In this document: positions 1 through 64,000 of the stretch, piece after piece | Position numbering within the stretch: the first letter of the stretch is position 1 | How the letters are laid out: the number at the start of each line of letters is the position of its first letter | Assembly (NCBI RefSeq): GCF_000243335.1 | Contig: NZ_JH597773.1 | Location: 2,597,684 to 2,661,683, forward strand | Direction: 5' to 3' | Length of the DNA: 64,000 nt | Source of the DNA: Leptonema illini DSM 21528 | GTDB lineage: Bacteria > Spirochaetota > Leptospiria > Leptospirales > Leptonemataceae | The notes under the pieces: generated by a model | Told to the model about the DNA's origin: nothing | Database searches by the model: none | The model's input: only the letters and a program-made list of their open reading frames with translations | Made by a program: the position numbers and the translations under genes

Positions 1-660
1 GCAGAAGGGGCCTTCTGGTCCATCGGCGAACTGATCAATAACGCCAATAAGGCGAATAACCGCTGGGCGCTGCTCGAAAGCGCTCTTGTGCAGCGTGTGA
101 CAGCTGAAGATCCGTCGGCCGATCGCGAGGTCGTCGTCGAAGACGTACAATCGGCCATCGAGCATAACCAGGCCGACGTTCTTAAAAGGTACGGTCTCGA
201 CAACATCGACCTGACAGCATCCATTCTCAAGCTGATCGAAAAGCATCGTACGAACTCGTTCGCATTATCCGAGCGCTTTCATAAAAAGATCACGCTTACG
301 CTGCGCGTTCAGAAAAAAAGCGATCAGCGCATCCTCATCGTAAACGTGATCAACAATTCGCCGATTACCGTCATCGACCGCGAGCGCGTCGAGTATAACC
401 TCGAACGAATTAAAGACGACCTCATTCGCGCCGGAGCGCATCCTTTTGAAGCGGCCGTCAACCTGTATGAGAAAAGCGCCGACCATGCAGGCGGCGGTTT
501 TGGAGCGGGACTTCGAAGCATCATTCTTTTCTTGAAAGCAGGCTATGAACCCTTCGACGTTGATATCGTCTTCAGTCGCCTGATTCAGTACAGATCAGCC
601 GTAAAAAGCACGATCTTCACGATTGAAATACCGATCCCCATACGCAAGAAGGCCAGATGA
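1..660 (+). CDS. GHKL/HATPase-fold protein, 5' end outside window
   Basis: The reading frame is open from the first base and stops at 658-660, so the gene starts upstream of the window. The first 30 residues contain an N-box-like ELINNANKANN, and near residue 155 there is a glycine-rich GGGFGAGL that matches the G box of histidine-kinase-like ATPases. Between them lies about 120 residues without a motif I recognise. The class is an ATP-binding GHKL domain as found in sensor kinases and anti-sigma kinases. Without the N-terminus I cannot tell which. No H-box phosphoacceptor is visible in the part shown. A GTG at 88 could be mistaken for a start, but it would remove the N box. Confidence 0.7.
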   Translation, partial: AEGAFWSIGELINNANKANNRWALLESALVQRVTAEDPSADREVVVEDVQSAIEHNQADVLKRYGLDNIDLTASILKLIEKHRTNSFALSERFHKKITLTLRVQKKSDQRILIVNVINNSPITVIDRERVEYNLERIKDDLIRAGAHPFEAAVNLYEKSADHAGGGFGAGLRSIILFLKAGYEPFDVDIVFSRLIQYRSAVKSTIFTIEIPIPIRKKAR

Positions 661-707
661 AAGTCCTGCGTCGGCCCTCTGACTTGCCGCATTTGTCTGC
701 CTGACGC

Positions 708-1538
708 CTACTGTGCCAGAGGAGCAGGCCTGCTCTGCCACTCCCATGCCGATCGAATCGTTCTAATACCGAGGATGCGGCTCTGATCCGATACCATGAC
801 CGGACTGTACTGAAAACACTGCGGCAGATCCTGTGTTCCGCCATTCACATAAGGCAAATAGCTGTAAGACCGTTCCTGCGAGGCAGGTTTCGTCGCAGGC
901 ATCGACACAGGCCTTAAATCCGTAAAGATCGTCAGCGCTGCTCGACCGGCATCCTGTCCTGTTGACGCTGAGAGTAAGGCGATTTCAATTCCCAGTCGAT
1001 TCGACTGGAGATCCTCCTGCGAGAAGGAAGACCCGGAAAGAAACATCGGCGGGAAGACATCGCCCTGCCTGAGTTCTACAAGATAGCCATGCGTCATCGC
1101 CAGATCACGCACAAGGTCGACGGCCGGCGGATCGGGCCGCTCTTCAAGATCGACTTTAATATCTGATACGGCAGTGAGTCCTGCTGCATGCGGACTGCGC
1201 AGACGCACGTAAAATGCCCGACCTCCGCTTGACTTCGCCTGCGAGAGCTTTAGGGTAACGACATGTTGAAGCTCGTCCGTCAAATTCAAAAATGCGCGAA
1301 CATGAGCGAGATCGACCACGCCGATCTTTTCGGTGAGCAGATAGCGCGGAGCATCGGGCTCGCCGCGTAGCCCCGCGAGGATCACCCATTGAAAGGCCAT
1401 GGGCAGCTCAGGTTCTTCTTTTTCAACAGGCGCAACCGGCGTCGAAATCTCGGACTGCTTGACGGCCGGAGTGGCACAGTTCAACGAGAGAAAAAGCGAC
1501 AGTCCAATGACTGCCGTCTTTACCGCGTCTGAAACCAT
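708..1538 (-). CDS. Putative lipoprotein of unknown function
   Basis: About 276 residues. I chose the ATG at 1536-1538 because it gives a compact lipoprotein signal peptide: MVSDAVK, a hydrophobic stretch, then LSLNC as spirochaete-style lipobox. A TTG start at 1578-1580 is also open and would overlap the cimA stop codon. The mature protein begins with a Pro/Glu-rich linker and has no domain I recognise. It lies just downstream of cimA on the same strand and may be cotranscribed with it. Predicted envelope location; function unknown. Confidence 0.6.
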   Translation of the reverse strand: MVSDAVKTAVIGLSLFLSLNCATPAVKQSEISTPVAPVEKEEPELPMAFQWVILAGLRGEPDAPRYLLTEKIGVVDLAHVRAFLNLTDELQHVVTLKLSQAKSSGGRAFYVRLRSPHAAGLTAVSDIKVDLEERPDPPAVDLVRDLAMTHGYLVELRQGDVFPPMFLSGSSFSQEDLQSNRLGIEIALLSASTGQDAGRAALTIFTDLRPVSMPATKPASQERSYSYLPYVNGGTQDLPQCFQYSPVMVSDQSRILGIRTIRSAWEWQSRPAPLAQ

Positions 1539-1576
1539 CAGCCTGCTTCTGTGAAAAGGTGCTATGCCTGCTCGCC

Positions 1577-3136
1577 TCAAACCGGCTTCCCTTGCTCCAC
1601 CGTCGACGTGCGCTTTGAATCGGTCGTCATACGATTCAGCATCTTCTCGGTCGCCTTTATGGCGGCGATCATCTGATCGCTATCGACGCCTACCGTGCGA
1701 AAGATCGAATGATCGGGCGTTACCCATGTGATGATCGTCTCGACAAGGGCGTCGGTCTGCCCTCCCGGAGGAATACGCAGTTCGTAATCTTTCAGTTCGG
1801 CCACGGATAACCCTGCCTCGGTTACGATGCGGCTTAAAGCCTTCATGAAGGCGTCGTAACCGCCGTCGCCCGTCGCCTCGGCCTGGTATTCTTTATCGGC
1901 GATACGCACCCGGATCGAAGCCGACGGAGCAGCGCCGATTCGCGTATGGATATCGGCGGCGATGACCGATACGGTGTGAGCTTGTGTGTCGCCTAACAGC
2001 TCTTCAATAAGGAAGGGCAGATCGTCGGGGCTGACGATGGCCTTTTTTTCGCCGAGTTCTTTCACGCGCAGCCAGAGCCGCTCCACCTGATCGGGTGGTA
2101 GCTCGATACCCTGATTTTTGAGATTCATCTCAATCGAAGATTTGCCGGCAAGCTTGCCGAGAGCGTAGACGCGCTGTCGACCGAAGCGCTCGGGCAGGAT
2201 GGGATTGGCATAGAGGTTATGCTTTTTATCGCCGTCGGCATGGATGCCCGCCGTTTGCGTGAAGACGTCGTGGCCGACGATGGGTCGGTTCGCCGATACT
2301 CTTTTGCGTGAGAAGGTTTCTACAAGCCTCGAGGCGTCGGTGATCGCCTGCTCGTTTACCGTCGTCTTTACTCCAAGCTTGTCGTGCACGGCGGTGACGA
2401 CGGCCTCAAGCGGCGAGTTTCCCGCGCGTTCCCCGAGGCCGTTTACGGCGACATGAAGGCCGCGCACGCCGGCCTGAACGGCGGCAAGGCAGTTGGCCGT
2501 GGCAAGGCCATAGTCGTTATGCCCGTGAAAGTCGATATGCATGTCGGGAAAGAGATCAAGCGCCATGCGGATGCCTCGCTGCACCTCGTCGGGAGAGAGC
2601 AGACCGAGCGTATCGGGAAGCAGGAAGCGGGCAATGGGCATATCAACAAGGGCGAAAAGCATCTCTTTGACATAGTCCTCAGAGTAAAGAAAGCCGTTCG
2701 ACCAATCCTCAAGATAAACATGCACGCGCACGCCCTGATCCTGAGCATAGCGAACCGTACTCTCGATATCCCGCAGATGTTCGGCAAGCGTCTTTCCAAG
2801 TTGAAGCTCGCAATGCTTGCGCGACCCTTTCGTAAGAAGATTGACGACGCGGCCACCGGCGCTCTTGATCCAGTCGATGCTGCGACCGCCGTCGACAAAG
2901 CCCAGGATCTCTATGCGATCGACATAATCCTTTGTCGCCGCCCATTCAAAGATCTGCTGAACCGTCTGCTGTTCACCGCTCGATACCCTGGCGCTGGCCA
3001 CCTCGACCCTGTTCACGTTCAGCTGTTCGAGCAGGAATCGGGCGATCTGCAGCTTCTCGAACGAAGAGAATGACACCCCGTCCGTCTGCTCACCGTCACG
3101 CAGAGTCGTGTCCATGATTTCAATCTGCTGCTGCAT
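1577..3136 (-). CDS. cimA: (R)-citramalate synthase
   Basis: Condenses pyruvate and acetyl-CoA to (R)-citramalate, the first step of the threonine-independent route to isoleucine known from Leptospira. The DTTLRDGEQT motif near residue 10, HGHNDYGLA metal ligands, NGLGERAGN and the C-terminal LeuA-type regulatory domain (with GDGGYDAFM) are all present. The protein agrees along its whole length with the Leptospira CimA sequence as I remember it, rather than with LeuA. Length is about 519 residues. The start at 3134-3136 is chosen because GAGAGGAG lies 5 bases upstream; an upstream start adds 11 residues without support. Allosteric control by isoleucine is a family property and cannot be seen here. 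Confidence 0.92.
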   Translation of the reverse strand: MQQQIEIMDTTLRDGEQTDGVSFSSFEKLQIARFLLEQLNVNRVEVASARVSSGEQQTVQQIFEWAATKDYVDRIEILGFVDGGRSIDWIKSAGGRVVNLLTKGSRKHCELQLGKTLAEHLRDIESTVRYAQDQGVRVHVYLEDWSNGFLYSEDYVKEMLFALVDMPIARFLLPDTLGLLSPDEVQRGIRMALDLFPDMHIDFHGHNDYGLATANCLAAVQAGVRGLHVAVNGLGERAGNSPLEAVVTAVHDKLGVKTTVNEQAITDASRLVETFSRKRVSANRPIVGHDVFTQTAGIHADGDKKHNLYANPILPERFGRQRVYALGKLAGKSSIEMNLKNQGIELPPDQVERLWLRVKELGEKKAIVSPDDLPFLIEELLGDTQAHTVSVIAADIHTRIGAAPSASIRVRIADKEYQAEATGDGGYDAFMKALSRIVTEAGLSVAELKDYELRIPPGGQTDALVETIITWVTPDHSIFRTVGVDSDQMIAAIKATEKMLNRMTTDSKRTSTVEQGKPV

Positions 3137-3261
3137 CGCCGCTCCTCTCGGGTCGCCCCGCCATTCCACATCTCAAAGAAAGGCTTTAATTTCAAGAAGC
3201 ATTCGATTTTTCTTTGCAGGAGGCCGATCTAATAACAGGCTGCCTGTGGCCGGTGAAAACG

Positions 3262-4116
3262 ATGTCTGCACGACTCCTGTATAGCATACCTGCATTCCTT
3301 CTCGCCGTCGGATTGTACCTTTTCGTTCGCCAGCCGCAGGCCGGTGTAGCCGAAAAACGAGGCGAGTATCCGCGCATCCCCATTCTGCTCTTTCACGACG
3401 TCGACGGCAAAGGCCCCTACGCCATCAGCAGGCATGAATTCCGGCAGTATCTCGACATCCTCAAAGAAGAGAAGATACAGGTCATCTCCCTTGCAAGGTT
3501 GCATGAGATGATGCAGAAGAAATTGCCCGCCGAACGCCCTTCCGTCGTCATCACGATCGACGACGACTTCAAGAATATCGTACGCGTCGCCGCTCCGATG
3601 CTGCGGGAGTACGGTTATCCGGCCACGTTTTTCGTTTATACGAAGAACGTCACCGACCAGCCCCGACAGGGCATGGCATGGGAAGACCTGCGGCGCCTGC
3701 AGAAAGAAGGCTTCGACATTCAGAACCACTCGCACACGCATACGGCGTTTCATGTGCCGCGTGAAGGCGAAAGCGCAGATCAGCATGCGGCCCGTGTCGA
3801 TATAGAAATCCTTCATTCACGAGAGGTACTGGAAGACCGCCTCGGTCATAAGATCTGGAGCTTCGCGTATCCGATGGGCTACCATTCGCCGTATCTTGAG
3901 AAGCGCCTGAAAGATGCCGGATACGAACTTCTGCTCACCACCGACGCCAATCCGCCTGATGTCACAAAGACGTATACGGGCGTGCTCGATCGCTTCACCA
4001 TTCAAAAAGGCAAAGATCCGTTCGGACTGTTTTACAAACAGATTGCCTTTGCACGACGAACTCTGGACGACCATTCTCTCACATTGAAAGAAGACGAAAC
4101 CGAGCCGCGGCCGTAA
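3262..4116 (+). CDS. Polysaccharide deacetylase (NodB-fold), membrane-anchored
   Basis: Carbohydrate esterase 4 family; removes N- or O-acetyl groups from a cell-wall or surface polysaccharide. The NodB motifs are visible: TIDDDF (catalytic Asp and metal Asp), NHSHTHTAF (two metal His) and FAYPMG. An N-terminal hydrophobic segment (LLYSIPAFLLAVGLYLFV) acts as signal or anchor, so the enzyme should act outside the inner membrane. I chose the ATG at 3262; the frame is open from a TTG at 3214. The gene is divergent from cimA with about 125 bp between them. Substrate unknown. Confidence 0.8.
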   Translation: MSARLLYSIPAFLLAVGLYLFVRQPQAGVAEKRGEYPRIPILLFHDVDGKGPYAISRHEFRQYLDILKEEKIQVISLARLHEMMQKKLPAERPSVVITIDDDFKNIVRVAAPMLREYGYPATFFVYTKNVTDQPRQGMAWEDLRRLQKEGFDIQNHSHTHTAFHVPREGESADQHAARVDIEILHSREVLEDRLGHKIWSFAYPMGYHSPYLEKRLKDAGYELLLTTDANPPDVTKTYTGVLDRFTIQKGKDPFGLFYKQIAFARRTLDDHSLTLKEDETEPRP

Positions 4117-4179
4117 CGCCCGCGGCCATCTGGACGGCATTTGACTTGACGGCCCCCCGTGCGGGTCGATCGTTGAACG

Positions 4180-6621
4180 ATGATTCCAGAAACGGGTCCT
4201 CTCGATCAACAGATCACGACCGTCGTCGGCGGCGGACCGATGGGCCTGGCCGTTGCCTCGTTAATCGCACGCAACGTGCGCACCGTCTATCTCTGGGTAC
4301 CCGACGCTCGCACTTACAAAAAATGGAAGAGCGAGCGTTATTTACAGGTAGGGGAGTATTCGTTCAACGTTCCGTTTAACGTCGAGATCATCACCGGCTA
4401 CGATCACTTCAAAGAAGGTTCGCATTTCCTGTTTCTGACGATCCCCTCCCGACAGTACGAAGAGGTCGTCGAAAACATCCTCTATCATCTCGACAGATCG
4501 CTTCCACACTTTGCCGCGAACATCACCAAGGGATTCCTCTCATCGTTTTCAAGACGCAAGCATCGATGTTATCTCTTTCATCAACTGCTCTATTCTCTTC
4601 GCGAGCAGCATCATCTGAATCTTTCCGTCGCTCTTGTTACGGGTCCGTCGCTGCTTTACGATATCATTCACAACAACTATGTCTTTTTCGTCGTCGCCTC
4701 TGACGATCCTTCGATGACGCAGCCCATCGTCGATCGTTTGAACGGCGAACAGGTGTACTGGTCGGCCACCGACGATATCATCGGCGCCGAGGTCGGCGGC
4801 ATCATGAAGAACCCTCTGGCCATTCTCGGCGGCATGGTCGAGGCGCTGCCGCATGTAACGAGTTCTCTGCTCGGCGAGCTGATGGCGGCCGGATTCACCG
4901 AGATGAAGAAGCTCAACGCCGCGCTCGGCGGACGCGAAGAGACGATTCTCGGACGTTCGGGCCTCGCCGATCTCGCGGCCACATACTTCAGCCCGCAGGG
5001 ACGCAACCGATCGTATGGACGCAGCTTCACCGAGAAGCTGATCAGCGGCGAACTCAGTCCGAATCTGATCGATCAGATACAGCTCTTTCTCGTTCCTTCT
5101 CTCTTCATCGAAAGAGAGGTGCTTTCCAGCAAGAACCTCGCCGAGGGCGGACTGGCCATCACACCGATCATAGAGATCGCCACCGAGTTCAACATAGACG
5201 TTCCGCTCAACAGAGTGCTCTATGATATCTTTCTGCGCCGCAAATCGCCCGAAGACATCATCACGCTACTCACCGGCAAGACGGAGCGCCGCAATCGCAT
5301 TCCCGTCGTGAAGAAGAAGGGTCGCGTCGAACTGATCGCCTCGGGTCGTATGATCTCGGATCACCTTCGCGAGCGCATTCTTCATCGCATCACGCTGACG
5401 CGCGGCATGCAGGCCCGCATTAAAAAGCAGAGCGGCCATATCATCTCCTCCCTTGAAAAAAGGCGGGCAAAGGCTTTGCATAAAAAACAGCGCAACGACG
5501 CGAAGAACTTCGGTCGTGAGCTGATGCTCTGGAAGGAGCTGGCCGAATGCCGCGAAGAGGAGGAGCTGCAATACATCGAACAGCTTGTTCGTTTCTATGC
5601 CGATTCCATCGCCGACTACTATGTTCCGGCGGCGCGCACGATGCTGATGCGCTTCGTCTCGCCCTTTCGCTGGATTCTCGGCGGTTTCCGTCGAGGCAGC
5701 GTCGGCCCCATCGTCAACGGTCGCATTCGCGAGATTCGCAAGCTGGTGGATAACTATCCCGTCTTCTATGTGCCGACGCACCGCACGCATATCGATTCGG
5801 TGGAGCTCGTTTACGGCCTTTTCTTCAAAGGCTTTCCGCTGCCGCGATTCGCCGCCGCCTCGATCCTCATGTCGAATCCGATCTGGGGAGCCTTTCTGAA
5901 GTCGATGGGAGCGTACGCCGTCGATCGCGAGAATACTCGAAACATCCTCTATCTTGAAGTGCTCACGCAATACACGACGATGATGCTTGAATCGGGCATC
6001 CCCGCTCTCGCCTACCCCGAGGGCACGCGCAGCCGCACGGGCGAGTTTCAGTCGATCAAAACGGGCCTGCTGTCGACGGCCATCGATGCCTTTCGCGAAT
6101 CCGGACATGAGATCATCATTCTGCCGATATCGATCTCGCATCAGTGGATCCCCGAAGATGAGGTCTTTAACAATCAGGCGAACGATACCGGCTTCTGGAC
6201 GTATGTCTTCAGACGACGGCGCACGTATATGGACCTCGGCGAGCCGATTCGCGTATCGGATTTTGCCGATAAAGAAGAGCCGACTCATGAAATCGCCTCG
6301 CTCATTCTGAAGAACTGGAAGCAGGCCTACAGGCTGCAGCCTCATTTCATCGTCGCTCGCATCCTCGACGATCATCCGGGTATGATCGATCGGGATGAGC
6401 TGCTTGCGAAGATCGAGGCCTTCCTTGCTTCTTACACTGGAACGGTGCAGGAGACGCGCCCCGAGAAGGTTCTGAAAATCGGCCTCAAGCTGCTCAAGAA
6501 GCGAGATCTCATCGCAGAAACGCGAAAAGGATTCGAGATTCTCAATCCCTCTCTTGTCGAGTACTACGGCAACTTCGTTCCCATCGGCAAAGATCCGAAG
6601 CCCGAAGACCCTGAAGAATGA
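4180..6621 (+). CDS. Fused glycerol-3-phosphate dehydrogenase / glycerol-3-phosphate acyltransferase
   Basis: An 813-residue protein with two complete enzymes. Residues about 10-370 form a GpsA-type dehydrogenase (dihydroxyacetone phosphate to sn-glycerol-3-phosphate): dinucleotide-binding VVGGGPMGLAVA, IMKNPLAILGG with the catalytic Lys, and GRNRSYG with the substrate-binding Arg. Residues about 470-740 form a PlsB-type acyltransferase: the HX4D motif appears as HRTHID near residue 533 and the phosphate-binding motif as YPEGTRSRTG near 611. A basic, helical linker of about 100 residues joins them. The product of the first domain is the substrate of the second, so this is the entry to phospholipid synthesis in one chain. 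The start ATG has no strong ribosome-binding site. Function of each half is secure; acyl donor (ACP or CoA) is unknown. Confidence 0.88.
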   Translation: MIPETGPLDQQITTVVGGGPMGLAVASLIARNVRTVYLWVPDARTYKKWKSERYLQVGEYSFNVPFNVEIITGYDHFKEGSHFLFLTIPSRQYEEVVENILYHLDRSLPHFAANITKGFLSSFSRRKHRCYLFHQLLYSLREQHHLNLSVALVTGPSLLYDIIHNNYVFFVVASDDPSMTQPIVDRLNGEQVYWSATDDIIGAEVGGIMKNPLAILGGMVEALPHVTSSLLGELMAAGFTEMKKLNAALGGREETILGRSGLADLAATYFSPQGRNRSYGRSFTEKLISGELSPNLIDQIQLFLVPSLFIEREVLSSKNLAEGGLAITPIIEIATEFNIDVPLNRVLYDIFLRRKSPEDIITLLTGKTERRNRIPVVKKKGRVELIASGRMISDHLRERILHRITLTRGMQARIKKQSGHIISSLEKRRAKALHKKQRNDAKNFGRELMLWKELAECREEEELQYIEQLVRFYADSIADYYVPAARTMLMRFVSPFRWILGGFRRGSVGPIVNGRIREIRKLVDNYPVFYVPTHRTHIDSVELVYGLFFKGFPLPRFAAASILMSNPIWGAFLKSMGAYAVDRENTRNILYLEVLTQYTTMMLESGIPALAYPEGTRSRTGEFQSIKTGLLSTAIDAFRESGHEIIILPISISHQWIPEDEVFNNQANDTGFWTYVFRRRRTYMDLGEPIRVSDFADKEEPTHEIASLILKNWKQAYRLQPHFIVARILDDHPGMIDRDELLAKIEAFLASYTGTVQETRPEKVLKIGLKLLKKRDLIAETRKGFEILNPSLVEYYGNFVPIGKDPKPEDPEE

Positions 6622-6854
6622 ACGCATCCGATATAGACAGGAGCCGGCCCAACACGCACTGCGCCCGATGCAACGCACCCTTTCGTTGCGGCTCCATTGC
6701 CGGCGACGCTCGCTGTCACTGTGATGACCTGACGCTCAACGCCGAAACGCTTGCATACCTGCGCGAGCGTTATACGGGGTGTCTCTGCCATCATTGCCTG
6801 CAGCAGTTCGCCGCCGCCGGGCCTGAGGCCGACGCACCAAAAAGAGCGCCCTGA
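6618..6854 (+). CDS. Small cysteine-rich CWC-family protein
   Basis: A 78-residue protein with eight cysteines in the pattern CARC, C, CHC, CLCHHC. This matches the cysteine-rich CWC family, with His replacing the Trp of the CWC motif. The arrangement suggests metal (probably zinc) binding. Its ATG overlaps the stop of the upstream dehydrogenase/acyltransferase gene (ATGA), which suggests translational coupling. Function unknown in the family. Confidence 0.65.
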   Translation: MNASDIDRSRPNTHCARCNAPFRCGSIAGDARCHCDDLTLNAETLAYLRERYTGCLCHHCLQQFAAAGPEADAPKRAP

Positions 6855-6880
6855 GGCGTTGATTTCGCTTACTTGTGTGT

Positions 6881-7384
6881 ATGGCAGAAGAGATTGTTTT
6901 CGGCGGCGGATGCTTCTGGTGCATCGAGGCCGTCTTCCAGCGTATTCCCGGCATCGTACATGTGGAATCGGGGTATGCAGGCGGCCAGAAGCCGAACCCC
7001 ACTTATAGAGAGGTCTGCTCGGGAACGACGGGCCATGCCGAAGTCGTCCGGGTGACATACGAAGCGGATCAGATCAAACTGGCAGACGTGCTTGACCGGT
7101 TCTTCATGGCGCATGATCCAACGACGCTTAACAGGCAGGGCGCCGATACGGGGACGCAGTACCGCTCTATTATCCTTTTCGCCGACGCATCACAGAAGGC
7201 CGAGGCCGAGGCAGCAATCGGGCGCGCTCAGGCACGATTGAAAGATCCGATCGTCACCGAGGTTGTTCCGCTGACGAGCTACTTCGCGGCCGAAAAATAC
7301 CATCAGAACTACTACAATGATAACGGTGAGGCGGGATACTGTCAGTACGTCATCGCTCCGAAACTGAAGAAGCTCGGTTTGTGA
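6881..7384 (+). CDS. msrA: Peptide methionine-(S)-S-oxide reductase
   Basis: Repairs oxidised methionine in proteins. The active-site GCFWC motif lies at residues 10-14 and the following VESGYAGG and GHAEVV stretches are diagnostic of MsrA. The reductive-cycle Cys near the C-terminus (GYCQYV) is present. I chose the ATG at 6881; a GTG two codons upstream is also open. About 167 residues, normal for a cytoplasmic MsrA. It follows the CWC gene by 26 bp on the same strand. Confidence 0.93.
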   Translation: MAEEIVFGGGCFWCIEAVFQRIPGIVHVESGYAGGQKPNPTYREVCSGTTGHAEVVRVTYEADQIKLADVLDRFFMAHDPTTLNRQGADTGTQYRSIILFADASQKAEAEAAIGRAQARLKDPIVTEVVPLTSYFAAEKYHQNYYNDNGEAGYCQYVIAPKLKKLGL

Positions 7385-7412
7385 TAGACGCCGGCCAGAA
7401 AACCACCGAGCT

Positions 7413-8273
7413 TCAGTCATTAGAATGCAGATAGCGCTGGAAGAATTCCAGCACCCACTGTTCATATTGCTCACCGGCGTAACGATGAAGATCGACATGA
7501 CCGGCTCCGGCAACCTCGTGGAACGTAACCGTGGCGAAGACCGAAAATCTGCGAGCCTGTTCGATCGTGGTGCGATCGTCTGAAGAACCCGAAAGAAAAA
7601 GAACGGGATACTGAATGGCCTGCATCTGCTTGAGCGGCTGCAGGCGATCCAGATCAATCCTCGAAAACGGTTGCATCAGCCAGAGTACGGGCCCCGCAAG
7701 ATGATCTGCCTGTGGCCCCAGTACGATCTGCAGACGATTCGAAAACGCCTCCTCGATGCTCGGATAAACAGCTTCAAGCACCGCAGCCTCAATTTTAAGA
7801 GCGGGCTCTGCATTGAGGGCAGCGGCACCGCCAAGCGATGAGCCGATCACACCGACAGGGGCGCTACTTCGCTCTCTAACAAATCGCACCGCCGCTTTGG
7901 CGTCTTCGGTTTCCAGATATCCGAATGTGATACGATCTCCGGCGCTTTCTCCATGTGCCTGAAAATCAAACAGCAGAACGTTATACCCGGCCTTCGTCAG
8001 AAAGCGCGCACGATCGACCATACTTATCCGGTTTGATCGTACTCCGTGCATCAAGATGACGGTCGGCGCACGCTGATCCGACGATACGATCCACCATCCC
8101 CGGATTCTATGGTCGGCCCCAAACCGCACCGGCTGCGCTCGTTTAGACAGATCAGCGGGTAAATGCACTGTGGCTCTTGCCGGACGCTCGAGCCAGAATA
8201 TAAGGCAGGCTGAACCGCTAACAGAGAGCAGCAACACGGCGATAACGATGAGCGCAATCTTCGTCCGGTTCAT
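7413..8273 (-). CDS. Alpha/beta hydrolase with N-terminal membrane anchor
   Basis: A 286-residue serine hydrolase. The oxyanion region (LMHGVRSNR), nucleophile elbow GSSLGG, acidic residue in GSSDDRTT and C-terminal His in GAGHVDL form a complete catalytic triad. The first 25 residues are a hydrophobic helix, so the enzyme is probably anchored with its domain outside the membrane. It resembles BAAT/YqiA-like esterases; substrate unknown. The next upstream gene on this strand is a second hydrolase only 18 bp away, so the two may form an operon. Confidence 0.78.
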   Translation of the reverse strand: MNRTKIALIVIAVLLLSVSGSACLIFWLERPARATVHLPADLSKRAQPVRFGADHRIRGWWIVSSDQRAPTVILMHGVRSNRISMVDRARFLTKAGYNVLLFDFQAHGESAGDRITFGYLETEDAKAAVRFVRERSSAPVGVIGSSLGGAAALNAEPALKIEAAVLEAVYPSIEEAFSNRLQIVLGPQADHLAGPVLWLMQPFSRIDLDRLQPLKQMQAIQYPVLFLSGSSDDRTTIEQARRFSVFATVTFHEVAGAGHVDLHRYAGEQYEQWVLEFFQRYLHSND

Positions 8274-8291
8274 CTGATAACGTCTCTGTGC

Positions 8292-10121
8292 TTATTTCGG
8301 CGCCATCTCTTTCAGGATGCGTCTGACTTCGAGAAAGGCCTCGATATGCTCCTCGACGGAATGATCCGAATCGATCAGCTTTTCTGAGACGGCGCCGTCA
8401 ATGTGAGCGCTCTTATATGTGACGACGCTATCGGTTAACCAATCCAGATCGGTGAGGCGCCGATTGCCGATAATGGAATGAAAGGGAACGGACTGGCCTT
8501 TTTCAGGAGGCATCACACGAAACAACAGGCTGCTCGGCGAAAGGTTCGATACTCCGTCACCCTCAGTCTTTAATCTATCAAGTACGTTCTTTTTATCCTG
8601 AAAGGCTTTATAAAGCGTCGATGAGGCCTCGACGATCTGACCCGGTACGCTCATGACGCAGCGCCCCGAATAACCTGAAAAGCCCGTCGCCAGAGTGGAT
8701 CCGCGGTGAGGCGTGGCGATATAGATCGTTCTACTTACAAATGGCAGCGGCTCAAAATCAAGCAGAGCGCGCATCCCTGTTTGTATACGCGGCTCGACGG
8801 CATCAAACTCCTCCTGCTTGATATCGGCGGCGTGCAACCATTCCGTCGTTCGAGAGTTCTGCACGGCCAGACGGGCGAGAAGACCGCCCATGCTGTGACC
8901 CACAAGAATGGTCGATTTAAAGCCGAAGCGGCGATGCACATCTTTCATCGTCGTGCGAAAATGAAGATTCGAGAACAGTATGGGGCTCGACGAAGGATAC
9001 CAGTAAACCCAGAACTGATACCGGCTGCGGATCACCGGATCAGAAAGCAGCTCGTTGATCATGGGAAACCAGACCATCGGCGACGAAGCCAATCCGTGTA
9101 TCATGATGACGGGCGTCTTCGACGGGTCATACGGGCCGATCATGTACAACCCTCTTTCCTGATCGATCACGTCGCCATCAAGCCGACTGAAAAAGCCGGC
9201 CTTTTCTTCAAGCTGAGCGACCACTCCGGTTAACGGCAAAGTAAGATCGATCTCCAGCGGCAACTTGCGCTTTCCCGACTCGACCGTATCTCGTTTCAGA
9301 GGATCGACGACGGCCAGATCGGCGCAGAAGGTCTGCGAAGAATCTTTCGAGCAGGGCTGCAGATTCACGAGCACGGCCGTCGCCGCGTACGTTTGATCGA
9401 GGCCGGCGATAAAACGATACGGATTCATGCGACGATCGACATCATTGCCTTTGAGAAAGAGGATAAGCGGAGCGCCGATTCCGTACTGTCGCTGATGATT
9501 CTGAAACCCGGAAGCCGAATAATCGCTGGCGACGCCGACGCCGAGAAAGGAATCGGGCATGTACGCAAGATCGCCCGGATCAAGCAATACCTGCATCTCG
9601 CCGCGAAGAAGCGGATACACGATCGTCTGCTTCTTAAAAGGACGCCGCACGCTTTTTTCGTGCCGCATCAAAGAGCCAAGCGAGGCGTTGTACACGTCGA
9701 CAGCCGTCCGGAACGCAGGGTCAAAGGGCTCGGCCGCAGGCTTCAGTTTTTCGTTAAAGAGAAAGGCGCTCGCATAAAAGATGGCCGAGGCATGATAGCG
9801 CGCGAAGGCTTCGGAGCCCGGCTTCTCCCGGCGACCGGCGTCGTAGCTCAACTCGGCCAGGTAAAGAGCGATCATGCGCTTCTCTGTCACATGCAGACGC
9901 GTATCGAGATCGAGCAGGCACGTTAACCTGGACGTTTCGCAGGCGCCGATAAAGTTCTCGCCGCGCAGATACTGCATCGTCTGCGTGCTGAGCAGTTCGG
10001 AGTTTACGGCATTCCATCCTCCTGCCTCGCCTGGAGGGACCGGTTGGAAGGCATAGGTCGAACAGCCCATAAGCAAGATGCCGGCAAGAGCTCGCACCAG
10101 CCTCCAATCAGATAAAGACAT
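8292..10121 (-). CDS. Lipase-like alpha/beta hydrolase, predicted lipoprotein
   Basis: About 609 residues from the ATG at 10119-10121; an upstream TTG-type extension adds 80 residues without protein-like composition. From this start the N-terminus is a lipoprotein signal ending LLMGC. The C-terminal half carries MIHGLASSPMVWFPMI (oxyanion loop), GHSMGG (nucleophile) and a late DHSVEEHIEAF that could supply the His. This is like PGAP1/LipA-type lipases. The N-terminal half (about residues 30-290) has no recognised motif. It may act on envelope lipids or esters. Confidence 0.72.
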   Translation of the reverse strand: MSLSDWRLVRALAGILLMGCSTYAFQPVPPGEAGGWNAVNSELLSTQTMQYLRGENFIGACETSRLTCLLDLDTRLHVTEKRMIALYLAELSYDAGRREKPGSEAFARYHASAIFYASAFLFNEKLKPAAEPFDPAFRTAVDVYNASLGSLMRHEKSVRRPFKKQTIVYPLLRGEMQVLLDPGDLAYMPDSFLGVGVASDYSASGFQNHQRQYGIGAPLILFLKGNDVDRRMNPYRFIAGLDQTYAATAVLVNLQPCSKDSSQTFCADLAVVDPLKRDTVESGKRKLPLEIDLTLPLTGVVAQLEEKAGFFSRLDGDVIDQERGLYMIGPYDPSKTPVIMIHGLASSPMVWFPMINELLSDPVIRSRYQFWVYWYPSSSPILFSNLHFRTTMKDVHRRFGFKSTILVGHSMGGLLARLAVQNSRTTEWLHAADIKQEEFDAVEPRIQTGMRALLDFEPLPFVSRTIYIATPHRGSTLATGFSGYSGRCVMSVPGQIVEASSTLYKAFQDKKNVLDRLKTEGDGVSNLSPSSLLFRVMPPEKGQSVPFHSIIGNRRLTDLDWLTDSVVTYKSAHIDGAVSEKLIDSDHSVEEHIEAFLEVRRILKEMAPK

Positions 10122-10125
10122 TTCT

Positions 10126-10332
10126 TTACTCACAGAGCTCAAACTGGCAGTTGTTGGCCGGATCGCGTCCCACCCAGCGACCGTCCGGACAGCGGATCTT
10201 CTCCTGCGGGCATTGCTCTTTGCGCTCGATCTGATTTCCCGTATCATACGGGTTACGTCGGAAATCCTCGGAATCGGCGACAGGCGAAGAGCTACAGCCG
10301 ATGACGACCAGACAGAAAAACAGCATTCGCAT
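10126..10332 (-). CDS. Small cysteine-rich lipoprotein
   Basis: About 68 residues from the ATG at 10330-10332 (another ATG-type start lies at 10365). The signal peptide ends VVIGC (lipobox). The mature part ends with a cysteine motif, CPQEKIRCPDGRWVGRDP, then NNCQFELC. This CPDG-WVGRDP-NNC-F-C pattern recurs in small secreted bacterial proteins of unknown role, as far as I recall. It ends 4 bp before the start of the lipase-like gene on the same strand and its 5' end is close to the divergent membrane gene at 10351. Confidence 0.55.
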   Translation of the reverse strand: MRMLFFCLVVIGCSSSPVADSEDFRRNPYDTGNQIERKEQCPQEKIRCPDGRWVGRDPANNCQFELCE

Positions 10333-10350
10333 AGACCATGCTCGCAGTCT

Positions 10351-10716
10351 ATGACAGACACTCAAGCCCGATTCACGCGATCACCCGATAAGGATCCGCA
10401 ACGAAAATCTATTGACATTGTGAAACGCTTCCTTTCAGATCCACCGATGACAGGGAATCTGACGTCGTATTTATTACAGTTTGCCGTTTTGCTTCTGGGC
10501 ATCGCCCTTTTAATCGTCAATCGCTACTGGAATAAAGGCCCGGCCGTCGACGCCTCGGGAATCTTCTTTATCAATATATTCTGGATTACGATGGTCCTCG
10601 GCCACGACCTTCCCATCTGGTCGGCTCTGCGCAACACCGTAGCGGGCGGGCTGATCCTGCTTTCAATACTGGCGATCAACCTCATCGCTGTCGCCGTGCT
10701 GGCCTTTTTCTACTGA
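10351..10716 (+). CDS. Small membrane protein, unknown function
   Basis: About 121 residues from the ATG at 10351. After a charged N-terminal tail of about 40 residues there are three hydrophobic segments (around residues 40-60, 68-85 and 92-120). I recognise no family. The frame stays open upstream to 10078 but there it overlaps the opposite-strand lipoprotein. It converges on the pit gene with only 4 bp between the two stops. Confidence 0.5.
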   Translation: MTDTQARFTRSPDKDPQRKSIDIVKRFLSDPPMTGNLTSYLLQFAVLLLGIALLIVNRYWNKGPAVDASGIFFINIFWITMVLGHDLPIWSALRNTVAGGLILLSILAINLIAVAVLAFFY

Positions 10717-10720
10717 GAGA

Positions 10721-11761
10721 TCAGAAGATATTATGAGCGCCGCGCACAATCAAGAAGCATAGCCCGCTGATGCCCGCCGAGATCGGAATCGTGAGAATCC
10801 ACGCCCAGACGACGCTTCGCGCTACGCCCCAGCGTACGGCGGATAACCTTCGCGTCGCTCCCACTCCAATGATGGAGCCGTTGATCGTATGCGTCGTACT
10901 GACGGGAATACCGGCAAAGGTGGCCATAAACATCGTGAAGGCGCCGGCCGTCTCGGCGGCAAAGCCACCGACCGGGCGCAGCTTTGTAAGGCGGGAGCCC
11001 ATCGTATAGACGATACGCCATCCGCCTGAAAGCGTGCCGAGCCCGATGGCGGCATGGCAGGTGATGACGACCCAGAACGGAATATCCTGCGTCGCCGTCG
11101 GATTGTAGTTCGTCGCCACAAGAGCGGCGGCAATGATACCCATCGTCTTCTGCGCGTCGTTACCGCCATGGCCGAGCGAGAATAAGGCGGCCGAAACAAG
11201 CTGTGCCCGACGAAAATGACGGTCGACTCTATCGGGATTCGAACGCTTGAAGAGCCAGAAGATGACGACCATGAACAAAAAGCCAAGAGCAAATCCCGCA
11301 AGCGGAGAGATAACGATAAAGCTTACCGTCTTGATCCACCCTTTCGCGATTAATAGACCATCCGTATAACCACCGGCCGCCGTCAGCGCCGCACCTGCAT
11401 AGCCGCCGATCAGAGCGTGCGATGAACTCGACGGCAGGCCGTAATACCAGGTAATCAGATTCCAGACGATGGCGCCGATGACGCCCGACATAAGCACCCA
11501 CAGTCGCGTATGCTCAAACTGCTCTGGAATGAGATTGATGTCGACGAGGTTGGCTCCGATCGTCTTCGCCACGTAGGTTCCGAAGAAGGCGAAGGCGATG
11601 AAATTGAAAAAGGCCGCCCATGCGACGGCCATACCTGGAGAAAGAACGCGCGTTGAGACGACGGTAGCGATAGAGTTAGCCGCATCATGAAATCCGTTGA
11701 TGTAGTCGAAGATCAGAGCGACGATAATGAACGCTATAAGGAAAAGCAGCTCACCGCTCAT
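10721..11761 (-). CDS. pit: Inorganic phosphate transporter, PiT family
   Basis: A low-affinity phosphate permease of the inner membrane (about 346 residues). The N-terminal signature FDYINGFHDAANSIATVVSTR and the repeated second-half signature SLGHGGNDAQKTMGI are both clear; the rest is hydrophobic with about ten membrane spans. The ATG at 11759-11761 overlaps the stop of the DUF47 gene (ATGA), so translation is coupled. The pair is the classic Pit/DUF47 operon. The Pho-box-like repeat upstream suggests phosphate control. Confidence 0.9.
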   Translation of the reverse strand: MSGELLFLIAFIIVALIFDYINGFHDAANSIATVVSTRVLSPGMAVAWAAFFNFIAFAFFGTYVAKTIGANLVDINLIPEQFEHTRLWVLMSGVIGAIVWNLITWYYGLPSSSSHALIGGYAGAALTAAGGYTDGLLIAKGWIKTVSFIVISPLAGFALGFLFMVVIFWLFKRSNPDRVDRHFRRAQLVSAALFSLGHGGNDAQKTMGIIAAALVATNYNPTATQDIPFWVVITCHAAIGLGTLSGGWRIVYTMGSRLTKLRPVGGFAAETAGAFTMFMATFAGIPVSTTHTINGSIIGVGATRRLSAVRWGVARSVVWAWILTIPISAGISGLCFLIVRGAHNIF

Positions 11762-12375
11762 TTGTTCTTCACCACGACCGACGTCAGCGTGCCTCCAAGA
11801 TCCTTGCAACGATCGACGGAGTCTTCAAGGGCTTCAAAGATGGCGTTCCAGCGAACGACCTCGATCGGATCTTTCTCTTTTTTGAAAAGCTGACGTACGG
11901 CGTCCTGATAGATCTGATCGGCCTCCTTTTCGAGACGATCGACGGTGCGCGCATGACCTGCGATGTCCTGCTTCTTTTCGAGAAGCGCAAATGCACCGGC
12001 AAGCTCGGCCGTGCACCGCGCAAGGATAGCCGACAGACGAGCCGCCTCGGGCCTTATCTTCTTCACGCCGTAGATTTCCATCTTTCGCGCAAGGCCGTTG
12101 ATGAAGTCGATGACGTCGTCGAGTTCGGTGACGAGCATGTGGATGTCTTCACGGTCGATCGGAGTGATGAATGTCGTATTCAGATTTTCAAGGATACGAT
12201 CGGCGATGCGATCGCATTCGACCTCGATCTCTTTGATGCGTTCGGAGTAGCTCTCTCTGTTTTTGAAATCGACGAACATCTCCTGAAAGAGTTCGCCCCC
12301 CATCTGTACCTTGCCCGCCATCTCGGCGAGGTGGGCGAAGTAGGGTTCGGATCGAGGCAGGAAAAAGGATAGCAT
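11758..12375 (-). CDS. DUF47/PhoU-like phosphate transport accessory protein
   Basis: About 205 residues, almost entirely helical with a pattern of acidic residues (EVECDRIADRILE, DREDIHMLVTELDDVIDFI, DRLEKEADQIYQDAVRQLF) typical of the metal-binding PhoU-like DUF47 family. The family partners with PiT transporters and is thought to control them. I chose MLSFFLPRSEPYF as N-terminus because family members begin this way; a TTG 13 codons upstream is also open. Neither start has a clear Shine-Dalgarno. Confidence 0.85.
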   Translation of the reverse strand: MLSFFLPRSEPYFAHLAEMAGKVQMGGELFQEMFVDFKNRESYSERIKEIEVECDRIADRILENLNTTFITPIDREDIHMLVTELDDVIDFINGLARKMEIYGVKKIRPEAARLSAILARCTAELAGAFALLEKKQDIAGHARTVDRLEKEADQIYQDAVRQLFKKEKDPIEVVRWNAIFEALEDSVDRCKDLGGTLTSVVVKNK

Positions 12376-12418
12376 AGATGCAAACCAGTAACCGAAGGCC
12401 GTTTTCAGGGGCAATCTT

Positions 12419-12451
12419 TTATGACAGAGAGATAACGAAATTATGACAGTC
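12419..12451 (-). promoter_or_regulatory. Pho-box-like direct repeat upstream of the phosphate operon
   Basis: On the minus strand the nine bases CTGTCATAA occur twice, starting exactly 22 bases apart (two 11-bp steps), and the 11 bases between them hold a degenerate middle copy (TCGTTAT, 4 of 7 positions). CTGTCAT with 11-bp periodicity is the PhoB half-site known from Escherichia coli. The element sits about 44 bp upstream of the DUF47 start. A single CTGTCAC also lies at 12514-12520 on the plus strand, 45 bp before the divergent glycosyltransferase. Regulation is inferred. Confidence 0.55.
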
Positions 12452-12564
12452 TTTAAAAGGCGTCGATCAACATCCAGCAGGCATGTCGTTGTTCTTGCTT
12501 GTAGAAAACCTATCTGTCACAGTGAAGTCCTGAAATTGAAGCAAAGGGGACGTATGCATCGGCT

Positions 12565-13704
12565 ATGAGAATCGCTCTCATCACCGAGACCTTCCTGCCC
12601 AAGACGGACGGCATCGTCAACACGCTCCGCTATCTGCTTGAACATCTGGCCCGACACCGGCACGATTCCATACTTCTCTGCCCCGACGGTGCTCCCGCAT
12701 ATTATGCCGACACTCCGATCGCTCCATTCGCCGCTCTGCCCTTTCCGCTTTATCCGCAGCTGCGCCTTGCTCCGCCCTCGCTTGATGCCATGAAAGCACT
12801 GCGACGATTCAAGCCCGATCTGATACACGTCCTCAATCCGATCAGCCTCGGCCTATCGGGCGTCGCCTTTGCTCGCCTGCATCGGATTCCTCTTGTGGCC
12901 TCGTATCACACTGACCTGCCGGGTTTTGCACAGCGCTGGGGATGGGGGATTTTCAGCGGCACGATCGCTCGCTATGAACGCATGATTCACGACCAGGCTG
13001 CATTGAACCTCTGCCCGTCGTGGTCGGTGCTTATGGAGCTGCGCTCGCGGGGATTTGAACGGCTGAAGATCTGGAGCCGCGGAGTCAACCGCAATCGCTT
13101 CTCGCCCGATTACAGAAGCGAAGCAATGCGGATGCGTCTTACCGGCGGCTTGCCGGGTCCGCTGCTTCTCTCTGTCGGGCGTCTCTCACGCGAGAAAAGG
13201 CTGCACTGGCTGCGCCCGATTCTCGACAGGCATCCTGATTGCGCCCTTGCCATCGTCGGCGATGGTCCGGCCCGCGGCGAGCTCGAGCGCCACTTTCGTG
13301 GAACGCGGACTGTCTTCACCGGCATGCTACACGGCGACGAGCTGGCTTCGGCCTATGCATCGGCCGATCTCTTTCTTCTGCCCGCAGCGAACGAAACGTT
13401 CGGCAACGTCGGTCTTGAGGCGATGAGCTCGGGGCTGCCCGTCGTCGCCGCCGCCTCGGGAGGGCCGCTCGATTTCGTGCATCATGGCCGCAACGGATTG
13501 CTCTTTGCTCCCGAAAACGAGACGGAATTTGCGAGTCGCGTGCAGGCCATTCTATATAATCCGGCATTGCAAGGCCAACTGAGAGATGGCGCGCTGCGCA
13601 CAGCGCAGGGTCGCAGCTGGCAGTCGGTGCTTGATCGACTGCTTGCCGACTATGAAGGAACAATCCTGCGTCATACTCATACAGTTCACCGGCACACGGC
13701 TTGA
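12565..13704 (+). CDS. Glycosyltransferase family 4, SQD2/lipid-glycosyltransferase-like
   Basis: A 379-residue GT-B enzyme. It shares with plant and bacterial SQD2/SqdX and related diacylglycerol glycosyltransferases the N-terminal ITETFLPKTDGIVNT, LVASYHTDLPGF, then RGVNRNRFSPDYRS, LSVGRLSREKRL, FTGMLHGDELASAYASAD and the EX7E motif ETFGNVGLEAMSSGLPVVAA. Such enzymes make sulfo- or glycolipids, often to replace phospholipids when phosphate is short. The divergent phosphate transporter and Pho-box-like site support that idea. A GT4 involved in mannosylation or teichoic-type glycans is an alternative. Sugar donor and acceptor cannot be read from the sequence. Confidence 0.78.
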   Translation: MRIALITETFLPKTDGIVNTLRYLLEHLARHRHDSILLCPDGAPAYYADTPIAPFAALPFPLYPQLRLAPPSLDAMKALRRFKPDLIHVLNPISLGLSGVAFARLHRIPLVASYHTDLPGFAQRWGWGIFSGTIARYERMIHDQAALNLCPSWSVLMELRSRGFERLKIWSRGVNRNRFSPDYRSEAMRMRLTGGLPGPLLLSVGRLSREKRLHWLRPILDRHPDCALAIVGDGPARGELERHFRGTRTVFTGMLHGDELASAYASADLFLLPAANETFGNVGLEAMSSGLPVVAAASGGPLDFVHHGRNGLLFAPENETEFASRVQAILYNPALQGQLRDGALRTAQGRSWQSVLDRLLADYEGTILRHTHTVHRHTA

Positions 13705-13734
13705 ACGGGCCGCTCTGACGAAAAAAATGGCCCG

Positions 13735-14445
13735 ATGACGGTCAATCTGCATGTTCACCGTCCGCTGCATGACAATGAGACCGGCCTCTATAGTATGAGC
13801 GTCGCTGATGATGCCGTGCTACCCTCCTTTAAAGAGCCCCTACAGGCGCAACGAAGCGAGCCCGCACGTTCCAACGCCCGCCTGAGCGTCGGCCTTCATC
13901 CATGGCACGTGGCATCTGCCGATCTTGACGTCGCCCTGCGCAGGATCGAAGAAGCGATGCCGGTCGCCGATGCCGTCGGAGAATGCGGCCTTGATCTTTT
14001 CGTATTGAAAGGGTTAGCCGATAGAGAGAAACTGCTTGAGAAACAGCTGGCCGCCTTTCGAGCTCAGCTCCGTATCGCTCGAGCTTTTTCAAAACCCGTC
14101 ATACTGCACGTCGTGCGCGCCGCCGATCTGGTTCTTGCCATACGGGAAGAATTCCCCGAACAGACCTGGATCGTGCACGGCTTTCGCGGAGCGGCTGATA
14201 TTGCCTCACGGCTTTTTGAGGCCGGTCTTTATCTATCGTTCGGCCCTGCGCTGCTCGGCGGCAAAGACACGGCGACAGAAGAGGCCTTTCGAGCGGCTCC
14301 CGCCGATCGCATCTTCCTTGAAACCGACGACTGCGAGATCGACATCGACGATCTCTATGAAAGAGCGGCGGCCCTCCGTCATATTTCAAAAGAAGCGATG
14401 AAGCAAATCACAGAAGCAAACTTTCACCGTATCTTTGTATCGTAA
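13735..14445 (+). CDS. TatD-family metal-dependent hydrolase
   Basis: About 236 residues of the TatD DNase-like amidohydrolase family. Visible motifs: NLHVHRP (first metal His pair), VGLHPWH, VGECGLD (bridging Glu), KPVILHVVRA, WIVHGFRG and LETDD (catalytic Asp). It is slightly shorter than typical TatD (about 260). The gene starts 30 bp after the glycosyltransferase and is followed after 11 bp by the TcdA gene, so all three may be cotranscribed. Confidence 0.82.
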   Translation: MTVNLHVHRPLHDNETGLYSMSVADDAVLPSFKEPLQAQRSEPARSNARLSVGLHPWHVASADLDVALRRIEEAMPVADAVGECGLDLFVLKGLADREKLLEKQLAAFRAQLRIARAFSKPVILHVVRAADLVLAIREEFPEQTWIVHGFRGAADIASRLFEAGLYLSFGPALLGGKDTATEEAFRAAPADRIFLETDDCEIDIDDLYERAAALRHISKEAMKQITEANFHRIFVS

Positions 14446-14456
14446 GAGGACTCACA

Positions 14457-15302
14457 TTGAACCCCACTCCGAATCACGGCACGACCATGACAGAACAGAC
14501 CACCATCGACGACACAGCTCGCGGCAATTCCGCCTGGCTTGAACGCACGACTCTCATGCTCAAGACGCCAGATCGCTTGAGTCGTCTTCGCGACGCCGCC
14601 GTACTTGTGGCCGGCGTCGGCGGTGTCGGAGGCGTCGTTGCCGAGCTGCTTGCTCGTGCCGGTATCGGACGCATCCGTCTGATCGATGCCGATACGGTGC
14701 AGCCGTCGAACCGTAACCGACAGATCGTCGCTCTCAGTTCAACGGAGGGCATGAAGAAGGTAGACATCATTACCCGACGCCTGCTCGATATCAACCCCGA
14801 ACTCATACTCGACATAAAGGATGACTTCATCGAGCCCGAAACGGTTGATGACGTACTCACGCCGATAGAGGGAAAGACTCTGGACTTCATCGTCGATGCT
14901 ATCGACACGCTGGCCTGCAAAACGGCGTTAATCCATAAAGCGCATGAGAACGGCATTCGCGTCGTCAGCTCGATGGGAGCGGGAGCGAAGCTTGACCCGA
15001 CGATGGTGCGCATCGCCGACCTCTCAGATTCGCGCTTCTGTCCGCTTGCAAAGGCGGTGCGACGCATTCTGCGGCGTGAGGGATTAACGTCGGGCGTCAC
15101 CGTCGTCTATTCCGACGAGCGTCCGGATCGCGAGGCGATGCGTGAAGAAAGATCGCGCAACAAGGCCTCCATCGTCGGCACGATATCGTATATGCCCTGG
15201 GTCTTCGGCTCTTTCTGCGCGGCGGCCGTGGTGCAGGCGTTAGTCAGGGATCATGGCGGAACGATCAGCGCGTTAGACGGAAGCGACGTCGTCGACGGCT
15301 GA
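14457..15302 (+). CDS. tcdA: tRNA threonylcarbamoyladenosine dehydratase (ThiF/E1-like)
   Basis: ATP-dependent enzyme that cyclises t6A to ct6A at position 37 of ANN-reading tRNAs. The nucleotide-binding VAGVGGVGGVVAELLARAG, LIDADTVQPSNRNRQ and ALSSTEGMKKVD are the TcdA (CsdL) pattern within the E1-like superfamily; MGAGAKLDPT and MPWVFGSFCAA follow in the expected order. I accept the TTG start at 14457 because AAGAGGA lies about 6 bases upstream, while the ATG at 14487 has no ribosome-binding site. Its 3' end overlaps the convergent lipoprotein gene by 52 bp. Confidence 0.85.
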   Translation: MNPTPNHGTTMTEQTTIDDTARGNSAWLERTTLMLKTPDRLSRLRDAAVLVAGVGGVGGVVAELLARAGIGRIRLIDADTVQPSNRNRQIVALSSTEGMKKVDIITRRLLDINPELILDIKDDFIEPETVDDVLTPIEGKTLDFIVDAIDTLACKTALIHKAHENGIRVVSSMGAGAKLDPTMVRIADLSDSRFCPLAKAVRRILRREGLTSGVTVVYSDERPDREAMREERSRNKASIVGTISYMPWVFGSFCAAAVVQALVRDHGGTISALDGSDVVDG

Positions 15303-15763
15303 CCGAAGGCGGCCTGATATACGGCGCGAATGGAAACATACTGACCGGGCGTAAGATTGATAGGGAAGCTGCACAGCAGGTTATCGGCCGTCAGCTTCGG
15401 AGCGGTCGATGCCTCCATGGTATAAACGATTCCGAGCACCGGGTAGGTAAACAGGGTTCCACAGTCCGTGCCGGCATCGGCAGAAAGAGCCATCACGGCC
15501 GCCTCAGACGACGCCTGAAAGATGCGGTATCCCTGAAAGAGCAGCTCGGAGTTCTGCGCCGAGACGCGAAGCAGGTGCCCGCCACCTGAGATGCGTTCGA
15601 TGGCGGCGATACCAGTATAACTCGTCTGCCCATCAGGCGGACCGAGTAAAACAACGGGATTCATCGGCAGAGTCTCCGTCGAATACTGATTGCAGGCAAC
15701 TGGAAGACCCAGCAGCCCGATCAAAGCGAAACGATACAGCGCATTTCTCATGCCGGCGTTCAT
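15251..15763 (-). CDS. Putative lipoprotein, unknown function
   Basis: A 170-residue protein with signal peptide ending LPVAC, consistent with the relaxed spirochaete lipobox. The mature protein is rich in Ser, Thr and Pro, with two Cys that could form a disulfide if exported. No recognised domain. It runs tail to tail with tcdA and the last 52 bp are coding on both strands. Confidence 0.6.
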   Translation of the reverse strand: MNAGMRNALYRFALIGLLGLPVACNQYSTETLPMNPVVLLGPPDGQTSYTGIAAIERISGGGHLLRVSAQNSELLFQGYRIFQASSEAAVMALSADAGTDCGTLFTYPVLGIVYTMEASTAPKLTADNLLCSFPINLTPGQYVSIRAVYQAAFGQPSTTSLPSNALIVPP

Positions 15764-15808
15764 GATTTCCCGTTTCTCTGTACAGTCAACACGCTCATAC
15801 CGCTATGA

Positions 15809-16276
15809 TCAGCCGACGAGTTTATTAAAAAGCTGAAGCTGCCCGAGATGAATGCCTTCATGCACGACGTTATAGCGCAGGGATTCCTTCACGCTACTGA
15901 GCACAAAGCCCGAGCTCGTTTTATAAGGCTCTGCAAAGGCAGAGGCATCGGCCGTTTCGAGAAAAGCAAGGACCTTTTTCTGACACTGTTCTTCGGCGGC
16001 GAGCAGACGATCTTTAAGGCCATCCGAGCTTTTCCAATCCGCCGGCGAGCTGCCTTTCGCAAAATAAGGATCAAGATCGGCCGGGAAGTTCATCGCATGC
16101 CCCGAGAGCTTGAGGATCAGGAAATCGGTCGTGCGCACGAGGTGGCCGAAAATCCAGAGCATGTTATTGGCAAGTCCTGGAACTGCTTTTAGAAGGGCCT
16201 TTTCATCTCTGCCCGTAACGAGTGTGCGACTCTGGTCGCGAATGATTGTAAAAAGTTGTATCTGTTCCTGCTCCAT
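15809..16276 (-). CDS. DinB-like protein
   Basis: About 155 residues, a four-helix DinB/YfiT-type domain. His positions typical of the metal site are seen in NMLWIFGHLVRTTDF and in NVVHEGIHLGQLQLF. Members include thiol-dependent transferases and damage-induced proteins; the specific role here is unknown. I chose the ATG at 16274-16276; the upstream extension of 41 residues looks non-coding. Confidence 0.72.
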   Translation of the reverse strand: MEQEQIQLFTIIRDQSRTLVTGRDEKALLKAVPGLANNMLWIFGHLVRTTDFLILKLSGHAMNFPADLDPYFAKGSSPADWKSSDGLKDRLLAAEEQCQKKVLAFLETADASAFAEPYKTSSGFVLSSVKESLRYNVVHEGIHLGQLQLFNKLVG

Positions 16277-16371
16277 GAGAAGCAGAATCGGAAAGACGGC
16301 GCCCCTGTAAAGCCCAGAAAAAATGATCCACAGCACGGGGGCTCTGTCTAAAAAGTCATCATTTATCAGAC

Positions 16372-17010
16372 ATGAAGCGAAAGTACAGATACCTACCATT
16401 ATTCGCCCTGGCCATCGTCCTCAGCTGCCAGACGCCCGAGCTGCAGCCCGAACCCGAGCCCGATCTCTCGCGTCCGGTGCAGATTACGTCCGCTGACCCG
16501 ATGCTTGTCGAGCTGATCTGCAAGAGAGTGCTCTGTGGCCCCGGACCTGTGCTCGACATCCATCTCGAAATCAAAGAGACATCGCATGATCTCTTTCGTA
16601 ACAACGGGCTTTCGCTGTTAACCCTCACGACAGGCCTTTTCGTTTCTCATTCGGCGACGGTGGACTATGCTCTGACGCTGGATTTGAATCCGACGCGAAT
16701 CAACGAAGGCACGCTGCACGTGCGCGATGGCTACTGGTTCGTGCTTCCGTTTTATGCCGGATTCGCCGGCACGAATATGGGGACCATCCTGAACGGATAT
16801 AGAGATCCGAAACATCTACAGAGATACTGTCTCGACGAGCGACCGGGGAAGCTGCGCGAGTTTTTCGACGGCGATCGAGATCAGATCTGCGACGAGTACC
16901 GACGATTCCTGCAAGTCACACTCGACTCGCTCTGGCCCGAGCTTGAACCGATGCTTGCCTATCTTCCCTCTGATCCACTTCTGAAACGCGTGCGTACGGG
17001 GGGATTATGA
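16372..17010 (+). CDS. Putative lipoprotein, unknown function
   Basis: A 212-residue protein with a strong lipoprotein signal: MKRKYRYLP, hydrophobic core, then IVLSC, followed by a Glu/Pro-rich linker. The mature part contains one hydrophobic stretch around residues 115-135 (VLPFYAGFAGTNMGTIL). No recognised domain. Its stop overlaps the ATG of the next gene (ATGA), so the two are probably a coupled pair of envelope proteins. Confidence 0.65.
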   Translation: MKRKYRYLPLFALAIVLSCQTPELQPEPEPDLSRPVQITSADPMLVELICKRVLCGPGPVLDIHLEIKETSHDLFRNNGLSLLTLTTGLFVSHSATVDYALTLDLNPTRINEGTLHVRDGYWFVLPFYAGFAGTNMGTILNGYRDPKHLQRYCLDERPGKLREFFDGDRDQICDEYRRFLQVTLDSLWPELEPMLAYLPSDPLLKRVRTGGL

Positions 17011-17786
17011 AAGGGGGGGGTATGAAGAGCGGAGGATCTACCAAAAGGGGGCCCCTGAAAGGGCTTATGCAGAATTCCCGCATCACAAGGCCGCTGCTTA
17101 TTGTCGTCGCCGCCCTATCGATCCTCTCTTCAGTAGAAGCGCGCGATAGACGTGATACCGCCAGGCGAAGACCCACAGGCGACATCGTCTTCTATCACGG
17201 CAAATACACGGAAACCGATCTGCTTCCTATTCTTTTCAGTCAGCGAACCGATTACCGAGACGCCTACATCACCGTTATCGGCTACAGCCATCCGCTCAAC
17301 ACGAACATACGCTGGATCGACTTTGAAGCCGAGGCGCAGCTTGGCATTCACAGCGGAGGCATGAAACATATTGAGGCAAACGGATTCCTCATCGCGCGCA
17401 CCGCTCCGCTCTTCGGGCTTCCGTTCACACTCGCCATCGGCGAAGGCCTCTCGGCAGCCAGTCGCAACCCCGACTATGAGAATAAGCCAAAGGGCTTCCG
17501 TTTTGGTGAAACGACGTTCTCTTTTGCAGAGGCCTACCTGATTCAAAGAAATAACCCCGACTTCCCTCTTCTTCTCGCCTCGCTGCAACTTGACACGATT
17601 GAATCGCGACGCCTGCTGAACTATATGATGGTCGAGGCGCAATACCGGATTACCGATGCGCCTCACAGCCCGGCAGTATTCATGCGCATCCATCATCGCT
17701 CCGGAGTATTCGGTCTTTACTGCCCGCCTGATCCGGCCTGTGGATCGAACTACATCAGCTACGGTATGAAGTGGGCGCTGGAGTGA
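17007..17786 (+). CDS. Predicted outer-membrane beta-barrel protein, acyloxyacyl-hydrolase-like
   Basis: About 259 residues. After a basic Gly-rich N-terminus there is a signal-like hydrophobic stretch ending SSVEA, then alternating polar/apolar strands as in small beta-barrels. Near the C-terminus MRIHHRSGVFGLY, then a later GSNYISYGMKWAL, resembles the His/Ser region of PagL-type lipid A deacylases; this is a weak resemblance. Possible starts are the ATG at 17007 (overlapping the previous stop), 17022 and one 20 codons in. A run of eight G lies just inside the first codons. Confidence 0.5.
   Translation: MKGGGMKSGGSTKRGPLKGLMQNSRITRPLLIVVAALSILSSVEARDRRDTARRRPTGDIVFYHGKYTETDLLPILFSQRTDYRDAYITVIGYSHPLNTNIRWIDFEAEAQLGIHSGGMKHIEANGFLIARTAPLFGLPFTLAIGEGLSAASRNPDYENKPKGFRFGETTFSFAEAYLIQRNNPDFPLLLASLQLDTIESRRLLNYMMVEAQYRITDAPHSPAVFMRIHHRSGVFGLYCPPDPACGSNYISYGMKWALE
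17013..17020 (+). repeat. Homopolymer of eight G at the start of a surface protein gene
   Basis: The tract lies 3 bases after the first candidate ATG (17007) and one base before the second (17022). A change in its length would put the first ATG out of frame but leave the later starts usable, so it could tune rather than abolish expression. A second G run (six G) lies just before the ATG. Confidence 0.7.
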
Positions 17787-17821
17787 TAGAGGGCTCGAGA
17801 GCGACCCGGGAGGGGAACAGG

Positions 17822-18271
17822 TCACGCTGGCGTGTACAACTTCGACAGGAATTCCTTCCAAGAAGCGGCAACAAAAAAGATGCTCTTTTCTATATCTTCG
17901 GTTCGACCGTAGGTTTCGTGGTCCCAGTAGACAACTTGAGGTTCACCTGAGTTCATCCATCTGAAACAAAAAAGATTGCCGAACGGATCGGTACCGAACG
18001 GTACGGTGTTTTCTGGCAAAGCATCACCCATGCTCTTCGCCACGGTGATGAGATCGTCTGGCTCGCCAACATTCAGCAAACCGGCAAATACTTTCTCTTT
18101 GAATTGACCGAAGTCAATTACTTCGTCTTCCGAGGACCCCAGCGGATACTGGCGAAGGATGTCCGAAAAATCCTTCGGGAACACAACTCCAAGGGTCTCT
18201 TCGATCTCGATAATCTGTAGCTTGTCCACAGCACTAAACTGCGAAGTCCATCTCATCGGATACCCCATCAC
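17822..18271 (-). CDS. SMI1/KNR4 (SUKH) family protein, likely immunity protein
   Basis: A 149-residue single-domain protein. The N-terminal KLQIIEIEETLGVVFPKDFSDIL, the central DLITVAKSMGDALPENTVPFG and FGNLFCFRW, and VVYWDHET match the SUKH fold. Single-domain SUKH proteins in bacteria are mostly immunity proteins against nuclease toxins. The start is GTG at 18271 (or the next codon, ATG), overlapping the stop of the small ORF upstream. Base composition is lower in GC than the flanks, which suggests transfer. Confidence 0.75.
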   Translation of the reverse strand: MMGYPMRWTSQFSAVDKLQIIEIEETLGVVFPKDFSDILRQYPLGSSEDEVIDFGQFKEKVFAGLLNVGEPDDLITVAKSMGDALPENTVPFGTDPFGNLFCFRWMNSGEPQVVYWDHETYGRTEDIEKSIFFVAASWKEFLSKLYTPA

Positions 18272-18456
18272 GCCACTTTCTTAATCTCAAATTCCGCCGG
18301 CAAGCGATAGCCCGGATAACTGTGGCCTCTCTTCCGGTTAAAATAGGCTTCATTCGAATCGAACATCTCGCACTTCGCTTCGCTCTCTTTCCATATCTTA
18401 AGTGAGCTTTTCAAGTGCTTCCGGATATCGGGGCAGTTCTCTTGCATTTTCCACAC
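18268..18456 (-). CDS. Short ORF beside immunity gene, possible toxin C-terminal remnant
   Basis: 62 residues from a GTG at 18456; the frame is open for 8 more codons upstream, to the TAG that ends the LRR gene. The C-terminus GHSYPGYRLPAEFEIKKVA is Tyr/His-rich and reads like the end of a secreted toxin domain, but I recognise no catalytic motif. Its stop overlaps the start of the SMI1 gene by 4 bp, as toxin-immunity pairs often do. It is in the same frame as the LRR gene, separated only by that stop. Function not established. Confidence 0.35.
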   Translation of the reverse strand: MWKMQENCPDIRKHLKSSLKIWKESEAKCEMFDSNEAYFNRKRGHSYPGYRLPAEFEIKKVA

Positions 18457-18480
18457 GCAAGTGTGCAGGGAAACAACACC

Positions 18481-19521
18481 CTACAAAGAAGTGACAATAA
18501 CATCAGGCCTTGCCTTATGAAACGGAATATAGCCATCATCCGTCACACGAGTTTTTGTGACTGTAATACTTTTAAGCCGGGTGGCTGGAATGAGCTTCAA
18601 GAGATCGTCGTTGCCGATCTTAGTATACCCTACATACAGATCCTTCACACAGTTGCAGCGGGCGATCGCTTCCATTGTTTTTCCTGTAATCTTCAGATGC
18701 CCAAGGTGAAGCATATCCAGCTCCATCGGTGGTTGAAGCAGTTCGATTAGATCATCATCATCCACTGATGTATCAGCCAACCACAATCTTCTCAAATTTT
18801 TAGCCTGCCTGAGCCTTACCAACCCTTTTCCACGGATTTTCGTTCGACTAAAAACTGCCTCATCCAGATTTGCAATCTGCGCCACATAGCCCACCGATTC
18901 ATCTGTAACGGCTGTTCCACCAAGTATCAGTTTTCGCAAACGCTGGTGCTGAATCAGCTGTTCCACTCCTCTGTCTGTTATCCCTGTCATATTGAGTTGA
19001 AGAATCTCAAGGCTTTTCATCTGCATGATGCTCGTCATGCAGGCATCCGTTACGGCAGTATCGATCAGGGATAGATCCTTCAACCGGGAAAGCCCCACCA
19101 GATCTGCCACACCTGCATCCGTAATCTTTGTCTCCGCAAGATCCAGTTTTTCCAGTGTCTTGATCTGACCAATGCTCTTCAGGCCGGCGTCGGTGATCGG
19201 TCCGGTAGAAAGATTCAGCTCTTTCAAATGCTTGAATCCAGCCAAATGAACAAGAGCCGCATCTGTGTAATTCTGCCCACCCAATGATAACTTTTCCAGC
19301 CGCTGCATCGAAAGGAGTCTCGGCATTTCCGCATCAGTAGCCCCAAGCGCATACCAATCTTTCACGGCACGGATCTCTGCCATCGTTACACCCTTGAGCT
19401 GGCCGGTGTACACATACTGCTCTATCGCTCGCACCTTAGCCCAGTCTGCCGGAGTTGCGTTCATAAGCTCTATTATAATTACACCTGCTACCACTACTAT
19501 CAAGACCAGGATTCGTTTCAT
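18481..19521 (-). CDS. Leucine-rich repeat protein, membrane-anchored or exported
   Basis: 346 residues. A hydrophobic N-terminal segment (ILVLIVVVAGVIIIEL) is followed by about ten repeats of roughly 24 residues with the pattern LxxLxLxxTxITDxGLxxL, the GALA/RI-like subtype seen in bacterial LRR proteins. It probably binds another protein in the envelope. The start ATG follows an AAAGAGAA sequence and lies 6 bp downstream of the stop of an open fragment. The LRR neighbourhood with a SUKH gene suggests an immunity or effector role; that is inference. Confidence 0.75.
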   Translation of the reverse strand: MKRILVLIVVVAGVIIIELMNATPADWAKVRAIEQYVYTGQLKGVTMAEIRAVKDWYALGATDAEMPRLLSMQRLEKLSLGGQNYTDAALVHLAGFKHLKELNLSTGPITDAGLKSIGQIKTLEKLDLAETKITDAGVADLVGLSRLKDLSLIDTAVTDACMTSIMQMKSLEILQLNMTGITDRGVEQLIQHQRLRKLILGGTAVTDESVGYVAQIANLDEAVFSRTKIRGKGLVRLRQAKNLRRLWLADTSVDDDDLIELLQPPMELDMLHLGHLKITGKTMEAIARCNCVKDLYVGYTKIGNDDLLKLIPATRLKSITVTKTRVTDDGYIPFHKARPDVIVTSL

Positions 19522-19527
19522 TTCTCT

Positions 19528-19707
19528 TTACCTCACGGTCTGGTTGTAATCATAGCGCAACTGGTAACCCATTGCGCTCCACAGGCCTCTGTTCTGAGCA
19601 TTACCTACGTGATTTATATCTGTATCAATGGGAAAAAACAAAATGAGCGCCTTTAAATCAGCAATCTTCCATATCAATTCTTCTGCGCAAAACCCCGAAC
19701 GCTCAGC
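19528..19707 (-). pseudogene. C-terminal reading-frame fragment upstream of the LRR gene
   Basis: A stop-free stretch of about 59 codons runs from after a TGA near 19710 to a TAA at 19528-19530. It has no convincing start codon. Its last 28 residues (NHVGNAQNRGLWSAMGYQLR, then YDYNQTVR) look like a genuine protein C-terminus. It ends 6 bp before the LRR start, an operon-like spacing. I interpret it as the surviving tail of a larger gene lost by rearrangement. Nothing else is visible from 19708 to 19856. Confidence 0.35.
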
Positions 19708-19856
19708 TCAGCTGCCTTTTCGCAAGCCGGTCAACCTATTACGGTACGCAGGACTCATACCTCGCAACTCTAATTTTCCCCGCTCTCGCTCTACCGACGC
19801 CCCGACCCGGCTTGAAAAAGGATTGCGCCCATGCGACATAATGCAAGGCTTTCCCC

Positions 19857-20231
19857 ATGATACGCTCGTTGGCCCCCCGTTCTTTCAGCCCTGCCCGGAT
19901 TCTGACCATCTTTCTAACAGGAATGATTTTTGCCGGCCTGCTCAGTTCCTGCGCCGCCCTTGATAATCAGAACGCCTACACGCCGCCTGCCGGCTACATC
20001 TATCAGTCCAATACGATGAACGTGATGATGGCTCCGGGCTCCGAGATCGGCAGTCGCACGGGCGAGGCCTGCGCCGAAAGCTATCTGGGCCTCGTTTCAA
20101 CGGGTGAGGCCGGCGTGAAGCAGGCAGCGGCCGCGGGGGCCATCCTGAACGTGAAGGCCATCGACTTCCGTATCGTCCGCTTTTTCGGCATCGGATACGT
20201 GAAGATCTGCACGATTGCCTACGGCGATTGA
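19857..20231 (+). CDS. TRL-like family lipoprotein
   Basis: 124 residues with signal peptide ending LLSSC. The mature part matches TRL-like proteins: GSRTGEACAESYLGLVSTGEAG, AAAAGAILNVKAIDFR and a closing FGIGYVKICTIAYGD. This family is frequent in Leptospira and other spirochaetes; function unknown. Several ATG codons lie upstream of the signal region; I kept the first. Confidence 0.72.
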   Translation: MIRSLAPRSFSPARILTIFLTGMIFAGLLSSCAALDNQNAYTPPAGYIYQSNTMNVMMAPGSEIGSRTGEACAESYLGLVSTGEAGVKQAAAAGAILNVKAIDFRIVRFFGIGYVKICTIAYGD

Positions 20232-20266
20232 GCAGGCACCGAACTACGGGACAGGGGTTCCGGGCC

Positions 20267-20770
20267 TCAGCCGATCTTCACGACGATCTCATCCTGGCCC
20301 ACACGATCCCCCTCAGAGAAGAAGATGCGTTCCACCGTACCGGCAAACGGAGCGGTTAACGTATGCTCCATCTTCATCGCCTCAAGAACGGCCAGTCGAT
20401 CGCCTTTCTTAACCTCGTCGCCTTCAGCTACGAAGATCTTACGAATAAAACCGGGCATCGGCGAGTAGAGGTCGTGTCGCTCCTCTTCGGTAACGGAGCG
20501 GCCGCTGAGCTTGCGGCCATGAAGCGTGAGCGCAGCTCGACGCAACTGAAACTGATCGCGATCTCTACTGATGCTGACCGTCTCGGTGTGCTCGATGCCG
20601 TCCTTTTCGAAAAAGATCCGCAGGCGCACGCCGTTTTTCGAACGGCTAACGATCTCATAGCGATACTCGATACTCGCCCCTTCATCGGAATAGCGAGCCG
20701 ATCCTTCGTTCAGTTGCAGAGCGCCGGCAGCAAGCTGATTCTGAATGTCAAAGCCCTGTTTCAAGGACAT
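20267..20770 (-). CDS. Biotin carboxyl carrier subunit of methylcrotonyl-CoA carboxylase
   Basis: 167 residues. The biotin-attachment motif is VLEAMKMEHTLTAPFAG near residue 130; the preceding part is like the linker (BT) domain of MCC alpha subunits. In most bacteria this is the C-terminus of one alpha chain of about 660 residues; here it is a separate gene. Its ATG overlaps the end of the biotin carboxylase gene by 10 bp and has GGAGG 6 bases upstream, so it is a translationally coupled gene rather than a sequencing frameshift. It belongs to the leucine-degradation operon. Confidence 0.85.
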   Translation of the reverse strand: MSLKQGFDIQNQLAAGALQLNEGSARYSDEGASIEYRYEIVSRSKNGVRLRIFFEKDGIEHTETVSISRDRDQFQLRRAALTLHGRKLSGRSVTEEERHDLYSPMPGFIRKIFVAEGDEVKKGDRLAVLEAMKMEHTLTAPFAGTVERIFFSEGDRVGQDEIVVKIG

Positions 20771-22251
20771 CGAAAACCTCCGCTCCAGACGCTGCGCTGA
20801 TCGACGCCGATCGTACGAGACGTCGTGCGTGCACCGCCAAGCAGCGCCGCTCCCAGATGAAAGAGCGACTGCGACAATAGATCGACCGACTCCGATGTCG
20901 GATTGATTCGTTCACAGAGGGACGTATCATAGTTACCCGAAATAAAGCCGTCGCTCTCGGCGATGCGATACAGATAATCGAGATTCGTGCGGGGCCCGAG
21001 CAGACAGTAATCCGAAAGCGCCCGCTTCAGACGCTCGATACAGTTATTACGGTTCGTATCATAGACGATCAGCTTTGCAAGCATCGGATCATAGTGCACA
21101 GAGACCTCATCGCCTTCGCGCACACCGCTATCCACTCTGATGCCCGGACCGACCGGATCTACGTACTGGTCGATTCTACCGATGGACGGCAAGAATCCCG
21201 CCGCCGGGTCCTCGGCATAGAGTCGCGCCTCGATGGCATGCCCTCGTATAGCGGGAACGCCGTCCGGTAACAGCTCTGTTAACGATCTGCCGTCGGCGAT
21301 CTGCAACTGAAGCTTCACAAGGTCAAGGCCGGTGATCATTTCGGTAATCGGATGTTCCACCTGAAGCCTTGTATTCATTTCAAGAAAATAGAAGTTACGA
21401 TTCGCATCGACCAGGAACTCCATCGTTCCGGCATTCACATAATTCACGGCCTTCGCTATTCTAACGGCAGCATCGGCCATGCGATTTCTGAGGTCGTCAT
21501 CCAGTAAAACCGAAGGCGCCTCTTCGATAATCTTCTGATGCCGGCGCTGCACCGAGCATTCGCGTTCATGCAGGGCGACGACGTTACCATGACGATCGGC
21601 AAGGATCTGAAACTCAATATGTCTTGGCTGAAGCAGATACTTTTCGAGATACACCGTTTCGTCGGCAAAGGCCTTACGCGCTTCATTACGTACCGAGTCA
21701 AAGGCCTCTTCAAGAGAAGAGGCATCATGAACGACACGCATGCCTTTACCACCGCCGCCGGCGCTTGCTTTAATCAATACCGGATAACCAATACGCTCGG
21801 CCTCCGCCTCAAGCAGCCTGAGCGCATCATCAATCTCAGCCGGCAGCACATAGCCCGGCGTCACCGGCACGCCAAGCGAGGTGGCCAGCTCCCGCGATTC
21901 GATCTTGCCTCCCATCTGCTCGATACTTTCAGGATCGGGCCCGACAAAGACAATGCCCTCGTCGTTGCAGCGCCTCGAAAAGTGGGCCTTCTCTGATAAA
22001 AAGCCATACCCGGGATGAATGGCGTCGGCGCCTGTCTTCTTTGCCGCCTCAAAGATACGATCGGCGATCAGATAACTTTCCAGCGCAGTCTCGCCGCCGA
22101 TACAGACGACCTCGTCACAGTGCTCCGTATGCAGGGCGTTGCGGTCCGTCTCGCTGCAAACGGCGACGGTGCGGATGCCCATCTCGCGGGCAGAACGAGC
22201 GATGCGGATGGCAATCTCGCCGCGATTGGCAATCAGCAGCTTGCGCATCAT
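20761..22251 (-). CDS. liuD: Biotin carboxylase subunit of methylcrotonyl-CoA carboxylase
   Basis: 496 residues. ATP-grasp biotin carboxylase: KLLIANRGEIAIRIARS at the N-terminus, HPGYGFLSE, KASAGGGGKGMRVV (ATP loop), the HERECSVQRRHQK segment and EMNTRLQVEHPITE near the C-terminal half. The C-terminus ends in SVWSGGFRCP, which in one-chain alpha subunits leads into the BT domain. ATG overlaps the stop of the hydratase gene. Assigned to MCC by operon content; an acetyl- or propionyl-CoA carboxylase role is less likely. Confidence 0.85.
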   Translation of the reverse strand: MMRKLLIANRGEIAIRIARSAREMGIRTVAVCSETDRNALHTEHCDEVVCIGGETALESYLIADRIFEAAKKTGADAIHPGYGFLSEKAHFSRRCNDEGIVFVGPDPESIEQMGGKIESRELATSLGVPVTPGYVLPAEIDDALRLLEAEAERIGYPVLIKASAGGGGKGMRVVHDASSLEEAFDSVRNEARKAFADETVYLEKYLLQPRHIEFQILADRHGNVVALHERECSVQRRHQKIIEEAPSVLLDDDLRNRMADAAVRIAKAVNYVNAGTMEFLVDANRNFYFLEMNTRLQVEHPITEMITGLDLVKLQLQIADGRSLTELLPDGVPAIRGHAIEARLYAEDPAAGFLPSIGRIDQYVDPVGPGIRVDSGVREGDEVSVHYDPMLAKLIVYDTNRNNCIERLKRALSDYCLLGPRTNLDYLYRIAESDGFISGNYDTSLCERINPTSESVDLLSQSLFHLGAALLGGARTTSRTIGVDQRSVWSGGFRCP

Positions 22252-23057
22252 GCTCTCTCTTTCTCCCGTCTCACTTTCGCGAAAGAGGCCTGACGTTTAT
22301 CAAGAAACGCCGACAGCCCTTCCAGTCCCTCCGCCGAGACGCGCAGTTCGGCAATGAGCGCCGTAGCCGCCGCGCGCCTTTCGTCGAAGGATTTCTCGAA
22401 TTGAATACGCAGAAGCTCCTTCGTGCGAGCCAGGGCAACCGGGCCGGTAAGAAAGATGGAATCCAGAATCTGCTGCAGACGCTCTTCAAGCGCTTCGAGA
22501 GTATTCTCGACGCGCGTCACAAGACCGGCATCGAGGGCGTCGGCGGCGCTGAAAAGCTCTGCGGTTAACGCAAAATGTCGCAGCTGCGCCGGATTGATCT
22601 TCTGCATGAGATAGGTCGATATGACGGCCGGCGAGATTCCGATCTTCGCCTCTGTGAAGCCGAACTTCGCCTCGACGAAGGCAAGCACGATATCGCAGGA
22701 TCCAAGAAGCCCGGTTCCGCCGCCGACGGTGGCGCCATGCACGACGGCAATGACGGGACGATCGCACATGTACACGGCATGAAACATGCGATCGAGCTGC
22801 TTTGCATCGGCAAGATTCTCTTCACGACTGGCATCCTTCATGCGTCGCATCCAGTTCATGTCGCCGCCGGCGCAGAAGGCCTGACCGGCGCCGCGTATAA
22901 CGACGGCTCTTCCCTGTTCGCCGGCGATGCGTCGCTCGAAGGCATCGGTGATCTCGGCGATCATCTCGTCGTTGAACGCATTGCGAAGCGACGGTCGGTT
23001 AAGGGTGAGAGTGTGAATCCCCTCGTCGTTTTTCAGTATGATATGTTTGTAATCCAT
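22248..23057 (-). CDS. liuC: Methylglutaconyl-CoA hydratase (enoyl-CoA hydratase family)
   Basis: 269 residues of the crotonase family. Oxyanion-hole stretches are GAGQAFCAGGDMNWMRRM and VHGATVGGGTGLLGSCDIV; the active-site region is FTEAKIGISPAVIS. The combination within this operon points to hydration of 3-methylglutaconyl-CoA to HMG-CoA. The start at 23055-23057 is chosen because AGGAG lies 7 bases upstream; a start 6 codons earlier is open. HMG-CoA lyase, the next enzyme, is not in the window. Confidence 0.82.
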   Translation of the reverse strand: MDYKHIILKNDEGIHTLTLNRPSLRNAFNDEMIAEITDAFERRIAGEQGRAVVIRGAGQAFCAGGDMNWMRRMKDASREENLADAKQLDRMFHAVYMCDRPVIAVVHGATVGGGTGLLGSCDIVLAFVEAKFGFTEAKIGISPAVISTYLMQKINPAQLRHFALTAELFSAADALDAGLVTRVENTLEALEERLQQILDSIFLTGPVALARTKELLRIQFEKSFDERRAAATALIAELRVSAEGLEGLSAFLDKRQASFAKVRREKERA

Positions 23058-23094
23058 TCCGTTCTCCTGTCGCAAGATCCGCCTGTAAGCGTCA

Positions 23095-24753
23095 TCACAT
23101 ACGAAAGATGCCGTAGCTCAAGCCTTCTTCCTGAAGCGGCAGAGGTCCGTTCAGCGAAGCGGCGATGGACAGAGCAAGCGCCTCACGACTGTGCGCCGGA
23201 TCAAGGATTCCGTCATCCCACAGGCGAGCCGTTGAATAATACGGAGAGCCTTCTCGATCATACGTGGCAAGAACAGGCTCTTTAAAGCGCCTGCCCTGCT
23301 CTTCAAGCTCGGCCGGCTCGGGCATCGCTTCTTTAGGATTTTTACCCGCCTGCACTGCCTCTCGCGCCATCTGCTCCTGTCGGATCGTCCAGAGCACTCC
23401 CGCCGCCTGCTCGCCGCCCATAACAGAGATGCGCGAATTCGGCCACATATAGAGCATGCGCGGAGAATAGGCGCGCCCGCACATGCCGTAATTGCCGGCG
23501 CCGAACGACCCGCCGGTAACGAGCGTGAACTTCGGTACTTTTGCGTTTGCGACGGCCATCACCATCTTCGCACCGTCACGGGCGATACCGCGATTCTCAT
23601 ACTCCCGCCCCACGATAAAGCCGGTGATGTTCTGTAAAAAGAGCAGCGGGATGCGTCGTTGATCGGTCATCTGAATAAAGTGCGCCGCCTTCAAAGCGGA
23701 CTCTGAGAAGAGCACGCCGTTGTTTGCGACGATACCTACCGGATAACCATGAATCCGGCCGTAGCCGCAGACGATCGTCGTCGCATAGCGCGATTTGAAT
23801 TCATGGAACTCCGATCCGTCAAGCATGCGTGCGAGAATCTCGCGCACGTCAAACGGGGTGCGCAGGTCCTTCGGCAACACGCCGTAGATCTCCTCGGGAT
23901 CATAGAGCGGAGCGACAGGCTCGACGATATCGAGCCAGGTATGCCGGCGCCGGTTCAGGTTGCGCACGATGCTGCGCGCAAGCTCAAGCGCATGGGCGTC
24001 GTCCTCGGCGAGATGATCGGCGACGCCCGACACGCGGGTGTGAACGTCTCCTCCGCCTAACTCTTCTGCCGTCACCTCTTCTCCTGTAGCGGCCTTCACA
24101 AGCGGCGGCCCGGCCAGAAAGATCGTCCCGTTGCCTTTGACGATGATCGTTTCATCGGCCATCGCCGGAATATAGGCTCCGCCGGCCGTGCAGGAGCCCA
24201 TAACGACGGCGATCTGTGGAATACCCTTCGCGCTCATCTGCGCCTGGTTAAAGAAGATGCGGCCGAAATGATCGCGATCGGGAAAGACCTCGGCCTGCGA
24301 CGGAAGATGCGCTCCGCCTGAATCGACGAGATAGATGCAGGGCAGGCGATTCTGTTCTGCGATCTCCTGCGCACGCAGATGCTTCTTCACCGTCATGGGA
24401 AAATACGTTCCGCCCTTAACGGTTGCATCGTTAGCCACGATGACACATTCCACGCCTTCGACCATTCCGATGCCCGTTACGATACCGGCCGACGGCACCT
24501 CGCCGCCGTACATATCAAAGGCGGCCAGAGTCGAGAACTCAAGAAAGGCCGAGCCGGGATCGATCAGCGCATCGACGCGCTCGCGCACCGTCAGCTTACC
24601 GCGGCTGCGATGCAGGGCGACGGCCTTCTCGGAGCCGCCGGCTCGTGCCGCAGCCGATCGCTCTTTCAGCTCGGCCAGTAATCCTTTATGAAATGCCGTA
24701 TTCTCGCGAAACTGCTCTGATCCCGTGTGGATCTTGCTCTCCAGTACAGACAT
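23095..24753 (-). CDS. liuB: Methylcrotonyl-CoA carboxylase carboxyltransferase (beta) subunit
   Basis: 552 residues. The [11 protein letters not shown] start, [68 protein letters not shown] and [22 protein letters not shown] are diagnostic of MCC beta. Transfers CO2 from carboxybiotin to 3-methylcrotonyl-CoA. It lies between the dehydrogenase and the hydratase in the expected order. Confidence 0.93.
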
Positions 24754-24786
24754 GCTTCCCCCGAAATAATGCGCAAAGGCGCCCGA

Positions 24787-25944
24787 TCAACGTACATTCA
24801 GACCGAGCGAGCGCGCAATCACAAGACGCTGTATCTCGGACGTACCCTCGCCGACCTCAAGCAACCTCTGGTCGCGATAAAAACGTTCGATGGCATACTC
24901 TTTCATAAGGCCGTATCCGCCGTGCAGCTGCTGTGCATGCAGAACGCACATGCGCATCACCTCGGAGCAGTAGAGCTTCGCCATGGCGCCCGCCTGTCCG
25001 TACGGACGTCCCTCATCGGCATAGAAGCAGGCGCGATAGAGCATGTTACGGGCGGCCTCTACTTGAAGGGCCATATCGGCGATCTTGAAGGCGTTCACCT
25101 GAAACTCGCCGATCGGCCGTCCGAACTGCTCACGCTCTTTCGCGTACTTTAATCCAAGCTCGAAGGCTCCCTGGGCGCCGCCAAGTCCCATCGCTCCGAT
25201 GGATAAACGTCCGCCATCGAGGGTACGCATCATCTGCTTGAAGCCCTCGCCTCGCTGCCCGAGCATGTTCGACTCGGGTACGCGGCAGTCGTTAAAGAAT
25301 AACTGCGCCGTATTCGACGCTCGCCAGACCATCTTGCCATGAAGCGTGCGCGCCTCGAAGCCCTTTGTATCGGCCGGCAGAAGAAAGCACGATAACTCAG
25401 GCCTGCCATCGGGACGGCGATCGGTGACCGCCTGCACGATAATCACGCCGGTGATGTCGGTCGCCGCATTCGTGATAAACATCTTCGATCCGTTGATCAC
25501 CCACTCGTTACCGTCCTTCACCGCCGTCGTGCGCGACGCTGAGGCATCGGAACCGGCATCGGGTTCAGTCAGGCCGAAGGCGGCCAGCATCTTGCCCGAG
25601 CAGAGCGGCGGAAGCCAGTAGCGCTTCTGTTCGTCGTTCCCGAAGTAATAGATCGGATTGATGCCGAGAGAGTTATCCGCCGCAATCGTCGCCGCCTGAG
25701 AGGCATCGACGCGGGCCAGTTCTTCGACTGCTATGATATAAGAGAGATAGTCCAGTCCCTGCCCGCCGTATTCTTCGGGAATGATCATACCAAAGAGGCC
25801 GATATCGGCCATGCGAGCCGTCAGATCATACGAGAACTCTTCTTTCTCGTCAAGCTCCCCGGCTCGAGGGGCGATCTCTGCCTCGGCAAAGCTGCGAACG
25901 TTCTGGCGAAGGGCGTCCTGTTCCGGACTCAGGTCGAAATTCAT
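24787..25944 (-). CDS. liuA: Isovaleryl-CoA dehydrogenase (acyl-CoA dehydrogenase family)
   Basis: 385 residues, normal for the family. FGLTEPDAGSDASA (FAD/substrate), WVINGSKMFITNAA, RIQ-type C-terminal EGTSEIQRLVIARSLG and QLHGGYGLMKEYAIERFYRD are present. Isovaleryl specificity is inferred from the operon with MCC and methylglutaconyl-CoA hydratase. First gene of the operon; the ribosome-binding site AAGGTGG overlaps the edge of a palindromic operator candidate just upstream. Confidence 0.86.
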   Translation of the reverse strand: MNFDLSPEQDALRQNVRSFAEAEIAPRAGELDEKEEFSYDLTARMADIGLFGMIIPEEYGGQGLDYLSYIIAVEELARVDASQAATIAADNSLGINPIYYFGNDEQKRYWLPPLCSGKMLAAFGLTEPDAGSDASASRTTAVKDGNEWVINGSKMFITNAATDITGVIIVQAVTDRRPDGRPELSCFLLPADTKGFEARTLHGKMVWRASNTAQLFFNDCRVPESNMLGQRGEGFKQMMRTLDGGRLSIGAMGLGGAQGAFELGLKYAKEREQFGRPIGEFQVNAFKIADMALQVEAARNMLYRACFYADEGRPYGQAGAMAKLYCSEVMRMCVLHAQQLHGGYGLMKEYAIERFYRDQRLLEVGEGTSEIQRLVIARSLGLNVR

Positions 25945-25952
25945 GAGCCACC

Positions 25953-25966
25953 TTACGTTAACGTAA
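25953..25966 (-). promoter_or_regulatory. Palindromic operator candidate for LiuR upstream of liuA
   Basis: TTACGTTAACGTAA is a perfect 14-bp palindrome 9 bp before the liuA start. It resembles the LiuR operator described for proteobacterial branched-chain degradation genes, as I remember it. A TTGACC lies about 8 bp further upstream on the same strand. The nearby MerR-family gene is the obvious regulator. Binding is not shown by sequence alone. Confidence 0.6.
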
Positions 25967-26014
25967 AGATAGGGTCAAGAGAGAAATGCTGTCAGAGGGG
26001 TATGCCAGAGAGGA

Positions 26015-26043
26015 TTGACATCTATGACTGAACCACCCATACT
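26015..26043 (+). promoter_or_regulatory. Promoter of the vapB-like gene (leaderless)
   Basis: TTGACA at 26015-26020 and CATACT at 26038-26043 are separated by 17 bp. The ATG of the small antitoxin gene lies 5 bases after the -10 element, so transcription would begin at about the A of the start codon. Confidence 0.5.
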
Positions 26044-26048
26044 GAAGC

Positions 26049-26228
26049 ATGAAAACCACGGATGATGAGCTTGTGGCAAAGGCTATGGAGCTGTCCGGGA
26101 TTCGTGAGCAAACTGCACTTTTGAACGAAGGACTGAAAGCCCTGATAGAGAAGGCGGCCCGGCAAAGGCTGTCAAATCCTGGTGGCACACTTCCGGAGCT
26201 TCACGAAGTTCGACGCAGAAGATCCTGA
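26049..26228 (+). CDS. VapB-like antitoxin, orphan
   Basis: 59 residues. It begins MKTTDDELVAKAMELSG and continues with IREQTALLNEGLKALIEKAA, the pattern of the DUF2191/VapB ribbon-helix-helix antitoxins (substrate strand, then two helices ending in a charged tail). The gene sits between the liu operon and its regulator with a good promoter. I see no PIN-domain (VapC) toxin downstream: the frame is followed by the convergent merR gene after 15 bp. It is therefore either solitary, a DNA-binding regulator, or the remnant of a lost pair. Confidence 0.6.
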   Translation: MKTTDDELVAKAMELSGIREQTALLNEGLKALIEKAARQRLSNPGGTLPELHEVRRRRS

Positions 26229-26243
26229 TGGGCTGTCTGGTCC

Positions 26244-26660
26244 CTACTCCGCCCCGGCCTTTTCTGCCGGTTTGCCGAGCTTGCGGATGCGCAGCTGAAT
26301 CTGCCGCCTGAAGTCATCGATCTCTTTCTCGGCCTGTTCGAGGTCCTTCTTCTGCTGTTCGATGCGAAGCAGGTGATCCTGTAAGATGCAGTCCACTTCC
26401 TGAAGCATGATCGTCGTCGACTGATTGATCGTGAAGACCTGATTGATGTGGTGCATCTCTTCGAGGCTGAGCCCGACCTTTTTCAGGCGGCTGATGAAGC
26501 GCAGGCGCTGCAGGGCATCTTCGGTGAAAAGGCGACGGCCGCCGGGCAGGCGAGACGTCGGCCTCACAAGACCCAGCTCCTCGTAATAGCGGATGGTGCG
26601 CTGACTGACGCCGGCACGACGGGCCAGTTCGCCGGTTGTATATATGGGTTCTTCAGGCAT
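26244..26660 (-). CDS. liuR: MerR-family regulator, probably LiuR
   Basis: 138 residues. The N-terminal winged helix (YTTGELARRAGVSQRTIRYYEELGLVRP) and the following LPGGRRLFTEDALQRLRFI wing are typical of MerR; a long dimerisation coiled coil follows (residues 80-130). No metal-binding cysteines at the C-terminus, so it is not a metal sensor. LiuR regulators control leucine and isovalerate catabolism and lie next to their target operons, as here. It is on the same strand as liu with the vapB-like gene between. Confidence 0.72.
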   Translation of the reverse strand: MPEEPIYTTGELARRAGVSQRTIRYYEELGLVRPTSRLPGGRRLFTEDALQRLRFISRLKKVGLSLEEMHHINQVFTINQSTTIMLQEVDCILQDHLLRIEQQKKDLEQAEKEIDDFRRQIQLRIRKLGKPAEKAGAE

Positions 26661-26664
26661 TCAA

Positions 26665-26680
26665 GTGTAAATTCTTACAC
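26665..26680 (-). promoter_or_regulatory. Inverted repeat just upstream of merR/liuR
   Basis: GTGTAA and TTACAC arms flank 4 bases, starting 5 bp before the merR start codon. The core TTAC resembles half of the liuA operator candidate, so autoregulation is possible. Only one imperfectly matching site, so low certainty. Confidence 0.35.
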
Positions 26681-26727
26681 CGTGGAAGGAAGTCAATAAC
26701 CTCTATGGCGACTCGCCAATTTCAGGC

Positions 26728-27333
26728 CTATTCGAGCTCGTAAAGCTTGCTTTCTTTCAGGGAAGCGACTCCGGTGCTTTTCAGGGCCTCAAGAGCCTTC
26801 TTTGCGTCCTCTTTTGTCGCATAACAACCGGCAAAGAGGCGATGGCTATCAGAGCCCTCGACGGGTACGGCAAAGACATGGGCACGGTCGGGATTGAGAT
26901 CCTCGACGCCCTTGCAGGCCTGAAAGCGGATGCCATCGAGCTCTTCCATCTGATTGAGCGATCGGGCCAGCTCTCCGGCACGCTTTGCCGAGAAGGCGCC
27001 GATGCGAATGATCAGCGTCGCCCGCGCCGGCTCTCGAACCGCAGCGGGACGTTCCTCTTCTTGAACAGCTGCGGCGGGTTCGCTTGCAGCGTTAGCAAAC
27101 GACGTGGGTTTGCCATCGGGATATTTAACCAGGTTTTTCTCGATGCTTCGCAGCTCGGCGATCTTCAGTCCGGCCAGAATGCCGGCCGTAAAGACGAGGA
27201 TAGCTCCGGCGAGGCCCCATCCGAGAATTCGCGATAACTCAATGGGATTCTTCTGCTGGGCGGCAGGGCGGGCTGAACCGGCCGGAACGCCCGACAGCTT
27301 CTGCGAAAAATCGATGTTCTGAATGCCCGCCAT
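26728..27333 (-). CDS. Single-pass membrane protein with SPOR-like C-terminal domain
   Basis: 201 residues. One membrane helix at about 35-58 (ILGWGLAGAILVFTAGILAGL), an Ala/Pro/Glu-rich linker, then a C-terminal domain of about 90 residues with IIRIGAFSAKRAGELARSL and HRLFAGCYATKEDAKKALEAL, the pattern of SPOR (peptidoglycan-binding) repeats. It probably faces the periplasm and binds denuded glycan. Function beyond that is unknown. Confidence 0.6.
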   Translation of the reverse strand: MAGIQNIDFSQKLSGVPAGSARPAAQQKNPIELSRILGWGLAGAILVFTAGILAGLKIAELRSIEKNLVKYPDGKPTSFANAASEPAAAVQEEERPAAVREPARATLIIRIGAFSAKRAGELARSLNQMEELDGIRFQACKGVEDLNPDRAHVFAVPVEGSDSHRLFAGCYATKEDAKKALEALKSTGVASLKESKLYELE

Positions 27334-27397
27334 CCTCCTGAATATCGGCCGACTTGCGCGATGGGCTTCAGGATTTTCCTGCTTCAGGCAGCGAGAT

Positions 27398-28660
27398 TCA
27401 GGACTTCAGTTCGAGAAAGGCCTCTTCAAGCAGATCAAGGCCGCGAGCCGCCGTATCGAGATCGAGGTTTAGCGGCGGAAGCAGGCGGATGACCGTGTCG
27501 GCGGTGGCGTTTACGATCAGGCCTTTTTCAAGGCATCGAGCGGCGACCGGTCGCGAGGGCCGGTCCAGCTCAATACCGATCATCAGGCCGATGCCGCGCA
27601 CATCTTGAATGGCGGGGATCTTCTCCTGCATCATCTTCAGACGCTGGAAGAAGTACTCCGACATGGCGTTGACGTTATCGACGATCTCTCGCCCGACCAG
27701 GATGCGCAGGATCTCAAAACCGACGCGACAGGCCAGATGATTGCCGCCGAACGTGCTGCCATGCATGCCCGCTTCAAGCGTCGCCGCATGCTCCTCTGAA
27801 ATGATCAGGGCGCCAAGCGGAAGCCCGCCGCCAAGAGATTTGGCAAGGCTCATCGCATCGGGAAGGATATCATAATGCTCGAAGGCGAAAAGCTTGCCTG
27901 TACGTCCGAGCCCCGTCTGAATCTCGTCGACGACAAGAACGGCGTTATACTGAGTGCATAACTCTCGCGCCCGACGCACAAAATCGACGGGAAGCGGATT
28001 GATGCCGCCTTCACCCTGAACGATCTCGAAGATCATACCGCAGATCTCGCCGCCGTACTGCTCGAACGTGCGTTCGAGCGTCGTCAGGTCGGCCGGAATA
28101 TGCGAGATCTCTGGAAGCAGGTTACCGAAGCCCGTGCGAATCTTTGTATTGCCCGTCATCGCCATGGCAGCCGCCGTACGTCCATGAAAGCTGTGCTCGG
28201 TGGCAATGATGCGCTGCGCTCCCGATTTATTGAGCTGGCCGTGACGCCGCATGAGCTTGAAGGCGGCCTCGTTCGCCTCGGCACCGGAGTTCGAGAAGAA
28301 GACCTTACCAGGAAACGTATGCAGGATCAGCGCCTCGGCAAACTGCGCCTGTTCGGCGTTATAATAAAGATTGGAGCTGTGAATGATTCGCTCGGCCTGC
28401 TCACGAATAGCCTCAACGATATCGGCCTCGCCATGACCGAGATTTGTGACCGAGATGCCGCTTAAGAAGTCGATATACTCTTTCTGTTCTAAATCATAGA
28501 GCATCGCTCCCTGACCGAAATAGAATGCGACGGGATAACGGGTATAGGTTCCCAGCACGTACTGGCGCGTCTTCTCTTCGACCTCTTCATAGGATGGGGG
28601 CTGCCAGATGTCGGGCGATGCCGCCGTTTCGCCGTGATGGTCGTGATTATGATCGTGCAT
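27398..28660 (-). CDS. argD: Acetylornithine/succinyldiaminopimelate aminotransferase
   Basis: 420 residues, class III PLP-dependent. YFGQGAMLYDLEQKEYIDFLSG, HSSNLYYNAEQAQFAEAL, FFSNSGAEANEAAFKL, the Lys in LAKSLGGGLPLGA and TFGGNHLACRV are typical of ArgD. It adds about 25 residues at the N-terminus compared with the norm, starting MHDHNHDHHGE, a His-rich tail that could bind metal. Arginine synthesis is the likely pathway; lysine or ornithine roles cannot be excluded. Confidence 0.85.
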   Translation of the reverse strand: MHDHNHDHHGETAASPDIWQPPSYEEVEEKTRQYVLGTYTRYPVAFYFGQGAMLYDLEQKEYIDFLSGISVTNLGHGEADIVEAIREQAERIIHSSNLYYNAEQAQFAEALILHTFPGKVFFSNSGAEANEAAFKLMRRHGQLNKSGAQRIIATEHSFHGRTAAAMAMTGNTKIRTGFGNLLPEISHIPADLTTLERTFEQYGGEICGMIFEIVQGEGGINPLPVDFVRRARELCTQYNAVLVVDEIQTGLGRTGKLFAFEHYDILPDAMSLAKSLGGGLPLGALIISEEHAATLEAGMHGSTFGGNHLACRVGFEILRILVGREIVDNVNAMSEYFFQRLKMMQEKIPAIQDVRGIGLMIGIELDRPSRPVAARCLEKGLIVNATADTVIRLLPPLNLDLDTAARGLDLLEEAFLELKS

Positions 28661-28716
28661 AGGATTCTCCCGGTTACAGTTTTCCGCATCCGCTGCGGAG
28701 GCAAAGTCTTTCTTGT

Positions 28717-29532
28717 GTGAAATCCCATAGAGCAGACAATGACGTCATGCAGGGCTTCCATACTCGCTTTTCGGATCATGCCGTCGTTCGAGCCGTCTGG
28801 TGCAGATCCGAACGCCTTGCCCTGAATAAAAGAAGTCAGATTGAGCCCGATGCAAACTGCGATTTTATCTTCTGTTTTTCAGAGGAAGGCGATATCGTAA
28901 GTTCCATATTTGCGGGCTTTGATACGGTTGCCCAACCCTTCGAGGCCACGCCAGGCAACTTCACCTATGTCGGCATCCAGCTTCAGCCGCAGGCGGCAGC
29001 CTCAATGATCGGTGCCGATATGAAGGATTGTGTGAATCGCCGTCTCGCCCTGTCAGAGCTTCTCGGATCCCGGCAATCCCGAATACGGGACGCTCTCGAG
29101 CGCTTCAGCCGCTCTGCCCTGGCCGGGCCCGAACAGTTATCGCTTGCTCATCTTCAGCCGCTTTTCGGCCAGGTCCGCCATGATTCACTGCTTGTTACGT
29201 TGCAAGAGGCCTTGAAAGGTCGTCCCTTTCTCGATACGATAGCTGAGGTCGCCGACGATCAGGGTTTTTCTATACGGACGCTCGAACGTCGCTCTTTGCA
29301 ATCAACTGGACTCACGCCACGCGAGCTGATCCGTATCTATCGCTTTGTGAGAGCGCGAAAGCTGTACAGGCCGGGTATATCCTTTGCCGAACTGGCGCTC
29401 GCCGGCGGTTTCGCCGATCAGGCCCATATGAGCCGGGAGTTCAGGCGTATCGTCGGCAGGCCGCCCTCCCGTTATTTTCAGCGACGCTGTCGCCCGGATT
29501 CAAGACAGAGGCTCTTTGATTTGATACAGTAG
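28717..29532 (+). CDS. AraC-family transcriptional regulator
   Basis: About 271 residues (GTG at 28717; an ATG at 28747 is equally possible). The C-terminal 100 residues carry the double helix-turn-helix: FLDTIAEVADDQGFSIRTLERR and SFAELALAGGFADQAHMSREFRRIVGRPPSRYF. The N-terminal part is a sensing domain without a known signature. Divergent from argD and followed after 4 bp by a VOC-family gene it may regulate. Confidence 0.8.
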   Translation: MKSHRADNDVMQGFHTRFSDHAVVRAVWCRSERLALNKRSQIEPDANCDFIFCFSEEGDIVSSIFAGFDTVAQPFEATPGNFTYVGIQLQPQAAASMIGADMKDCVNRRLALSELLGSRQSRIRDALERFSRSALAGPEQLSLAHLQPLFGQVRHDSLLVTLQEALKGRPFLDTIAEVADDQGFSIRTLERRSLQSTGLTPRELIRIYRFVRARKLYRPGISFAELALAGGFADQAHMSREFRRIVGRPPSRYFQRRCRPDSRQRLFDLIQ

Positions 29533-29536
29533 CCTC

Positions 29537-30019
29537 ATGAAAGCAAAACTATCCCTGACCGCAATACTGGTCGACGACATGAAGGCCAGTCGAGCCTTCT
29601 ATGAATCCGGATTGCAGCAGATCGTCACAGTCGACAGCGAATCGCATGTTTCTTATGAAGGTGGATTCTCGCTCTGGCTGCGCCCGATGGCCGTTGAATT
29701 AATCGCCGGGGTGAAGGCGCCGCCACGCGAGAAATCCGGCTTACAGAACATAGAATATGAACTGAGCTTTGAATGCGACGACATAGAGGCGATGCGCCGG
29801 CATCTTCTCGGCCTCGGACATTCGCTGATCCATGAGATCAGAGAAGAACCCTGGGGGCAGCGGCTCTTTCGCCTCTGCGATCCTGACGGTCACGTCGTCG
29901 AGATCGGCGAACCGATGATCGCCGCTCTGAAGCGCATCCACGCAGAGACGGGCGACATCGAACAGACATCGTTAAGAACTCATACGCCCGTCGACGTATT
30001 ACGGTGGCTTCTCGACTAA
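29537..30019 (+). CDS. VOC-family (glyoxalase/bleomycin resistance-like) protein
   Basis: 160 residues with the beta-alpha-beta-beta-beta pattern: LTAILVDDMKASRAFYESGL at the N-terminus and FRLCDPDGHVVEIGEPM near residue 115, with the Glu/His metal ligands. Members act on small reactive metabolites or bind drugs; the substrate is unknown. The close spacing to the AraC gene suggests cotranscription. Confidence 0.75.
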   Translation: MKAKLSLTAILVDDMKASRAFYESGLQQIVTVDSESHVSYEGGFSLWLRPMAVELIAGVKAPPREKSGLQNIEYELSFECDDIEAMRRHLLGLGHSLIHEIREEPWGQRLFRLCDPDGHVVEIGEPMIAALKRIHAETGDIEQTSLRTHTPVDVLRWLLD

Positions 30020-30115
30020 CGACAGGCACAAACAGGACCGGGTTTCCAGCGGCAGCCCCTGCTCAGAGGCCTGTCCTGAATGTGGCCCGAACAGGCGTCG
30101 ACCCAGAACGAACGG

Positions 30116-31873
30116 TTAACCCGTCAGGCCCGTTTTTGCAAGAAACAATCCCGACACGGTTGAGAGTTCGTTCTCAAGCTCTTTGCGCAGCGATCGCAGC
30201 TCTTCGATGCTCTGCGGTTGCAGGCGGTGCTTCAGGCTCGCATAGAGCTTCACTTTCGGCTCTGTGCCCGACGGGCGTATCGTTAACACACCCTCGGCGT
30301 CGAGGATAAACTGTAAGACGTTCGATTTCGGCAGATTGGCGAATCGATTTGCATCGGCTTTGCCGTCGACGGTTTGCAGTTTATAGTCGAGAACGGAGAC
30401 GATGGTGCGTTCGCCCAGCTTCATGCCTTTCATGTCTGTGGCGCGAAGGCCGTCGATCGTTCGATTCATGCGTTCGAGTCCATCAAGGCCTTTCATCGTC
30501 ACCGACTTCAGATCTTCAAGATAGAGACCGTACTTGAGATACACCTCATCCAGATAATCGAGAAGGTTTCCCTTCTGATCGGCGACCATACACAGAAGAA
30601 GCGTCGATGCAAGCGAGTCTTTGTCGCGAACAAATTCTACGGGCAGGTAGCCATAGGATTCTTCCCCACCGAACAGGTAATAGTCTTTCGAAGAGTCGAA
30701 TCCGGCCTGATCGTTTTCGAGCCAGCGCATCTGTTCGGCGATATACTTGAAGCCTGTTAATACGTCGCGCACGGCCACTCCATGCGCCTCGGCGATACGC
30801 TTCTGAAGCTCGGTCGTAACGATCGTCTTGAAGACCTGCGCTCCGGGTTTTGCATAGTTCTCGCAGAGGAAGGCGCAGAGAATCGAACCGGTCTGGTTGC
30901 CGTTGATCAGCGTATAATCGCCGTCGGCGTTCCGGATGCCCGCTCCCATGCGGTCGGCATCGGGATCGGTGGCCACGAAAAGATCGGCATTATGCTTCAG
31001 CGCGGTCTGCCGGCATAAATCAAGCGCCTCGGGCTCCTCGGGATTGGGGAAGGCGACGGTGGGGAATTCGCCGTCGGGTTCGATCTGCTCGGCGACGGGA
31101 ATCACCTTTGCTCCATATTTTTCGAGCAGGCCTGGCATATACGGACCGCCCGTGCCATGCAGAGGCGAATAGGCGATGGTCAGAGGCTTAGAAAGCTTCT
31201 TCACCCATGAAACGCCGTCAAACTCGTCGTAATAGGCCTTCTTGATCTGATCGCCGACGACCATGACGTTCTTCTGATACATCGGCTCGTCGGGCTCGAC
31301 AAAGGGGATGTTCCAGTCCTTGATCGATTCGATCTCTTTTTCCAGGGCAACCTGGTCATCGCCCGTAAACTGAGAACCGTCTGAGAGATAAACCTTATAG
31401 CCGTTATACTCCGGAGGGTTATGCGAAGCCGTGATGACGACGCCTCCGGAGGCCTTCAGGCGACGTGTTGCATACGACAGGATGGGCGTCGGCGTGACGC
31501 CGTCGAACAGATGCACCTTGACGCCCTGTCCGGCAAAGACGCCGGCCGTGATGCGAGCGAACTCGACGCTCATACGCCGCGAATCATGGGCGATGACGAC
31601 AGACGGGGAATTGAAATTCTTGTTGAGATAATGCGCGAAGCCGAGAGTCGACTTTCCGACCGTCCACGCGTTCATGCGATTCGGTCCGTGGCCGAGCACG
31701 CCGCGCAGGCCGCCAGTGCCGAATTTGATCTCTTCCATAAAAGCGAAGACGTCTTCGCTGCGGTCCCCTGAAAGAAAGCGCTGATAGATCTTCGCCGCTT
31801 CGTCTCTGATTTCGAGCGGAAAGGAAGGAGCGCACCAGTCGAGGATGCGGGCCTGGATGGTCGGATTGGACAT
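30116..31873 (-). CDS. Phosphohexomutase (phosphoglucomutase/phosphomannomutase, PgcA/PGM2-type)
   Basis: 585 residues, four-domain alpha-D-phosphohexomutase. The catalytic Ser lies in VVITASHNPPEYNGYKVYL, the metal loop is ATDPDADRMG, the sugar-binding loop FGGEESYGYL and the C-terminal phosphate loop is IRPSGTEPKVKLY. Interconverts hexose 1- and 6-phosphates for glycogen or surface glycan synthesis. The length matches the PGM2/PgcA subgroup. I chose the ATG at 31871-31873; a 34-residue upstream extension looks non-coding. Confidence 0.88.
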   Translation of the reverse strand: MSNPTIQARILDWCAPSFPLEIRDEAAKIYQRFLSGDRSEDVFAFMEEIKFGTGGLRGVLGHGPNRMNAWTVGKSTLGFAHYLNKNFNSPSVVIAHDSRRMSVEFARITAGVFAGQGVKVHLFDGVTPTPILSYATRRLKASGGVVITASHNPPEYNGYKVYLSDGSQFTGDDQVALEKEIESIKDWNIPFVEPDEPMYQKNVMVVGDQIKKAYYDEFDGVSWVKKLSKPLTIAYSPLHGTGGPYMPGLLEKYGAKVIPVAEQIEPDGEFPTVAFPNPEEPEALDLCRQTALKHNADLFVATDPDADRMGAGIRNADGDYTLINGNQTGSILCAFLCENYAKPGAQVFKTIVTTELQKRIAEAHGVAVRDVLTGFKYIAEQMRWLENDQAGFDSSKDYYLFGGEESYGYLPVEFVRDKDSLASTLLLCMVADQKGNLLDYLDEVYLKYGLYLEDLKSVTMKGLDGLERMNRTIDGLRATDMKGMKLGERTIVSVLDYKLQTVDGKADANRFANLPKSNVLQFILDAEGVLTIRPSGTEPKVKLYASLKHRLQPQSIEELRSLRKELENELSTVSGLFLAKTGLTG

Positions 31874-31997
31874 GCTGCAAAACTGCCGTTCCCATCCTTG
31901 CGGGCAAGCAGAATTGAGGCAGCCAGAAATGCCGGCGGCGGCAAAAGGTCGGAGCCCCTGCAAAAAGGGCCCCAACCCGCACCATCAAACGACAGGA

Positions 31998-33698
31998 TCA
32001 GAAAATAAACGTCACCGCAAGGTTGAAGCGGTCGATCTTGTTGTTGCTCGTATTGAAGCGATCCTCGTCTTTATACAGATTCGACTTAGAATCCCACCAT
32101 TCGTAGTCGGCCTTGATGGCGACGTTCGGATGCGGATAATAAGCAAAGCCGACGGTGTGGATGCGGCGATCGTTGACCTTGTTCGCCGTGCCCGGTTCTT
32201 CGTACTCGGCGAAATCCGACACGTCGGTGACGACACCGTATTTCTTTGCCTCGGCGACGGTCAGCGCTCCGGGAAGCAGAGTGCTCTCTCCGGACGTTTT
32301 CAGAAGTCCGCCCGACTGCTTTGCAATCTCGTTCTCGATGTACTGCTGCGGACCGGCCTTCACCGTATTCTTTGCCGTATTCACATATTCGTTGCGACCG
32401 AAGATGACGAATTTATGGGCCCATCCCAGTACGGGGGCGATGTTGTAACCGACCGTGATGTAGCCGCCTTCGACCTCGGTGGCGATGTTCTTGCCGGTTT
32501 TCATGTTCAGAGCGCGAGCGCCGTCTTCGTCGATCCAGCCGCGAGCAAAAAGGCCCGTAAAACTGAACGGCCCTTTTTCAAACTGAACATGCCCTTCGGC
32601 GATACGCACCAGGGGGCGAATCTTGCGAGATTGATCCCACTCTTTCTGCGTGTAATCCGTGAGGCGACTTTTCAGATTGGCATCGGTAACATCGGCAAAG
32701 ACCTGAGTCATATCGAGACGCGAAGCGAGATCGGCCCTCGCGATTTCGTTCTGACCGGCCCAGCCATGATAGTACGAACCGCCCGCCGTCAGGCCTTCAA
32801 TCGGGTGAACGTCCAGCGAAGCTACGTAGGCGATATCGGTAAAGTCCGCCTTCGAGCCTTTATAACGACCTTCTCGAATCCAGCCGGAATCATTGAAGTT
32901 CGCCCCTTTCATGCCGTTGAAAACGCCGGTCTTATACGAAATAAGCCCACCGGCAAGGTTACCGTGGATCATAACGCCGAGATCTCTCCAGGTGGAGGGG
33001 ATGATCTGCGATTCCGTATAGGGACGCTCAACCGAATAGAAGGTCGTCGGTTCGTGATTCTCGTTTGTGATACCGACGGGCATCAGTTGCAGGCCGGCCG
33101 CTACCTGAAAGGCATCATGGAACTTGAAATCCAGATACATGAACTCGGCATAGACCTCGCCTTTCTGGATGGTCTCTTTTTTACACGTCGCCGAGGCAAG
33201 CACCGTCGCGTTATCCGAGCCACCGCCCTGGTCCACCGTCGTCGAGCTTGTTGTAATGTCTGTACAGACGCTTTTCGCCTCGAATCCGGCATGCTCGTAT
33301 TCGATCTCGGTGTTCAGAACGATCCAGTCGTTAAAGCGATATCCGGCGTAGAGGATAAAGCGCTGCAGATCGCCCGTATCCTTCTTGTAGGCGGATTGGT
33401 TATTCTGGTATTTCACCTCGCCGTAACCGCCCCAGGAGAGGCCTTCTTCAACGTAGTAAACGCTGGAAGCGGCGGGCCCGAGGCCGCCATAGCTGCGGTA
33501 TTCTTTCGTCGCTCGTTTGAGCTTGGCGTTCTCGACCTCTTCTTCAAGAAGCTCGATACGCTCCCGATCCGTCATGCCTGTTTTTGTCTCGCGTTTGCGA
33601 TCCTCTTTGTTTGCAGGCTCCTGTGCCATGATAGCGGCCGGAGCAATAAGCAGAAAAAGACCAAGAAGCCCTTTTTTGCAATTGATTTTCAGTCTCAC
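31998..33698 (-). CDS. Large outer-membrane porin, phosphate-selective porin-like
   Basis: 566 residues. Signal peptide MRLKINCKKGLLGLFLLI ends at AIMAQ; a short charged coiled coil (RERIELLEEEVENAKLKRA) follows, then a long beta-strand-rich region (YGEVKYQNNQ, FILYAGYRFNDWIVLNTEIEYEH, LTAGGSYYHGWAG) ending in a C-terminal Phe (LAVTFIF), the usual end of beta-barrel proteins. The layout resembles OprP/OprO-like porins. The GTG start at 33696-33698 is supported by GGAGG 8 bases upstream. The upstream 157 bp contain TATAAA-like and inverted-repeat sequence (TGAGAAT, 7 bases, ATTTTCA) but no clear operator. Confidence 0.72.
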   Translation of the reverse strand: MRLKINCKKGLLGLFLLIAPAAIMAQEPANKEDRKRETKTGMTDRERIELLEEEVENAKLKRATKEYRSYGGLGPAASSVYYVEEGLSWGGYGEVKYQNNQSAYKKDTGDLQRFILYAGYRFNDWIVLNTEIEYEHAGFEAKSVCTDITTSSTTVDQGGGSDNATVLASATCKKETIQKGEVYAEFMYLDFKFHDAFQVAAGLQLMPVGITNENHEPTTFYSVERPYTESQIIPSTWRDLGVMIHGNLAGGLISYKTGVFNGMKGANFNDSGWIREGRYKGSKADFTDIAYVASLDVHPIEGLTAGGSYYHGWAGQNEIARADLASRLDMTQVFADVTDANLKSRLTDYTQKEWDQSRKIRPLVRIAEGHVQFEKGPFSFTGLFARGWIDEDGARALNMKTGKNIATEVEGGYITVGYNIAPVLGWAHKFVIFGRNEYVNTAKNTVKAGPQQYIENEIAKQSGGLLKTSGESTLLPGALTVAEAKKYGVVTDVSDFAEYEEPGTANKVNDRRIHTVGFAYYPHPNVAIKADYEWWDSKSNLYKDEDRFNTSNNKIDRFNLAVTFIF

Positions 33699-33855
33699 TT
33701 CAGTTCCTCCGAAGGCCAGTGCTCACACTCCAGACGAACCGTCAATGAAAATGCGACTTATTCTCAAAATCAGCTTGAAATAAGATTACATTGTGCAGGC
33801 AATTTTATAATCGGACAAACCGAGCATCAACCGACAGGTGTCGAATCTAAATCCG

Positions 33856-34332
33856 CTATAGCGTCGAAAAAACAGTCAGCTGTGTCATGTAATCTTTGGG
33901 GAATCCGTTCTCGCAACCGTTACTCACAATCAGGTTGAGGTATTCTTTCGTAGGATGTTGATGCCCGGACTTTTCCTTGTTGAGTACGACCTTATAGGTG
34001 ATGGCCTCCACAGGGGAATCGTTAAAAATCACCTTGCATTCCATCTCAAGATAATGTTTTGGATGCCCTTCTTTAGGGCGAAGAATCTGGTCTCTGGTTT
34101 TCTCATCCACTTCGAACAGCAGGCCGTACACCCTGTTGCCTTTCGACGGCATAATGTTAGCTGCACCGGCCTTTCTGAGCGTGGAATAGTAATTAAAAGC
34201 CAATTTAAAATCTTCCAGATAGGCTATGCCCAGCTTGTGAAGACAGAAGGAAGAAAGATCATGTCCTTTATCCTTGCACCATCGGCTGAGATCGGCCATA
34301 TCCATATTAGAGCCGTAGGCAAAATAATACAT
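33856..34332 (-). CDS. Gamma-glutamylcyclotransferase-like protein
   Basis: 158 residues from MYYFAYGSNMDMADL, the phosphate-binding YxxxGSN loop of the GGCT fold. The catalytic Glu is probable in the VYGLLFEVDEK region. Members degrade gamma-glutamyl peptides or related amines; the exact substrate is uncertain. Base composition is clearly lower in GC than its neighbours, suggesting transfer. A near-perfect promoter lies upstream and would leave only a few bases of leader. Confidence 0.72.
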   Translation of the reverse strand: MYYFAYGSNMDMADLSRWCKDKGHDLSSFCLHKLGIAYLEDFKLAFNYYSTLRKAGAANIMPSKGNRVYGLLFEVDEKTRDQILRPKEGHPKHYLEMECKVIFNDSPVEAITYKVVLNKEKSGHQHPTKEYLNLIVSNGCENGFPKDYMTQLTVFSTL

Positions 34333-34342
34333 CGCAACCAAT

Positions 34343-34371
34343 ACTATACCCCGCAACAAAACCCATGTCAA
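34343..34371 (-). promoter_or_regulatory. Strong sigma70-type promoter for the GGCT-like gene
   Basis: TTGACA (34366-34371) and TATAGT (34343-34348) on the minus strand with a 17-bp spacer. The start codon is 10 bp after the -10, so the mRNA leader should be only about 3-5 bases. Confidence 0.75.
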
Positions 34372-34401
34372 CAAAAAAGGCCGGATTTTATTCCGGCCTT
34401 T
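34372..34401 (-). terminator. Rho-independent terminator of the sdhCAB operon
   Basis: On the minus strand AGGCCGGA, a 5-base AT loop and TCCGGCC form a GC-rich stem followed by six T. It lies about 27 bp after the sdhB stop and abuts the promoter of the next gene. Confidence 0.85.
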
Positions 34402-34427
34402 CTCACTTCTCAGTCAATGACTCCCGA

Positions 34428-35213
34428 TCAACCGGCGGCGCTATCGCCGACGTCAGAGGTATCCTTTGCCATCGTGCAAATAAAGTCGCGGTTCATACGA
34501 GAGATAAAGCTGACGCTGATGCCTTTCGGGCAGGAGGCCTCGCATTCATACTGGTTCGTACAGTTGCCGAAGCCGACCTCGTCCATGCGGGCGACCATCT
34601 TCTGAACGCGTCGAGCACGCTCGGGCTGTCCTTGCGGAAGCAGGCCCAGATGCGAGACCTTCGCCGAGACGAAAAGCATCGCCGAGGCGTTCTTGCACGA
34701 GGCCACACAGGCGCCGCAGCCGATACATTCGGCGGCGTTCATGGCCTCATCGGCGTCGCCCTTCGGCACGGGAACGGTGTTGCCGTCCTGAGCCGATCCG
34801 GTGTTGACCGATACGTAGCCGCCTGCCTGGATAACCTTATCGAAGGACGAACGGTTTACCATCAGGTCTTTGATAACCGGGAATGCCTTCGCCTTCCACG
34901 GCTCAAGCGTGAGCTCGTCGCCATCCTTGAACTTATGCATGTGCAACTGGCATACGGTCGTCCTTCCTTCCGGAGAGAACTTGCGACCGTGCGCCGTTCC
35001 GTTGATCATAAATCCGCACATGCCGCAGATGCCTTCGCGGCAGTCGTGGTCGAAGGCTACCGGCTCTTCGCCTTTATGGATCAGGCGGTTGTTCAATACG
35101 TCGAGTGTTTCCAGAAAGGACCAGTGTTCGCTGACGCCGTCCACTTCATATTTGACCAGACGGCCTTTATCTTCGGAGCCGTTCTGTCTCCAGATATTCA
35201 GAGTAATCTTCAT
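34428..35213 (-). CDS. sdhB: Succinate dehydrogenase/fumarate reductase iron-sulfur subunit
   Basis: 261 residues. Plant-type [2Fe-2S] ligands in [11 protein letters not shown] and a later VCQL; [4Fe-4S] and [3Fe-4S] ligands in [13 protein letters not shown] and [14 protein letters not shown]. Passes electrons from the FAD subunit to the cytochrome b subunit. GAGGAA lies 4 bases before the ATG. Third gene of sdhCAB, followed by a clear terminator. Confidence 0.93.
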
Positions 35214-35240
35214 AATTTCCTCATGCTCTCCTGAGATCTC

Positions 35241-37160
35241 TCATTTGTAGCTGCGAGCCGAAGGCTTCACAATTTCGAAGTTCAGCTCTTCTTTATGGAG
35301 CTGGGGTTCTTTCTCAACGCCTTTGAATTCCCAGGCGCCGACAAACGAGAATTTGTCATCATGACGAAGGGCCTCTCCTTCAGGAGTTTGATGCTCTTCG
35401 CGGAAGTGACCTCCACAAGACTCCTCACGCATGAGGGCGTCACGGCACATCAGCTCGCCGAATTCGAGGAAGTCGGCGACACGGCCCGCTTTTTCAAGCG
35501 TCTGGTTCATCGACTCGCCGCTACCGGTCACGCGCAGATTGCTCCAGAACTCGGCGCGGATTTCGGGAATACGCTTCAGCGCTTCTTTCAGTCCGGCTTC
35601 GTTACGGGCCATACCGCATTTCTCAAGCATGAGCTTGCCAAGTTCCATATGATAGTCGTCGGGCGACTTGTTGCCGTTCATCGACAGGAACTTCGCCGTC
35701 TGATCTTTCACAGACGATACGGCCTGCTTGAAGCCGTCGGTATCGCTGGAGACCTTATCCCAGCCGAGCTGCGCCAGATAACCGCCGATCGTATAGGGAA
35801 GGACGAAATAACCGTCGGCCAGGCCCTGCATCAGAGCCGATGCTCCGAGACGGTTGGCGCCGTGATCCGAGAAGTTCGCTTCGCCGATGACGAAGAGTCC
35901 CGGAACGTTGCTCATCAGGTTATAGTCGACCCACAGGCCGCCCATCGTATAGTGCGGAGCGGGATACATTCGCATCGGAGTGGAATACGGATCTTCGTTC
36001 GTGATCTTCGCATACATCTCGAAAAGGTTGCCGTAGCGTTCGGCGATCTTCGCTTTGCCGAGTCGGCCGATGGCGTCTGCGAAGTCGAGATAGACGGCGT
36101 AAGGCTTCTCGCCGGGACCGATGCCGCGACCTTCGTCGCAGACCATCTTCGCGTTACGGGATGCGATATCGCGAGGAACAAGGTTACCAAAAGACGGATA
36201 ACGACGCTCCAGATAATAATCGCGCTCGCTTTCGGGAATCTCAGAAGCGGGACGTTTGTCGCCGGCCTTCTTCGGTACCCATACACGACCGTCGTTACGA
36301 AGCGACTCAGACATAAGCGTCAGCGTGGACTGGTAATCGCCCGAGGCCGGAATACATGTGGGGTGGATCTGCGTGTAGCAGGGGTTCGCCATAAGGGCGC
36401 CTTTCTTGTACGCACGCCAGCCGGCCGTCACGTTACAGCCTTTTGCGTTCGTCGACCAGAAGAAGACATTTGAATAACCGCCCGTTGCGAGAACGACCGC
36501 GTGAGCGCTATGAGCCGAGATCTCGCCGGTGACGAGGTCACGCACGACGATGCCTGTCGCACGGCCGTTTTCGACTACGACGTCAAGCAGCTCGGTACGC
36601 GGATACATCTTCACGCTGCCCGCTTCGATCTGACGGGCCAGGGCCTGATAGGCGCCGAGCAGAAGCTGCTGTCCCGTCTGACCGCGAGCGTAGAAGGTAC
36701 GCGAAACCTGCGCTCCACCGAACGAACGGTTCGCAAGGTATCCGCCGTATTCACGGGCAAACGGAACGCCCTGAGCGACGCACTGATCGATGATGTTCAC
36801 CGATACCTGAGCCAGTCGGTGCACGTTCGCCTCGCGAGCGCGGAAGTCGCCGCCTTTTACCGTATCATAGAAAAGACGATGGATGCTGTCGCCGTCGTTC
36901 TGATAGTTCTTGGCGGCGTTGATACCGCCCTGAGCGGCGATGGAGTGAGCGCGACGGGGGCTATCCTGAAAGCAGAAGGCCTTTACGTTGTAACCGAGTT
37001 CGCCCATGGTGGCGGCAGCCGACGCTCCGGCAAGACCCGTTCCGACGACGATGACGTCGAATTTTCTTTTATTGGCGGGGTTAACCAGTTTCAGATTGAA
37101 CTTGTGGTTATCCCACTTCTGGTCCATGGACCCGGATGGTATATTTGAATTCAGACTCAT
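35241..37160 (-). CDS. sdhA: Succinate dehydrogenase/fumarate reductase flavoprotein subunit
   Basis: 639 residues. FAD-binding [19 protein letters not shown], covalent-flavin His in [17 protein letters not shown], and dicarboxylate-site residues in [15 protein letters not shown] and [15 protein letters not shown]. It fits the non-classical (type B-like) enzymes of Bacteroidetes and Leptospira. Oxidises succinate in the TCA cycle. Confidence 0.93.
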
Positions 37161-37166
37161 AACAGA

Positions 37167-37856
37167 TTAGCCTCCAGCCGGAAGGGAGATGATATTAAGA
37201 ACGATGAGAAGCGGAACGATGCTGAAGCCGACGAACAGCAGCGTCGCCAGACCGATGGAGATCTTCCGGACGGTTTCCATATTCTGACGGTTTGCGATAC
37301 CGAACGTCTGCAGAACGCTCTGAATGCCGTGGCTCAGGTGAAAGGCCAGAATAAGCATGGCAACGATGTAGAACGCAGAGAAATACGGATTCATGAATCC
37401 GTAGATAACCATGCGATAGGCGTCATGACGTCCCTTCGCATCCTGAATATGAAAGGTTTCAGGGTCGATCACGCCCGCCGTGAAATGCAGGATGTGGAAG
37501 ACGATGAAGAAGAGAAGGACGAGTCCGCTCAGCACCATGGTGCGCGAAGCGAGCGTGGCCTTTACCGTATCGGTGAACGCATACTTTTGCGGACGCGCCA
37601 TGCGGTTCTCGATGTTGAGGGAAATGGCAAGCGCCATGTGTACGATCAGCAGCAAAAGCAGCCCGATCCGAGCGGTCCAGACGATGCCCGGCATGCTCTG
37701 CAGGGTATGTGCATAGTGGTTCATGGCCTCTTCACCGATGAGCGTATTCCAGTTGCCAAGCATATGGGCGATCAGGAACAGCACCAGCAGGGACCCGGTT
37801 ACGGCGACGACCGTTTTACGACCGATCGACGATTGAAAGAGTCGCTTCGCAATCAT
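37167..37856 (-). CDS. sdhC: Succinate dehydrogenase cytochrome b subunit
   Basis: 229 residues with five hydrophobic helices and conserved His for two haems (IAHMLGNWNTLIGEEAMNHYAH, LLIVHMALAI, HILHFTAGV, LAFHLSHGIQSVLQTFG). A single anchor subunit, as in type B enzymes; no sdhD. AGGAG lies about 12 bases before the ATG. First gene of the operon; upstream is an AT-rich stretch at 37955-37990 likely to hold the promoter. Confidence 0.88.
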   Translation of the reverse strand: MIAKRLFQSSIGRKTVVAVTGSLLVLFLIAHMLGNWNTLIGEEAMNHYAHTLQSMPGIVWTARIGLLLLLIVHMALAISLNIENRMARPQKYAFTDTVKATLASRTMVLSGLVLLFFIVFHILHFTAGVIDPETFHIQDAKGRHDAYRMVIYGFMNPYFSAFYIVAMLILAFHLSHGIQSVLQTFGIANRQNMETVRKISIGLATLLFVGFSIVPLLIVLNIISLPAGG

Positions 37857-38057
37857 TGTTGAGAAATCTCCTGTTAACGGCAGAACTTTGTATTCTTCGC
37901 TATTTTTACCCGCGCTTCTTCGCCGACGGTGCCGGCAGAGAGAAGAATGGTTTATAAATTTTAATATATTTTACAATGAGTTTCGCCGGAGGCTTTTTCC
38001 CGTCAAAGAAAAAAAACCTCAACGGGCGCACGGATCGGACAGGAAAAGCGCATCAAA

Positions 38058-38876
38058 TCAGCGTTTATCGAAAAAATCCCCGACGGCCCGGGCAAGACGC
38101 GAGGCCTCGGCTCGGGCCGCCTCTTTCAGCGTGGAGCGATCGGCAGAGGCGGCGCTGATGCCCCGACTTGAGTTCAGAAGCAGGCGGCGCCCGCATATAT
38201 TCAGAACGGTTTCGAGATCACCGCCCTGCTTGCCGATGCCCGGAACAAGAAAAGGAAGCCCGGGCGCCACATCACGAATGCGACGCATATCGTCCGGATT
38301 GCGCGTCGCACCAACAACAAGCATCACGTTGTTACGACTCCAATCCGCACACCGCCTGGCCACCTCAAGAAAAAGCGGCGGATTACCGTGATGCTGAAAA
38401 TCCTCGGAGCCTCTGTTTGACGTAAGACAGAGAACGATGCTGCCTCGATCGGTTCTTTCCAGAAACGGCTCCAGGCTATCGTAGCCCATATAGGGCTGAA
38501 GCGTGACGGCGTCAAAATCGAACGTATCAAAAAAAGTGCGGGCATAGAAACGGGCCGTATTCTGCAAATCGCCGCGTTTTGCATCGGCGATGATCAGCGC
38601 CGGACTGTTCTTGCGGATGGCGGTCACAAGCCGCTCTATCGCATTCCAGCCAGCCGCCCCGAATGCCTCAAAAAAGGCCGTATTTATCTTGTAGGCAGCG
38701 GCAACATCGGATGTCGCATCGACAACATCAAGCATATGCTCTTCCAATCCCTGTATATTGGAAGAATAACCCGATGGCAATAACTCCATATCGGGATCAA
38801 GCCCGACGCACAGAGGACCGCGCTTTTCGAGAATGCTATCGAGATGTGAATGAAATTCAGATTTAACGGTTGACAT
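38058..38876 (-). CDS. pyrF: Orotidine 5'-phosphate decarboxylase
   Basis: 272 residues, the longer group-2 type. PLCVGLDPDMELLP, AAYKINTAFFEAFG, IADAKRGDLQNTARFYA (catalytic Lys/Asp) and FLVPGIGKQGGD are diagnostic. Final step of UMP synthesis. Divergent from the acyl-CoA ligase at 38922 with 45 bp between the starts. Confidence 0.93.
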   Translation of the reverse strand: MSTVKSEFHSHLDSILEKRGPLCVGLDPDMELLPSGYSSNIQGLEEHMLDVVDATSDVAAAYKINTAFFEAFGAAGWNAIERLVTAIRKNSPALIIADAKRGDLQNTARFYARTFFDTFDFDAVTLQPYMGYDSLEPFLERTDRGSIVLCLTSNRGSEDFQHHGNPPLFLEVARRCADWSRNNVMLVVGATRNPDDMRRIRDVAPGLPFLVPGIGKQGGDLETVLNICGRRLLLNSSRGISAASADRSTLKEAARAEASRLARAVGDFFDKR

Positions 38877-38921
38877 CGAAAGAAAATTGCCAGTTTATGA
38901 GATGCTACAAACAGGAGGTCG

Positions 38922-40835
38922 ATGGTGACTGTCAATATGAAAGCGAAAAACCTGGCTGAAATGTACCGCGAAGCTGCCGAGAAATTCGGCGATCGTCCGG
39001 CGTTTGCCACCCGCGATAAGAATAAAGTATATCATCCGGTTTCATTCGGTGAGGTCTATGAAAGGGGGATCAACCTTGCCACCGCGCTGATCGATCTTGG
39101 AGTTCAGGCGCGTGATCACATCGGGCTTCTTGCAGATAACCGCCTCGAGTGGATCATTGCCGACTACGGCGTTCTGCTTACCGGCGCGGCCGACGTTCCC
39201 CGCGGAACGGACGTTACCGACGCCGACATTACCTACATCCTGCCGCACTCCGACGCAAAGGTTTGCTTCGTTGAGAACAAGGCAGTTCTCGAGAAGATTA
39301 AAAAAAACCAGAGCCAGCTTCCGAATCTGAAAACCATCATCATGATGGATCGGGAAACGCCCGTTTCGGGCGGCGTGCTTTCGATGTACGATCTGATAGA
39401 GAAAGGGAAAAAGTTGCGCGAACAGGGAGATCGACGTGCGGAGGAGCGAATCGCTCAGGTCAAAGAAGACGATCTTTTCACGCTCATCTATACGTCGGGC
39501 ACGACCGGCGCTCCGAAAGGCGTAATGCTAACGCATGCCAATATGGTCTCGCAGGTGCTCAATATGCCCTCCGATATCAACCTGACTCCGAGCGATCGTA
39601 TCGTTTCGATCCTGCCCGTATGGCACGTCTTCGAGCGAGTTTTCGAGATGCTGGCCATCTCCCGCGGTGTTTGTACATATTACACGAACATCCGCAATAT
39701 TCGGGAAGACCTCGCTATCGTGCGTCCGACGTTTATGGCTTCGGCCCCCCGCCTCTGGGAGAACATCTATCAGGGCATCCTGGCCAAAGTCGAGGGCGGT
39801 CCGGCCGTTCGCAGGGCGCTTTTCAACGCCGCCTACTATTGCTCTCGCAATTTCAAAGGCGCCGTTCGCTTCCTGAGTTCACGTCAGCTTGATACGCACG
39901 GTAGAAATCCGGGCCTCTCGCTGCTGCTTGGACTCTGGAACATCCTGAGACTCTTCTCGTTCCTGATCCCGAACCTGCTGCTCGACCTGATCGTTCTCAA
40001 GAAGATCCGCGCCGCGACCGGTGGTGTGCTGCGTGGCTCGGTTTCGGGCGGTGGAGCTCTGCCCATCCACGTGGATGAGTTCTTCAATAACATCGGCATC
40101 CCCGTTCTCGAAGGCTACGGTATGACGGAGACGTCGCCCGTTCTCGCTGTGCGCACCTACAAGCGCCTTGTGCCGGGCACCGTCGGTCCGATCTGGCCGA
40201 ATACGGAGCTGCGTCTGATCGATATCGCAAACGGTCAGGTGCTCTATTCTACCGAAGCCGGTAGCCCGCAGCGTCGCGGCGTGAAGGGCGAGATCCACGT
40301 TAGAGGACCGCAGGTGATGAAGGGTTATTACAAGAACCCCGAGGCCACAAACAAGGTTCTCAAAGACGGCTGGATGAATACGGGCGACCTCGGTATGATC
40401 ACGTTCAACAACTGCCTGAAAATCGTCGGCCGCTCGAAAGAGACCGTCGTTCTTCTGGGCGGCGAAAACGTCGAGCCCGTACCGATCGAGAACCGTCTGC
40501 TTGAATCGCCGTTCATCGCTCAATGCATGGTCGTCGGTCAGGATAAGAAGTATCTTTCGGCAATCGTCGTTCCGTCGGTCGATCATCTGAAAGACTACGG
40601 AGCATCGACCGAAGATCTTGCAAAAAACGCCGAAGTGCAGCGTCTGATCCGCGACGAAGTGAAAAAACTCATCTCAAACGAGGCGGGTTTCAAATCCTTC
40701 GAGAAGATCGTCGATGTGCGCATTCTGCCCAAGCCCTTCGAGGTCGGCGACGAACTGACGAACCTTTTCAAGATCAAGCGTCACGTCGTTACCGAGAAGT
40801 ATCGCGACCTGATCGAATCGATGTATCGCGAATAA
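38922..40835 (+). CDS. Long-chain fatty acid-CoA ligase (AMP-forming)
   Basis: 637 residues. P-loop YTSGTTGAPKGVMLTHAN, EGYGMTETSPV, GDLGMI and the C-terminal GRSKETVVLLGGENVEP give the adenylate-forming ligase; length and the Gly/Thr pattern point to the long-chain (FACL) type. Activates fatty acids for beta-oxidation or lipid synthesis. AGGAGG lies just before the ATG; the GTG one codon on has better spacing. Followed by a strong terminator. One of three such genes in the window. Confidence 0.9.
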   Translation: MVTVNMKAKNLAEMYREAAEKFGDRPAFATRDKNKVYHPVSFGEVYERGINLATALIDLGVQARDHIGLLADNRLEWIIADYGVLLTGAADVPRGTDVTDADITYILPHSDAKVCFVENKAVLEKIKKNQSQLPNLKTIIMMDRETPVSGGVLSMYDLIEKGKKLREQGDRRAEERIAQVKEDDLFTLIYTSGTTGAPKGVMLTHANMVSQVLNMPSDINLTPSDRIVSILPVWHVFERVFEMLAISRGVCTYYTNIRNIREDLAIVRPTFMASAPRLWENIYQGILAKVEGGPAVRRALFNAAYYCSRNFKGAVRFLSSRQLDTHGRNPGLSLLLGLWNILRLFSFLIPNLLLDLIVLKKIRAATGGVLRGSVSGGGALPIHVDEFFNNIGIPVLEGYGMTETSPVLAVRTYKRLVPGTVGPIWPNTELRLIDIANGQVLYSTEAGSPQRRGVKGEIHVRGPQVMKGYYKNPEATNKVLKDGWMNTGDLGMITFNNCLKIVGRSKETVVLLGGENVEPVPIENRLLESPFIAQCMVVGQDKKYLSAIVVPSVDHLKDYGASTEDLAKNAEVQRLIRDEVKKLISNEAGFKSFEKIVDVRILPKPFEVGDELTNLFKIKRHVVTEKYRDLIESMYRE

Positions 40836-40860
40836 GCGTTCGATCGATCAAACACAAGAA

Positions 40861-40886
40861 AAGCCCCGGTAACACGGGGCTTTTTT
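40861..40886 (+). terminator. Rho-independent terminator after the acyl-CoA ligase
   Basis: AGCCCCG, loop GTAACA, CGGGGCT, then six T. The hairpin begins 26 bp after the stop codon. Confidence 0.9.
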
Positions 40887-40956
40887 ATTGCTTCTGTTTA
40901 GCGGGGTATTGAGCCCTCTCTGCCAGCAAAGTTGACGCCTGAAAATGAGGTTCAAC

Positions 40957-41112
40957 ATGGCAAGGTATAACGAAGAATTTAAGAGCACAACGGTGCGCAA
41001 AGCCCTTCTCCCGAACGGACCGGGTGCTTTTTTGGGGTGCATTAGTCGTGAAACGAAAGGCCTCTGCCCGACAAAACAAAAGACAGAATTCATTTCTGTA
41101 TCAGCTCTGTAG
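40957..41112 (+). pseudogene. Transposase (OrfA, IS3-like) N-terminal fragment
   Basis: A 51-codon frame from an ATG with GAGG 7 bases upstream. It begins MARYNEEFKSTTVRKALLPN, the start of many IS3-family OrfA proteins (helix-turn-helix), and continues ISRETKGLCPT, which is out of step with the usual LSRETGLSxxTLYNW by a small deletion. It ends at 41112 and overlaps the end of the opposite lipoprotein gene. No terminal repeats or OrfB are visible, so it is a remnant. Confidence 0.6.
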
Positions 41113-41614
41113 GCGGAAAGGTTCCACTCCGTTGAAAATACAAACCATCAGGGATAACCAAATAATCGTTGAAACCACTTTGATTCATTCTTTCCAACTC
41201 TTCTCTATCTGGAATTGTAGCGAATGATGAATTGACGATCTGCAGTGTATCATACGAGCTATGGACCGATAGCCTGATCAGTTGTCTTCCTCCAGAATAA
41301 ACCAGACAATCGCCGGTATGGCATTCTATCACGGCATCTCTATAGATCCACGTTGATACTTCCGTAAACTGGAACTCATAATGCTGGTTCGGAGTTTTCT
41401 TAACAATCAATGTGATAGTTGGTTCTTCTATTGAACGCCAGCTATCGATCAAAGCATCCGGCAGCTGCAATTGGACTGAAGTCGGCTTGTCTTCTTGTTC
41501 AACATGAACATACGGATCTCGATTCATATCACTGAGCTTTTCCGTCTTTTCGGGCTTACTGCAAGCAGCTACGGCAAGTGCAATCCCCAGAATATATATT
41601 TGTGTCCTGGCCAT
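41090..41614 (-). CDS. Putative lipoprotein in accessory region
   Basis: About 174 residues from the ATG at 41612-41614, giving signal peptide MARTQIYILGIALAVAAC with a good lipobox. The mature part contains two Cys (VIECHTGDCLVY) and is otherwise unrecognised. GC content is noticeably lower than the core genes. The frame extends 93 codons upstream but that stretch is basic and overlaps the next gene. Confidence 0.6.
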   Translation of the reverse strand: MARTQIYILGIALAVAACSKPEKTEKLSDMNRDPYVHVEQEDKPTSVQLQLPDALIDSWRSIEEPTITLIVKKTPNQHYEFQFTEVSTWIYRDAVIECHTGDCLVYSGGRQLIRLSVHSSYDTLQIVNSSFATIPDREELERMNQSGFNDYLVIPDGLYFQRSGTFPPTELIQK

Positions 41615-41798
41615 TTTGAATCGAACCGGATTTTTCCGCCCCTTATCAGACAACGTTCTCTGCCTCATAATCCCCAGGCGCTGATCATTCATCGGACGGC
41701 CCGTGGCCCGGCCGGGCTTTTTCTTCCCTCGTTTCTGCTCGCGCAACTCGGATTTCCTGGATACCTCCAGCACCGGACGCAGGGCGCAGCGGCGGGGC

Positions 41799-41999
41799 TT
41801 ACGAGACATCCTTTGCAAGGAGCCGACGGACTGCCGGAAGAAACTTCTTCGGAATCTCCATCGTCGTTTCTTCGCTGTCAAAAGCCGCATCATCTTCTTT
41901 TACGGCTTCCTCTTCTGTCTGGTTCTCATAATGAGCCAGAATGCCTTTGATCTTCTTCTCGTCCCAACCGGGAGGGAATCTGTTTTCAACGTCTGCCAT
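41799..41999 (-). CDS. Antitoxin-like protein of a toxin/antitoxin pair
   Basis: 66 residues. FPPGWDEKKIKGILAHYENQ, then EEEAVKEDDAAF and TTMEIPKKFLPAVRRLLAK. This acidic-then-basic layout is the same as small antitoxins found beside RelE-like or DUF4258-like toxins in cyanobacteria and other phyla, from memory. Its ATG lies 14 bp inside the end of the toxin-like gene, so the two are translated together, toxin first. Confidence 0.5.
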   Translation of the reverse strand: MADVENRFPPGWDEKKIKGILAHYENQTEEEAVKEDDAAFDSEETTMEIPKKFLPAVRRLLAKDVS

Positions 42000-42276
42000 G
42001 TTTCTTTCTCAACCTCCGGCGCAGAGCTTGCAAGGCTTTTCCGCCCAGATCATAAGCCGTAATCACAAATAAAGAATCCGGCTCCGGGTCGGGAACGTAA
42101 ATTATCCGCAAAAAACGCCCGCCACTGGTTTTCCCGAGAGCAACACGTGAGCCATCATGACCGGCTCTATCCTCTATTGCACTGGAAAGGACATCACGAA
42201 CCTCGTCTTCATTGACATTGTGCCCGTATATATGCGGAAGCCCCGTTTCTGGATCTCTATAAAGCCGGATATTCAT
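41986..42276 (-). CDS. Toxin-like protein (RelE/BrnT-like candidate)
   Basis: 96 residues from the ATG at 42274-42276, supported by AAAGGAG 3 bases before it. MNIRLYRDPETGLPHIYGHN at the start; then DRAGHDGSRVALGKTSGGRFLRIIYVPD and LFVITAYDLGGKALQALRRR. The GR-LRIIYVPD and FVITAY-L-GK-ALRRR patterns are those of small RNase-like toxins such as BrnT/DUF4258. The frame continues 53 codons upstream to 42435, but lacks another ribosome-binding site. Catalytic residues are not certain. Confidence 0.5.
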   Translation of the reverse strand: MNIRLYRDPETGLPHIYGHNVNEDEVRDVLSSAIEDRAGHDGSRVALGKTSGGRFLRIIYVPDPEPDSLFVITAYDLGGKALQALRRRLRKKHGRR

Positions 42277-42526
42277 AGTCTCCTTTCCCTCATTCTCAAA
42301 TAGCCGCTGAGTGTCTGCAGGCCCGAATAGCTCCGGCTGTGCAATCATTTCCAGCGTCGTTTCAAGAATGTATTCCGGTATTTGCCACCTGATCCACCGA
42401 TAATCGCCTTTCCGAGAGTCCGAGGGCTCCATCACAGATCCTTTCCGCTGGAGAAGGCCGCATGAGATGAATTAATGGATACCACAACTTCGGGAAATTG
42501 ATCGTTATTGCGCCACGGGGCTTTGC

Positions 42527-43086
42527 TTATATCAAATAAAATTTACTGATATGCCGCCGGATCATTTGGTCTGGCTTGATCCTTTGTGCCATACACATTC
42601 CCGGCAATGGATCGTTTCCGACTTTCTTGAAGCAAGCTTGATATCCTGTTTTTAGATATCTTTTAATACAGAGTTTATCTTTGCTTGCAAGCTGCAGGAC
42701 GAATACGATTAATTTTTCTCCATTGCTTGGTGAAATATATTCAAGATTTATTTCATCGCCATTAACACGTGGAGTTATATTCGGGAAAAAAAATATCCTC
42801 CCAGATAAGCAATAACAGATTCATAAACAATCTTTCCGTTCTTTTGTTTACTTATACGAATTGCGCCAGAATCAAAGAAACTTTCGGCCATTTTCTTGCC
42901 ATTCTCAGAGTCGATTATACGATCATCCTGAATGTTCTTTAATGTATCCTCATTGTACCAAACACCAGAAATGGCATCTACATCTGCAAAAGAGGCTTCC
43001 TCGGTCTGCTTAGCTTCGCAACCAAACAAGACAAAGAAAACAATTGTTGGTACAATTACTTTCTCAATGGTTCTTTTTATATTCAT
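42527..43086 (-). pseudogene. Lipoprotein gene interrupted at an 8-base homopolymer
   Basis: The first part (43086 to 42775) encodes a lipoprotein: MNIKRTIEKVIVPTIVFF, lipobox VLFGC, then about 80 residues. It stops soon after the minus-strand run of eight T at 42786-42793. Inserting one T continues in a stop-free frame for about 80 codons (FFPNITPRVNGDEINLEYIS onward) down to a TAA at 42527-42529. The extension has normal protein composition with three Cys. I read this as one gene of about 185 codons frameshifted by -1. It could also be phase-variable, use transcriptional slippage, or be a sequencing error. No family recognised. GC content is low (near 40%). Confidence 0.6.
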
Positions 43087-43179
43087 CAACGTGCCCTGCT
43101 CCTTAGCTTTGAAAACGTTCATTATCAAAGACCATGCCTCCATGATCGTTAGGCTTTGAGCCGGCACCCCAAAACAGCG

Positions 43180-45672
43180 TTACGGCTTCAGGATCTCAAT
43201 CTCGATATGAGCGGCGGGCTGATGAATGGTGAGAGCGGATTCGTTCAGCTCAAAGCTTCCACCCTTCACACGGATGCGCGAAACATCAAGCGGACGTCCC
43301 TTCTCGCTTGATTTTTCTTTTTCATAAGGGAGATGTATAACCAGTGCATCTTCTCCATCGAGTGAAACCGCTTCGAGATCGACGGAAAGGCGACCTCCTT
43401 TCTTAGTGAGCTCCCCCTGGATAACGATTTGGCCGCCTCGAATGGGAAAGGGACCGAATAGCAGCGGCGCATCGAAAAGCTCACGGCCTCTCATGCCTCT
43501 GAAAAGCTCGATCACCGATCCGGTGCGCGTCTTTCTTTCGCCGACGACGAATTCACGTAAAAGCAGAAGCATCTCGGCCGAGGCCCAGCCATGAAAGCCG
43601 TCGCCCATCACGCCGCCTCCCGTGCGCGGATGAATGGCCTCGGGATACGTCCACAGATCGGTGCGCATCTGAAGCACCCGTCTGAAGATACGGCGCGCCG
43701 TCTTCAGCTGTCCGAGACGCAGGAAGGATTGCGCCACCTGAAGGCTGAGATAGATATTGAAACCAGAGTGTATGATCGGATGAAAAAAAAGATCGTTCTG
43801 AAAATACCGTCGGTACAGCGTTCGCACCGTATTGCGCACCTCATCGGGCGGCAGAAGATCGAGCTCAAGAGGATACAGATGCACGATGCTTCCGATTATG
43901 CCGGGGTCGATACCGCGATTGGGGGCGGCCGTCAAAAGCCCGTAACGCTGGCGCTCGCCGGCCGTCAGCAGAAGGAAGTCTTCGCTGTAACGACGCTCTT
44001 CCACCTCCATCGGGCGGATAAACTTCTCCTTTGCGCCACCGAGAACGCGGGCGGCAAAGGCAGTCTCGCGAAGACCGGCGATACTCCAGAGGTTATCCCA
44101 GTGATAGTGATCGGCGGGCCCGAGATGCTCGGCGCTGAAACCGGGCGGCATCAGTTTGCGTGCATAACCCTTCTTACGATGACGCACGATCCAGCCGGCG
44201 CCGTGAACCAGCGAAGAAAAGACGTCTTCAAGCAGCTCTCTATCGCCGCTCTTGCGATAATAATCGGTGATCGTCCAGATCGCCTGTCCGTTAGAATCCC
44301 ACTCGCCTTCGTGCGATTTAAAAAATCCGTCCTTGAACTGCCGCGCCGGATACGTTTCAAGCACGGTGCGCGCTTCTTTCAGAAGATTCCAGCCCGATAA
44401 TGCCGAGAGCATGTAGGCGGCATCGCGAAACCAGAATTGACGGTAGGTAAAAACGCCCGGAGTAACCTTCTTTTCAGTTTGAAGGCTGAGCACAAAGCCC
44501 GTATGGATCTTCGCCGCTCTATTCCAGGTTTCACGGGCGGACTGAAAGTGCGAGGCGTTATCCACCTTCTCCTGCCAGAGCTGCTTTGATCGATCGAAGT
44601 CGCCGGCAACGTCGTCGACGACACGATAGCGATCGGTGATAGGCAGCTCCTTTCTCAGAACGAAGCTTGCACGGATCTTGCGGCGGGGCTTTCCGAAATC
44701 GCGCACCTCGGTCTTTCGTGTGCCTTCGACTGACGTCATGTCGTCGAAGGGATCAACCTGCGCCGGAACGATCTGCTCATAGGTGCGAGCATGAAAGGCC
44801 AGACGCCGATGTCCGGCCTGCAACCGGTAGCGCAGAAGAGCGGTAGCAAGACCATAAGGACAGCTTGCCTCGGTGCGACTTGTTCTTACAAAATAAGCGT
44901 CGCCCGTTTCCAGATTCGAGACATGTACATCGTCGGGTCGCTCAAGAAAACGTATCTCTTCGCGATCGTTCACAAAAAGGCTGTCGAATTCCGGGGTGGA
45001 GCGGTGTTCGATATGATCCAGCAGAGCCGCGCCTTCAGGATTAAAAGGGCGAACGCTGATCACAAGAGACCAACCCTCTTCGGCGACCTGAACATCGATC
45101 AGCGACAGTACCGAACCGCTATCGGTCGGATCGCCCGTAACCTTCCATTCGATGCGAGCATCAGCCCTTTCATAGCAGGTAACGGGCAACGGTAGATCAT
45201 CGACAAGGAATTGGGAGGTGCGTAGCTCGCGTCGCGTCGGCAGATACAGCTGACCGTTTCTCTCAAGGCCTATTTCAATTGAATAGAAGCCGATGACGGG
45301 AGAAAGAGAGCCGGCAGGGTCAACCATGCCAAAGGAAGAAGAGTTCGGGCCTCGAAATCCGCACCAGGTACGATGCGTGAGATTCAGACTCATCATCGAG
45401 CCCGCTCGCGGAATGAAGGAATCGTCGCGCGGATTGTATTGCCGTTCTACCCAGTAAGGCCCCGCAAAATTGCGGTAAAACTGGAAAAAGCAATAATTCC
45501 ACATGCCCGAGGCGATCACCCTTGATGCCAGGGGAAGATTCTCGGACGGGAAGTTGGCGTTCGAAGGGTTTGTCAGCCGGAACCCGCCGCCGATCAGCCG
45601 GATCACATCGGGATGAATCCCGAGGAAGCGCTGGACGAGCCCCGCCAGGTGCCTGCGAATGGCCGACTTCAT
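43180..45672 (-). CDS. Glycogen debranching-like / six-hairpin glycosidase family protein
   Basis: 830 residues. The central part (about 390-690) has the (alpha/alpha)6 toroid feel of GH15/GH63 and amylo-alpha-1,6-glucosidase catalytic domains: FTYRQFWFRDAAYMLSAL, EGEWDSNGQAIWTITDYYRK, HYHWDNLWSIAGLRE, and a late GGGVMGDGFHGWASAEMLLL. Acidic residues in these segments are candidate catalytic residues. The N-terminal 350 residues look like a beta-sandwich. No signal peptide, so cytoplasmic. Substrate unknown. Stop-to-start spacing with the STAS gene upstream is 3 bp, so it is in that operon. Confidence 0.6.
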   Translation of the reverse strand: MKSAIRRHLAGLVQRFLGIHPDVIRLIGGGFRLTNPSNANFPSENLPLASRVIASGMWNYCFFQFYRNFAGPYWVERQYNPRDDSFIPRAGSMMSLNLTHRTWCGFRGPNSSSFGMVDPAGSLSPVIGFYSIEIGLERNGQLYLPTRRELRTSQFLVDDLPLPVTCYERADARIEWKVTGDPTDSGSVLSLIDVQVAEEGWSLVISVRPFNPEGAALLDHIEHRSTPEFDSLFVNDREEIRFLERPDDVHVSNLETGDAYFVRTSRTEASCPYGLATALLRYRLQAGHRRLAFHARTYEQIVPAQVDPFDDMTSVEGTRKTEVRDFGKPRRKIRASFVLRKELPITDRYRVVDDVAGDFDRSKQLWQEKVDNASHFQSARETWNRAAKIHTGFVLSLQTEKKVTPGVFTYRQFWFRDAAYMLSALSGWNLLKEARTVLETYPARQFKDGFFKSHEGEWDSNGQAIWTITDYYRKSGDRELLEDVFSSLVHGAGWIVRHRKKGYARKLMPPGFSAEHLGPADHYHWDNLWSIAGLRETAFAARVLGGAKEKFIRPMEVEERRYSEDFLLLTAGERQRYGLLTAAPNRGIDPGIIGSIVHLYPLELDLLPPDEVRNTVRTLYRRYFQNDLFFHPIIHSGFNIYLSLQVAQSFLRLGQLKTARRIFRRVLQMRTDLWTYPEAIHPRTGGGVMGDGFHGWASAEMLLLLREFVVGERKTRTGSVIELFRGMRGRELFDAPLLFGPFPIRGGQIVIQGELTKKGGRLSVDLEAVSLDGEDALVIHLPYEKEKSSEKGRPLDVSRIRVKGGSFELNESALTIHQPAAHIEIEILKP

Positions 45673-45675
45673 GAA

Positions 45676-46014
45676 TCAGGATTTGAGTGCAGCTTCTTCG
45701 GAATCGTAGATCTCAAACATATCCATGAGTTCTACGACCTCAAAAACCTTCTTCACAGCGACGGAAAGATTGGTCAGCTTCAGAGCTCTGTTGTTCTCTC
45801 GCAGCATGCGCATCAGCGAAACGAAAACGCGCAGGCCCGAAGATGACATATACTCGACATCTTTCAGGTTCAGGATGACGTTATGCCCGGGATTCTCCCG
45901 GATGATTTTCTGAAGCGACGCCTCAATTTCGGACGCCATATGTACGTCGATGCGGCCCTTCAGGTAGGCCACCATATTCTCGTTCGCTTCTCTTGTTTCC
46001 AGACTCATGCTCAT
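45676..46014 (-). CDS. STAS-domain anti-anti-sigma factor
   Basis: 112 residues, SpoIIAA/RsbV-type: YLKGRIDVHMASEIEASLQK, then VILNLKDVEYMSSSGLRVFV with the phosphorylatable Ser in the SSSG motif. In partner-switching systems the unphosphorylated form frees a sigma factor or other target from a kinase. It lies between the glycosidase-like gene and the SpoIIE phosphatase, which is its probable activator. Confidence 0.88.
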   Translation of the reverse strand: MSMSLETREANENMVAYLKGRIDVHMASEIEASLQKIIRENPGHNVILNLKDVEYMSSSGLRVFVSLMRMLRENNRALKLTNLSVAVKKVFEVVELMDMFEIYDSEEAALKS

Positions 46015-46063
46015 ACTCCAGTATGACGTAAACAGGAAAGGAATTCAGATTCCCTCCCAGATA

Positions 46064-48802
46064 TCAACCGATTTTTTTCTCTAAGTATAAATAGTTCATT
46101 CCGTCCCGATGTGCGTAATCACAACGGTCCATGAGAGTGCGAATCAGGAAAATGCCAAAACCGCCTTTTCTCGTGCCGCTCAAATTCTCTTCAAGGTCAG
46201 GTTTGCGCATGCTGTCAAAGTCATACTGGCTTCCTCCGTCGATGAAAAGCATGGAAACGCCGGTCGTATGGGCACGCAGCACACAGTGAAAACGGGGATC
46301 GTCAACGGGCAGATCGGCGAACGAATACGAGACGATGTTCGTCGAAACCTCATCGGCGACAAGCAGCATATCATCAAGATCCTGCCCGGAAATACCGCTC
46401 TTTTTAAGATGAGTGGCGACCTCTTCAACAAAAAGCGGAATGCTCTCGAGTCTGGCCGGGAACATCAGCCGCGTCTCGTCGGCCGGACTTCTGTAGCGCG
46501 TTGCAAGAAGAGTGAAATCGTCGTACTGCGGTACTCCCCCTGCAAAATTTTGAATTTCCTGATACACTCTGCCTGTGATCTCCGAAAGTGGACGCTCTCT
46601 CAATTCACGCAGAATCTCGATGAATCTGTCAAGACCAAATTCTTCATTTCTCGAATTTACGGCCTCTACAACGCCGTCGGTGTAAAGGACGAGCAGATCA
46701 TCCTCTTCTAACGACAGCTCTTTGCTTTCATAAGAGCTATCGGTGGACGGAATCACGCCGAGCGGAGCGCCGCGACTGCGCAGAATCTCGTAGGTTCCAT
46801 CGCGATGCATGAGGATCATCTCATTATGCCCCGCCGAGGCGAAGCGCAACAGGCGTCGCTCCGGATCAAACTGGCTCAGGAAAACCGTCACAAACATTCC
46901 TGATTCGGACTCTTCATACAATAGATCATTAGAGCGGCGCAGCATGACGGCCGGATCACTTTCGGTGCGAATCATCGTTCGCAGAATAGAACTTGAAACG
47001 GCCATAAACAGAGCGGCCGGCAGGGATTTTCCCGAAACGTCGGCGACGAGAGCGGTCAGACGCCCTCCCGGATGCTCCATAAAGAAATCGTAAAAATCGC
47101 CGCCCATCGTTCGCGCCATAATCGAACTGGCCGCCACCTCAAGAGAGTCGTGTCGGGGCATCGTCGACGGCAGAATATCGCGCTGCAGTCGCGACGTAAT
47201 CTCAAGCTCCTTCTCCATCGCCCGCTTATCGATGATCTCTTCGGATAACTTGAAACTGACGTAGCCTTTGACGATTTGCGAAACGGCGGTAACGATGATG
47301 CGAAAGTCGTCGGGGTGAAAGCTGCCCTGCGCCGGATCAGAAACGGAAAGCAGGCCGACCGGAGCGTCGTCCTGCCCTTCAATCATGGGGATCAAAATAC
47401 AGGCGCCGGAGTTATAGCGACTGTTGTCGGAATAAGGCGCAAGATCGGGATGTTCCGAGATATCGCTCACATAAAAAGGTACACGCTTTTCAAGCACATG
47501 CCGGGCGACGCGGGGAGCGACATCATCGTCTTCGAATATGGGTAATCCGACGCTTGAGCGGATGCTAAGCTGATCGCTTTTTGCGTCGTATAGCATGATC
47601 GAGGCGCGACGAACGCCAAGCTCGTCGGTCAATACGGAAAGCACGCCGTTAAACAGCTCTTCGACAGTACGCGCCTCCACCATCGTCGCCGTCACACGAT
47701 GCAGACACTTATTCTCACGCAGTCGCCGCTCCAGTTCGCGATTGGTGCTTTCGATGTTATCAATCAGGCGGCGACGCTGTAGAGCAATGGCGACGGAGTC
47801 CGAAAAGCTCGAGAATATCTCGAGATCGCCGGGCGAAAAATCAGGTCGGCCCAGCGTATTCACGACTTCGATGACGCCGATGCATTCATCCTCGATTAAA
47901 AGAGGACAGGCAAGCAGATTGCGCGTCGTCATTCGCGAAACTTCGTCCACGGAACGATAGACCCTGCCGTCGTTTACGGCATCATTGACGATGATGGGCT
48001 TCTTTTCGCGAGCGCATAATCCGACGATGCCCTCCCCTTGAGGAATACGAATTCCTTTCAAGGTCTGATTGCCGGTGATGACGTCGAAGACCATCTCGCC
48101 CGTCGTCTCATCAATTAAAAAGAGCGAGGCGCTTTCGGCCCGGATCACATGTACGGCGCTGTAAAGCACCGCTTCGATCATTTCGTCAAGCTGACGCGAT
48201 GAGTTGATGACGTTTGAGACCTCGAGAACGGCCCGTAAACGGCCGTCCGATTCACGAGCGCGCTGATTGAGATGCGTGTTCTCAAGCAGCATCATCAGGC
48301 TGTTCTCCACTTTCAGGTAAACACCATCGCTCAAGAACAGCGCCCCTCTGAGGATCAGCGCGAAAGAAGCGGCGAGAGAACGAGTCAGATAATACTCGTT
48401 ATCATAGAAATGATCGACGCCCTCCGCCTTCTGTAAAACGATCACGCCGACGTCGCCTTCAGGAATCGTAAGCAAGATGGCGGCCGATGCCCGACCTATC
48501 GGACGGCCGCGCAACTCAGCGCCTGCCCGATAGACGGAGCTCGATCGGGTCTTCAAAGTATGCCGGGCAATACGATGACGATCAGGCTCTTTTCTGTCGC
48601 CCGAATCGCTTTCGGATTTCGCCAATCCGGGTAACGATGATCCGACTAACTTTCCTTCTCGGTTATAGCGATAGAGAACGCCGATTTCGGCGCCGCCGAT
48701 GCGAGCCGCTTCTTCGAGAACGACATGCACAAGCCGATCGACGTTTGAAGTCCATTGAAAGATAACCGAGCGACCTTCTGATTTAACGAGGACGGTATTC
48801 AA
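46064..48802 (-). CDS. GAF-GAF-SpoIIE (PP2C) phosphatase with C-terminal HATPase kinase domain
   Basis: 912 residues. An N-terminal GAF-like region (about 20-165), two clear GAF domains (about 195-345 and 370-515), a coiled segment, the SpoIIE phosphatase (about 545-755: MGGDFYDFF, LVADVSGKSLPAALFM, LLVLYTDGVVEA, QYDDFTLLA) and a HATPase domain (about 775-912: MLLVADEVSTNIVSYSF and GTRKGGFGIFLIRTL). It joins phosphatase and RsbW-like anti-sigma kinase in one chain, so it can set the phosphorylation state of the STAS protein both ways. Small-ligand sensing by GAF is likely. ATG overlaps the stop of the TPR gene. Confidence 0.88.
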   Translation of the reverse strand: MNTVLVKSEGRSVIFQWTSNVDRLVHVVLEEAARIGGAEIGVLYRYNREGKLVGSSLPGLAKSESDSGDRKEPDRHRIARHTLKTRSSSVYRAGAELRGRPIGRASAAILLTIPEGDVGVIVLQKAEGVDHFYDNEYYLTRSLAASFALILRGALFLSDGVYLKVENSLMMLLENTHLNQRARESDGRLRAVLEVSNVINSSRQLDEMIEAVLYSAVHVIRAESASLFLIDETTGEMVFDVITGNQTLKGIRIPQGEGIVGLCAREKKPIIVNDAVNDGRVYRSVDEVSRMTTRNLLACPLLIEDECIGVIEVVNTLGRPDFSPGDLEIFSSFSDSVAIALQRRRLIDNIESTNRELERRLRENKCLHRVTATMVEARTVEELFNGVLSVLTDELGVRRASIMLYDAKSDQLSIRSSVGLPIFEDDDVAPRVARHVLEKRVPFYVSDISEHPDLAPYSDNSRYNSGACILIPMIEGQDDAPVGLLSVSDPAQGSFHPDDFRIIVTAVSQIVKGYVSFKLSEEIIDKRAMEKELEITSRLQRDILPSTMPRHDSLEVAASSIMARTMGGDFYDFFMEHPGGRLTALVADVSGKSLPAALFMAVSSSILRTMIRTESDPAVMLRRSNDLLYEESESGMFVTVFLSQFDPERRLLRFASAGHNEMILMHRDGTYEILRSRGAPLGVIPSTDSSYESKELSLEEDDLLVLYTDGVVEAVNSRNEEFGLDRFIEILRELRERPLSEITGRVYQEIQNFAGGVPQYDDFTLLATRYRSPADETRLMFPARLESIPLFVEEVATHLKKSGISGQDLDDMLLVADEVSTNIVSYSFADLPVDDPRFHCVLRAHTTGVSMLFIDGGSQYDFDSMRKPDLEENLSGTRKGGFGIFLIRTLMDRCDYAHRDGMNYLYLEKKIG

Positions 48803-50157
48803 TGAAGCGCTCCCTGGATTATGGGGACCATCGCCGCTCCGTCCATCAGATCGATGGGACGATTCGCCGCATACTCCACCGCCGACGGAGCGAACTCGCC
48901 GACGGTCATGAAAACACCTTTTGCAGCGTTCTCGGACTTCATGAGATCATGAAACTCCCGAATCTGATTCTCGTTCACCGAACTCATCTCGCGATAAATG
49001 CGAACGACCGTATTCTGGACGCGCATCTTCTGCGAGCTCTGATTGTCGGAACAGATGAGGGTTATTGCGACGTCGCTATGCAATTTCGAGCCGTTGATAC
49101 GCAGCCCCATGTTCTCGGCGATAGAACGGGCGATCGTCTCAAACTGCATGCGGTTGGCGATGAGAAGCTCTTTGATCTGATCATTCGTGCGGAATTCAGC
49201 ATATTGCCTGAGCTTGGAGGCCACATCGCGATACTTCGCATCGTGACGCTGGATCACCTCCCAGTGCTCGATCGCCGTTCCCACGTCTTTCAAGCGCTCG
49301 GCCGAGGCGGCGATGAGATAATGAAACTGCATCCAGATGTCTGAACCGGCTTCGGCCCAGGCCAGCCCGCGTTCCAGCTCGGTCATTGCCTGCGCATAAG
49401 AACCCTGATCGATAAACACAAGGCCTCTTGCCAGGATGGAGCGGGTACGCAGCGACTCGTCTCGCTCGGACTTCTCGAAATTCTCAAGGGCCTTTACATG
49501 CTCGCCGAGAAAGCGATGGGCCTGCCCCAGATAATAGAGGTTCTCGCGGTCGCCCGGATCAAGCTCGGCTGCCTTTGAAAGAGCCTCTCTCGCGTCCGAG
49601 TAGGCGTTCATCCCGAAATAAGTGCGGCCGAGGCCCGACCACGATCCGAAATGACGCGAGTTCAAGGCGACGGCCTGTTTGTAAAATTTCAGCGCATTGG
49701 GAAAGACCTTTCCCTTCTGAAAAAGCCGGGCCGCTTCGTAAAAGTGCGCATAGTTTTGCGGATCAAGTTTGGTCAGGATCAGATATTCGTTCTTCGCCTC
49801 GGTGTGATTCCCGGCATGACGCAGGCATTCGGCCAGGTGGTTTCTTACCTGTAGCTCGGTTACATCGTCGCGCCATCGCCCGAACTTCAAGATGCGACGG
49901 TACTGCAAGATCGCCGTCTGATAGCCGCCCATCTTCTCATGCACGGTTCCGAGCAGAAAATTGACCTTCGGATTTCTTTCATCCTTTTCGAGGATGGCCT
50001 CAAGCCGAGACATGGCATCACGAAAACGACCGCGACCGATCAGCTCCTCTATATCTTCGATCTTCCCCTGATTCAGATGCCCGAGCAGAATATAGCCGCC
50101 GAGGAACAGGGCGATCAGCAAGAAGACGCCGACGATGACTAAGACGAGAGGATCCAC
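48799..50157 (-). CDS. TPR membrane protein with degenerate Mrr-like C-terminal domain
   Basis: About 452 residues. An N-terminal membrane helix (LVLVIVGVFLLIALFLGGYI), then about seven TPR repeats (e.g. ILQYRRILKFGRW, KFYKQAVALNSRHFGSWSGL, ALENFEKSERD), then a domain of 120 residues with QFETIARSIAENMGL, KGVFMTVGEFAPSAVEYAA and PIDLMDGAAM. That domain has the Mrr restriction-endonuclease layout, but the (Q/E)xK catalytic position reads VRIYRE, so it looks inactive. GTG at 50155-50157 is supported by GGAAAGG 8 bases upstream; an upstream TTG at 50298 would run almost into the tRNA. Probable scaffold of the STAS/SpoIIE operon. Confidence 0.7.
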   Translation of the reverse strand: MDPLVLVIVGVFLLIALFLGGYILLGHLNQGKIEDIEELIGRGRFRDAMSRLEAILEKDERNPKVNFLLGTVHEKMGGYQTAILQYRRILKFGRWRDDVTELQVRNHLAECLRHAGNHTEAKNEYLILTKLDPQNYAHFYEAARLFQKGKVFPNALKFYKQAVALNSRHFGSWSGLGRTYFGMNAYSDAREALSKAAELDPGDRENLYYLGQAHRFLGEHVKALENFEKSERDESLRTRSILARGLVFIDQGSYAQAMTELERGLAWAEAGSDIWMQFHYLIAASAERLKDVGTAIEHWEVIQRHDAKYRDVASKLRQYAEFRTNDQIKELLIANRMQFETIARSIAENMGLRINGSKLHSDVAITLICSDNQSSQKMRVQNTVVRIYREMSSVNENQIREFHDLMKSENAAKGVFMTVGEFAPSAVEYAANRPIDLMDGAAMVPIIQGALH

Positions 50158-50305
50158 GACCACAACCTTTCCAGTTATTATCGGAAAGCAAGAAGTTTTA
50201 TCGCAACGACAGCATCCCATAAAACGCGTGATTATGGAGCGGATGCCTGATGCGAAAAAAGGTTGCCTGAGGCATGGCGATCGGAATGCTGGCCGCAATC
50301 CGATC

Positions 50306-50378
50306 GGGGGCGTAGCTCAGTTGGGAGAGCGTTAGAATGGCATTCTAAAGGTCAGGGGTTCGATCCCCCTCGTCTCCA
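50306..50378 (+). tRNA. tRNA-Ala (anticodon GGC)
   Basis: A complete cloverleaf. Acceptor stem GGGGGCG pairs with CGTCTCC, including the G3-U70 wobble that identifies alanine tRNA. D stem GCTC/GAGC, anticodon stem TTAGA/TCTAA with loop ATGGCAT, T stem AGGGG/CCCCT. Discriminator A at 50378; the CCA end is not encoded. Confidence 0.95.
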
Positions 50379-50499
50379 TAGGTTTTTCAAGGGATTTTCG
50401 GATTATCCTCAAACTCACAATCATCTCTGTACGATAAGAGATTCAACCGACCGGAGAAAGAGCGGTCGATTCTCGTTGCAGTGATTTCCTTTTCGGATC

Positions 50500-51030
50500 A
50501 TGTCCGTTCGTAGAATTCTCAAACTTGGCGACCCCCTTCTGCGCCGTCGCTCCGTCGACGTGCCGCTGACCGAGCTGCGCTCTAAAGAGATTAAGAATCT
50601 GATTCGCGATCTGCGAGATACGATGAAAGATGCCGGCGGCATCGGGCTTGCCGCTCCGCAGATCGGCGTTCTCAAGCGCGTCGTCATCGTCGGATTCGAA
50701 AAAAGCGAGCGCTATCCCGATCAAAAAGGCATAGAAGAACGCGTACTCATCAATCCTGAAATCGAGGCGCTTGATGGGCCCGGCGAGGGCTTCTGGGAAG
50801 GATGCCTTTCGATTCCAGGAATGCGAGGCTTCGTCGAGCGTCCGCGCAAAATCAAGCTATCCTTTTACGATACCGACGAGAACAGGCATGAAGAGATCAT
50901 CGAAGGCTTTGACGCCGTCGTGTATCAGCATGAATGCGATCACCTCGACGGCATGCTCTATGTTGATCGGCTGAAAGACCCGACGATGTTCGGCTTCGAG
51001 CCTGAACTGAAAGAAGCCTCCGGAGGGTAA
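50500..51030 (+). CDS. def: Peptide deformylase 1
   Basis: 176 residues. Metalloprotease motifs GGIGLAAPQIGV, EGCLSIPG (metal Cys) and QHECDHLDG (HExxH). Removes the N-formyl group from nascent proteins. No strong ribosome-binding site is visible before the ATG. It precedes a second deformylase by 4 bp. Confidence 0.92.
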   Translation: MSVRRILKLGDPLLRRRSVDVPLTELRSKEIKNLIRDLRDTMKDAGGIGLAAPQIGVLKRVVIVGFEKSERYPDQKGIEERVLINPEIEALDGPGEGFWEGCLSIPGMRGFVERPRKIKLSFYDTDENRHEEIIEGFDAVVYQHECDHLDGMLYVDRLKDPTMFGFEPELKEASGG

Positions 51031-51034
51031 CATC

Positions 51035-51589
51035 ATGGCCGTACGTTCGATACTGAGAGCGGGCAATCCGCTTCTGCGCAAACGCTCGCAGGAATTCACC
51101 GAAGAAGAAATCCGCTCCCCTGAAACGGCGGCGCTCATCGCCGATATGTTTGATACGATGGAAAAGGCGCATGGCCAGGGCCTCGCTGCGCCGCAGATCG
51201 GCGTGCTCAAACGCCTGGTTATCGTAAGACTCTTTCGCGAAGAGGGTTCGGGACGGGATCGTCAGGAAAGCTTTATCGATCGAGTTCTCTTTAATCCGCA
51301 GATCGAAATCCTCGAAGGTTCAAAGCTTGGCTCATGGGAGGGATGCCTTTCCGTTCCGGGCATGGCCGGCTATGTAGAACGCAAACGTCGCATCAGACTG
51401 ACCTTTCTCGATGAGACGGCCAGGAAGCACGAAGAGCTTGTCGAGGGGTATGATGCCGTCGTCTACCAGCATGAATGCGATCATCTTGACGGAGTGCTTT
51501 ATGTCGATCGTCTTGCCGATCCGCGGCTCTTTGGCTTCGATGAAGACCTTGATGCAAAGGCCTTGAAGGCGATCGTCGCGGGACGATAG
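51035..51589 (+). CDS. Peptide deformylase 2
   Basis: 184 residues with the same motifs: GQGLAAPQIGV, WEGCLSVPGM and QHECDHLDG. It is clearly a paralogue of the gene just upstream (shared sequence along the whole length) and both look catalytically intact. GGAGG before the ATG. Tandem duplication; one may have different metal or substrate preference. Confidence 0.9.
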   Translation: MAVRSILRAGNPLLRKRSQEFTEEEIRSPETAALIADMFDTMEKAHGQGLAAPQIGVLKRLVIVRLFREEGSGRDRQESFIDRVLFNPQIEILEGSKLGSWEGCLSVPGMAGYVERKRRIRLTFLDETARKHEELVEGYDAVVYQHECDHLDGVLYVDRLADPRLFGFDEDLDAKALKAIVAGR

Positions 51590-51644
51590 AGTGCGAGAAA
51601 GCGCGCTTCAAGACAATAACATCGAGAACAATGACGGCGCTCTA

Positions 51645-52487
51645 TCAGGCAATCTCTTCGTCTTCGGGCCCTTTTAACCAGCGTTCGAGCGACAGGATGC
51701 TATGATGCCAGAGCTTCTCTCTGGCCGTCTTATCACGCGCGAGATGAGATACCTCAGAGATCCGTCGCTTTACGAAGTACTGGCCCGTAACATCTTTCAA
51801 CGAGGGTGAAACGCAGAGAAAGACCGGCGTATCGGCGCCCGACTCCACCGCCGCCCCCGTCATACCGAAATTCTCACGCAGAATCTTCGTATTGATCACT
51901 CCCGGATGCAGGCTGTTGACGGTAACGCCCGTTCCGTCTAACCTCTCAGCCAGGGCGTTTGCAAACAGGATGTTGAAAAGCTTCGAATTTGCATAGGCCT
52001 GAAAGCCGTCATGCCTTGATGCCTCGGGCGATTCCAATTCAAGCCGACCGTTACTGTGCGCTACTGAACTGACGATGACGATGCGCGCACCTGACGACGC
52101 TTTAAGAAGATCAAGCAAAAGCATGACCAGAAGAAAGTGCGCATAGTGATTCACAGCAATCGTTCGCTCGAAGCCGTCGCCGGTGAGATGAAAATCTCGC
52201 TCAAAGGTTGCGGCGTTCGCAAGCAAAACGTCAAGAGCCTCATGCTTCTCTTTGATCTGACGAGCGAGCGATCGCACTTCGTCCATCGACGAAAGATCGG
52301 CTCTGTATAACTCCACGTCGCAATCCGGACTTTCGGCCTGAAGCGACTTCCTCGCCTCTTCAAGCTTTTCCTGATTGCGACCGTGAAGAAGAAGGCGGCT
52401 CTTACGCCGGCAGAGCTCTCGCGCCGCGGCCAGGCCGATGCCGTCCGTCGCTCCGGTGATCAGCACGGTGCGGCGCGAAGCTTTCAT
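51645..52487 (-). CDS. Short-chain dehydrogenase/reductase
   Basis: 280 residues. NAD(P)-binding VLITGATDGIGLAAARELCR (TGxxxGIG), LANAA, catalytic Ser in IVIVSSVAHSN and YxxxK in YANSKLFN. The layout resembles retinol dehydrogenase-like SDRs; substrate unknown. The ATG overlaps the stop of the helicase gene by 4 bp. Confidence 0.85.
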   Translation of the reverse strand: MKASRRTVLITGATDGIGLAAARELCRRKSRLLLHGRNQEKLEEARKSLQAESPDCDVELYRADLSSMDEVRSLARQIKEKHEALDVLLANAATFERDFHLTGDGFERTIAVNHYAHFLLVMLLLDLLKASSGARIVIVSSVAHSNGRLELESPEASRHDGFQAYANSKLFNILFANALAERLDGTGVTVNSLHPGVINTKILRENFGMTGAAVESGADTPVFLCVSPSLKDVTGQYFVKRRISEVSHLARDKTAREKLWHHSILSLERWLKGPEDEEIA

Positions 52488-54310
52488 CGTCCGGCCAGGC
52501 TCTCTTCTTCTTTCTCTTTACGCTGTGAAGATTTTTTGGACGCCTTCTCGGTCTTTTTCGCCTTCTCGGCCTTTTCAGATTCGTCGACGACGATGGGCTT
52601 GCGCGGCCCCGGATTCGGAGTCTCGGGATGCATCGAGCAGTATTCGTCGTAGGTATGCAGGTTATACTCGTAACCCTGCTCGGCAAGAAAGAGCTGCCTG
52701 TTATGTGCGAAGCGCTCCTCGGTCGTATCGCGGGTTACGACCGTATAAAAGAAGGCCATGTTATCTTCGCCTTTCGGACGCAGAACCCGTCCCAGACGCT
52801 GCGCCTCTTCCTGACGCGATCCGAAGGTGCCCGACACCTGAATGGCGACGCGAGCATCGGGAAGGTCGATCGAGAAGTTCGCCACACGCGATACGATGAG
52901 ACAGGGCTCGCGTCCCTCGCGAAACGCTTTATAAAGACGCTCCCTCTCCATCAGCGGAGTATTGCCGGTAATCATCGGCAGATTGAAGTGCTGCGAGATG
53001 ACGTCGAGCTGCTGCAGATACTGCCCGATAATCAGGATGTTGTTACTGCCGTGCACGCCCATGATCTTTTCGATGGCATCGAGCTTCGCCGGGTTCTCAG
53101 ATGCGAGGCGGTATTTCTCGCGGTCGTCAGACACCGAGTATTTGAGGCGCAGCTCTTCATCCATCTCAACGCGGATCTCGATACACTTCGCGTTGGCGAT
53201 CCAGGATCGCTTCTCGAGTTCCTTCCAGGGGACGTCGTATTTCTTAGGGCCGATCAGCGAAAAGACGTCTTCTTCCAGTCCGTCCTCGCGAACAAGCGTC
53301 GCCGTCAGACCGAGGCGTCGCTTCGCCTGAAGCTCCGACGTCATACGAAAGACAGGCGCCGGTAAGAGGTGCACTTCGTCATAAACGACAAGGCCCCAGT
53401 TGCCCTCGCCGAAGATGTTGTAATGGGTGAAGGCGCCGCCCTTTTTCTTGCGATGTGTGATGATGTTATACGTGGCGATGGTGATCGGCTTGAGCTCTTT
53501 CTTCTCGCCCGAGTACTCGCCGATATCATCTTCTGAGATATCGGTCTTATCAAGAATCTCGCTCTTCCACTGTCGAATAGAAAGCGTGTTCGTCACAAGA
53601 ATCAGCGTATGAGCGCCGACCAGCTGCATCACGCCGATGCCGACGATCGTCTTACCCGCACCGCAGGGAAGAACGATGACGCCCGATCCACCCTGCCGGC
53701 TACCGCCTGCATGAAAGACCTCGACGGCCTTGCGCTGATAGTCGCGCATGACGAAGTTCTTACCGGAAAGAGTCGTGCCGCGAAGATTGAAGCCGTAGGC
53801 CGCCCCTTCATCATAACCGGCAAGGTCTTCAACGGGATAGCCGATGCGAATCAGCGCCTGCTTGATATGACCGCGATAATCCTTATTAACAAGAATGCGG
53901 CCGACCTGTACGTCCTTGATATATTCCTGCACCGAACGATGATGGGCGATCTCATTCAGGAAGGCCTTTTCTTCGGAGGTGATATAAAGCTCACCGTCTT
54001 CTTCACGAACAAGCTTCACCTTGCCATAACGCGAGATCTGTTCACGAATCTCGTGCAAGACGTTCTTGGGCACCGGGTACTTCGAAAAATCCTCCAGAGC
54101 GCCGACGATGTCATCGGCCGTCATACGGCTGGAGGCGGCATTCCATAGAGAGAGGGCAGAGATACGATAGGTCTGCATGTATTCCGGGCTTTTTTCAAGC
54201 TCGGCAAAGCGTGAGATGACGGCCCGACAGTCTTCGAAGCGATCATTGTCGACTTCGAGAAACATGGTCTTGTCGGATTGTACGATAAGCGGATTATTCA
54301 AGTCTGGCAT
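52484..54310 (-). CDS. XPB-type DNA helicase (SF2)
   Basis: About 608 residues. Walker A PCGAGKTIVGIGVM, DEVH box in VVYDEVHLLPAP, LGLTATLVRED, and RQEEAQRLGRVLRP (motif VI) are as in archaeal/bacterial XPB (Rad25). An N-terminal helicase-C13-like region precedes it. A Lys/Glu-rich tail ends the protein. DNA repair or unwinding is expected. Start at 54308-54310 has AGGGGA about 5 bases upstream; the upstream extension of 43 residues is unlikely. Confidence 0.88.
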   Translation of the reverse strand: MPDLNNPLIVQSDKTMFLEVDNDRFEDCRAVISRFAELEKSPEYMQTYRISALSLWNAASSRMTADDIVGALEDFSKYPVPKNVLHEIREQISRYGKVKLVREEDGELYITSEEKAFLNEIAHHRSVQEYIKDVQVGRILVNKDYRGHIKQALIRIGYPVEDLAGYDEGAAYGFNLRGTTLSGKNFVMRDYQRKAVEVFHAGGSRQGGSGVIVLPCGAGKTIVGIGVMQLVGAHTLILVTNTLSIRQWKSEILDKTDISEDDIGEYSGEKKELKPITIATYNIITHRKKKGGAFTHYNIFGEGNWGLVVYDEVHLLPAPVFRMTSELQAKRRLGLTATLVREDGLEEDVFSLIGPKKYDVPWKELEKRSWIANAKCIEIRVEMDEELRLKYSVSDDREKYRLASENPAKLDAIEKIMGVHGSNNILIIGQYLQQLDVISQHFNLPMITGNTPLMERERLYKAFREGREPCLIVSRVANFSIDLPDARVAIQVSGTFGSRQEEAQRLGRVLRPKGEDNMAFFYTVVTRDTTEERFAHNRQLFLAEQGYEYNLHTYDEYCSMHPETPNPGPRKPIVVDESEKAEKAKKTEKASKKSSQRKEKEEESLAGR

Positions 54311-54436
54311 GGGTTCCCCTGTGTCTGTACCCGATGCGACGAGACAGCGGTCAAACGAAAAACCACTGTCTGAAAAAAAGCCGCACCGCCGGCTGCCGGG
54401 GCAGCCGTTCAGGCCATCATATAAACAAGAGAACGG

Positions 54437-54464
54437 CAAAAAGGCCGCTTAAAAAAAGCGGCCT
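54437..54464 (-). terminator. Rho-independent terminator after the acyl-CoA ligase at 54555
   Basis: On the minus strand AGGCCGCTT, a T-rich loop and AAGCGGCCT, then TTTT. The 9-bp stem lies 90 bp past the ligase stop and ahead of the helicase gene. Confidence 0.75.
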
Positions 54465-54554
54465 GCATGTTCGGGTTTTTCTGCTCGGAGTCTCTTTAAA
54501 ACCGCCGAATCAGTAAGTCCTCGATCTCTTTCATACAGAATCCTATCGAGAATC

Positions 54555-56447
54555 CTATTTGTAGATGCGATCGATCTCGGCTTGAAAGTGATCCTTGATG
54601 ACCGGACGCTTCATTTTCAGGGTCTTCGTCATCTCGGTCTCCAGGTCAAACGGACGGGGCACGATATAGAACGCATCTTTTGGAACGATCTCGAAGCTTT
54701 TGAATCCGGCCTCTCTTGTGAGAAGACGTCCGATCTCATTCTGAAAAAGCGCACGCACCGCAAGGTTTTCATTCCAGCGCTCGCGGGAATCAGGAAGCGA
54801 GGGCAGATGCTCTTTCAAGCGATCGAAGGCCGGAACGATGAGCGCCGCCGGATACTTCTTATCATCGCCGACGACCATGACCTGATCGATATAATCGCTG
54901 ATCAAAAGTCGATCTTCGAGAGGCACCGGCTCGAGATTCTCGCCGCTTGCCAGCACGATCGTATCTTTGGCGCGGCCGGCAAATACAAGCTCTCCGCGAT
55001 GCGTGAGCATCATCAAATCCCCCGTATCAAAGAAGCCGTCTTTATCAAAGACGATATCGTTAAGCTCCGGACGTCGATAATAACCCTTCATCACCTGAAC
55101 GCTTTTCACCCAGAGCGTGCCTTTTGCTCCGGGAATATGCTTCACATCGACGCCCTGCTCGTTCTTCAGACGAATCTCATAGCCGTCGAGAGGCTTCCCG
55201 ATCGTTCCCGAAACGGGCCCTTCGATAAGACGGGCCGAGATCACGGCCGACGTTTCGGTCATACCGTATCCCTCGAGTACGCGAAGACCGACGGCTGAGA
55301 GAAAGCGATCGACGACGCCAGGAAGGGCGCTGCCCCCGGACAGGGAGACGCGCATCTGCCCGCCCAGCGCTTCGCGGATGCCTTTAAAGATAACCTTCGA
55401 AAGAAGCTTCAGAGGCGACAGTAGAAGAAGCACGAAGAATGCCAGCAGCCGACGCAGAAGCGATGCGATCGCATTGGGCTTCTCGATTTGAAGATCGTAG
55501 CCGAAGGCGACGGCATGCCAGCGATGCCAGGTTGCTCCGACTGAAAGGAAGAAGTTGAACACCTTCTGTTTAGCAGTCGACTCCTTCTTCACCTTGCCAA
55601 TGATACCGTTATACACCGACTCCCAGATGCGCGGAACGGACGGAAAGATCGTCGGCTTGAACTCCTTTAAATCTTCTTTTAAGAGAGAGATATCGGTGAT
55701 CATGAACTGCAATCCCAGGTACAAAAAGGCGTATTCGATGACCTGCTCGAACACATGCCACGGCGGCAGAAGGCTGATCGCCCGATCCCCTTTGCGAGCC
55801 TGGAGCCGCGGGATGACGTTTTCCACACAGGCGATCCAGCCCTGCTGCGTTTGCATCGCCCCTTTAGGAGCGCCCGTCGTTCCCGACGTATAGATGATCA
55901 TACACAGGCTTTCCGGATCAAGCCGCTTCGCCATGTCGGCGACAAGCTGCGCATTCGCCTTCAGCGCCGCCTCTCCTTTTTTTGTAAGGGCGACGAGGCT
56001 ATCGTCGCCTGTTAGCAGGTTATGGCCTTCATCCTGCATCACGTGAATCGTTTTCAGCGTGGGGATGCGGTCTTTCAGCTTCTCAAGCCGCTCCTTCGTT
56101 TTACGATTCTGCACGATGGCTCGCGTACACTCGGCGTGATTTGCGATGTAAAGAATATCATCTTCGGTGACGTCTGTGGCGCGCGGAACGGTGATCGCGC
56201 CTGCCGTAATAATCGCCACGTTCGTGAAAAGCCAGTAGCTCGACGGATCGCAGAGAAAGAGCACGCGATCGCCCCGTTTGAGTCCGTCGTCGGCGAGGCC
56301 GGCAACAAGGGCGTCGGTCCACTCTTTCCACTCCGGATAGGTGCGCCCCGAAATAGAGCCGTCGCCCATTCGTCTCAGAAATGTGCGATCGGAAGAGTTA
56401 ACGCTCGCCGCATGTTCGAGCATCTGATAAAAATTCGCTGGTTTCAT
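54555..56447 (-). CDS. Long-chain fatty acid-CoA ligase (AMP-forming)
   Basis: 630 residues. IIYTSGTTGAPKGAM (P-loop), EGYGMTETSAV, GDLMMLTHRGELVFAGR and GENLEPVP are present. It shares most of its length with the ligase at 56527, so the two arose by tandem duplication. AAGGAG before the ATG. Ends in a good terminator. Confidence 0.88.
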   Translation of the reverse strand: MKPANFYQMLEHAASVNSSDRTFLRRMGDGSISGRTYPEWKEWTDALVAGLADDGLKRGDRVLFLCDPSSYWLFTNVAIITAGAITVPRATDVTEDDILYIANHAECTRAIVQNRKTKERLEKLKDRIPTLKTIHVMQDEGHNLLTGDDSLVALTKKGEAALKANAQLVADMAKRLDPESLCMIIYTSGTTGAPKGAMQTQQGWIACVENVIPRLQARKGDRAISLLPPWHVFEQVIEYAFLYLGLQFMITDISLLKEDLKEFKPTIFPSVPRIWESVYNGIIGKVKKESTAKQKVFNFFLSVGATWHRWHAVAFGYDLQIEKPNAIASLLRRLLAFFVLLLLSPLKLLSKVIFKGIREALGGQMRVSLSGGSALPGVVDRFLSAVGLRVLEGYGMTETSAVISARLIEGPVSGTIGKPLDGYEIRLKNEQGVDVKHIPGAKGTLWVKSVQVMKGYYRRPELNDIVFDKDGFFDTGDLMMLTHRGELVFAGRAKDTIVLASGENLEPVPLEDRLLISDYIDQVMVVGDDKKYPAALIVPAFDRLKEHLPSLPDSRERWNENLAVRALFQNEIGRLLTREAGFKSFEIVPKDAFYIVPRPFDLETEMTKTLKMKRPVIKDHFQAEIDRIYK

Positions 56448-56526
56448 ACAACTCTCCTTGAGTTTCTACCCGGGCTTCTTACCCGGTTTTTCTATACTCT
56501 CTTTCTATTTTGAGGCGCTCCAGAGT

Positions 56527-58458
56527 CTATGCGCCCGTTCTTGATCGGCCGTACATCTCGTCGATCTCCCGTGCGAAATGATCTTTGATAACGGGCCGCT
56601 TCATCTTCAATGTGCGCGTCATCTCAGTTTCCAGATCAAATTGTCGCGGCACGATATAAAAGCAATCCTTTGGAATGTGCTCGAATGCCTTGAAGCCTTT
56701 GTTGTGATTGATGAGACGACCGAGCTCGCTCTGAAAAAGCGCACGCACAGCCAGGTTTTCGTTCCAGCGTTCCCGGGAATCGGGAAGCGACGGCAGATGT
56801 TCTTTCAGACGATCGAAGGCGGGCACGATCAGAGCGCCCAGGGTTTTGCGCTCATCGCCGACGACCATGACCTGATCGATGAACTCGCTTTCAAGCAGAT
56901 AGTCTTCGATCGGAACGGGCTCGATATTTTCGCCGCCGGCAAGGGCGATCGTATCTTTCGACCGGCCGGCAAACATCAGCTCGCCGCGATGGGTGAGCAG
57001 CATCAGGTCGCCCGTATCAAAGAAGCCTTCTTTATCAAAGACGACCTCGTTCAGCTCCGGACGTCTGTAGTATCCGGTCAAGATCTGATCGCTTTTCACC
57101 CAGAGCGTTCCTTTCGCTCCGGGAATATGGCTCACATCGTGTCCCTGCTCGTTTTTCAGCCGGATTGTATAACCCCCGATCGGCGTTCCCACCGTTCCGG
57201 GCGTCGGGCGGTTACGGTTACGAATCGAGATCACGGCGGACGTTTCAGTCATACCGTAGCCCTCAAGCACGGTCAGACCGATCGCCGAAAGAAAACGATC
57301 GACGACGCCGGGCAGTGCGCTGCCCCCCGAAACCGAGAACTTAATCTGCCCGCCCAGCGCCTGCCGGATCGGACGAAAGATAAGCAGGCTCAACCCGCGC
57401 AGAGGCCCCATCACCAGAAGCACGCACCACGCCGCCAGCCTCTCGATCATCGATACGATCGTAGCGGGGCGCTCTATTTGAAGCCTGTAGCCGAAGGCTC
57501 TTGCCTTCCAGCGATTATATGAAGCGCCGATACTCAGGCCTGCATTGAAGACCGCCTGCTTCAGAGCCGACTCTTTCTTAACTTTTGCGAGGATGCCGTT
57601 GTACACCGATTCCCAGATCCGCGGTACTGACGGAAAGATCGTCGGGCGATGCCACTTCAGATCATCGCGCAGACAGGAGATGTCGCTGACCATAAAGGCA
57701 AGGCCGAGATAGACGACGGCATATTCGACGCCGCGCTCGAAGGCATGCCAGGGCGGAAGCAGACTCAGGGCGCGATCGCCTTTTTGAAAACCGGTGCGCG
57801 GCAGCGTATTCAGAACGGCCGTTATCCATCCCTTCTGGCTGAGCATCACACCTTTCGGAGCGCCTGTCGTGCCTGACGTATAAATGAGCGTTGCAAGCGC
57901 CGATCCATCGACGCCGGCAAGCGTGCGCTGTACCAGGTTTGCATCGGCGGCAAGGGCCTTGACTCCGGCTTGCATCACCGAGGCCAGCGTATCGGGGCCC
58001 TCAAGCAGGTTGAAGTTCGCGTCTTCCATTACGATGATGCGCTTTATCGTCGGCAGCTTATCGGCAAGGCGACGCAGCTTCTCGGCCGTCTTCACGGTCT
58101 GAACAACGGCAAGAGAGGCCTCAGAATGATTGGCGATATACAGGATGTCGTCGTCGGTAACGTCGGTGGCGCGCGGAACGCTCACCGCTCCGACAGAAAG
58201 AATCGACGTATCGGTGACGAACCAGTAGCTTGACGGATCGCAGAGCAGTAGCACCCTGTCGCCGCTTTTCAATCCGGAGCTCACCCATCCGGCAATAAGC
58301 TGATCGGTCATCGTCTTCAGCTCGGTGTAGGTATAGGAGTGGAAGGAGTTATCTGAACCTGGACGACGACGCAAGAAGGTCGGTCCGTCGGGATTCGCAT
58401 GAACGCCACTCTCAAGCAGATCGTAGATGATCTGCGGTTTGTTTGTCTCTTCGGGCAT
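56527..58458 (-). CDS. Long-chain fatty acid-CoA ligase (AMP-forming), paralogue
   Basis: 643 residues from the ATG at 58456-58458 (a GTG 5 codons upstream is open). Same motif set as its neighbour: LIYTSGTTGAPKGVML, EGYGMTETSAV, GDLMLLTHRGELMFAGR and GENIEPVPIE. A paralogue of the gene downstream, with 79 bp between. The upstream inverted repeat TTGACA-TCTG-TGTCAA may be an operator or -35 region. Confidence 0.88.
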   Translation of the reverse strand: MPEETNKPQIIYDLLESGVHANPDGPTFLRRRPGSDNSFHSYTYTELKTMTDQLIAGWVSSGLKSGDRVLLLCDPSSYWFVTDTSILSVGAVSVPRATDVTDDDILYIANHSEASLAVVQTVKTAEKLRRLADKLPTIKRIIVMEDANFNLLEGPDTLASVMQAGVKALAADANLVQRTLAGVDGSALATLIYTSGTTGAPKGVMLSQKGWITAVLNTLPRTGFQKGDRALSLLPPWHAFERGVEYAVVYLGLAFMVSDISCLRDDLKWHRPTIFPSVPRIWESVYNGILAKVKKESALKQAVFNAGLSIGASYNRWKARAFGYRLQIERPATIVSMIERLAAWCVLLVMGPLRGLSLLIFRPIRQALGGQIKFSVSGGSALPGVVDRFLSAIGLTVLEGYGMTETSAVISIRNRNRPTPGTVGTPIGGYTIRLKNEQGHDVSHIPGAKGTLWVKSDQILTGYYRRPELNEVVFDKEGFFDTGDLMLLTHRGELMFAGRSKDTIALAGGENIEPVPIEDYLLESEFIDQVMVVGDERKTLGALIVPAFDRLKEHLPSLPDSRERWNENLAVRALFQSELGRLINHNKGFKAFEHIPKDCFYIVPRQFDLETEMTRTLKMKRPVIKDHFAREIDEMYGRSRTGA

Positions 58459-58476
58459 GGCGCATCGGATCACCGA

Positions 58477-58492
58477 TTGACATCTGTGTCAA
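58477..58492 (-). promoter_or_regulatory. Inverted repeat upstream of the acyl-CoA ligase pair
   Basis: TTGACA and TGTCAA arms flank 4 bases. It lies 18 bp before the chosen start and can act as a -35 (17 bp before TCCGAT). A regulator binding here would block transcription. Weak -10, so uncertain. Confidence 0.4.
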
Positions 58493-58610
58493 CAAAAAGC
58501 TGCACCGGAAAAAAATCGCATCAGCGGTTAAAGAGTCCGATTTTCTATTGTAATCTCGGGCGTCACACCGGTTACATTATAGAAGAATCTCAGTTCAGGG
58601 TATTTCATGG

Positions 58611-59105
58611 TCAAGGCAGATCTTCTCGTTTGATCTGCAGTTCAATCTGCGCTGATTCGGCCAGTTCTCGCTTTATCGCAGCCAGCATGTCGGCCGACTC
58701 GAAATAAACCTGCGCATGCGCAACGGCCACGACAACGACAGACGGCAAAGGAAGCATAAGAAGGGGCCAGAAAAGATCCCGATTCATCCACATTGCCCGC
58801 AACATAAGCAGCCCGACTAACAAGATGCTCAATCCAAAAAGGACGCAGGCTGTAGAGTAGAAAAATAAGCCCATCCCACTCAGTACAAATCGGATATGAT
58901 ATACCGGCCAATCCCCGGTCCAAAAGCCTTCAGGCACAAAATTTTCCCGTAAGTACTTTTTCCTTCGCAATCGAAAGCCTCTTTTATCCTCAGAGACCTG
59001 CACTGACGTAAGCGCCTGGAGATAAGGGCCGATCTGACTTATCTTGCCAGACGACCTCGCTGTAAAAGCAAAGCTCCGATGTGGAGTATATCTGCTTTCA
59101 CTCAT
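58611..59105 (-). CDS. Membrane protein, unknown function
   Basis: 164 residues with two hydrophobic helices around 75-100 and 113-131. The C-terminal tail (ESADMLAAIKRELAESAQIE) is charged. The N-terminus has basic patches. ATG overlaps the stop of the lipoprotein gene upstream, so the two are coupled. No family recognised. Confidence 0.5.
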   Translation of the reverse strand: MSESRYTPHRSFAFTARSSGKISQIGPYLQALTSVQVSEDKRGFRLRRKKYLRENFVPEGFWTGDWPVYHIRFVLSGMGLFFYSTACVLFGLSILLVGLLMLRAMWMNRDLFWPLLMLPLPSVVVVAVAHAQVYFESADMLAAIKRELAESAQIELQIKREDLP

Positions 59106-60109
59106 GGCCGCGGTCTATCCTCGGGCCTCATAATAAAGTTCTCGTATAGCTCGGGGTCGTAGGCCTTCATGTATTTTTCTGCACAGCTCAGGACGGCCGG
59201 CAGAGATCCGTCGTATTCTCTGCGCATCAAGAAGGCCTTCATCTTTCGAAGAGCGTTATTCATCGAATCACGATGCAGGTCTGGCGGAATCTGCAAAAAA
59301 TAGTATTCGTCGTAGGGGTACTGCTCCATCTCCAGACTCTCAAAATACTGATATTGATCCAGGCGCCCGGGCGATTGCTGCAAGGCCCTGATAAACTGCG
59401 CTGTGTCGCCTGCCAGTGCAGATCGATCATGCAGAAGCAGCTTCAGAATCAGGGCATGCCTCCAGACCGCTTCGCGCAGCACCTCGTCGTAGATTCTCTG
59501 CAATGCATAACTGCCTGTCGATTCATCAGGAGAAATAAACATGGCAGAGCAGGCATGCTCGACGACCTCAGGATCATAGTGATTGAGCACCTCGTATGCA
59601 GAGAGCCGCTCCTCTTTGCGAATCAGGCTGCGCCCGAAAAGCCGCTTTGAATTTTCAATCATCGCCCGTCTGTTTTCTTTGATGAACCGCCCCATCGCTG
59701 CCTCTTCCTGATCGTAAAACAATGTGAGGCCCCGGTCCTCAAGCAGGGCGGTTAACGGTCCTCTGCTCTGACCGGCCCCTTCAAGGCCGGCCCAGGCCGC
59801 GACGAACAAAAGCGAGATGTTAAAACGGGCGTCGACGGCCGGAAGAACTCTTCTAGCAATCTTTTGGTCTCTGTAAGAATAGGCAGGCATGAGAATCTGT
59901 GAACCGTCATCGGATTCCGGCTCATCCATGGCGATCCAGTCCGCAAGCCCGCGCAGGGCCGTCGCCATGAATCGTCTCTTTGCCGCGGCCGGAACCTCGG
60001 TCAGATCAGAGCCTTTCTTTACTCGAGGCGCCGATTCGACCGGTGCCTGCTCGGCGCCGCACGATGCCTGTAGCAGTACGATCAGAATCAGGACGAGAGA
60101 ACGATACAT
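59102..60109 (-). CDS. Putative lipoprotein, unknown function
   Basis: 335 residues; signal peptide MYRSLVLILIVLLQASC is a clean lipobox. The mature part is helical, with many charged residues and no known motif. Overlaps the downstream membrane gene by 4 bp (ATGA), so both likely act in the same envelope process. Confidence 0.6.
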   Translation of the reverse strand: MYRSLVLILIVLLQASCGAEQAPVESAPRVKKGSDLTEVPAAAKRRFMATALRGLADWIAMDEPESDDGSQILMPAYSYRDQKIARRVLPAVDARFNISLLFVAAWAGLEGAGQSRGPLTALLEDRGLTLFYDQEEAAMGRFIKENRRAMIENSKRLFGRSLIRKEERLSAYEVLNHYDPEVVEHACSAMFISPDESTGSYALQRIYDEVLREAVWRHALILKLLLHDRSALAGDTAQFIRALQQSPGRLDQYQYFESLEMEQYPYDEYYFLQIPPDLHRDSMNNALRKMKAFLMRREYDGSLPAVLSCAEKYMKAYDPELYENFIMRPEDRPRP

Positions 60110-60254
60110 GACATCAGATCTGCATCATAAGAGAGGCCTCTGTCAAATGTTTTTCCCGGCCTGGATGGATGGATGGTAGAAGAGCGCGGGCGTCGCCTGT
60201 AAGGCGCACTCAGAAAGGCTTGACAGGCGATCCGCTTCAGCCGTCAGATAAGAC

Positions 60255-61586
60255 GTGCCCTATTTACAGATACTGCCCGTTTCGGGCGCCCGCTTCATCA
60301 ACCTCTTTCGCCTTCTTGCTCTGATCGGCCTGCTTTCGTATCCGTTTCAAGGCGAGCTGCGCACGCCGACAGAACGATCGACGATTACGCTGACGGACGG
60401 TACGAAAATCACGGGCGTCGTCGAAGAGCACCGTCTGCGCGGTACGCTGTGGGGCTATCAGATCCGCAGCGCCGAATTACCTGAAGGGGCCGCTCCGGAA
60501 TCGCTCAAGGCCCTTGCAGCGGGCGTCTATATCGTCTCGACTGACGATGTGCGCGACATCGAACCGGTCTATATGTATCAGCTGAAAGGCCTGATCACCT
60601 TTCCCTTTCGTTTCTTATTGATCTTCAACCTTGTATGGCTTTTGCATCTGCCGGCGCTTCTGCTCTGGCCCGTCTATGAAGCGGCAGGAGCGGCGGCCTG
60701 CCTGTTCAACATGATTCACGCCCTGATCACAGAGCAGAATCATCAGGAGCTGACACGCTTCCTGATGCGCGTGCATCTCTTTCGCTGGAAGCTTCTTCTA
60801 TCTCTGAACGGAGAGCAGCTGCCTCATGTCGATATTCACGGACGCGAAAAGATGAAGCTGCCTCTTCGCTTCACGGCCAGCATCGATTCGGAGTTCTCGC
60901 GCATGCAGGTTCTTGCGCGCCTTTCCGTACCGCTTCTGATGTACGCTCTCTTTACAGCCTGGACTGCCGTGGCGGCCATGTTTTCGGGCCCGCTCTTTCT
61001 ATATATAACGCTCGGCGTGCTGGGCCTTCTGCTGCTGCCCTTTGCGCTTTTTCTGCCAGGCCAGATCCTTCTCTGGATCTTCCTTGCTCTAAAACGATCT
61101 GGCCCGGACTGGCTGCTTGAGATCATGTACCGGCCGCAGCGTTTTGTTCTTCATGTCAGTTGCTGGTGGCAGGGGTTAACCTCCGACAGTCGCTCTATTT
61201 CGGCCGGAATAAAAAGCGTCCTCAGCGCGGGGAACGGCAACTTTGACCCGGCGCAGAGCCCGAAGATTGAGATGAATCTGCTTGTGCTGCTGCTACTCGT
61301 CCTCTTTTCGGGCGGGCTCTATACGTTGATCTGGACCGGACGCACGGCGCGCCTGATGCAGGACGATCCGTTCACGCTCATCCTTGTTTCTCTGGTCGGC
61401 GGCCTGCTGCCGCTTTCGTTTATCATGGCGCGCTATTACCGCCGCGGAGAGATCATGCTCAAGACTCCGCCCTCTTTGCTTGTGGAGATCTTGATGATGC
61501 TTCCGGGCGTGAATCTGATTCTGGGCCCCTTTGTGATTCAATACGGCCTGAACCTGTTTGCGAAATCGCAGGCAAAGGCGGAGTAA
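60255..61586 (+). CDS. Polytopic membrane protein, unknown function
   Basis: 443 residues from a GTG start. A short signal-like helix is followed by a soluble part (TLTDGTKITGVVEEHRLRG, an SHS2- or FecR-like beta region) and then about seven membrane helices between residues 115 and 440. Family not recognised. It converges on the coiled-coil gene with 9 bp between the stop codons. Confidence 0.55.
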   Translation: MPYLQILPVSGARFINLFRLLALIGLLSYPFQGELRTPTERSTITLTDGTKITGVVEEHRLRGTLWGYQIRSAELPEGAAPESLKALAAGVYIVSTDDVRDIEPVYMYQLKGLITFPFRFLLIFNLVWLLHLPALLLWPVYEAAGAAACLFNMIHALITEQNHQELTRFLMRVHLFRWKLLLSLNGEQLPHVDIHGREKMKLPLRFTASIDSEFSRMQVLARLSVPLLMYALFTAWTAVAAMFSGPLFLYITLGVLGLLLLPFALFLPGQILLWIFLALKRSGPDWLLEIMYRPQRFVLHVSCWWQGLTSDSRSISAGIKSVLSAGNGNFDPAQSPKIEMNLLVLLLLVLFSGGLYTLIWTGRTARLMQDDPFTLILVSLVGGLLPLSFIMARYYRRGEIMLKTPPSLLVEILMMLPGVNLILGPFVIQYGLNLFAKSQAKAE

Positions 61587-61595
61587 GAGCCCGCT

Positions 61596-62168
61596 TTAGA
61601 GAAACCGCTGTAGCAGTTGTGAAATGATCGGATAGAGTGTTGCCGCCGCCAGCAATCCGGCCAGGAACCAGCGAGTCTGCGCTGTTATCTCTCGATGCAG
61701 ACCTGCAATTTGCTTTTGCACATCGGCAAAATCTGCTTTCATCTCTGCCCGTAACTCTGCAATCGAAGTCTGAGTTTCAGCTCGTAGCTCGGTCATCTCG
61801 ACCCGCAACTCCCCTATGGATGCTTGAGTTTCAGCTCGTAGCTCGGCCATCTCCACGCGCAACCCTGCAATCGATGCCCGGGTTTCTGCTCGTAACTCGG
61901 TCATCTCGACTCGTAACTCTGCAATCGATGTCTGAGTTTCGGCCCGTAACTCTGCAATCGATGCTTGAGTTTCAGCCTGTAACTCGTTCATCTCAAGCCT
62001 GAGGCCTGTAGTTTCGTCTTTCACGGTCTTTTCAAAAGAAAGGGCAGACATCCGGACTACCTCATCTTTCTGTAAAGAGAAGGTAGAAGTGAGGAAGTCA
62101 ACAAATTTAGTAGCTGCCGGTCCAAAGACTGAGGCGACTTCTTCCGGAAGCTGAATAAAGTGTGGCAT
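61596..62168 (-). CDS. Coiled-coil repeat protein with C-terminal membrane anchor
   Basis: 190 residues from the ATG at 62166-62168, with AGGAGG 6 bases upstream. A short N-terminal domain (FIQLPEEVASVFGPAATKFV) is followed by tandem copies of an 18-residue unit (pattern IAELRVEMTELRAETQAS) and then a C-terminal hydrophobic helix (WFLAGLLAAATLYPIISQLL). DUF1640-like. 18 residues is one heptad plus one hendecad, which would give a continuous coiled coil. Probably a tail-anchored rod. Confidence 0.65.
   Translation of the reverse strand: MPHFIQLPEEVASVFGPAATKFVDFLTSTFSLQKDEVVRMSALSFEKTVKDETTGLRLEMNELQAETQASIAELRAETQTSIAELRVEMTELRAETRASIAGLRVEMAELRAETQASIGELRVEMTELRAETQTSIAELRAEMKADFADVQKQIAGLHREITAQTRWFLAGLLAAATLYPIISQLLQRFL
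61745..62000 (-). repeat. Tandem 54-bp repeats encoding the 18-residue coiled-coil unit
   Basis: Near-identical in-frame copies (about three full ones plus shorter 24- and 30-base partial units). Changes between copies are mostly synonymous or conservative (Ala/Gly, Gln/Arg). Copy number could change by slippage or recombination without shifting the frame. Confidence 0.75.
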
Positions 62169-62376
62169 AGCGCACCTCCTACCCTGCAGGGGTGCAAAAT
62201 CGGGCGAATGCAAAAAGATTTTTCGCGCCTTTCGCATTTTTCACGGTTAAGGGTTTCAAAGCCCGAAAAATGACGCCTTGCAGAAGAAGACAGGTATTGG
62301 AATCGTTCTCCGTCCTCTTTACATTCCCCCTGCTAAATCGGTTTACTGCCCGCCCACGACCGAAAAACCGGAGGCG

Positions 62377-63645
62377 ATGTCTGAACTGATGCTTACTGCA
62401 ACCTGTATGCGCGGCTTTGAAGAGCTGCTTGCCGACGAGATTGAGGATCTCGGCGATGCCGCGCCGATCACGCAGCTGCATGTGGATCGGCAGGCCGTGC
62501 GCTTTGCCACCGAGACTGAAAACGGTCCGGCGCTGCTCTATCATGCGAATCTCAGGCTGCGCACAGCCATCGCCGTCCTTGAGCCGCTTGCCTCGTTTCG
62601 CGTCTATGATGCCGACGATCTCTACAAGAAGGTTTATGAGCTTCCGTGGGAGCGTTATCTCGATGCACGTCAGACGTTCGCCATCCAGTCATCGGTGCAT
62701 TCGCGTCTGTTCACGCATTCGCACTTCGTTTCTCTCAAGATGAAGGACGCCGTAGTCGACCGCTTTCGCGACCGCAGCGGCGCTCGTCCTTCGGTCGAGC
62801 TGAACCGCCCCGATCTGCGCCTGCATATACGTATCGAAGAGGATCGCTGTACGATTTCGCGCAACAGCTCGGGCGATCCGCTTTTCAAGCGCGGATATCG
62901 CTCTCGCGTCGGCGAGGCTCCGCTTAACGAAGCGCTTGCAGCCGGCCTGATCCTGTTAAGCGGATGGAACTGGAAGAATGCAGAGCCGCTTGTCGATCCG
63001 ATGACGGGAGCGGGCACCATTCCCATCGAGGCGGCGTGGATCGCCCTGAAAGTCGCTCCGGGCCTTTTTCGCGAGCAATTCGGATTCATGAACTGGCCCG
63101 ATCATCAGGACTCGCTCTTTCAGTCGATTCGCAACGATCTGCTACGCAAGGCCAATAAAAATATCGCCGCCACTCCCGAGCTGCCCATCTTCGCCTCGGA
63201 TTCTTCGCCTGTGGCCACCGATCTGGCCGCCGAGAACTTCGGCAACGCCGGTCTCGAAGGCAAAATCACGCTGCAAACGAAGCCTTTCGATCAGCTGAAG
63301 CTGCCCGTCGATCATGGAACGATCATCATGAATCCGCCCTACGGCGAGCGTATGAAGAAGCATGATATCGATAACTTCTATAAGATGATCGGCGATACGA
63401 TGAAAAAGAACTTCGCCGGATTCACGGCCTGGATCTTCAGCTCGAACATCGAAGCCCTCAAGCACGTTCATCTGGCCAGCTCGAAACGCATCGCCCTTCG
63501 TAATGGACCTCTGGATTGTATGTTCCAGCGATACGAGTTATACATCGGCAGTGCGGAGCAGTCCGACACAGCGCACGATACGGGTGACGACGTACCGACA
63601 GAGTCAGGCGACCTGCCATCACAAGAGCAAAGCGATGAGCAGTGA
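62377..63645 (+). CDS. THUMP-domain class I RNA methyltransferase, RlmL/YpsC-like
   Basis: 422 residues. An N-terminal ferredoxin-like plus THUMP region (about 1-160; ATCMRGFEELLADEIEDLG) leads to a Rossmann methyltransferase with PMTGAGTIPIEAAWIAL (SAM motif I) and NPPYGERM (catalytic loop for guanine N2). It matches the N-terminal half of RlmL / YpsC, which methylates G2445 of 23S rRNA. Short GGAGG-to-ATG spacing. An acidic tail of about 30 residues ends the protein. Followed by srkA with an 11-bp overlap. Confidence 0.8.
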   Translation: MSELMLTATCMRGFEELLADEIEDLGDAAPITQLHVDRQAVRFATETENGPALLYHANLRLRTAIAVLEPLASFRVYDADDLYKKVYELPWERYLDARQTFAIQSSVHSRLFTHSHFVSLKMKDAVVDRFRDRSGARPSVELNRPDLRLHIRIEEDRCTISRNSSGDPLFKRGYRSRVGEAPLNEALAAGLILLSGWNWKNAEPLVDPMTGAGTIPIEAAWIALKVAPGLFREQFGFMNWPDHQDSLFQSIRNDLLRKANKNIAATPELPIFASDSSPVATDLAAENFGNAGLEGKITLQTKPFDQLKLPVDHGTIIMNPPYGERMKKHDIDNFYKMIGDTMKKNFAGFTAWIFSSNIEALKHVHLASSKRIALRNGPLDCMFQRYELYIGSAEQSDTAHDTGDDVPTESGDLPSQEQSDEQ

Positions 63646-64000
63646 TCCCGTCGGCCTGTACGACGACTCATTCTACAAGCTACAGCCCGATGTCGTCCTG
63701 AAATCGGTGGAGGCGGCCGGGCTGGCTCCGACCGGGCACTGTCAGCAGCTGAACTCTTACGAGAACCGCGTCTTTGACCTGAAGCTCGAAGACGGATCGC
63801 ACGTGATTACGAAATTCTATCGCCCGCTTCGCTGGACGGACGAACAGATCCTCGAAGAACATGCCTTTCTTTTTGAGCTGCAGCAGAATGATATTCCGGT
63901 TTGTGCTCCGCTTCGCTTTCCTGACGGCAGCACATTGAAATCAATCGAAGGCCTTCGCTTTACCGTATGGCCTCGCACCGGCGGACGATCGGCCGATGAG
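63635..64000 (+). CDS. srkA: Stress response kinase A (SrkA/YihE), 3' end outside window
   Basis: 122 residues visible, no stop before the window ends. It begins MSSDPVGLYDDSFYKLQPDV and contains LNSYENRVFDLKLEDGSHVI, TKFYRPLRWTDEQILEEHAF and ELQQNDIPVCAPLRFPDG, the typical start of the SrkA/RdoA eukaryote-like kinase family. The ATG lies 11 bp inside the end of the methyltransferase gene. In E. coli SrkA counters MazEF-mediated death under stress. Confidence 0.82.
   Translation, partial: MSSDPVGLYDDSFYKLQPDVVLKSVEAAGLAPTGHCQQLNSYENRVFDLKLEDGSHVITKFYRPLRWTDEQILEEHAFLFELQQNDIPVCAPLRFPDGSTLKSIEGLRFTVWPRTGGRSADE

Follow-up and report, generated by a model that had tools for sequence, protein, structure and literature searches.

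The first acylation of glycerol-3-phosphate (G3P) is the step that commits carbon to membrane lipid. In bacteria it is known to be carried out by PlsX/PlsY or by PlsB, beside a separate GpsA. PlsB itself is a stand-alone protein, about 800-900 amino acids long. PlsB-type enzymes can use acyl-CoA and PlsX/Y cannot, and E. coli without PlsX/Y is rescued by a raised G3P supply, e.g. from GpsA (PMC11633183). In human GPAT1, R318 and R320 contact G3P (PMC11011501). A fused protein is described in myxobacteria, where MXAN_1675 carries a GNPAT-like acyltransferase, of the same broad class, joined to a reductase for ether-lipid synthesis (PMC9131029).

We analysed a window of 64,000 nucleotides (the whole stretch of DNA under study) from Leptonema illini 3055T. 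Positions 4180-6621 of its plus strand hold one open reading frame with an ATG start, 813 codons and no internal stops, whose features are listed in Table 1. The first-pass annotation had read it as a single polypeptide joining GpsA and PlsB activities. The domain search places both enzyme types in the one 813-aa frame, with three Pfam domains (NAD_Gly3P_dh_N, NAD_Gly3P_dh_C and Acyltransferase) all above their curated cut-offs, and the architecture recurs in 16 of 22 genomes of the family; GPAT_C reached 13.6 bits, below its cut-off of 25. Both enzymes are well known, and the joined architecture is unusual, a bifunctional fusion of consecutive enzymes, without being categorically new. In the open-access literature, searched for the fusion and for first-step acyltransferases of Leptospira and with most subscription journals outside the search, we found no description of a GpsA-acyltransferase (GpsA-AT) fusion or of a reversed one, which agrees with the earlier impression that no protein of this architecture had been characterised.

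Table 1. Features of the GpsA-AT fusion gene and associated loci (positions in the window unless stated otherwise)
Feature	Residues	Position	Strand	Basis or remark
Polysaccharide-deacetylase-like gene, upstream		3214..4116	+	neighbour kept in closer relatives
Whole fusion gene, GpsA-acyltransferase	813 aa plus stop	4180..6621	+	ORF, Pfam, family recurrence, model
NAD_Gly3P_dh_N (Rossmann part)	14-178	4219..4713	+	Pfam 1.5e-11; structure match to GpsA 3k96
GxGxxG (GGGPMG), within NAD_Gly3P_dh_N	17-22		+	
GpsA active-site lysine	K117	4528..4530	+	kept in 9 of 10 homologues, H in one
NAD_Gly3P_dh_C (substrate part)	199-361	4774..5262	+	Pfam 5.9e-24
GpsA catalytic lysine and asparagine	K210-N211	4807..4812	+	invariant in ten-homologue alignment
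GpsA substrate-site D and RN motif	D264 to N276	4969..5007	+	invariant; R275 = human GPD1 R269
Low-confidence joint between halves	369-389	5284..5346	+	pLDDT under 50
Helical region preceding acyltransferase	389-500	5344..5679	+	model; alignable in sister fusions
Acyltransferase core (PF01553)	519-653	5734..6138	+	Pfam 6.3e-18; GPAT1 structure match
Motif I, HRTHID, catalytic HX4D	H534-D539	5779..5796	+	H and D invariant
Motif II, GAYAVDR	577-583	5908..5928	+	alignments; PlsC-like DR where PlsB has RR
Motif III, EGTRSR	614-619	6019..6036	+	R617 and R619 align with GPAT1 R318 and R320
C-terminal region, weak GPAT_C match	681-787	6220..6540	+	E 0.04, or 0.014 with the half alone; below cut-off
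Reversed AT-GpsA fusion		C1 about 2,517,082-2,519,172; L012:193-2295	-	outside the window, about 83 kb upstream of the GpsA-AT gene

An AlphaFold2 model built from 14 aligned sequences (mean pLDDT 81.9) assigns residues ~10-366 to a GpsA fold and ~390-808 to a glycerol-3-phosphate acyltransferase (GPAT) fold; its pTM of 0.52 leaves the relative placement of the halves uncertain. The N-terminal half matches GpsA 3k96 (VIA Z 37.4 over 324 residues at 2.2 A; Foldseek E-value 1.2e-15), and the C-terminal half matches human GPAT1 8e4y (VIA Z 24.8 over 365 residues at 4.2 A, model range 296-808; Foldseek E-value 3.3e-10).

The N-terminal half is a diverged member of GpsA, predicted from its sequence to reduce DHAP with NAD(P)H. 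It carries the Pfam domains above cut-off (45-85 bits per domain), the fold and the active-site K, K-N, D and R-N residues, of which K210, N211, D264, R275 and N276 are invariant across ten full-length homologues at 36-53% identity; for K210-N211 we assume the role of K204/N205 in human GPD1, from family knowledge. The divergence is seen in the NCBIfam GpsA subfamily models, where the fusion stays below the cut-offs (147.8 vs 257 bits and 122.2 vs 202 bits). A recent local fusion of the family's stand-alone GpsA was rejected by the AU test (p 3.9e-6).

The C-terminal half is of GPAT type by kinship and forms a separate subfamily rather than an orthologous PlsB; acylation of G3P at sn-1 is predicted. 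Its domain, HX4D and EGxRSR motifs, profile, fold and tree position all lie on the PlsB/GPAT1 side. Profile searches reached solved PlsB at 3e-18, GPAT1 at 7.5e-17 and PlsC at only 0.027, spirochaete PlsB-like proteins aligned with 99% probability over 322 columns, and a tree of acyltransferase cores placed this half beside PlsB/GPAT1 and opposite PlsC, with a split support of only 89/89. Among the NCBIfam acyltransferase models PlsB scored best (86.5 bits), and the PlsC-type model AGP_acyltrn (TIGR00530) gave 43.7 bits against a cut-off of 102.95; an identity as PlsC is rejected by profile, tree and fold. The first-pass label "PlsB" was thus right in pointing to a GPAT/PlsB-like rather than a PlsC-like enzyme and too exact as a name, since the score falls far below the PlsB (TIGR03703) cut-off of 618.5 bits and motif II reads GAYAVDR where PlsB has GAFFxRR. 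The same annotation had noted that both halves keep their catalytic residues, and these proved invariant or nearly so among the ten homologues, including H534 and D539 of the HX4D motif, R583 and E614-R619. Several genomes outside the class also encode an unfused PlsB-like protein (about 500-575 aa; L123:348-2069:-), which aligns with the acyltransferase half, has a similar C-terminal end and is a possible relative of the fused part.

Both halves are under purifying selection in close homologue pairs, with a non-synonymous divergence of about 0.02-0.23 that is near equal between them; synonymous sites are nearly saturated and divergence was obtained by a simple counting method, so that the ratios are rough. 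Public records with the fusion are named Leptospiraceae, Leptospirales, Spirochaetaceae or Spirochaetales. In a pattern-limited scan across 84,980 species genomes, full-length relatives turned up only in spirochaete-named or name-less bacterial MAGs; a Clostridia MAG gave one weak acyltransferase-only match. The upstream polysaccharide-deacetylase-like gene is a possible operon partner; in three relatives (L049-L051) its frame and the fusion frame overlap at the start codon. In one MAG (L053:8001-10471, G012:C3:235129-237166) both fusions are interrupted by frameshifts or stops, reflecting either sequencing error or real decay.

We searched the almost gap-free L. illini assembly (4,522,760 bp in 3 contigs; main contig C1, 4,325,094 bp). 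Three GpsA domains were found: in the GpsA-AT fusion, in a canonical stand-alone GpsA (333 aa, 435 bits) and in a fusion of reversed order. PlsX is present (L043); PlsY (PF02660) gave no match in the genome, in a search that was positive in 8 of 14 controls, and no PlsB-like match was detected in the genome besides the GpsA-AT fusion. Apart from the two fusions, the genome encodes eight acyltransferase-family proteins, and the six scanned (all except L044 and L045) scored best as PlsC-type or acyl-ACP--phospholipid acyltransferase models. With PlsX but neither a detectable PlsY nor another PlsB in the genome, the GpsA-AT fusion is a leading candidate for the first-step acyltransferase; it is probably one such enzyme and perhaps the sole one. 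Across the family, PlsY is missing from all nine genomes carrying a form of the fusion at at least 50% identity and present in all seven carrying the form at 36-39%. L. illini depends on long-chain fatty acids, which it also uses as a source of carbon (PMC3746420).

The reversed fusion of L. illini has 701 aa, acyltransferase then GpsA. It was found in 21 of 22 family genomes (in some split by contig ends or frameshifts), in 8 of 8 genomes of the sister family and in 3 of 4 tested of a third family. Its acyltransferase half matches PlsC (1.9e-8) and plastid GPAT (6.8e-8) about equally and falls on the PlsC side of the acyltransferase tree, opposite that of the 813-aa fusion. Its GpsA half lies on a separate branch from the other fusion's, and a common clade of the GpsA halves of both orders was narrowly not rejected by the AU test (p 0.058). 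Since the two acyltransferase lineages differ and the domain order is opposite, it is simpler to assume two separate events, and the two orders apparently arose independently, as judged mainly from the acyltransferase halves and the reversed order; the tree positions of both halves disfavour a single origin, with the AU test just short of rejecting it. Three small genomes (G003, G010 and G014, 81-92% complete; L036, L040 and L041) yielded no GpsA other than the reversed fusion, and searches for PlsX, PlsY and PlsB in them were negative. The reversed fusion may therefore share or own the role of first acylation.

A related GpsA-AT protein was found in about 39 genomes from six other spirochaete families, outside the class. 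The GpsA halves of this outer set and of the Leptonema family are sisters (100/97) and the joining region is alignable, which is most simply explained by a single fusion that was later inherited or transferred. The outer GpsA halves are canonical (about 260 bits for the two that were checked), and the fusion is the sole GpsA in all five genomes checked. Its acyltransferase halves (L084-L100) lack the catalytic histidine in 16 of 17 cases, and none of the 17 keeps EGTRSR. Other PlsB-like proteins or stretches occur in 16 of the 18 outer genomes searched, and PlsX was found in none of the 18. Since the acyltransferase half of this sister fusion is broken, a fusion alone is no proof of coupled catalysis.

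We favour, with moderate confidence, a bifunctional enzyme that would convert DHAP, NAD(P)H and acyl-CoA/ACP to lysophosphatidate, a reading in which both activities, the G3P acceptor, the acyl donor and any channelling are predictions. NAD(P)H-dependent reduction of DHAP in the N-terminal half would yield sn-glycerol-3-phosphate; the C-terminal half would then acylate this G3P to lysophosphatidate, with acyl-CoA and/or acyl-ACP as donor, for PlsC-type enzymes to complete. The attached GpsA could give a PlsB-type enzyme a high local supply of G3P, and such a fused source would suit a PlsY-less cell fed with acyl-CoA. The folds, both conserved sites, selection, the kinship with PlsB/GPAT1, the motif III arginines, the missing PlsY and other PlsB, and a second, reverse-order fusion from another acyltransferase branch speak for a bifunctional enzyme. 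So do the use of acyl-CoA by PlsB-type enzymes, the rescue of E. coli without PlsX/Y by more GpsA or G3P (PMC11633183) and the long-chain fatty acid requirement of L. illini (PMC3746420). Against it count the diverged GpsA half beside a canonical GpsA, the PlsC-like motif II, the sister fusion with a dead acyltransferase half, the seven family members that retain PlsY beside the fusion and the pTM of 0.52; moreover, the true GPAT may be the reversed fusion, which is the only GpsA in three relatives where PlsX, PlsY and PlsB were not found.

That the gene is an artefact of assembly or annotation merging two neighbours, or of a frameshift, has a negligible probability: we found no point in support of it, and the joined frame and the alignable helical joining region recur across many separately assembled genomes under separate public contig names, which led us to reject it. 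An arrangement with one catalytic half and a regulatory, docking or sensing partner, for example an active acyltransferase governed by a GpsA-like sensor of DHAP or NAD(P)H, is unlikely; in its favour, the six-family sister fusions pair an intact GpsA with an acyltransferase lacking catalytic residues, so that a non-catalytic partner has been retained in this architecture. In L. illini the diverged half is GpsA, and a normal GpsA exists alongside. However, both sites are invariant or nearly so across 36-53% identity within the Leptonema family, and in close pairs the two halves show equal constraint, which argues against a half freed from catalysis.

A different acceptor is a quite unlikely alternative: DHAP, with a GNPAT-like acylation whose acyl-DHAP product is then reduced by the GpsA-like half, lysophosphatidate as for PlsC, or another lipid. 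Acyl-DHAP routes exist in eukaryotes and have been proposed in myxobacteria (PMC9131029), and the DR of motif II and the PlsB score far under its cut-off would agree with another acceptor. Yet profile, tree and fold put this half on the PlsB/GPAT1 side and not with PlsC (in a comparison set without GNPAT), the GPAT1 residues that contact G3P have their counterparts in R617 and R619, and other PlsC-type enzymes are present in L. illini. The GpsA family is known to act on DHAP, not on acyl-DHAP, which also counts against an acyl-DHAP route.

Beyond the bifunctional enzyme itself, we tentatively propose a wider scenario that we would not yet rely on. In Leptospirales-type spirochaetes, GpsA and a GPAT-like acyltransferase may have been joined in two independent events, once in each domain order, yielding DHAP-to-lysophosphatidate synthases with their own G3P delivery; these might have enabled the loss of PlsY and the building of membranes from exogenous fatty acids in L. 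illini and its relatives, and in a sister lineage the acyltransferase might have decayed, leaving the only GpsA of the cell with a tail that has no catalytic function. A fused dehydrogenase-acyltransferase would open phospholipid synthesis in a new way and offer a natural case for testing substrate channelling, and it bears on why PlsB-only E. coli needs extra G3P (PMC11633183). Because the reversed fusion is present throughout the order, the coupling may be relevant to lipid physiology in spirochaetes other than L. illini. Comparing active with decayed sister fusions offers a way to ask about the tail's role apart from catalysis. What makes the system interesting is that the fusions seem to have arisen convergently, that PlsY is missing and that a sister form has decayed.

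Compared with known systems, the fusion covers the same pathway step (G3P to lysophosphatidate) as PlsX/PlsY with a separate GpsA, PlsY being an unrelated membrane enzyme that uses acyl-phosphate and was not detected in L. illini. Its N-terminal half shares fold and active-site residues with GpsA (Coxiella 3k96, human GPD1) and differs by the C-terminal acyltransferase and by a sequence that has diverged from the canonical GpsA also encoded by L. illini. Its C-terminal half has the fold, HX4D, EGTRSR and tree position of the G3P 1-O-acyltransferases PlsB and human GPAT1, from which it differs as a separate, GpsA-fused subfamily with GAYAVDR in motif II and no clear GPAT_C. The reversed Leptospirales fusion likewise combines both kinds of enzyme in a single polypeptide, but in opposite order, with a PlsC-side acyltransferase that has a plastid-GPAT-like stretch and with a GpsA of a separate branch. 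In MXAN_1675 the reductase is a FAR1-like fatty-acyl reductase, where the L. illini fusion has GpsA instead. The GPDH of Dunaliella (6iuy), a structure match to the fusion, is likewise fused to a second enzyme; its partner domain, however, we take to be a phosphatase acting on the G3P made, and not an acyltransferase.
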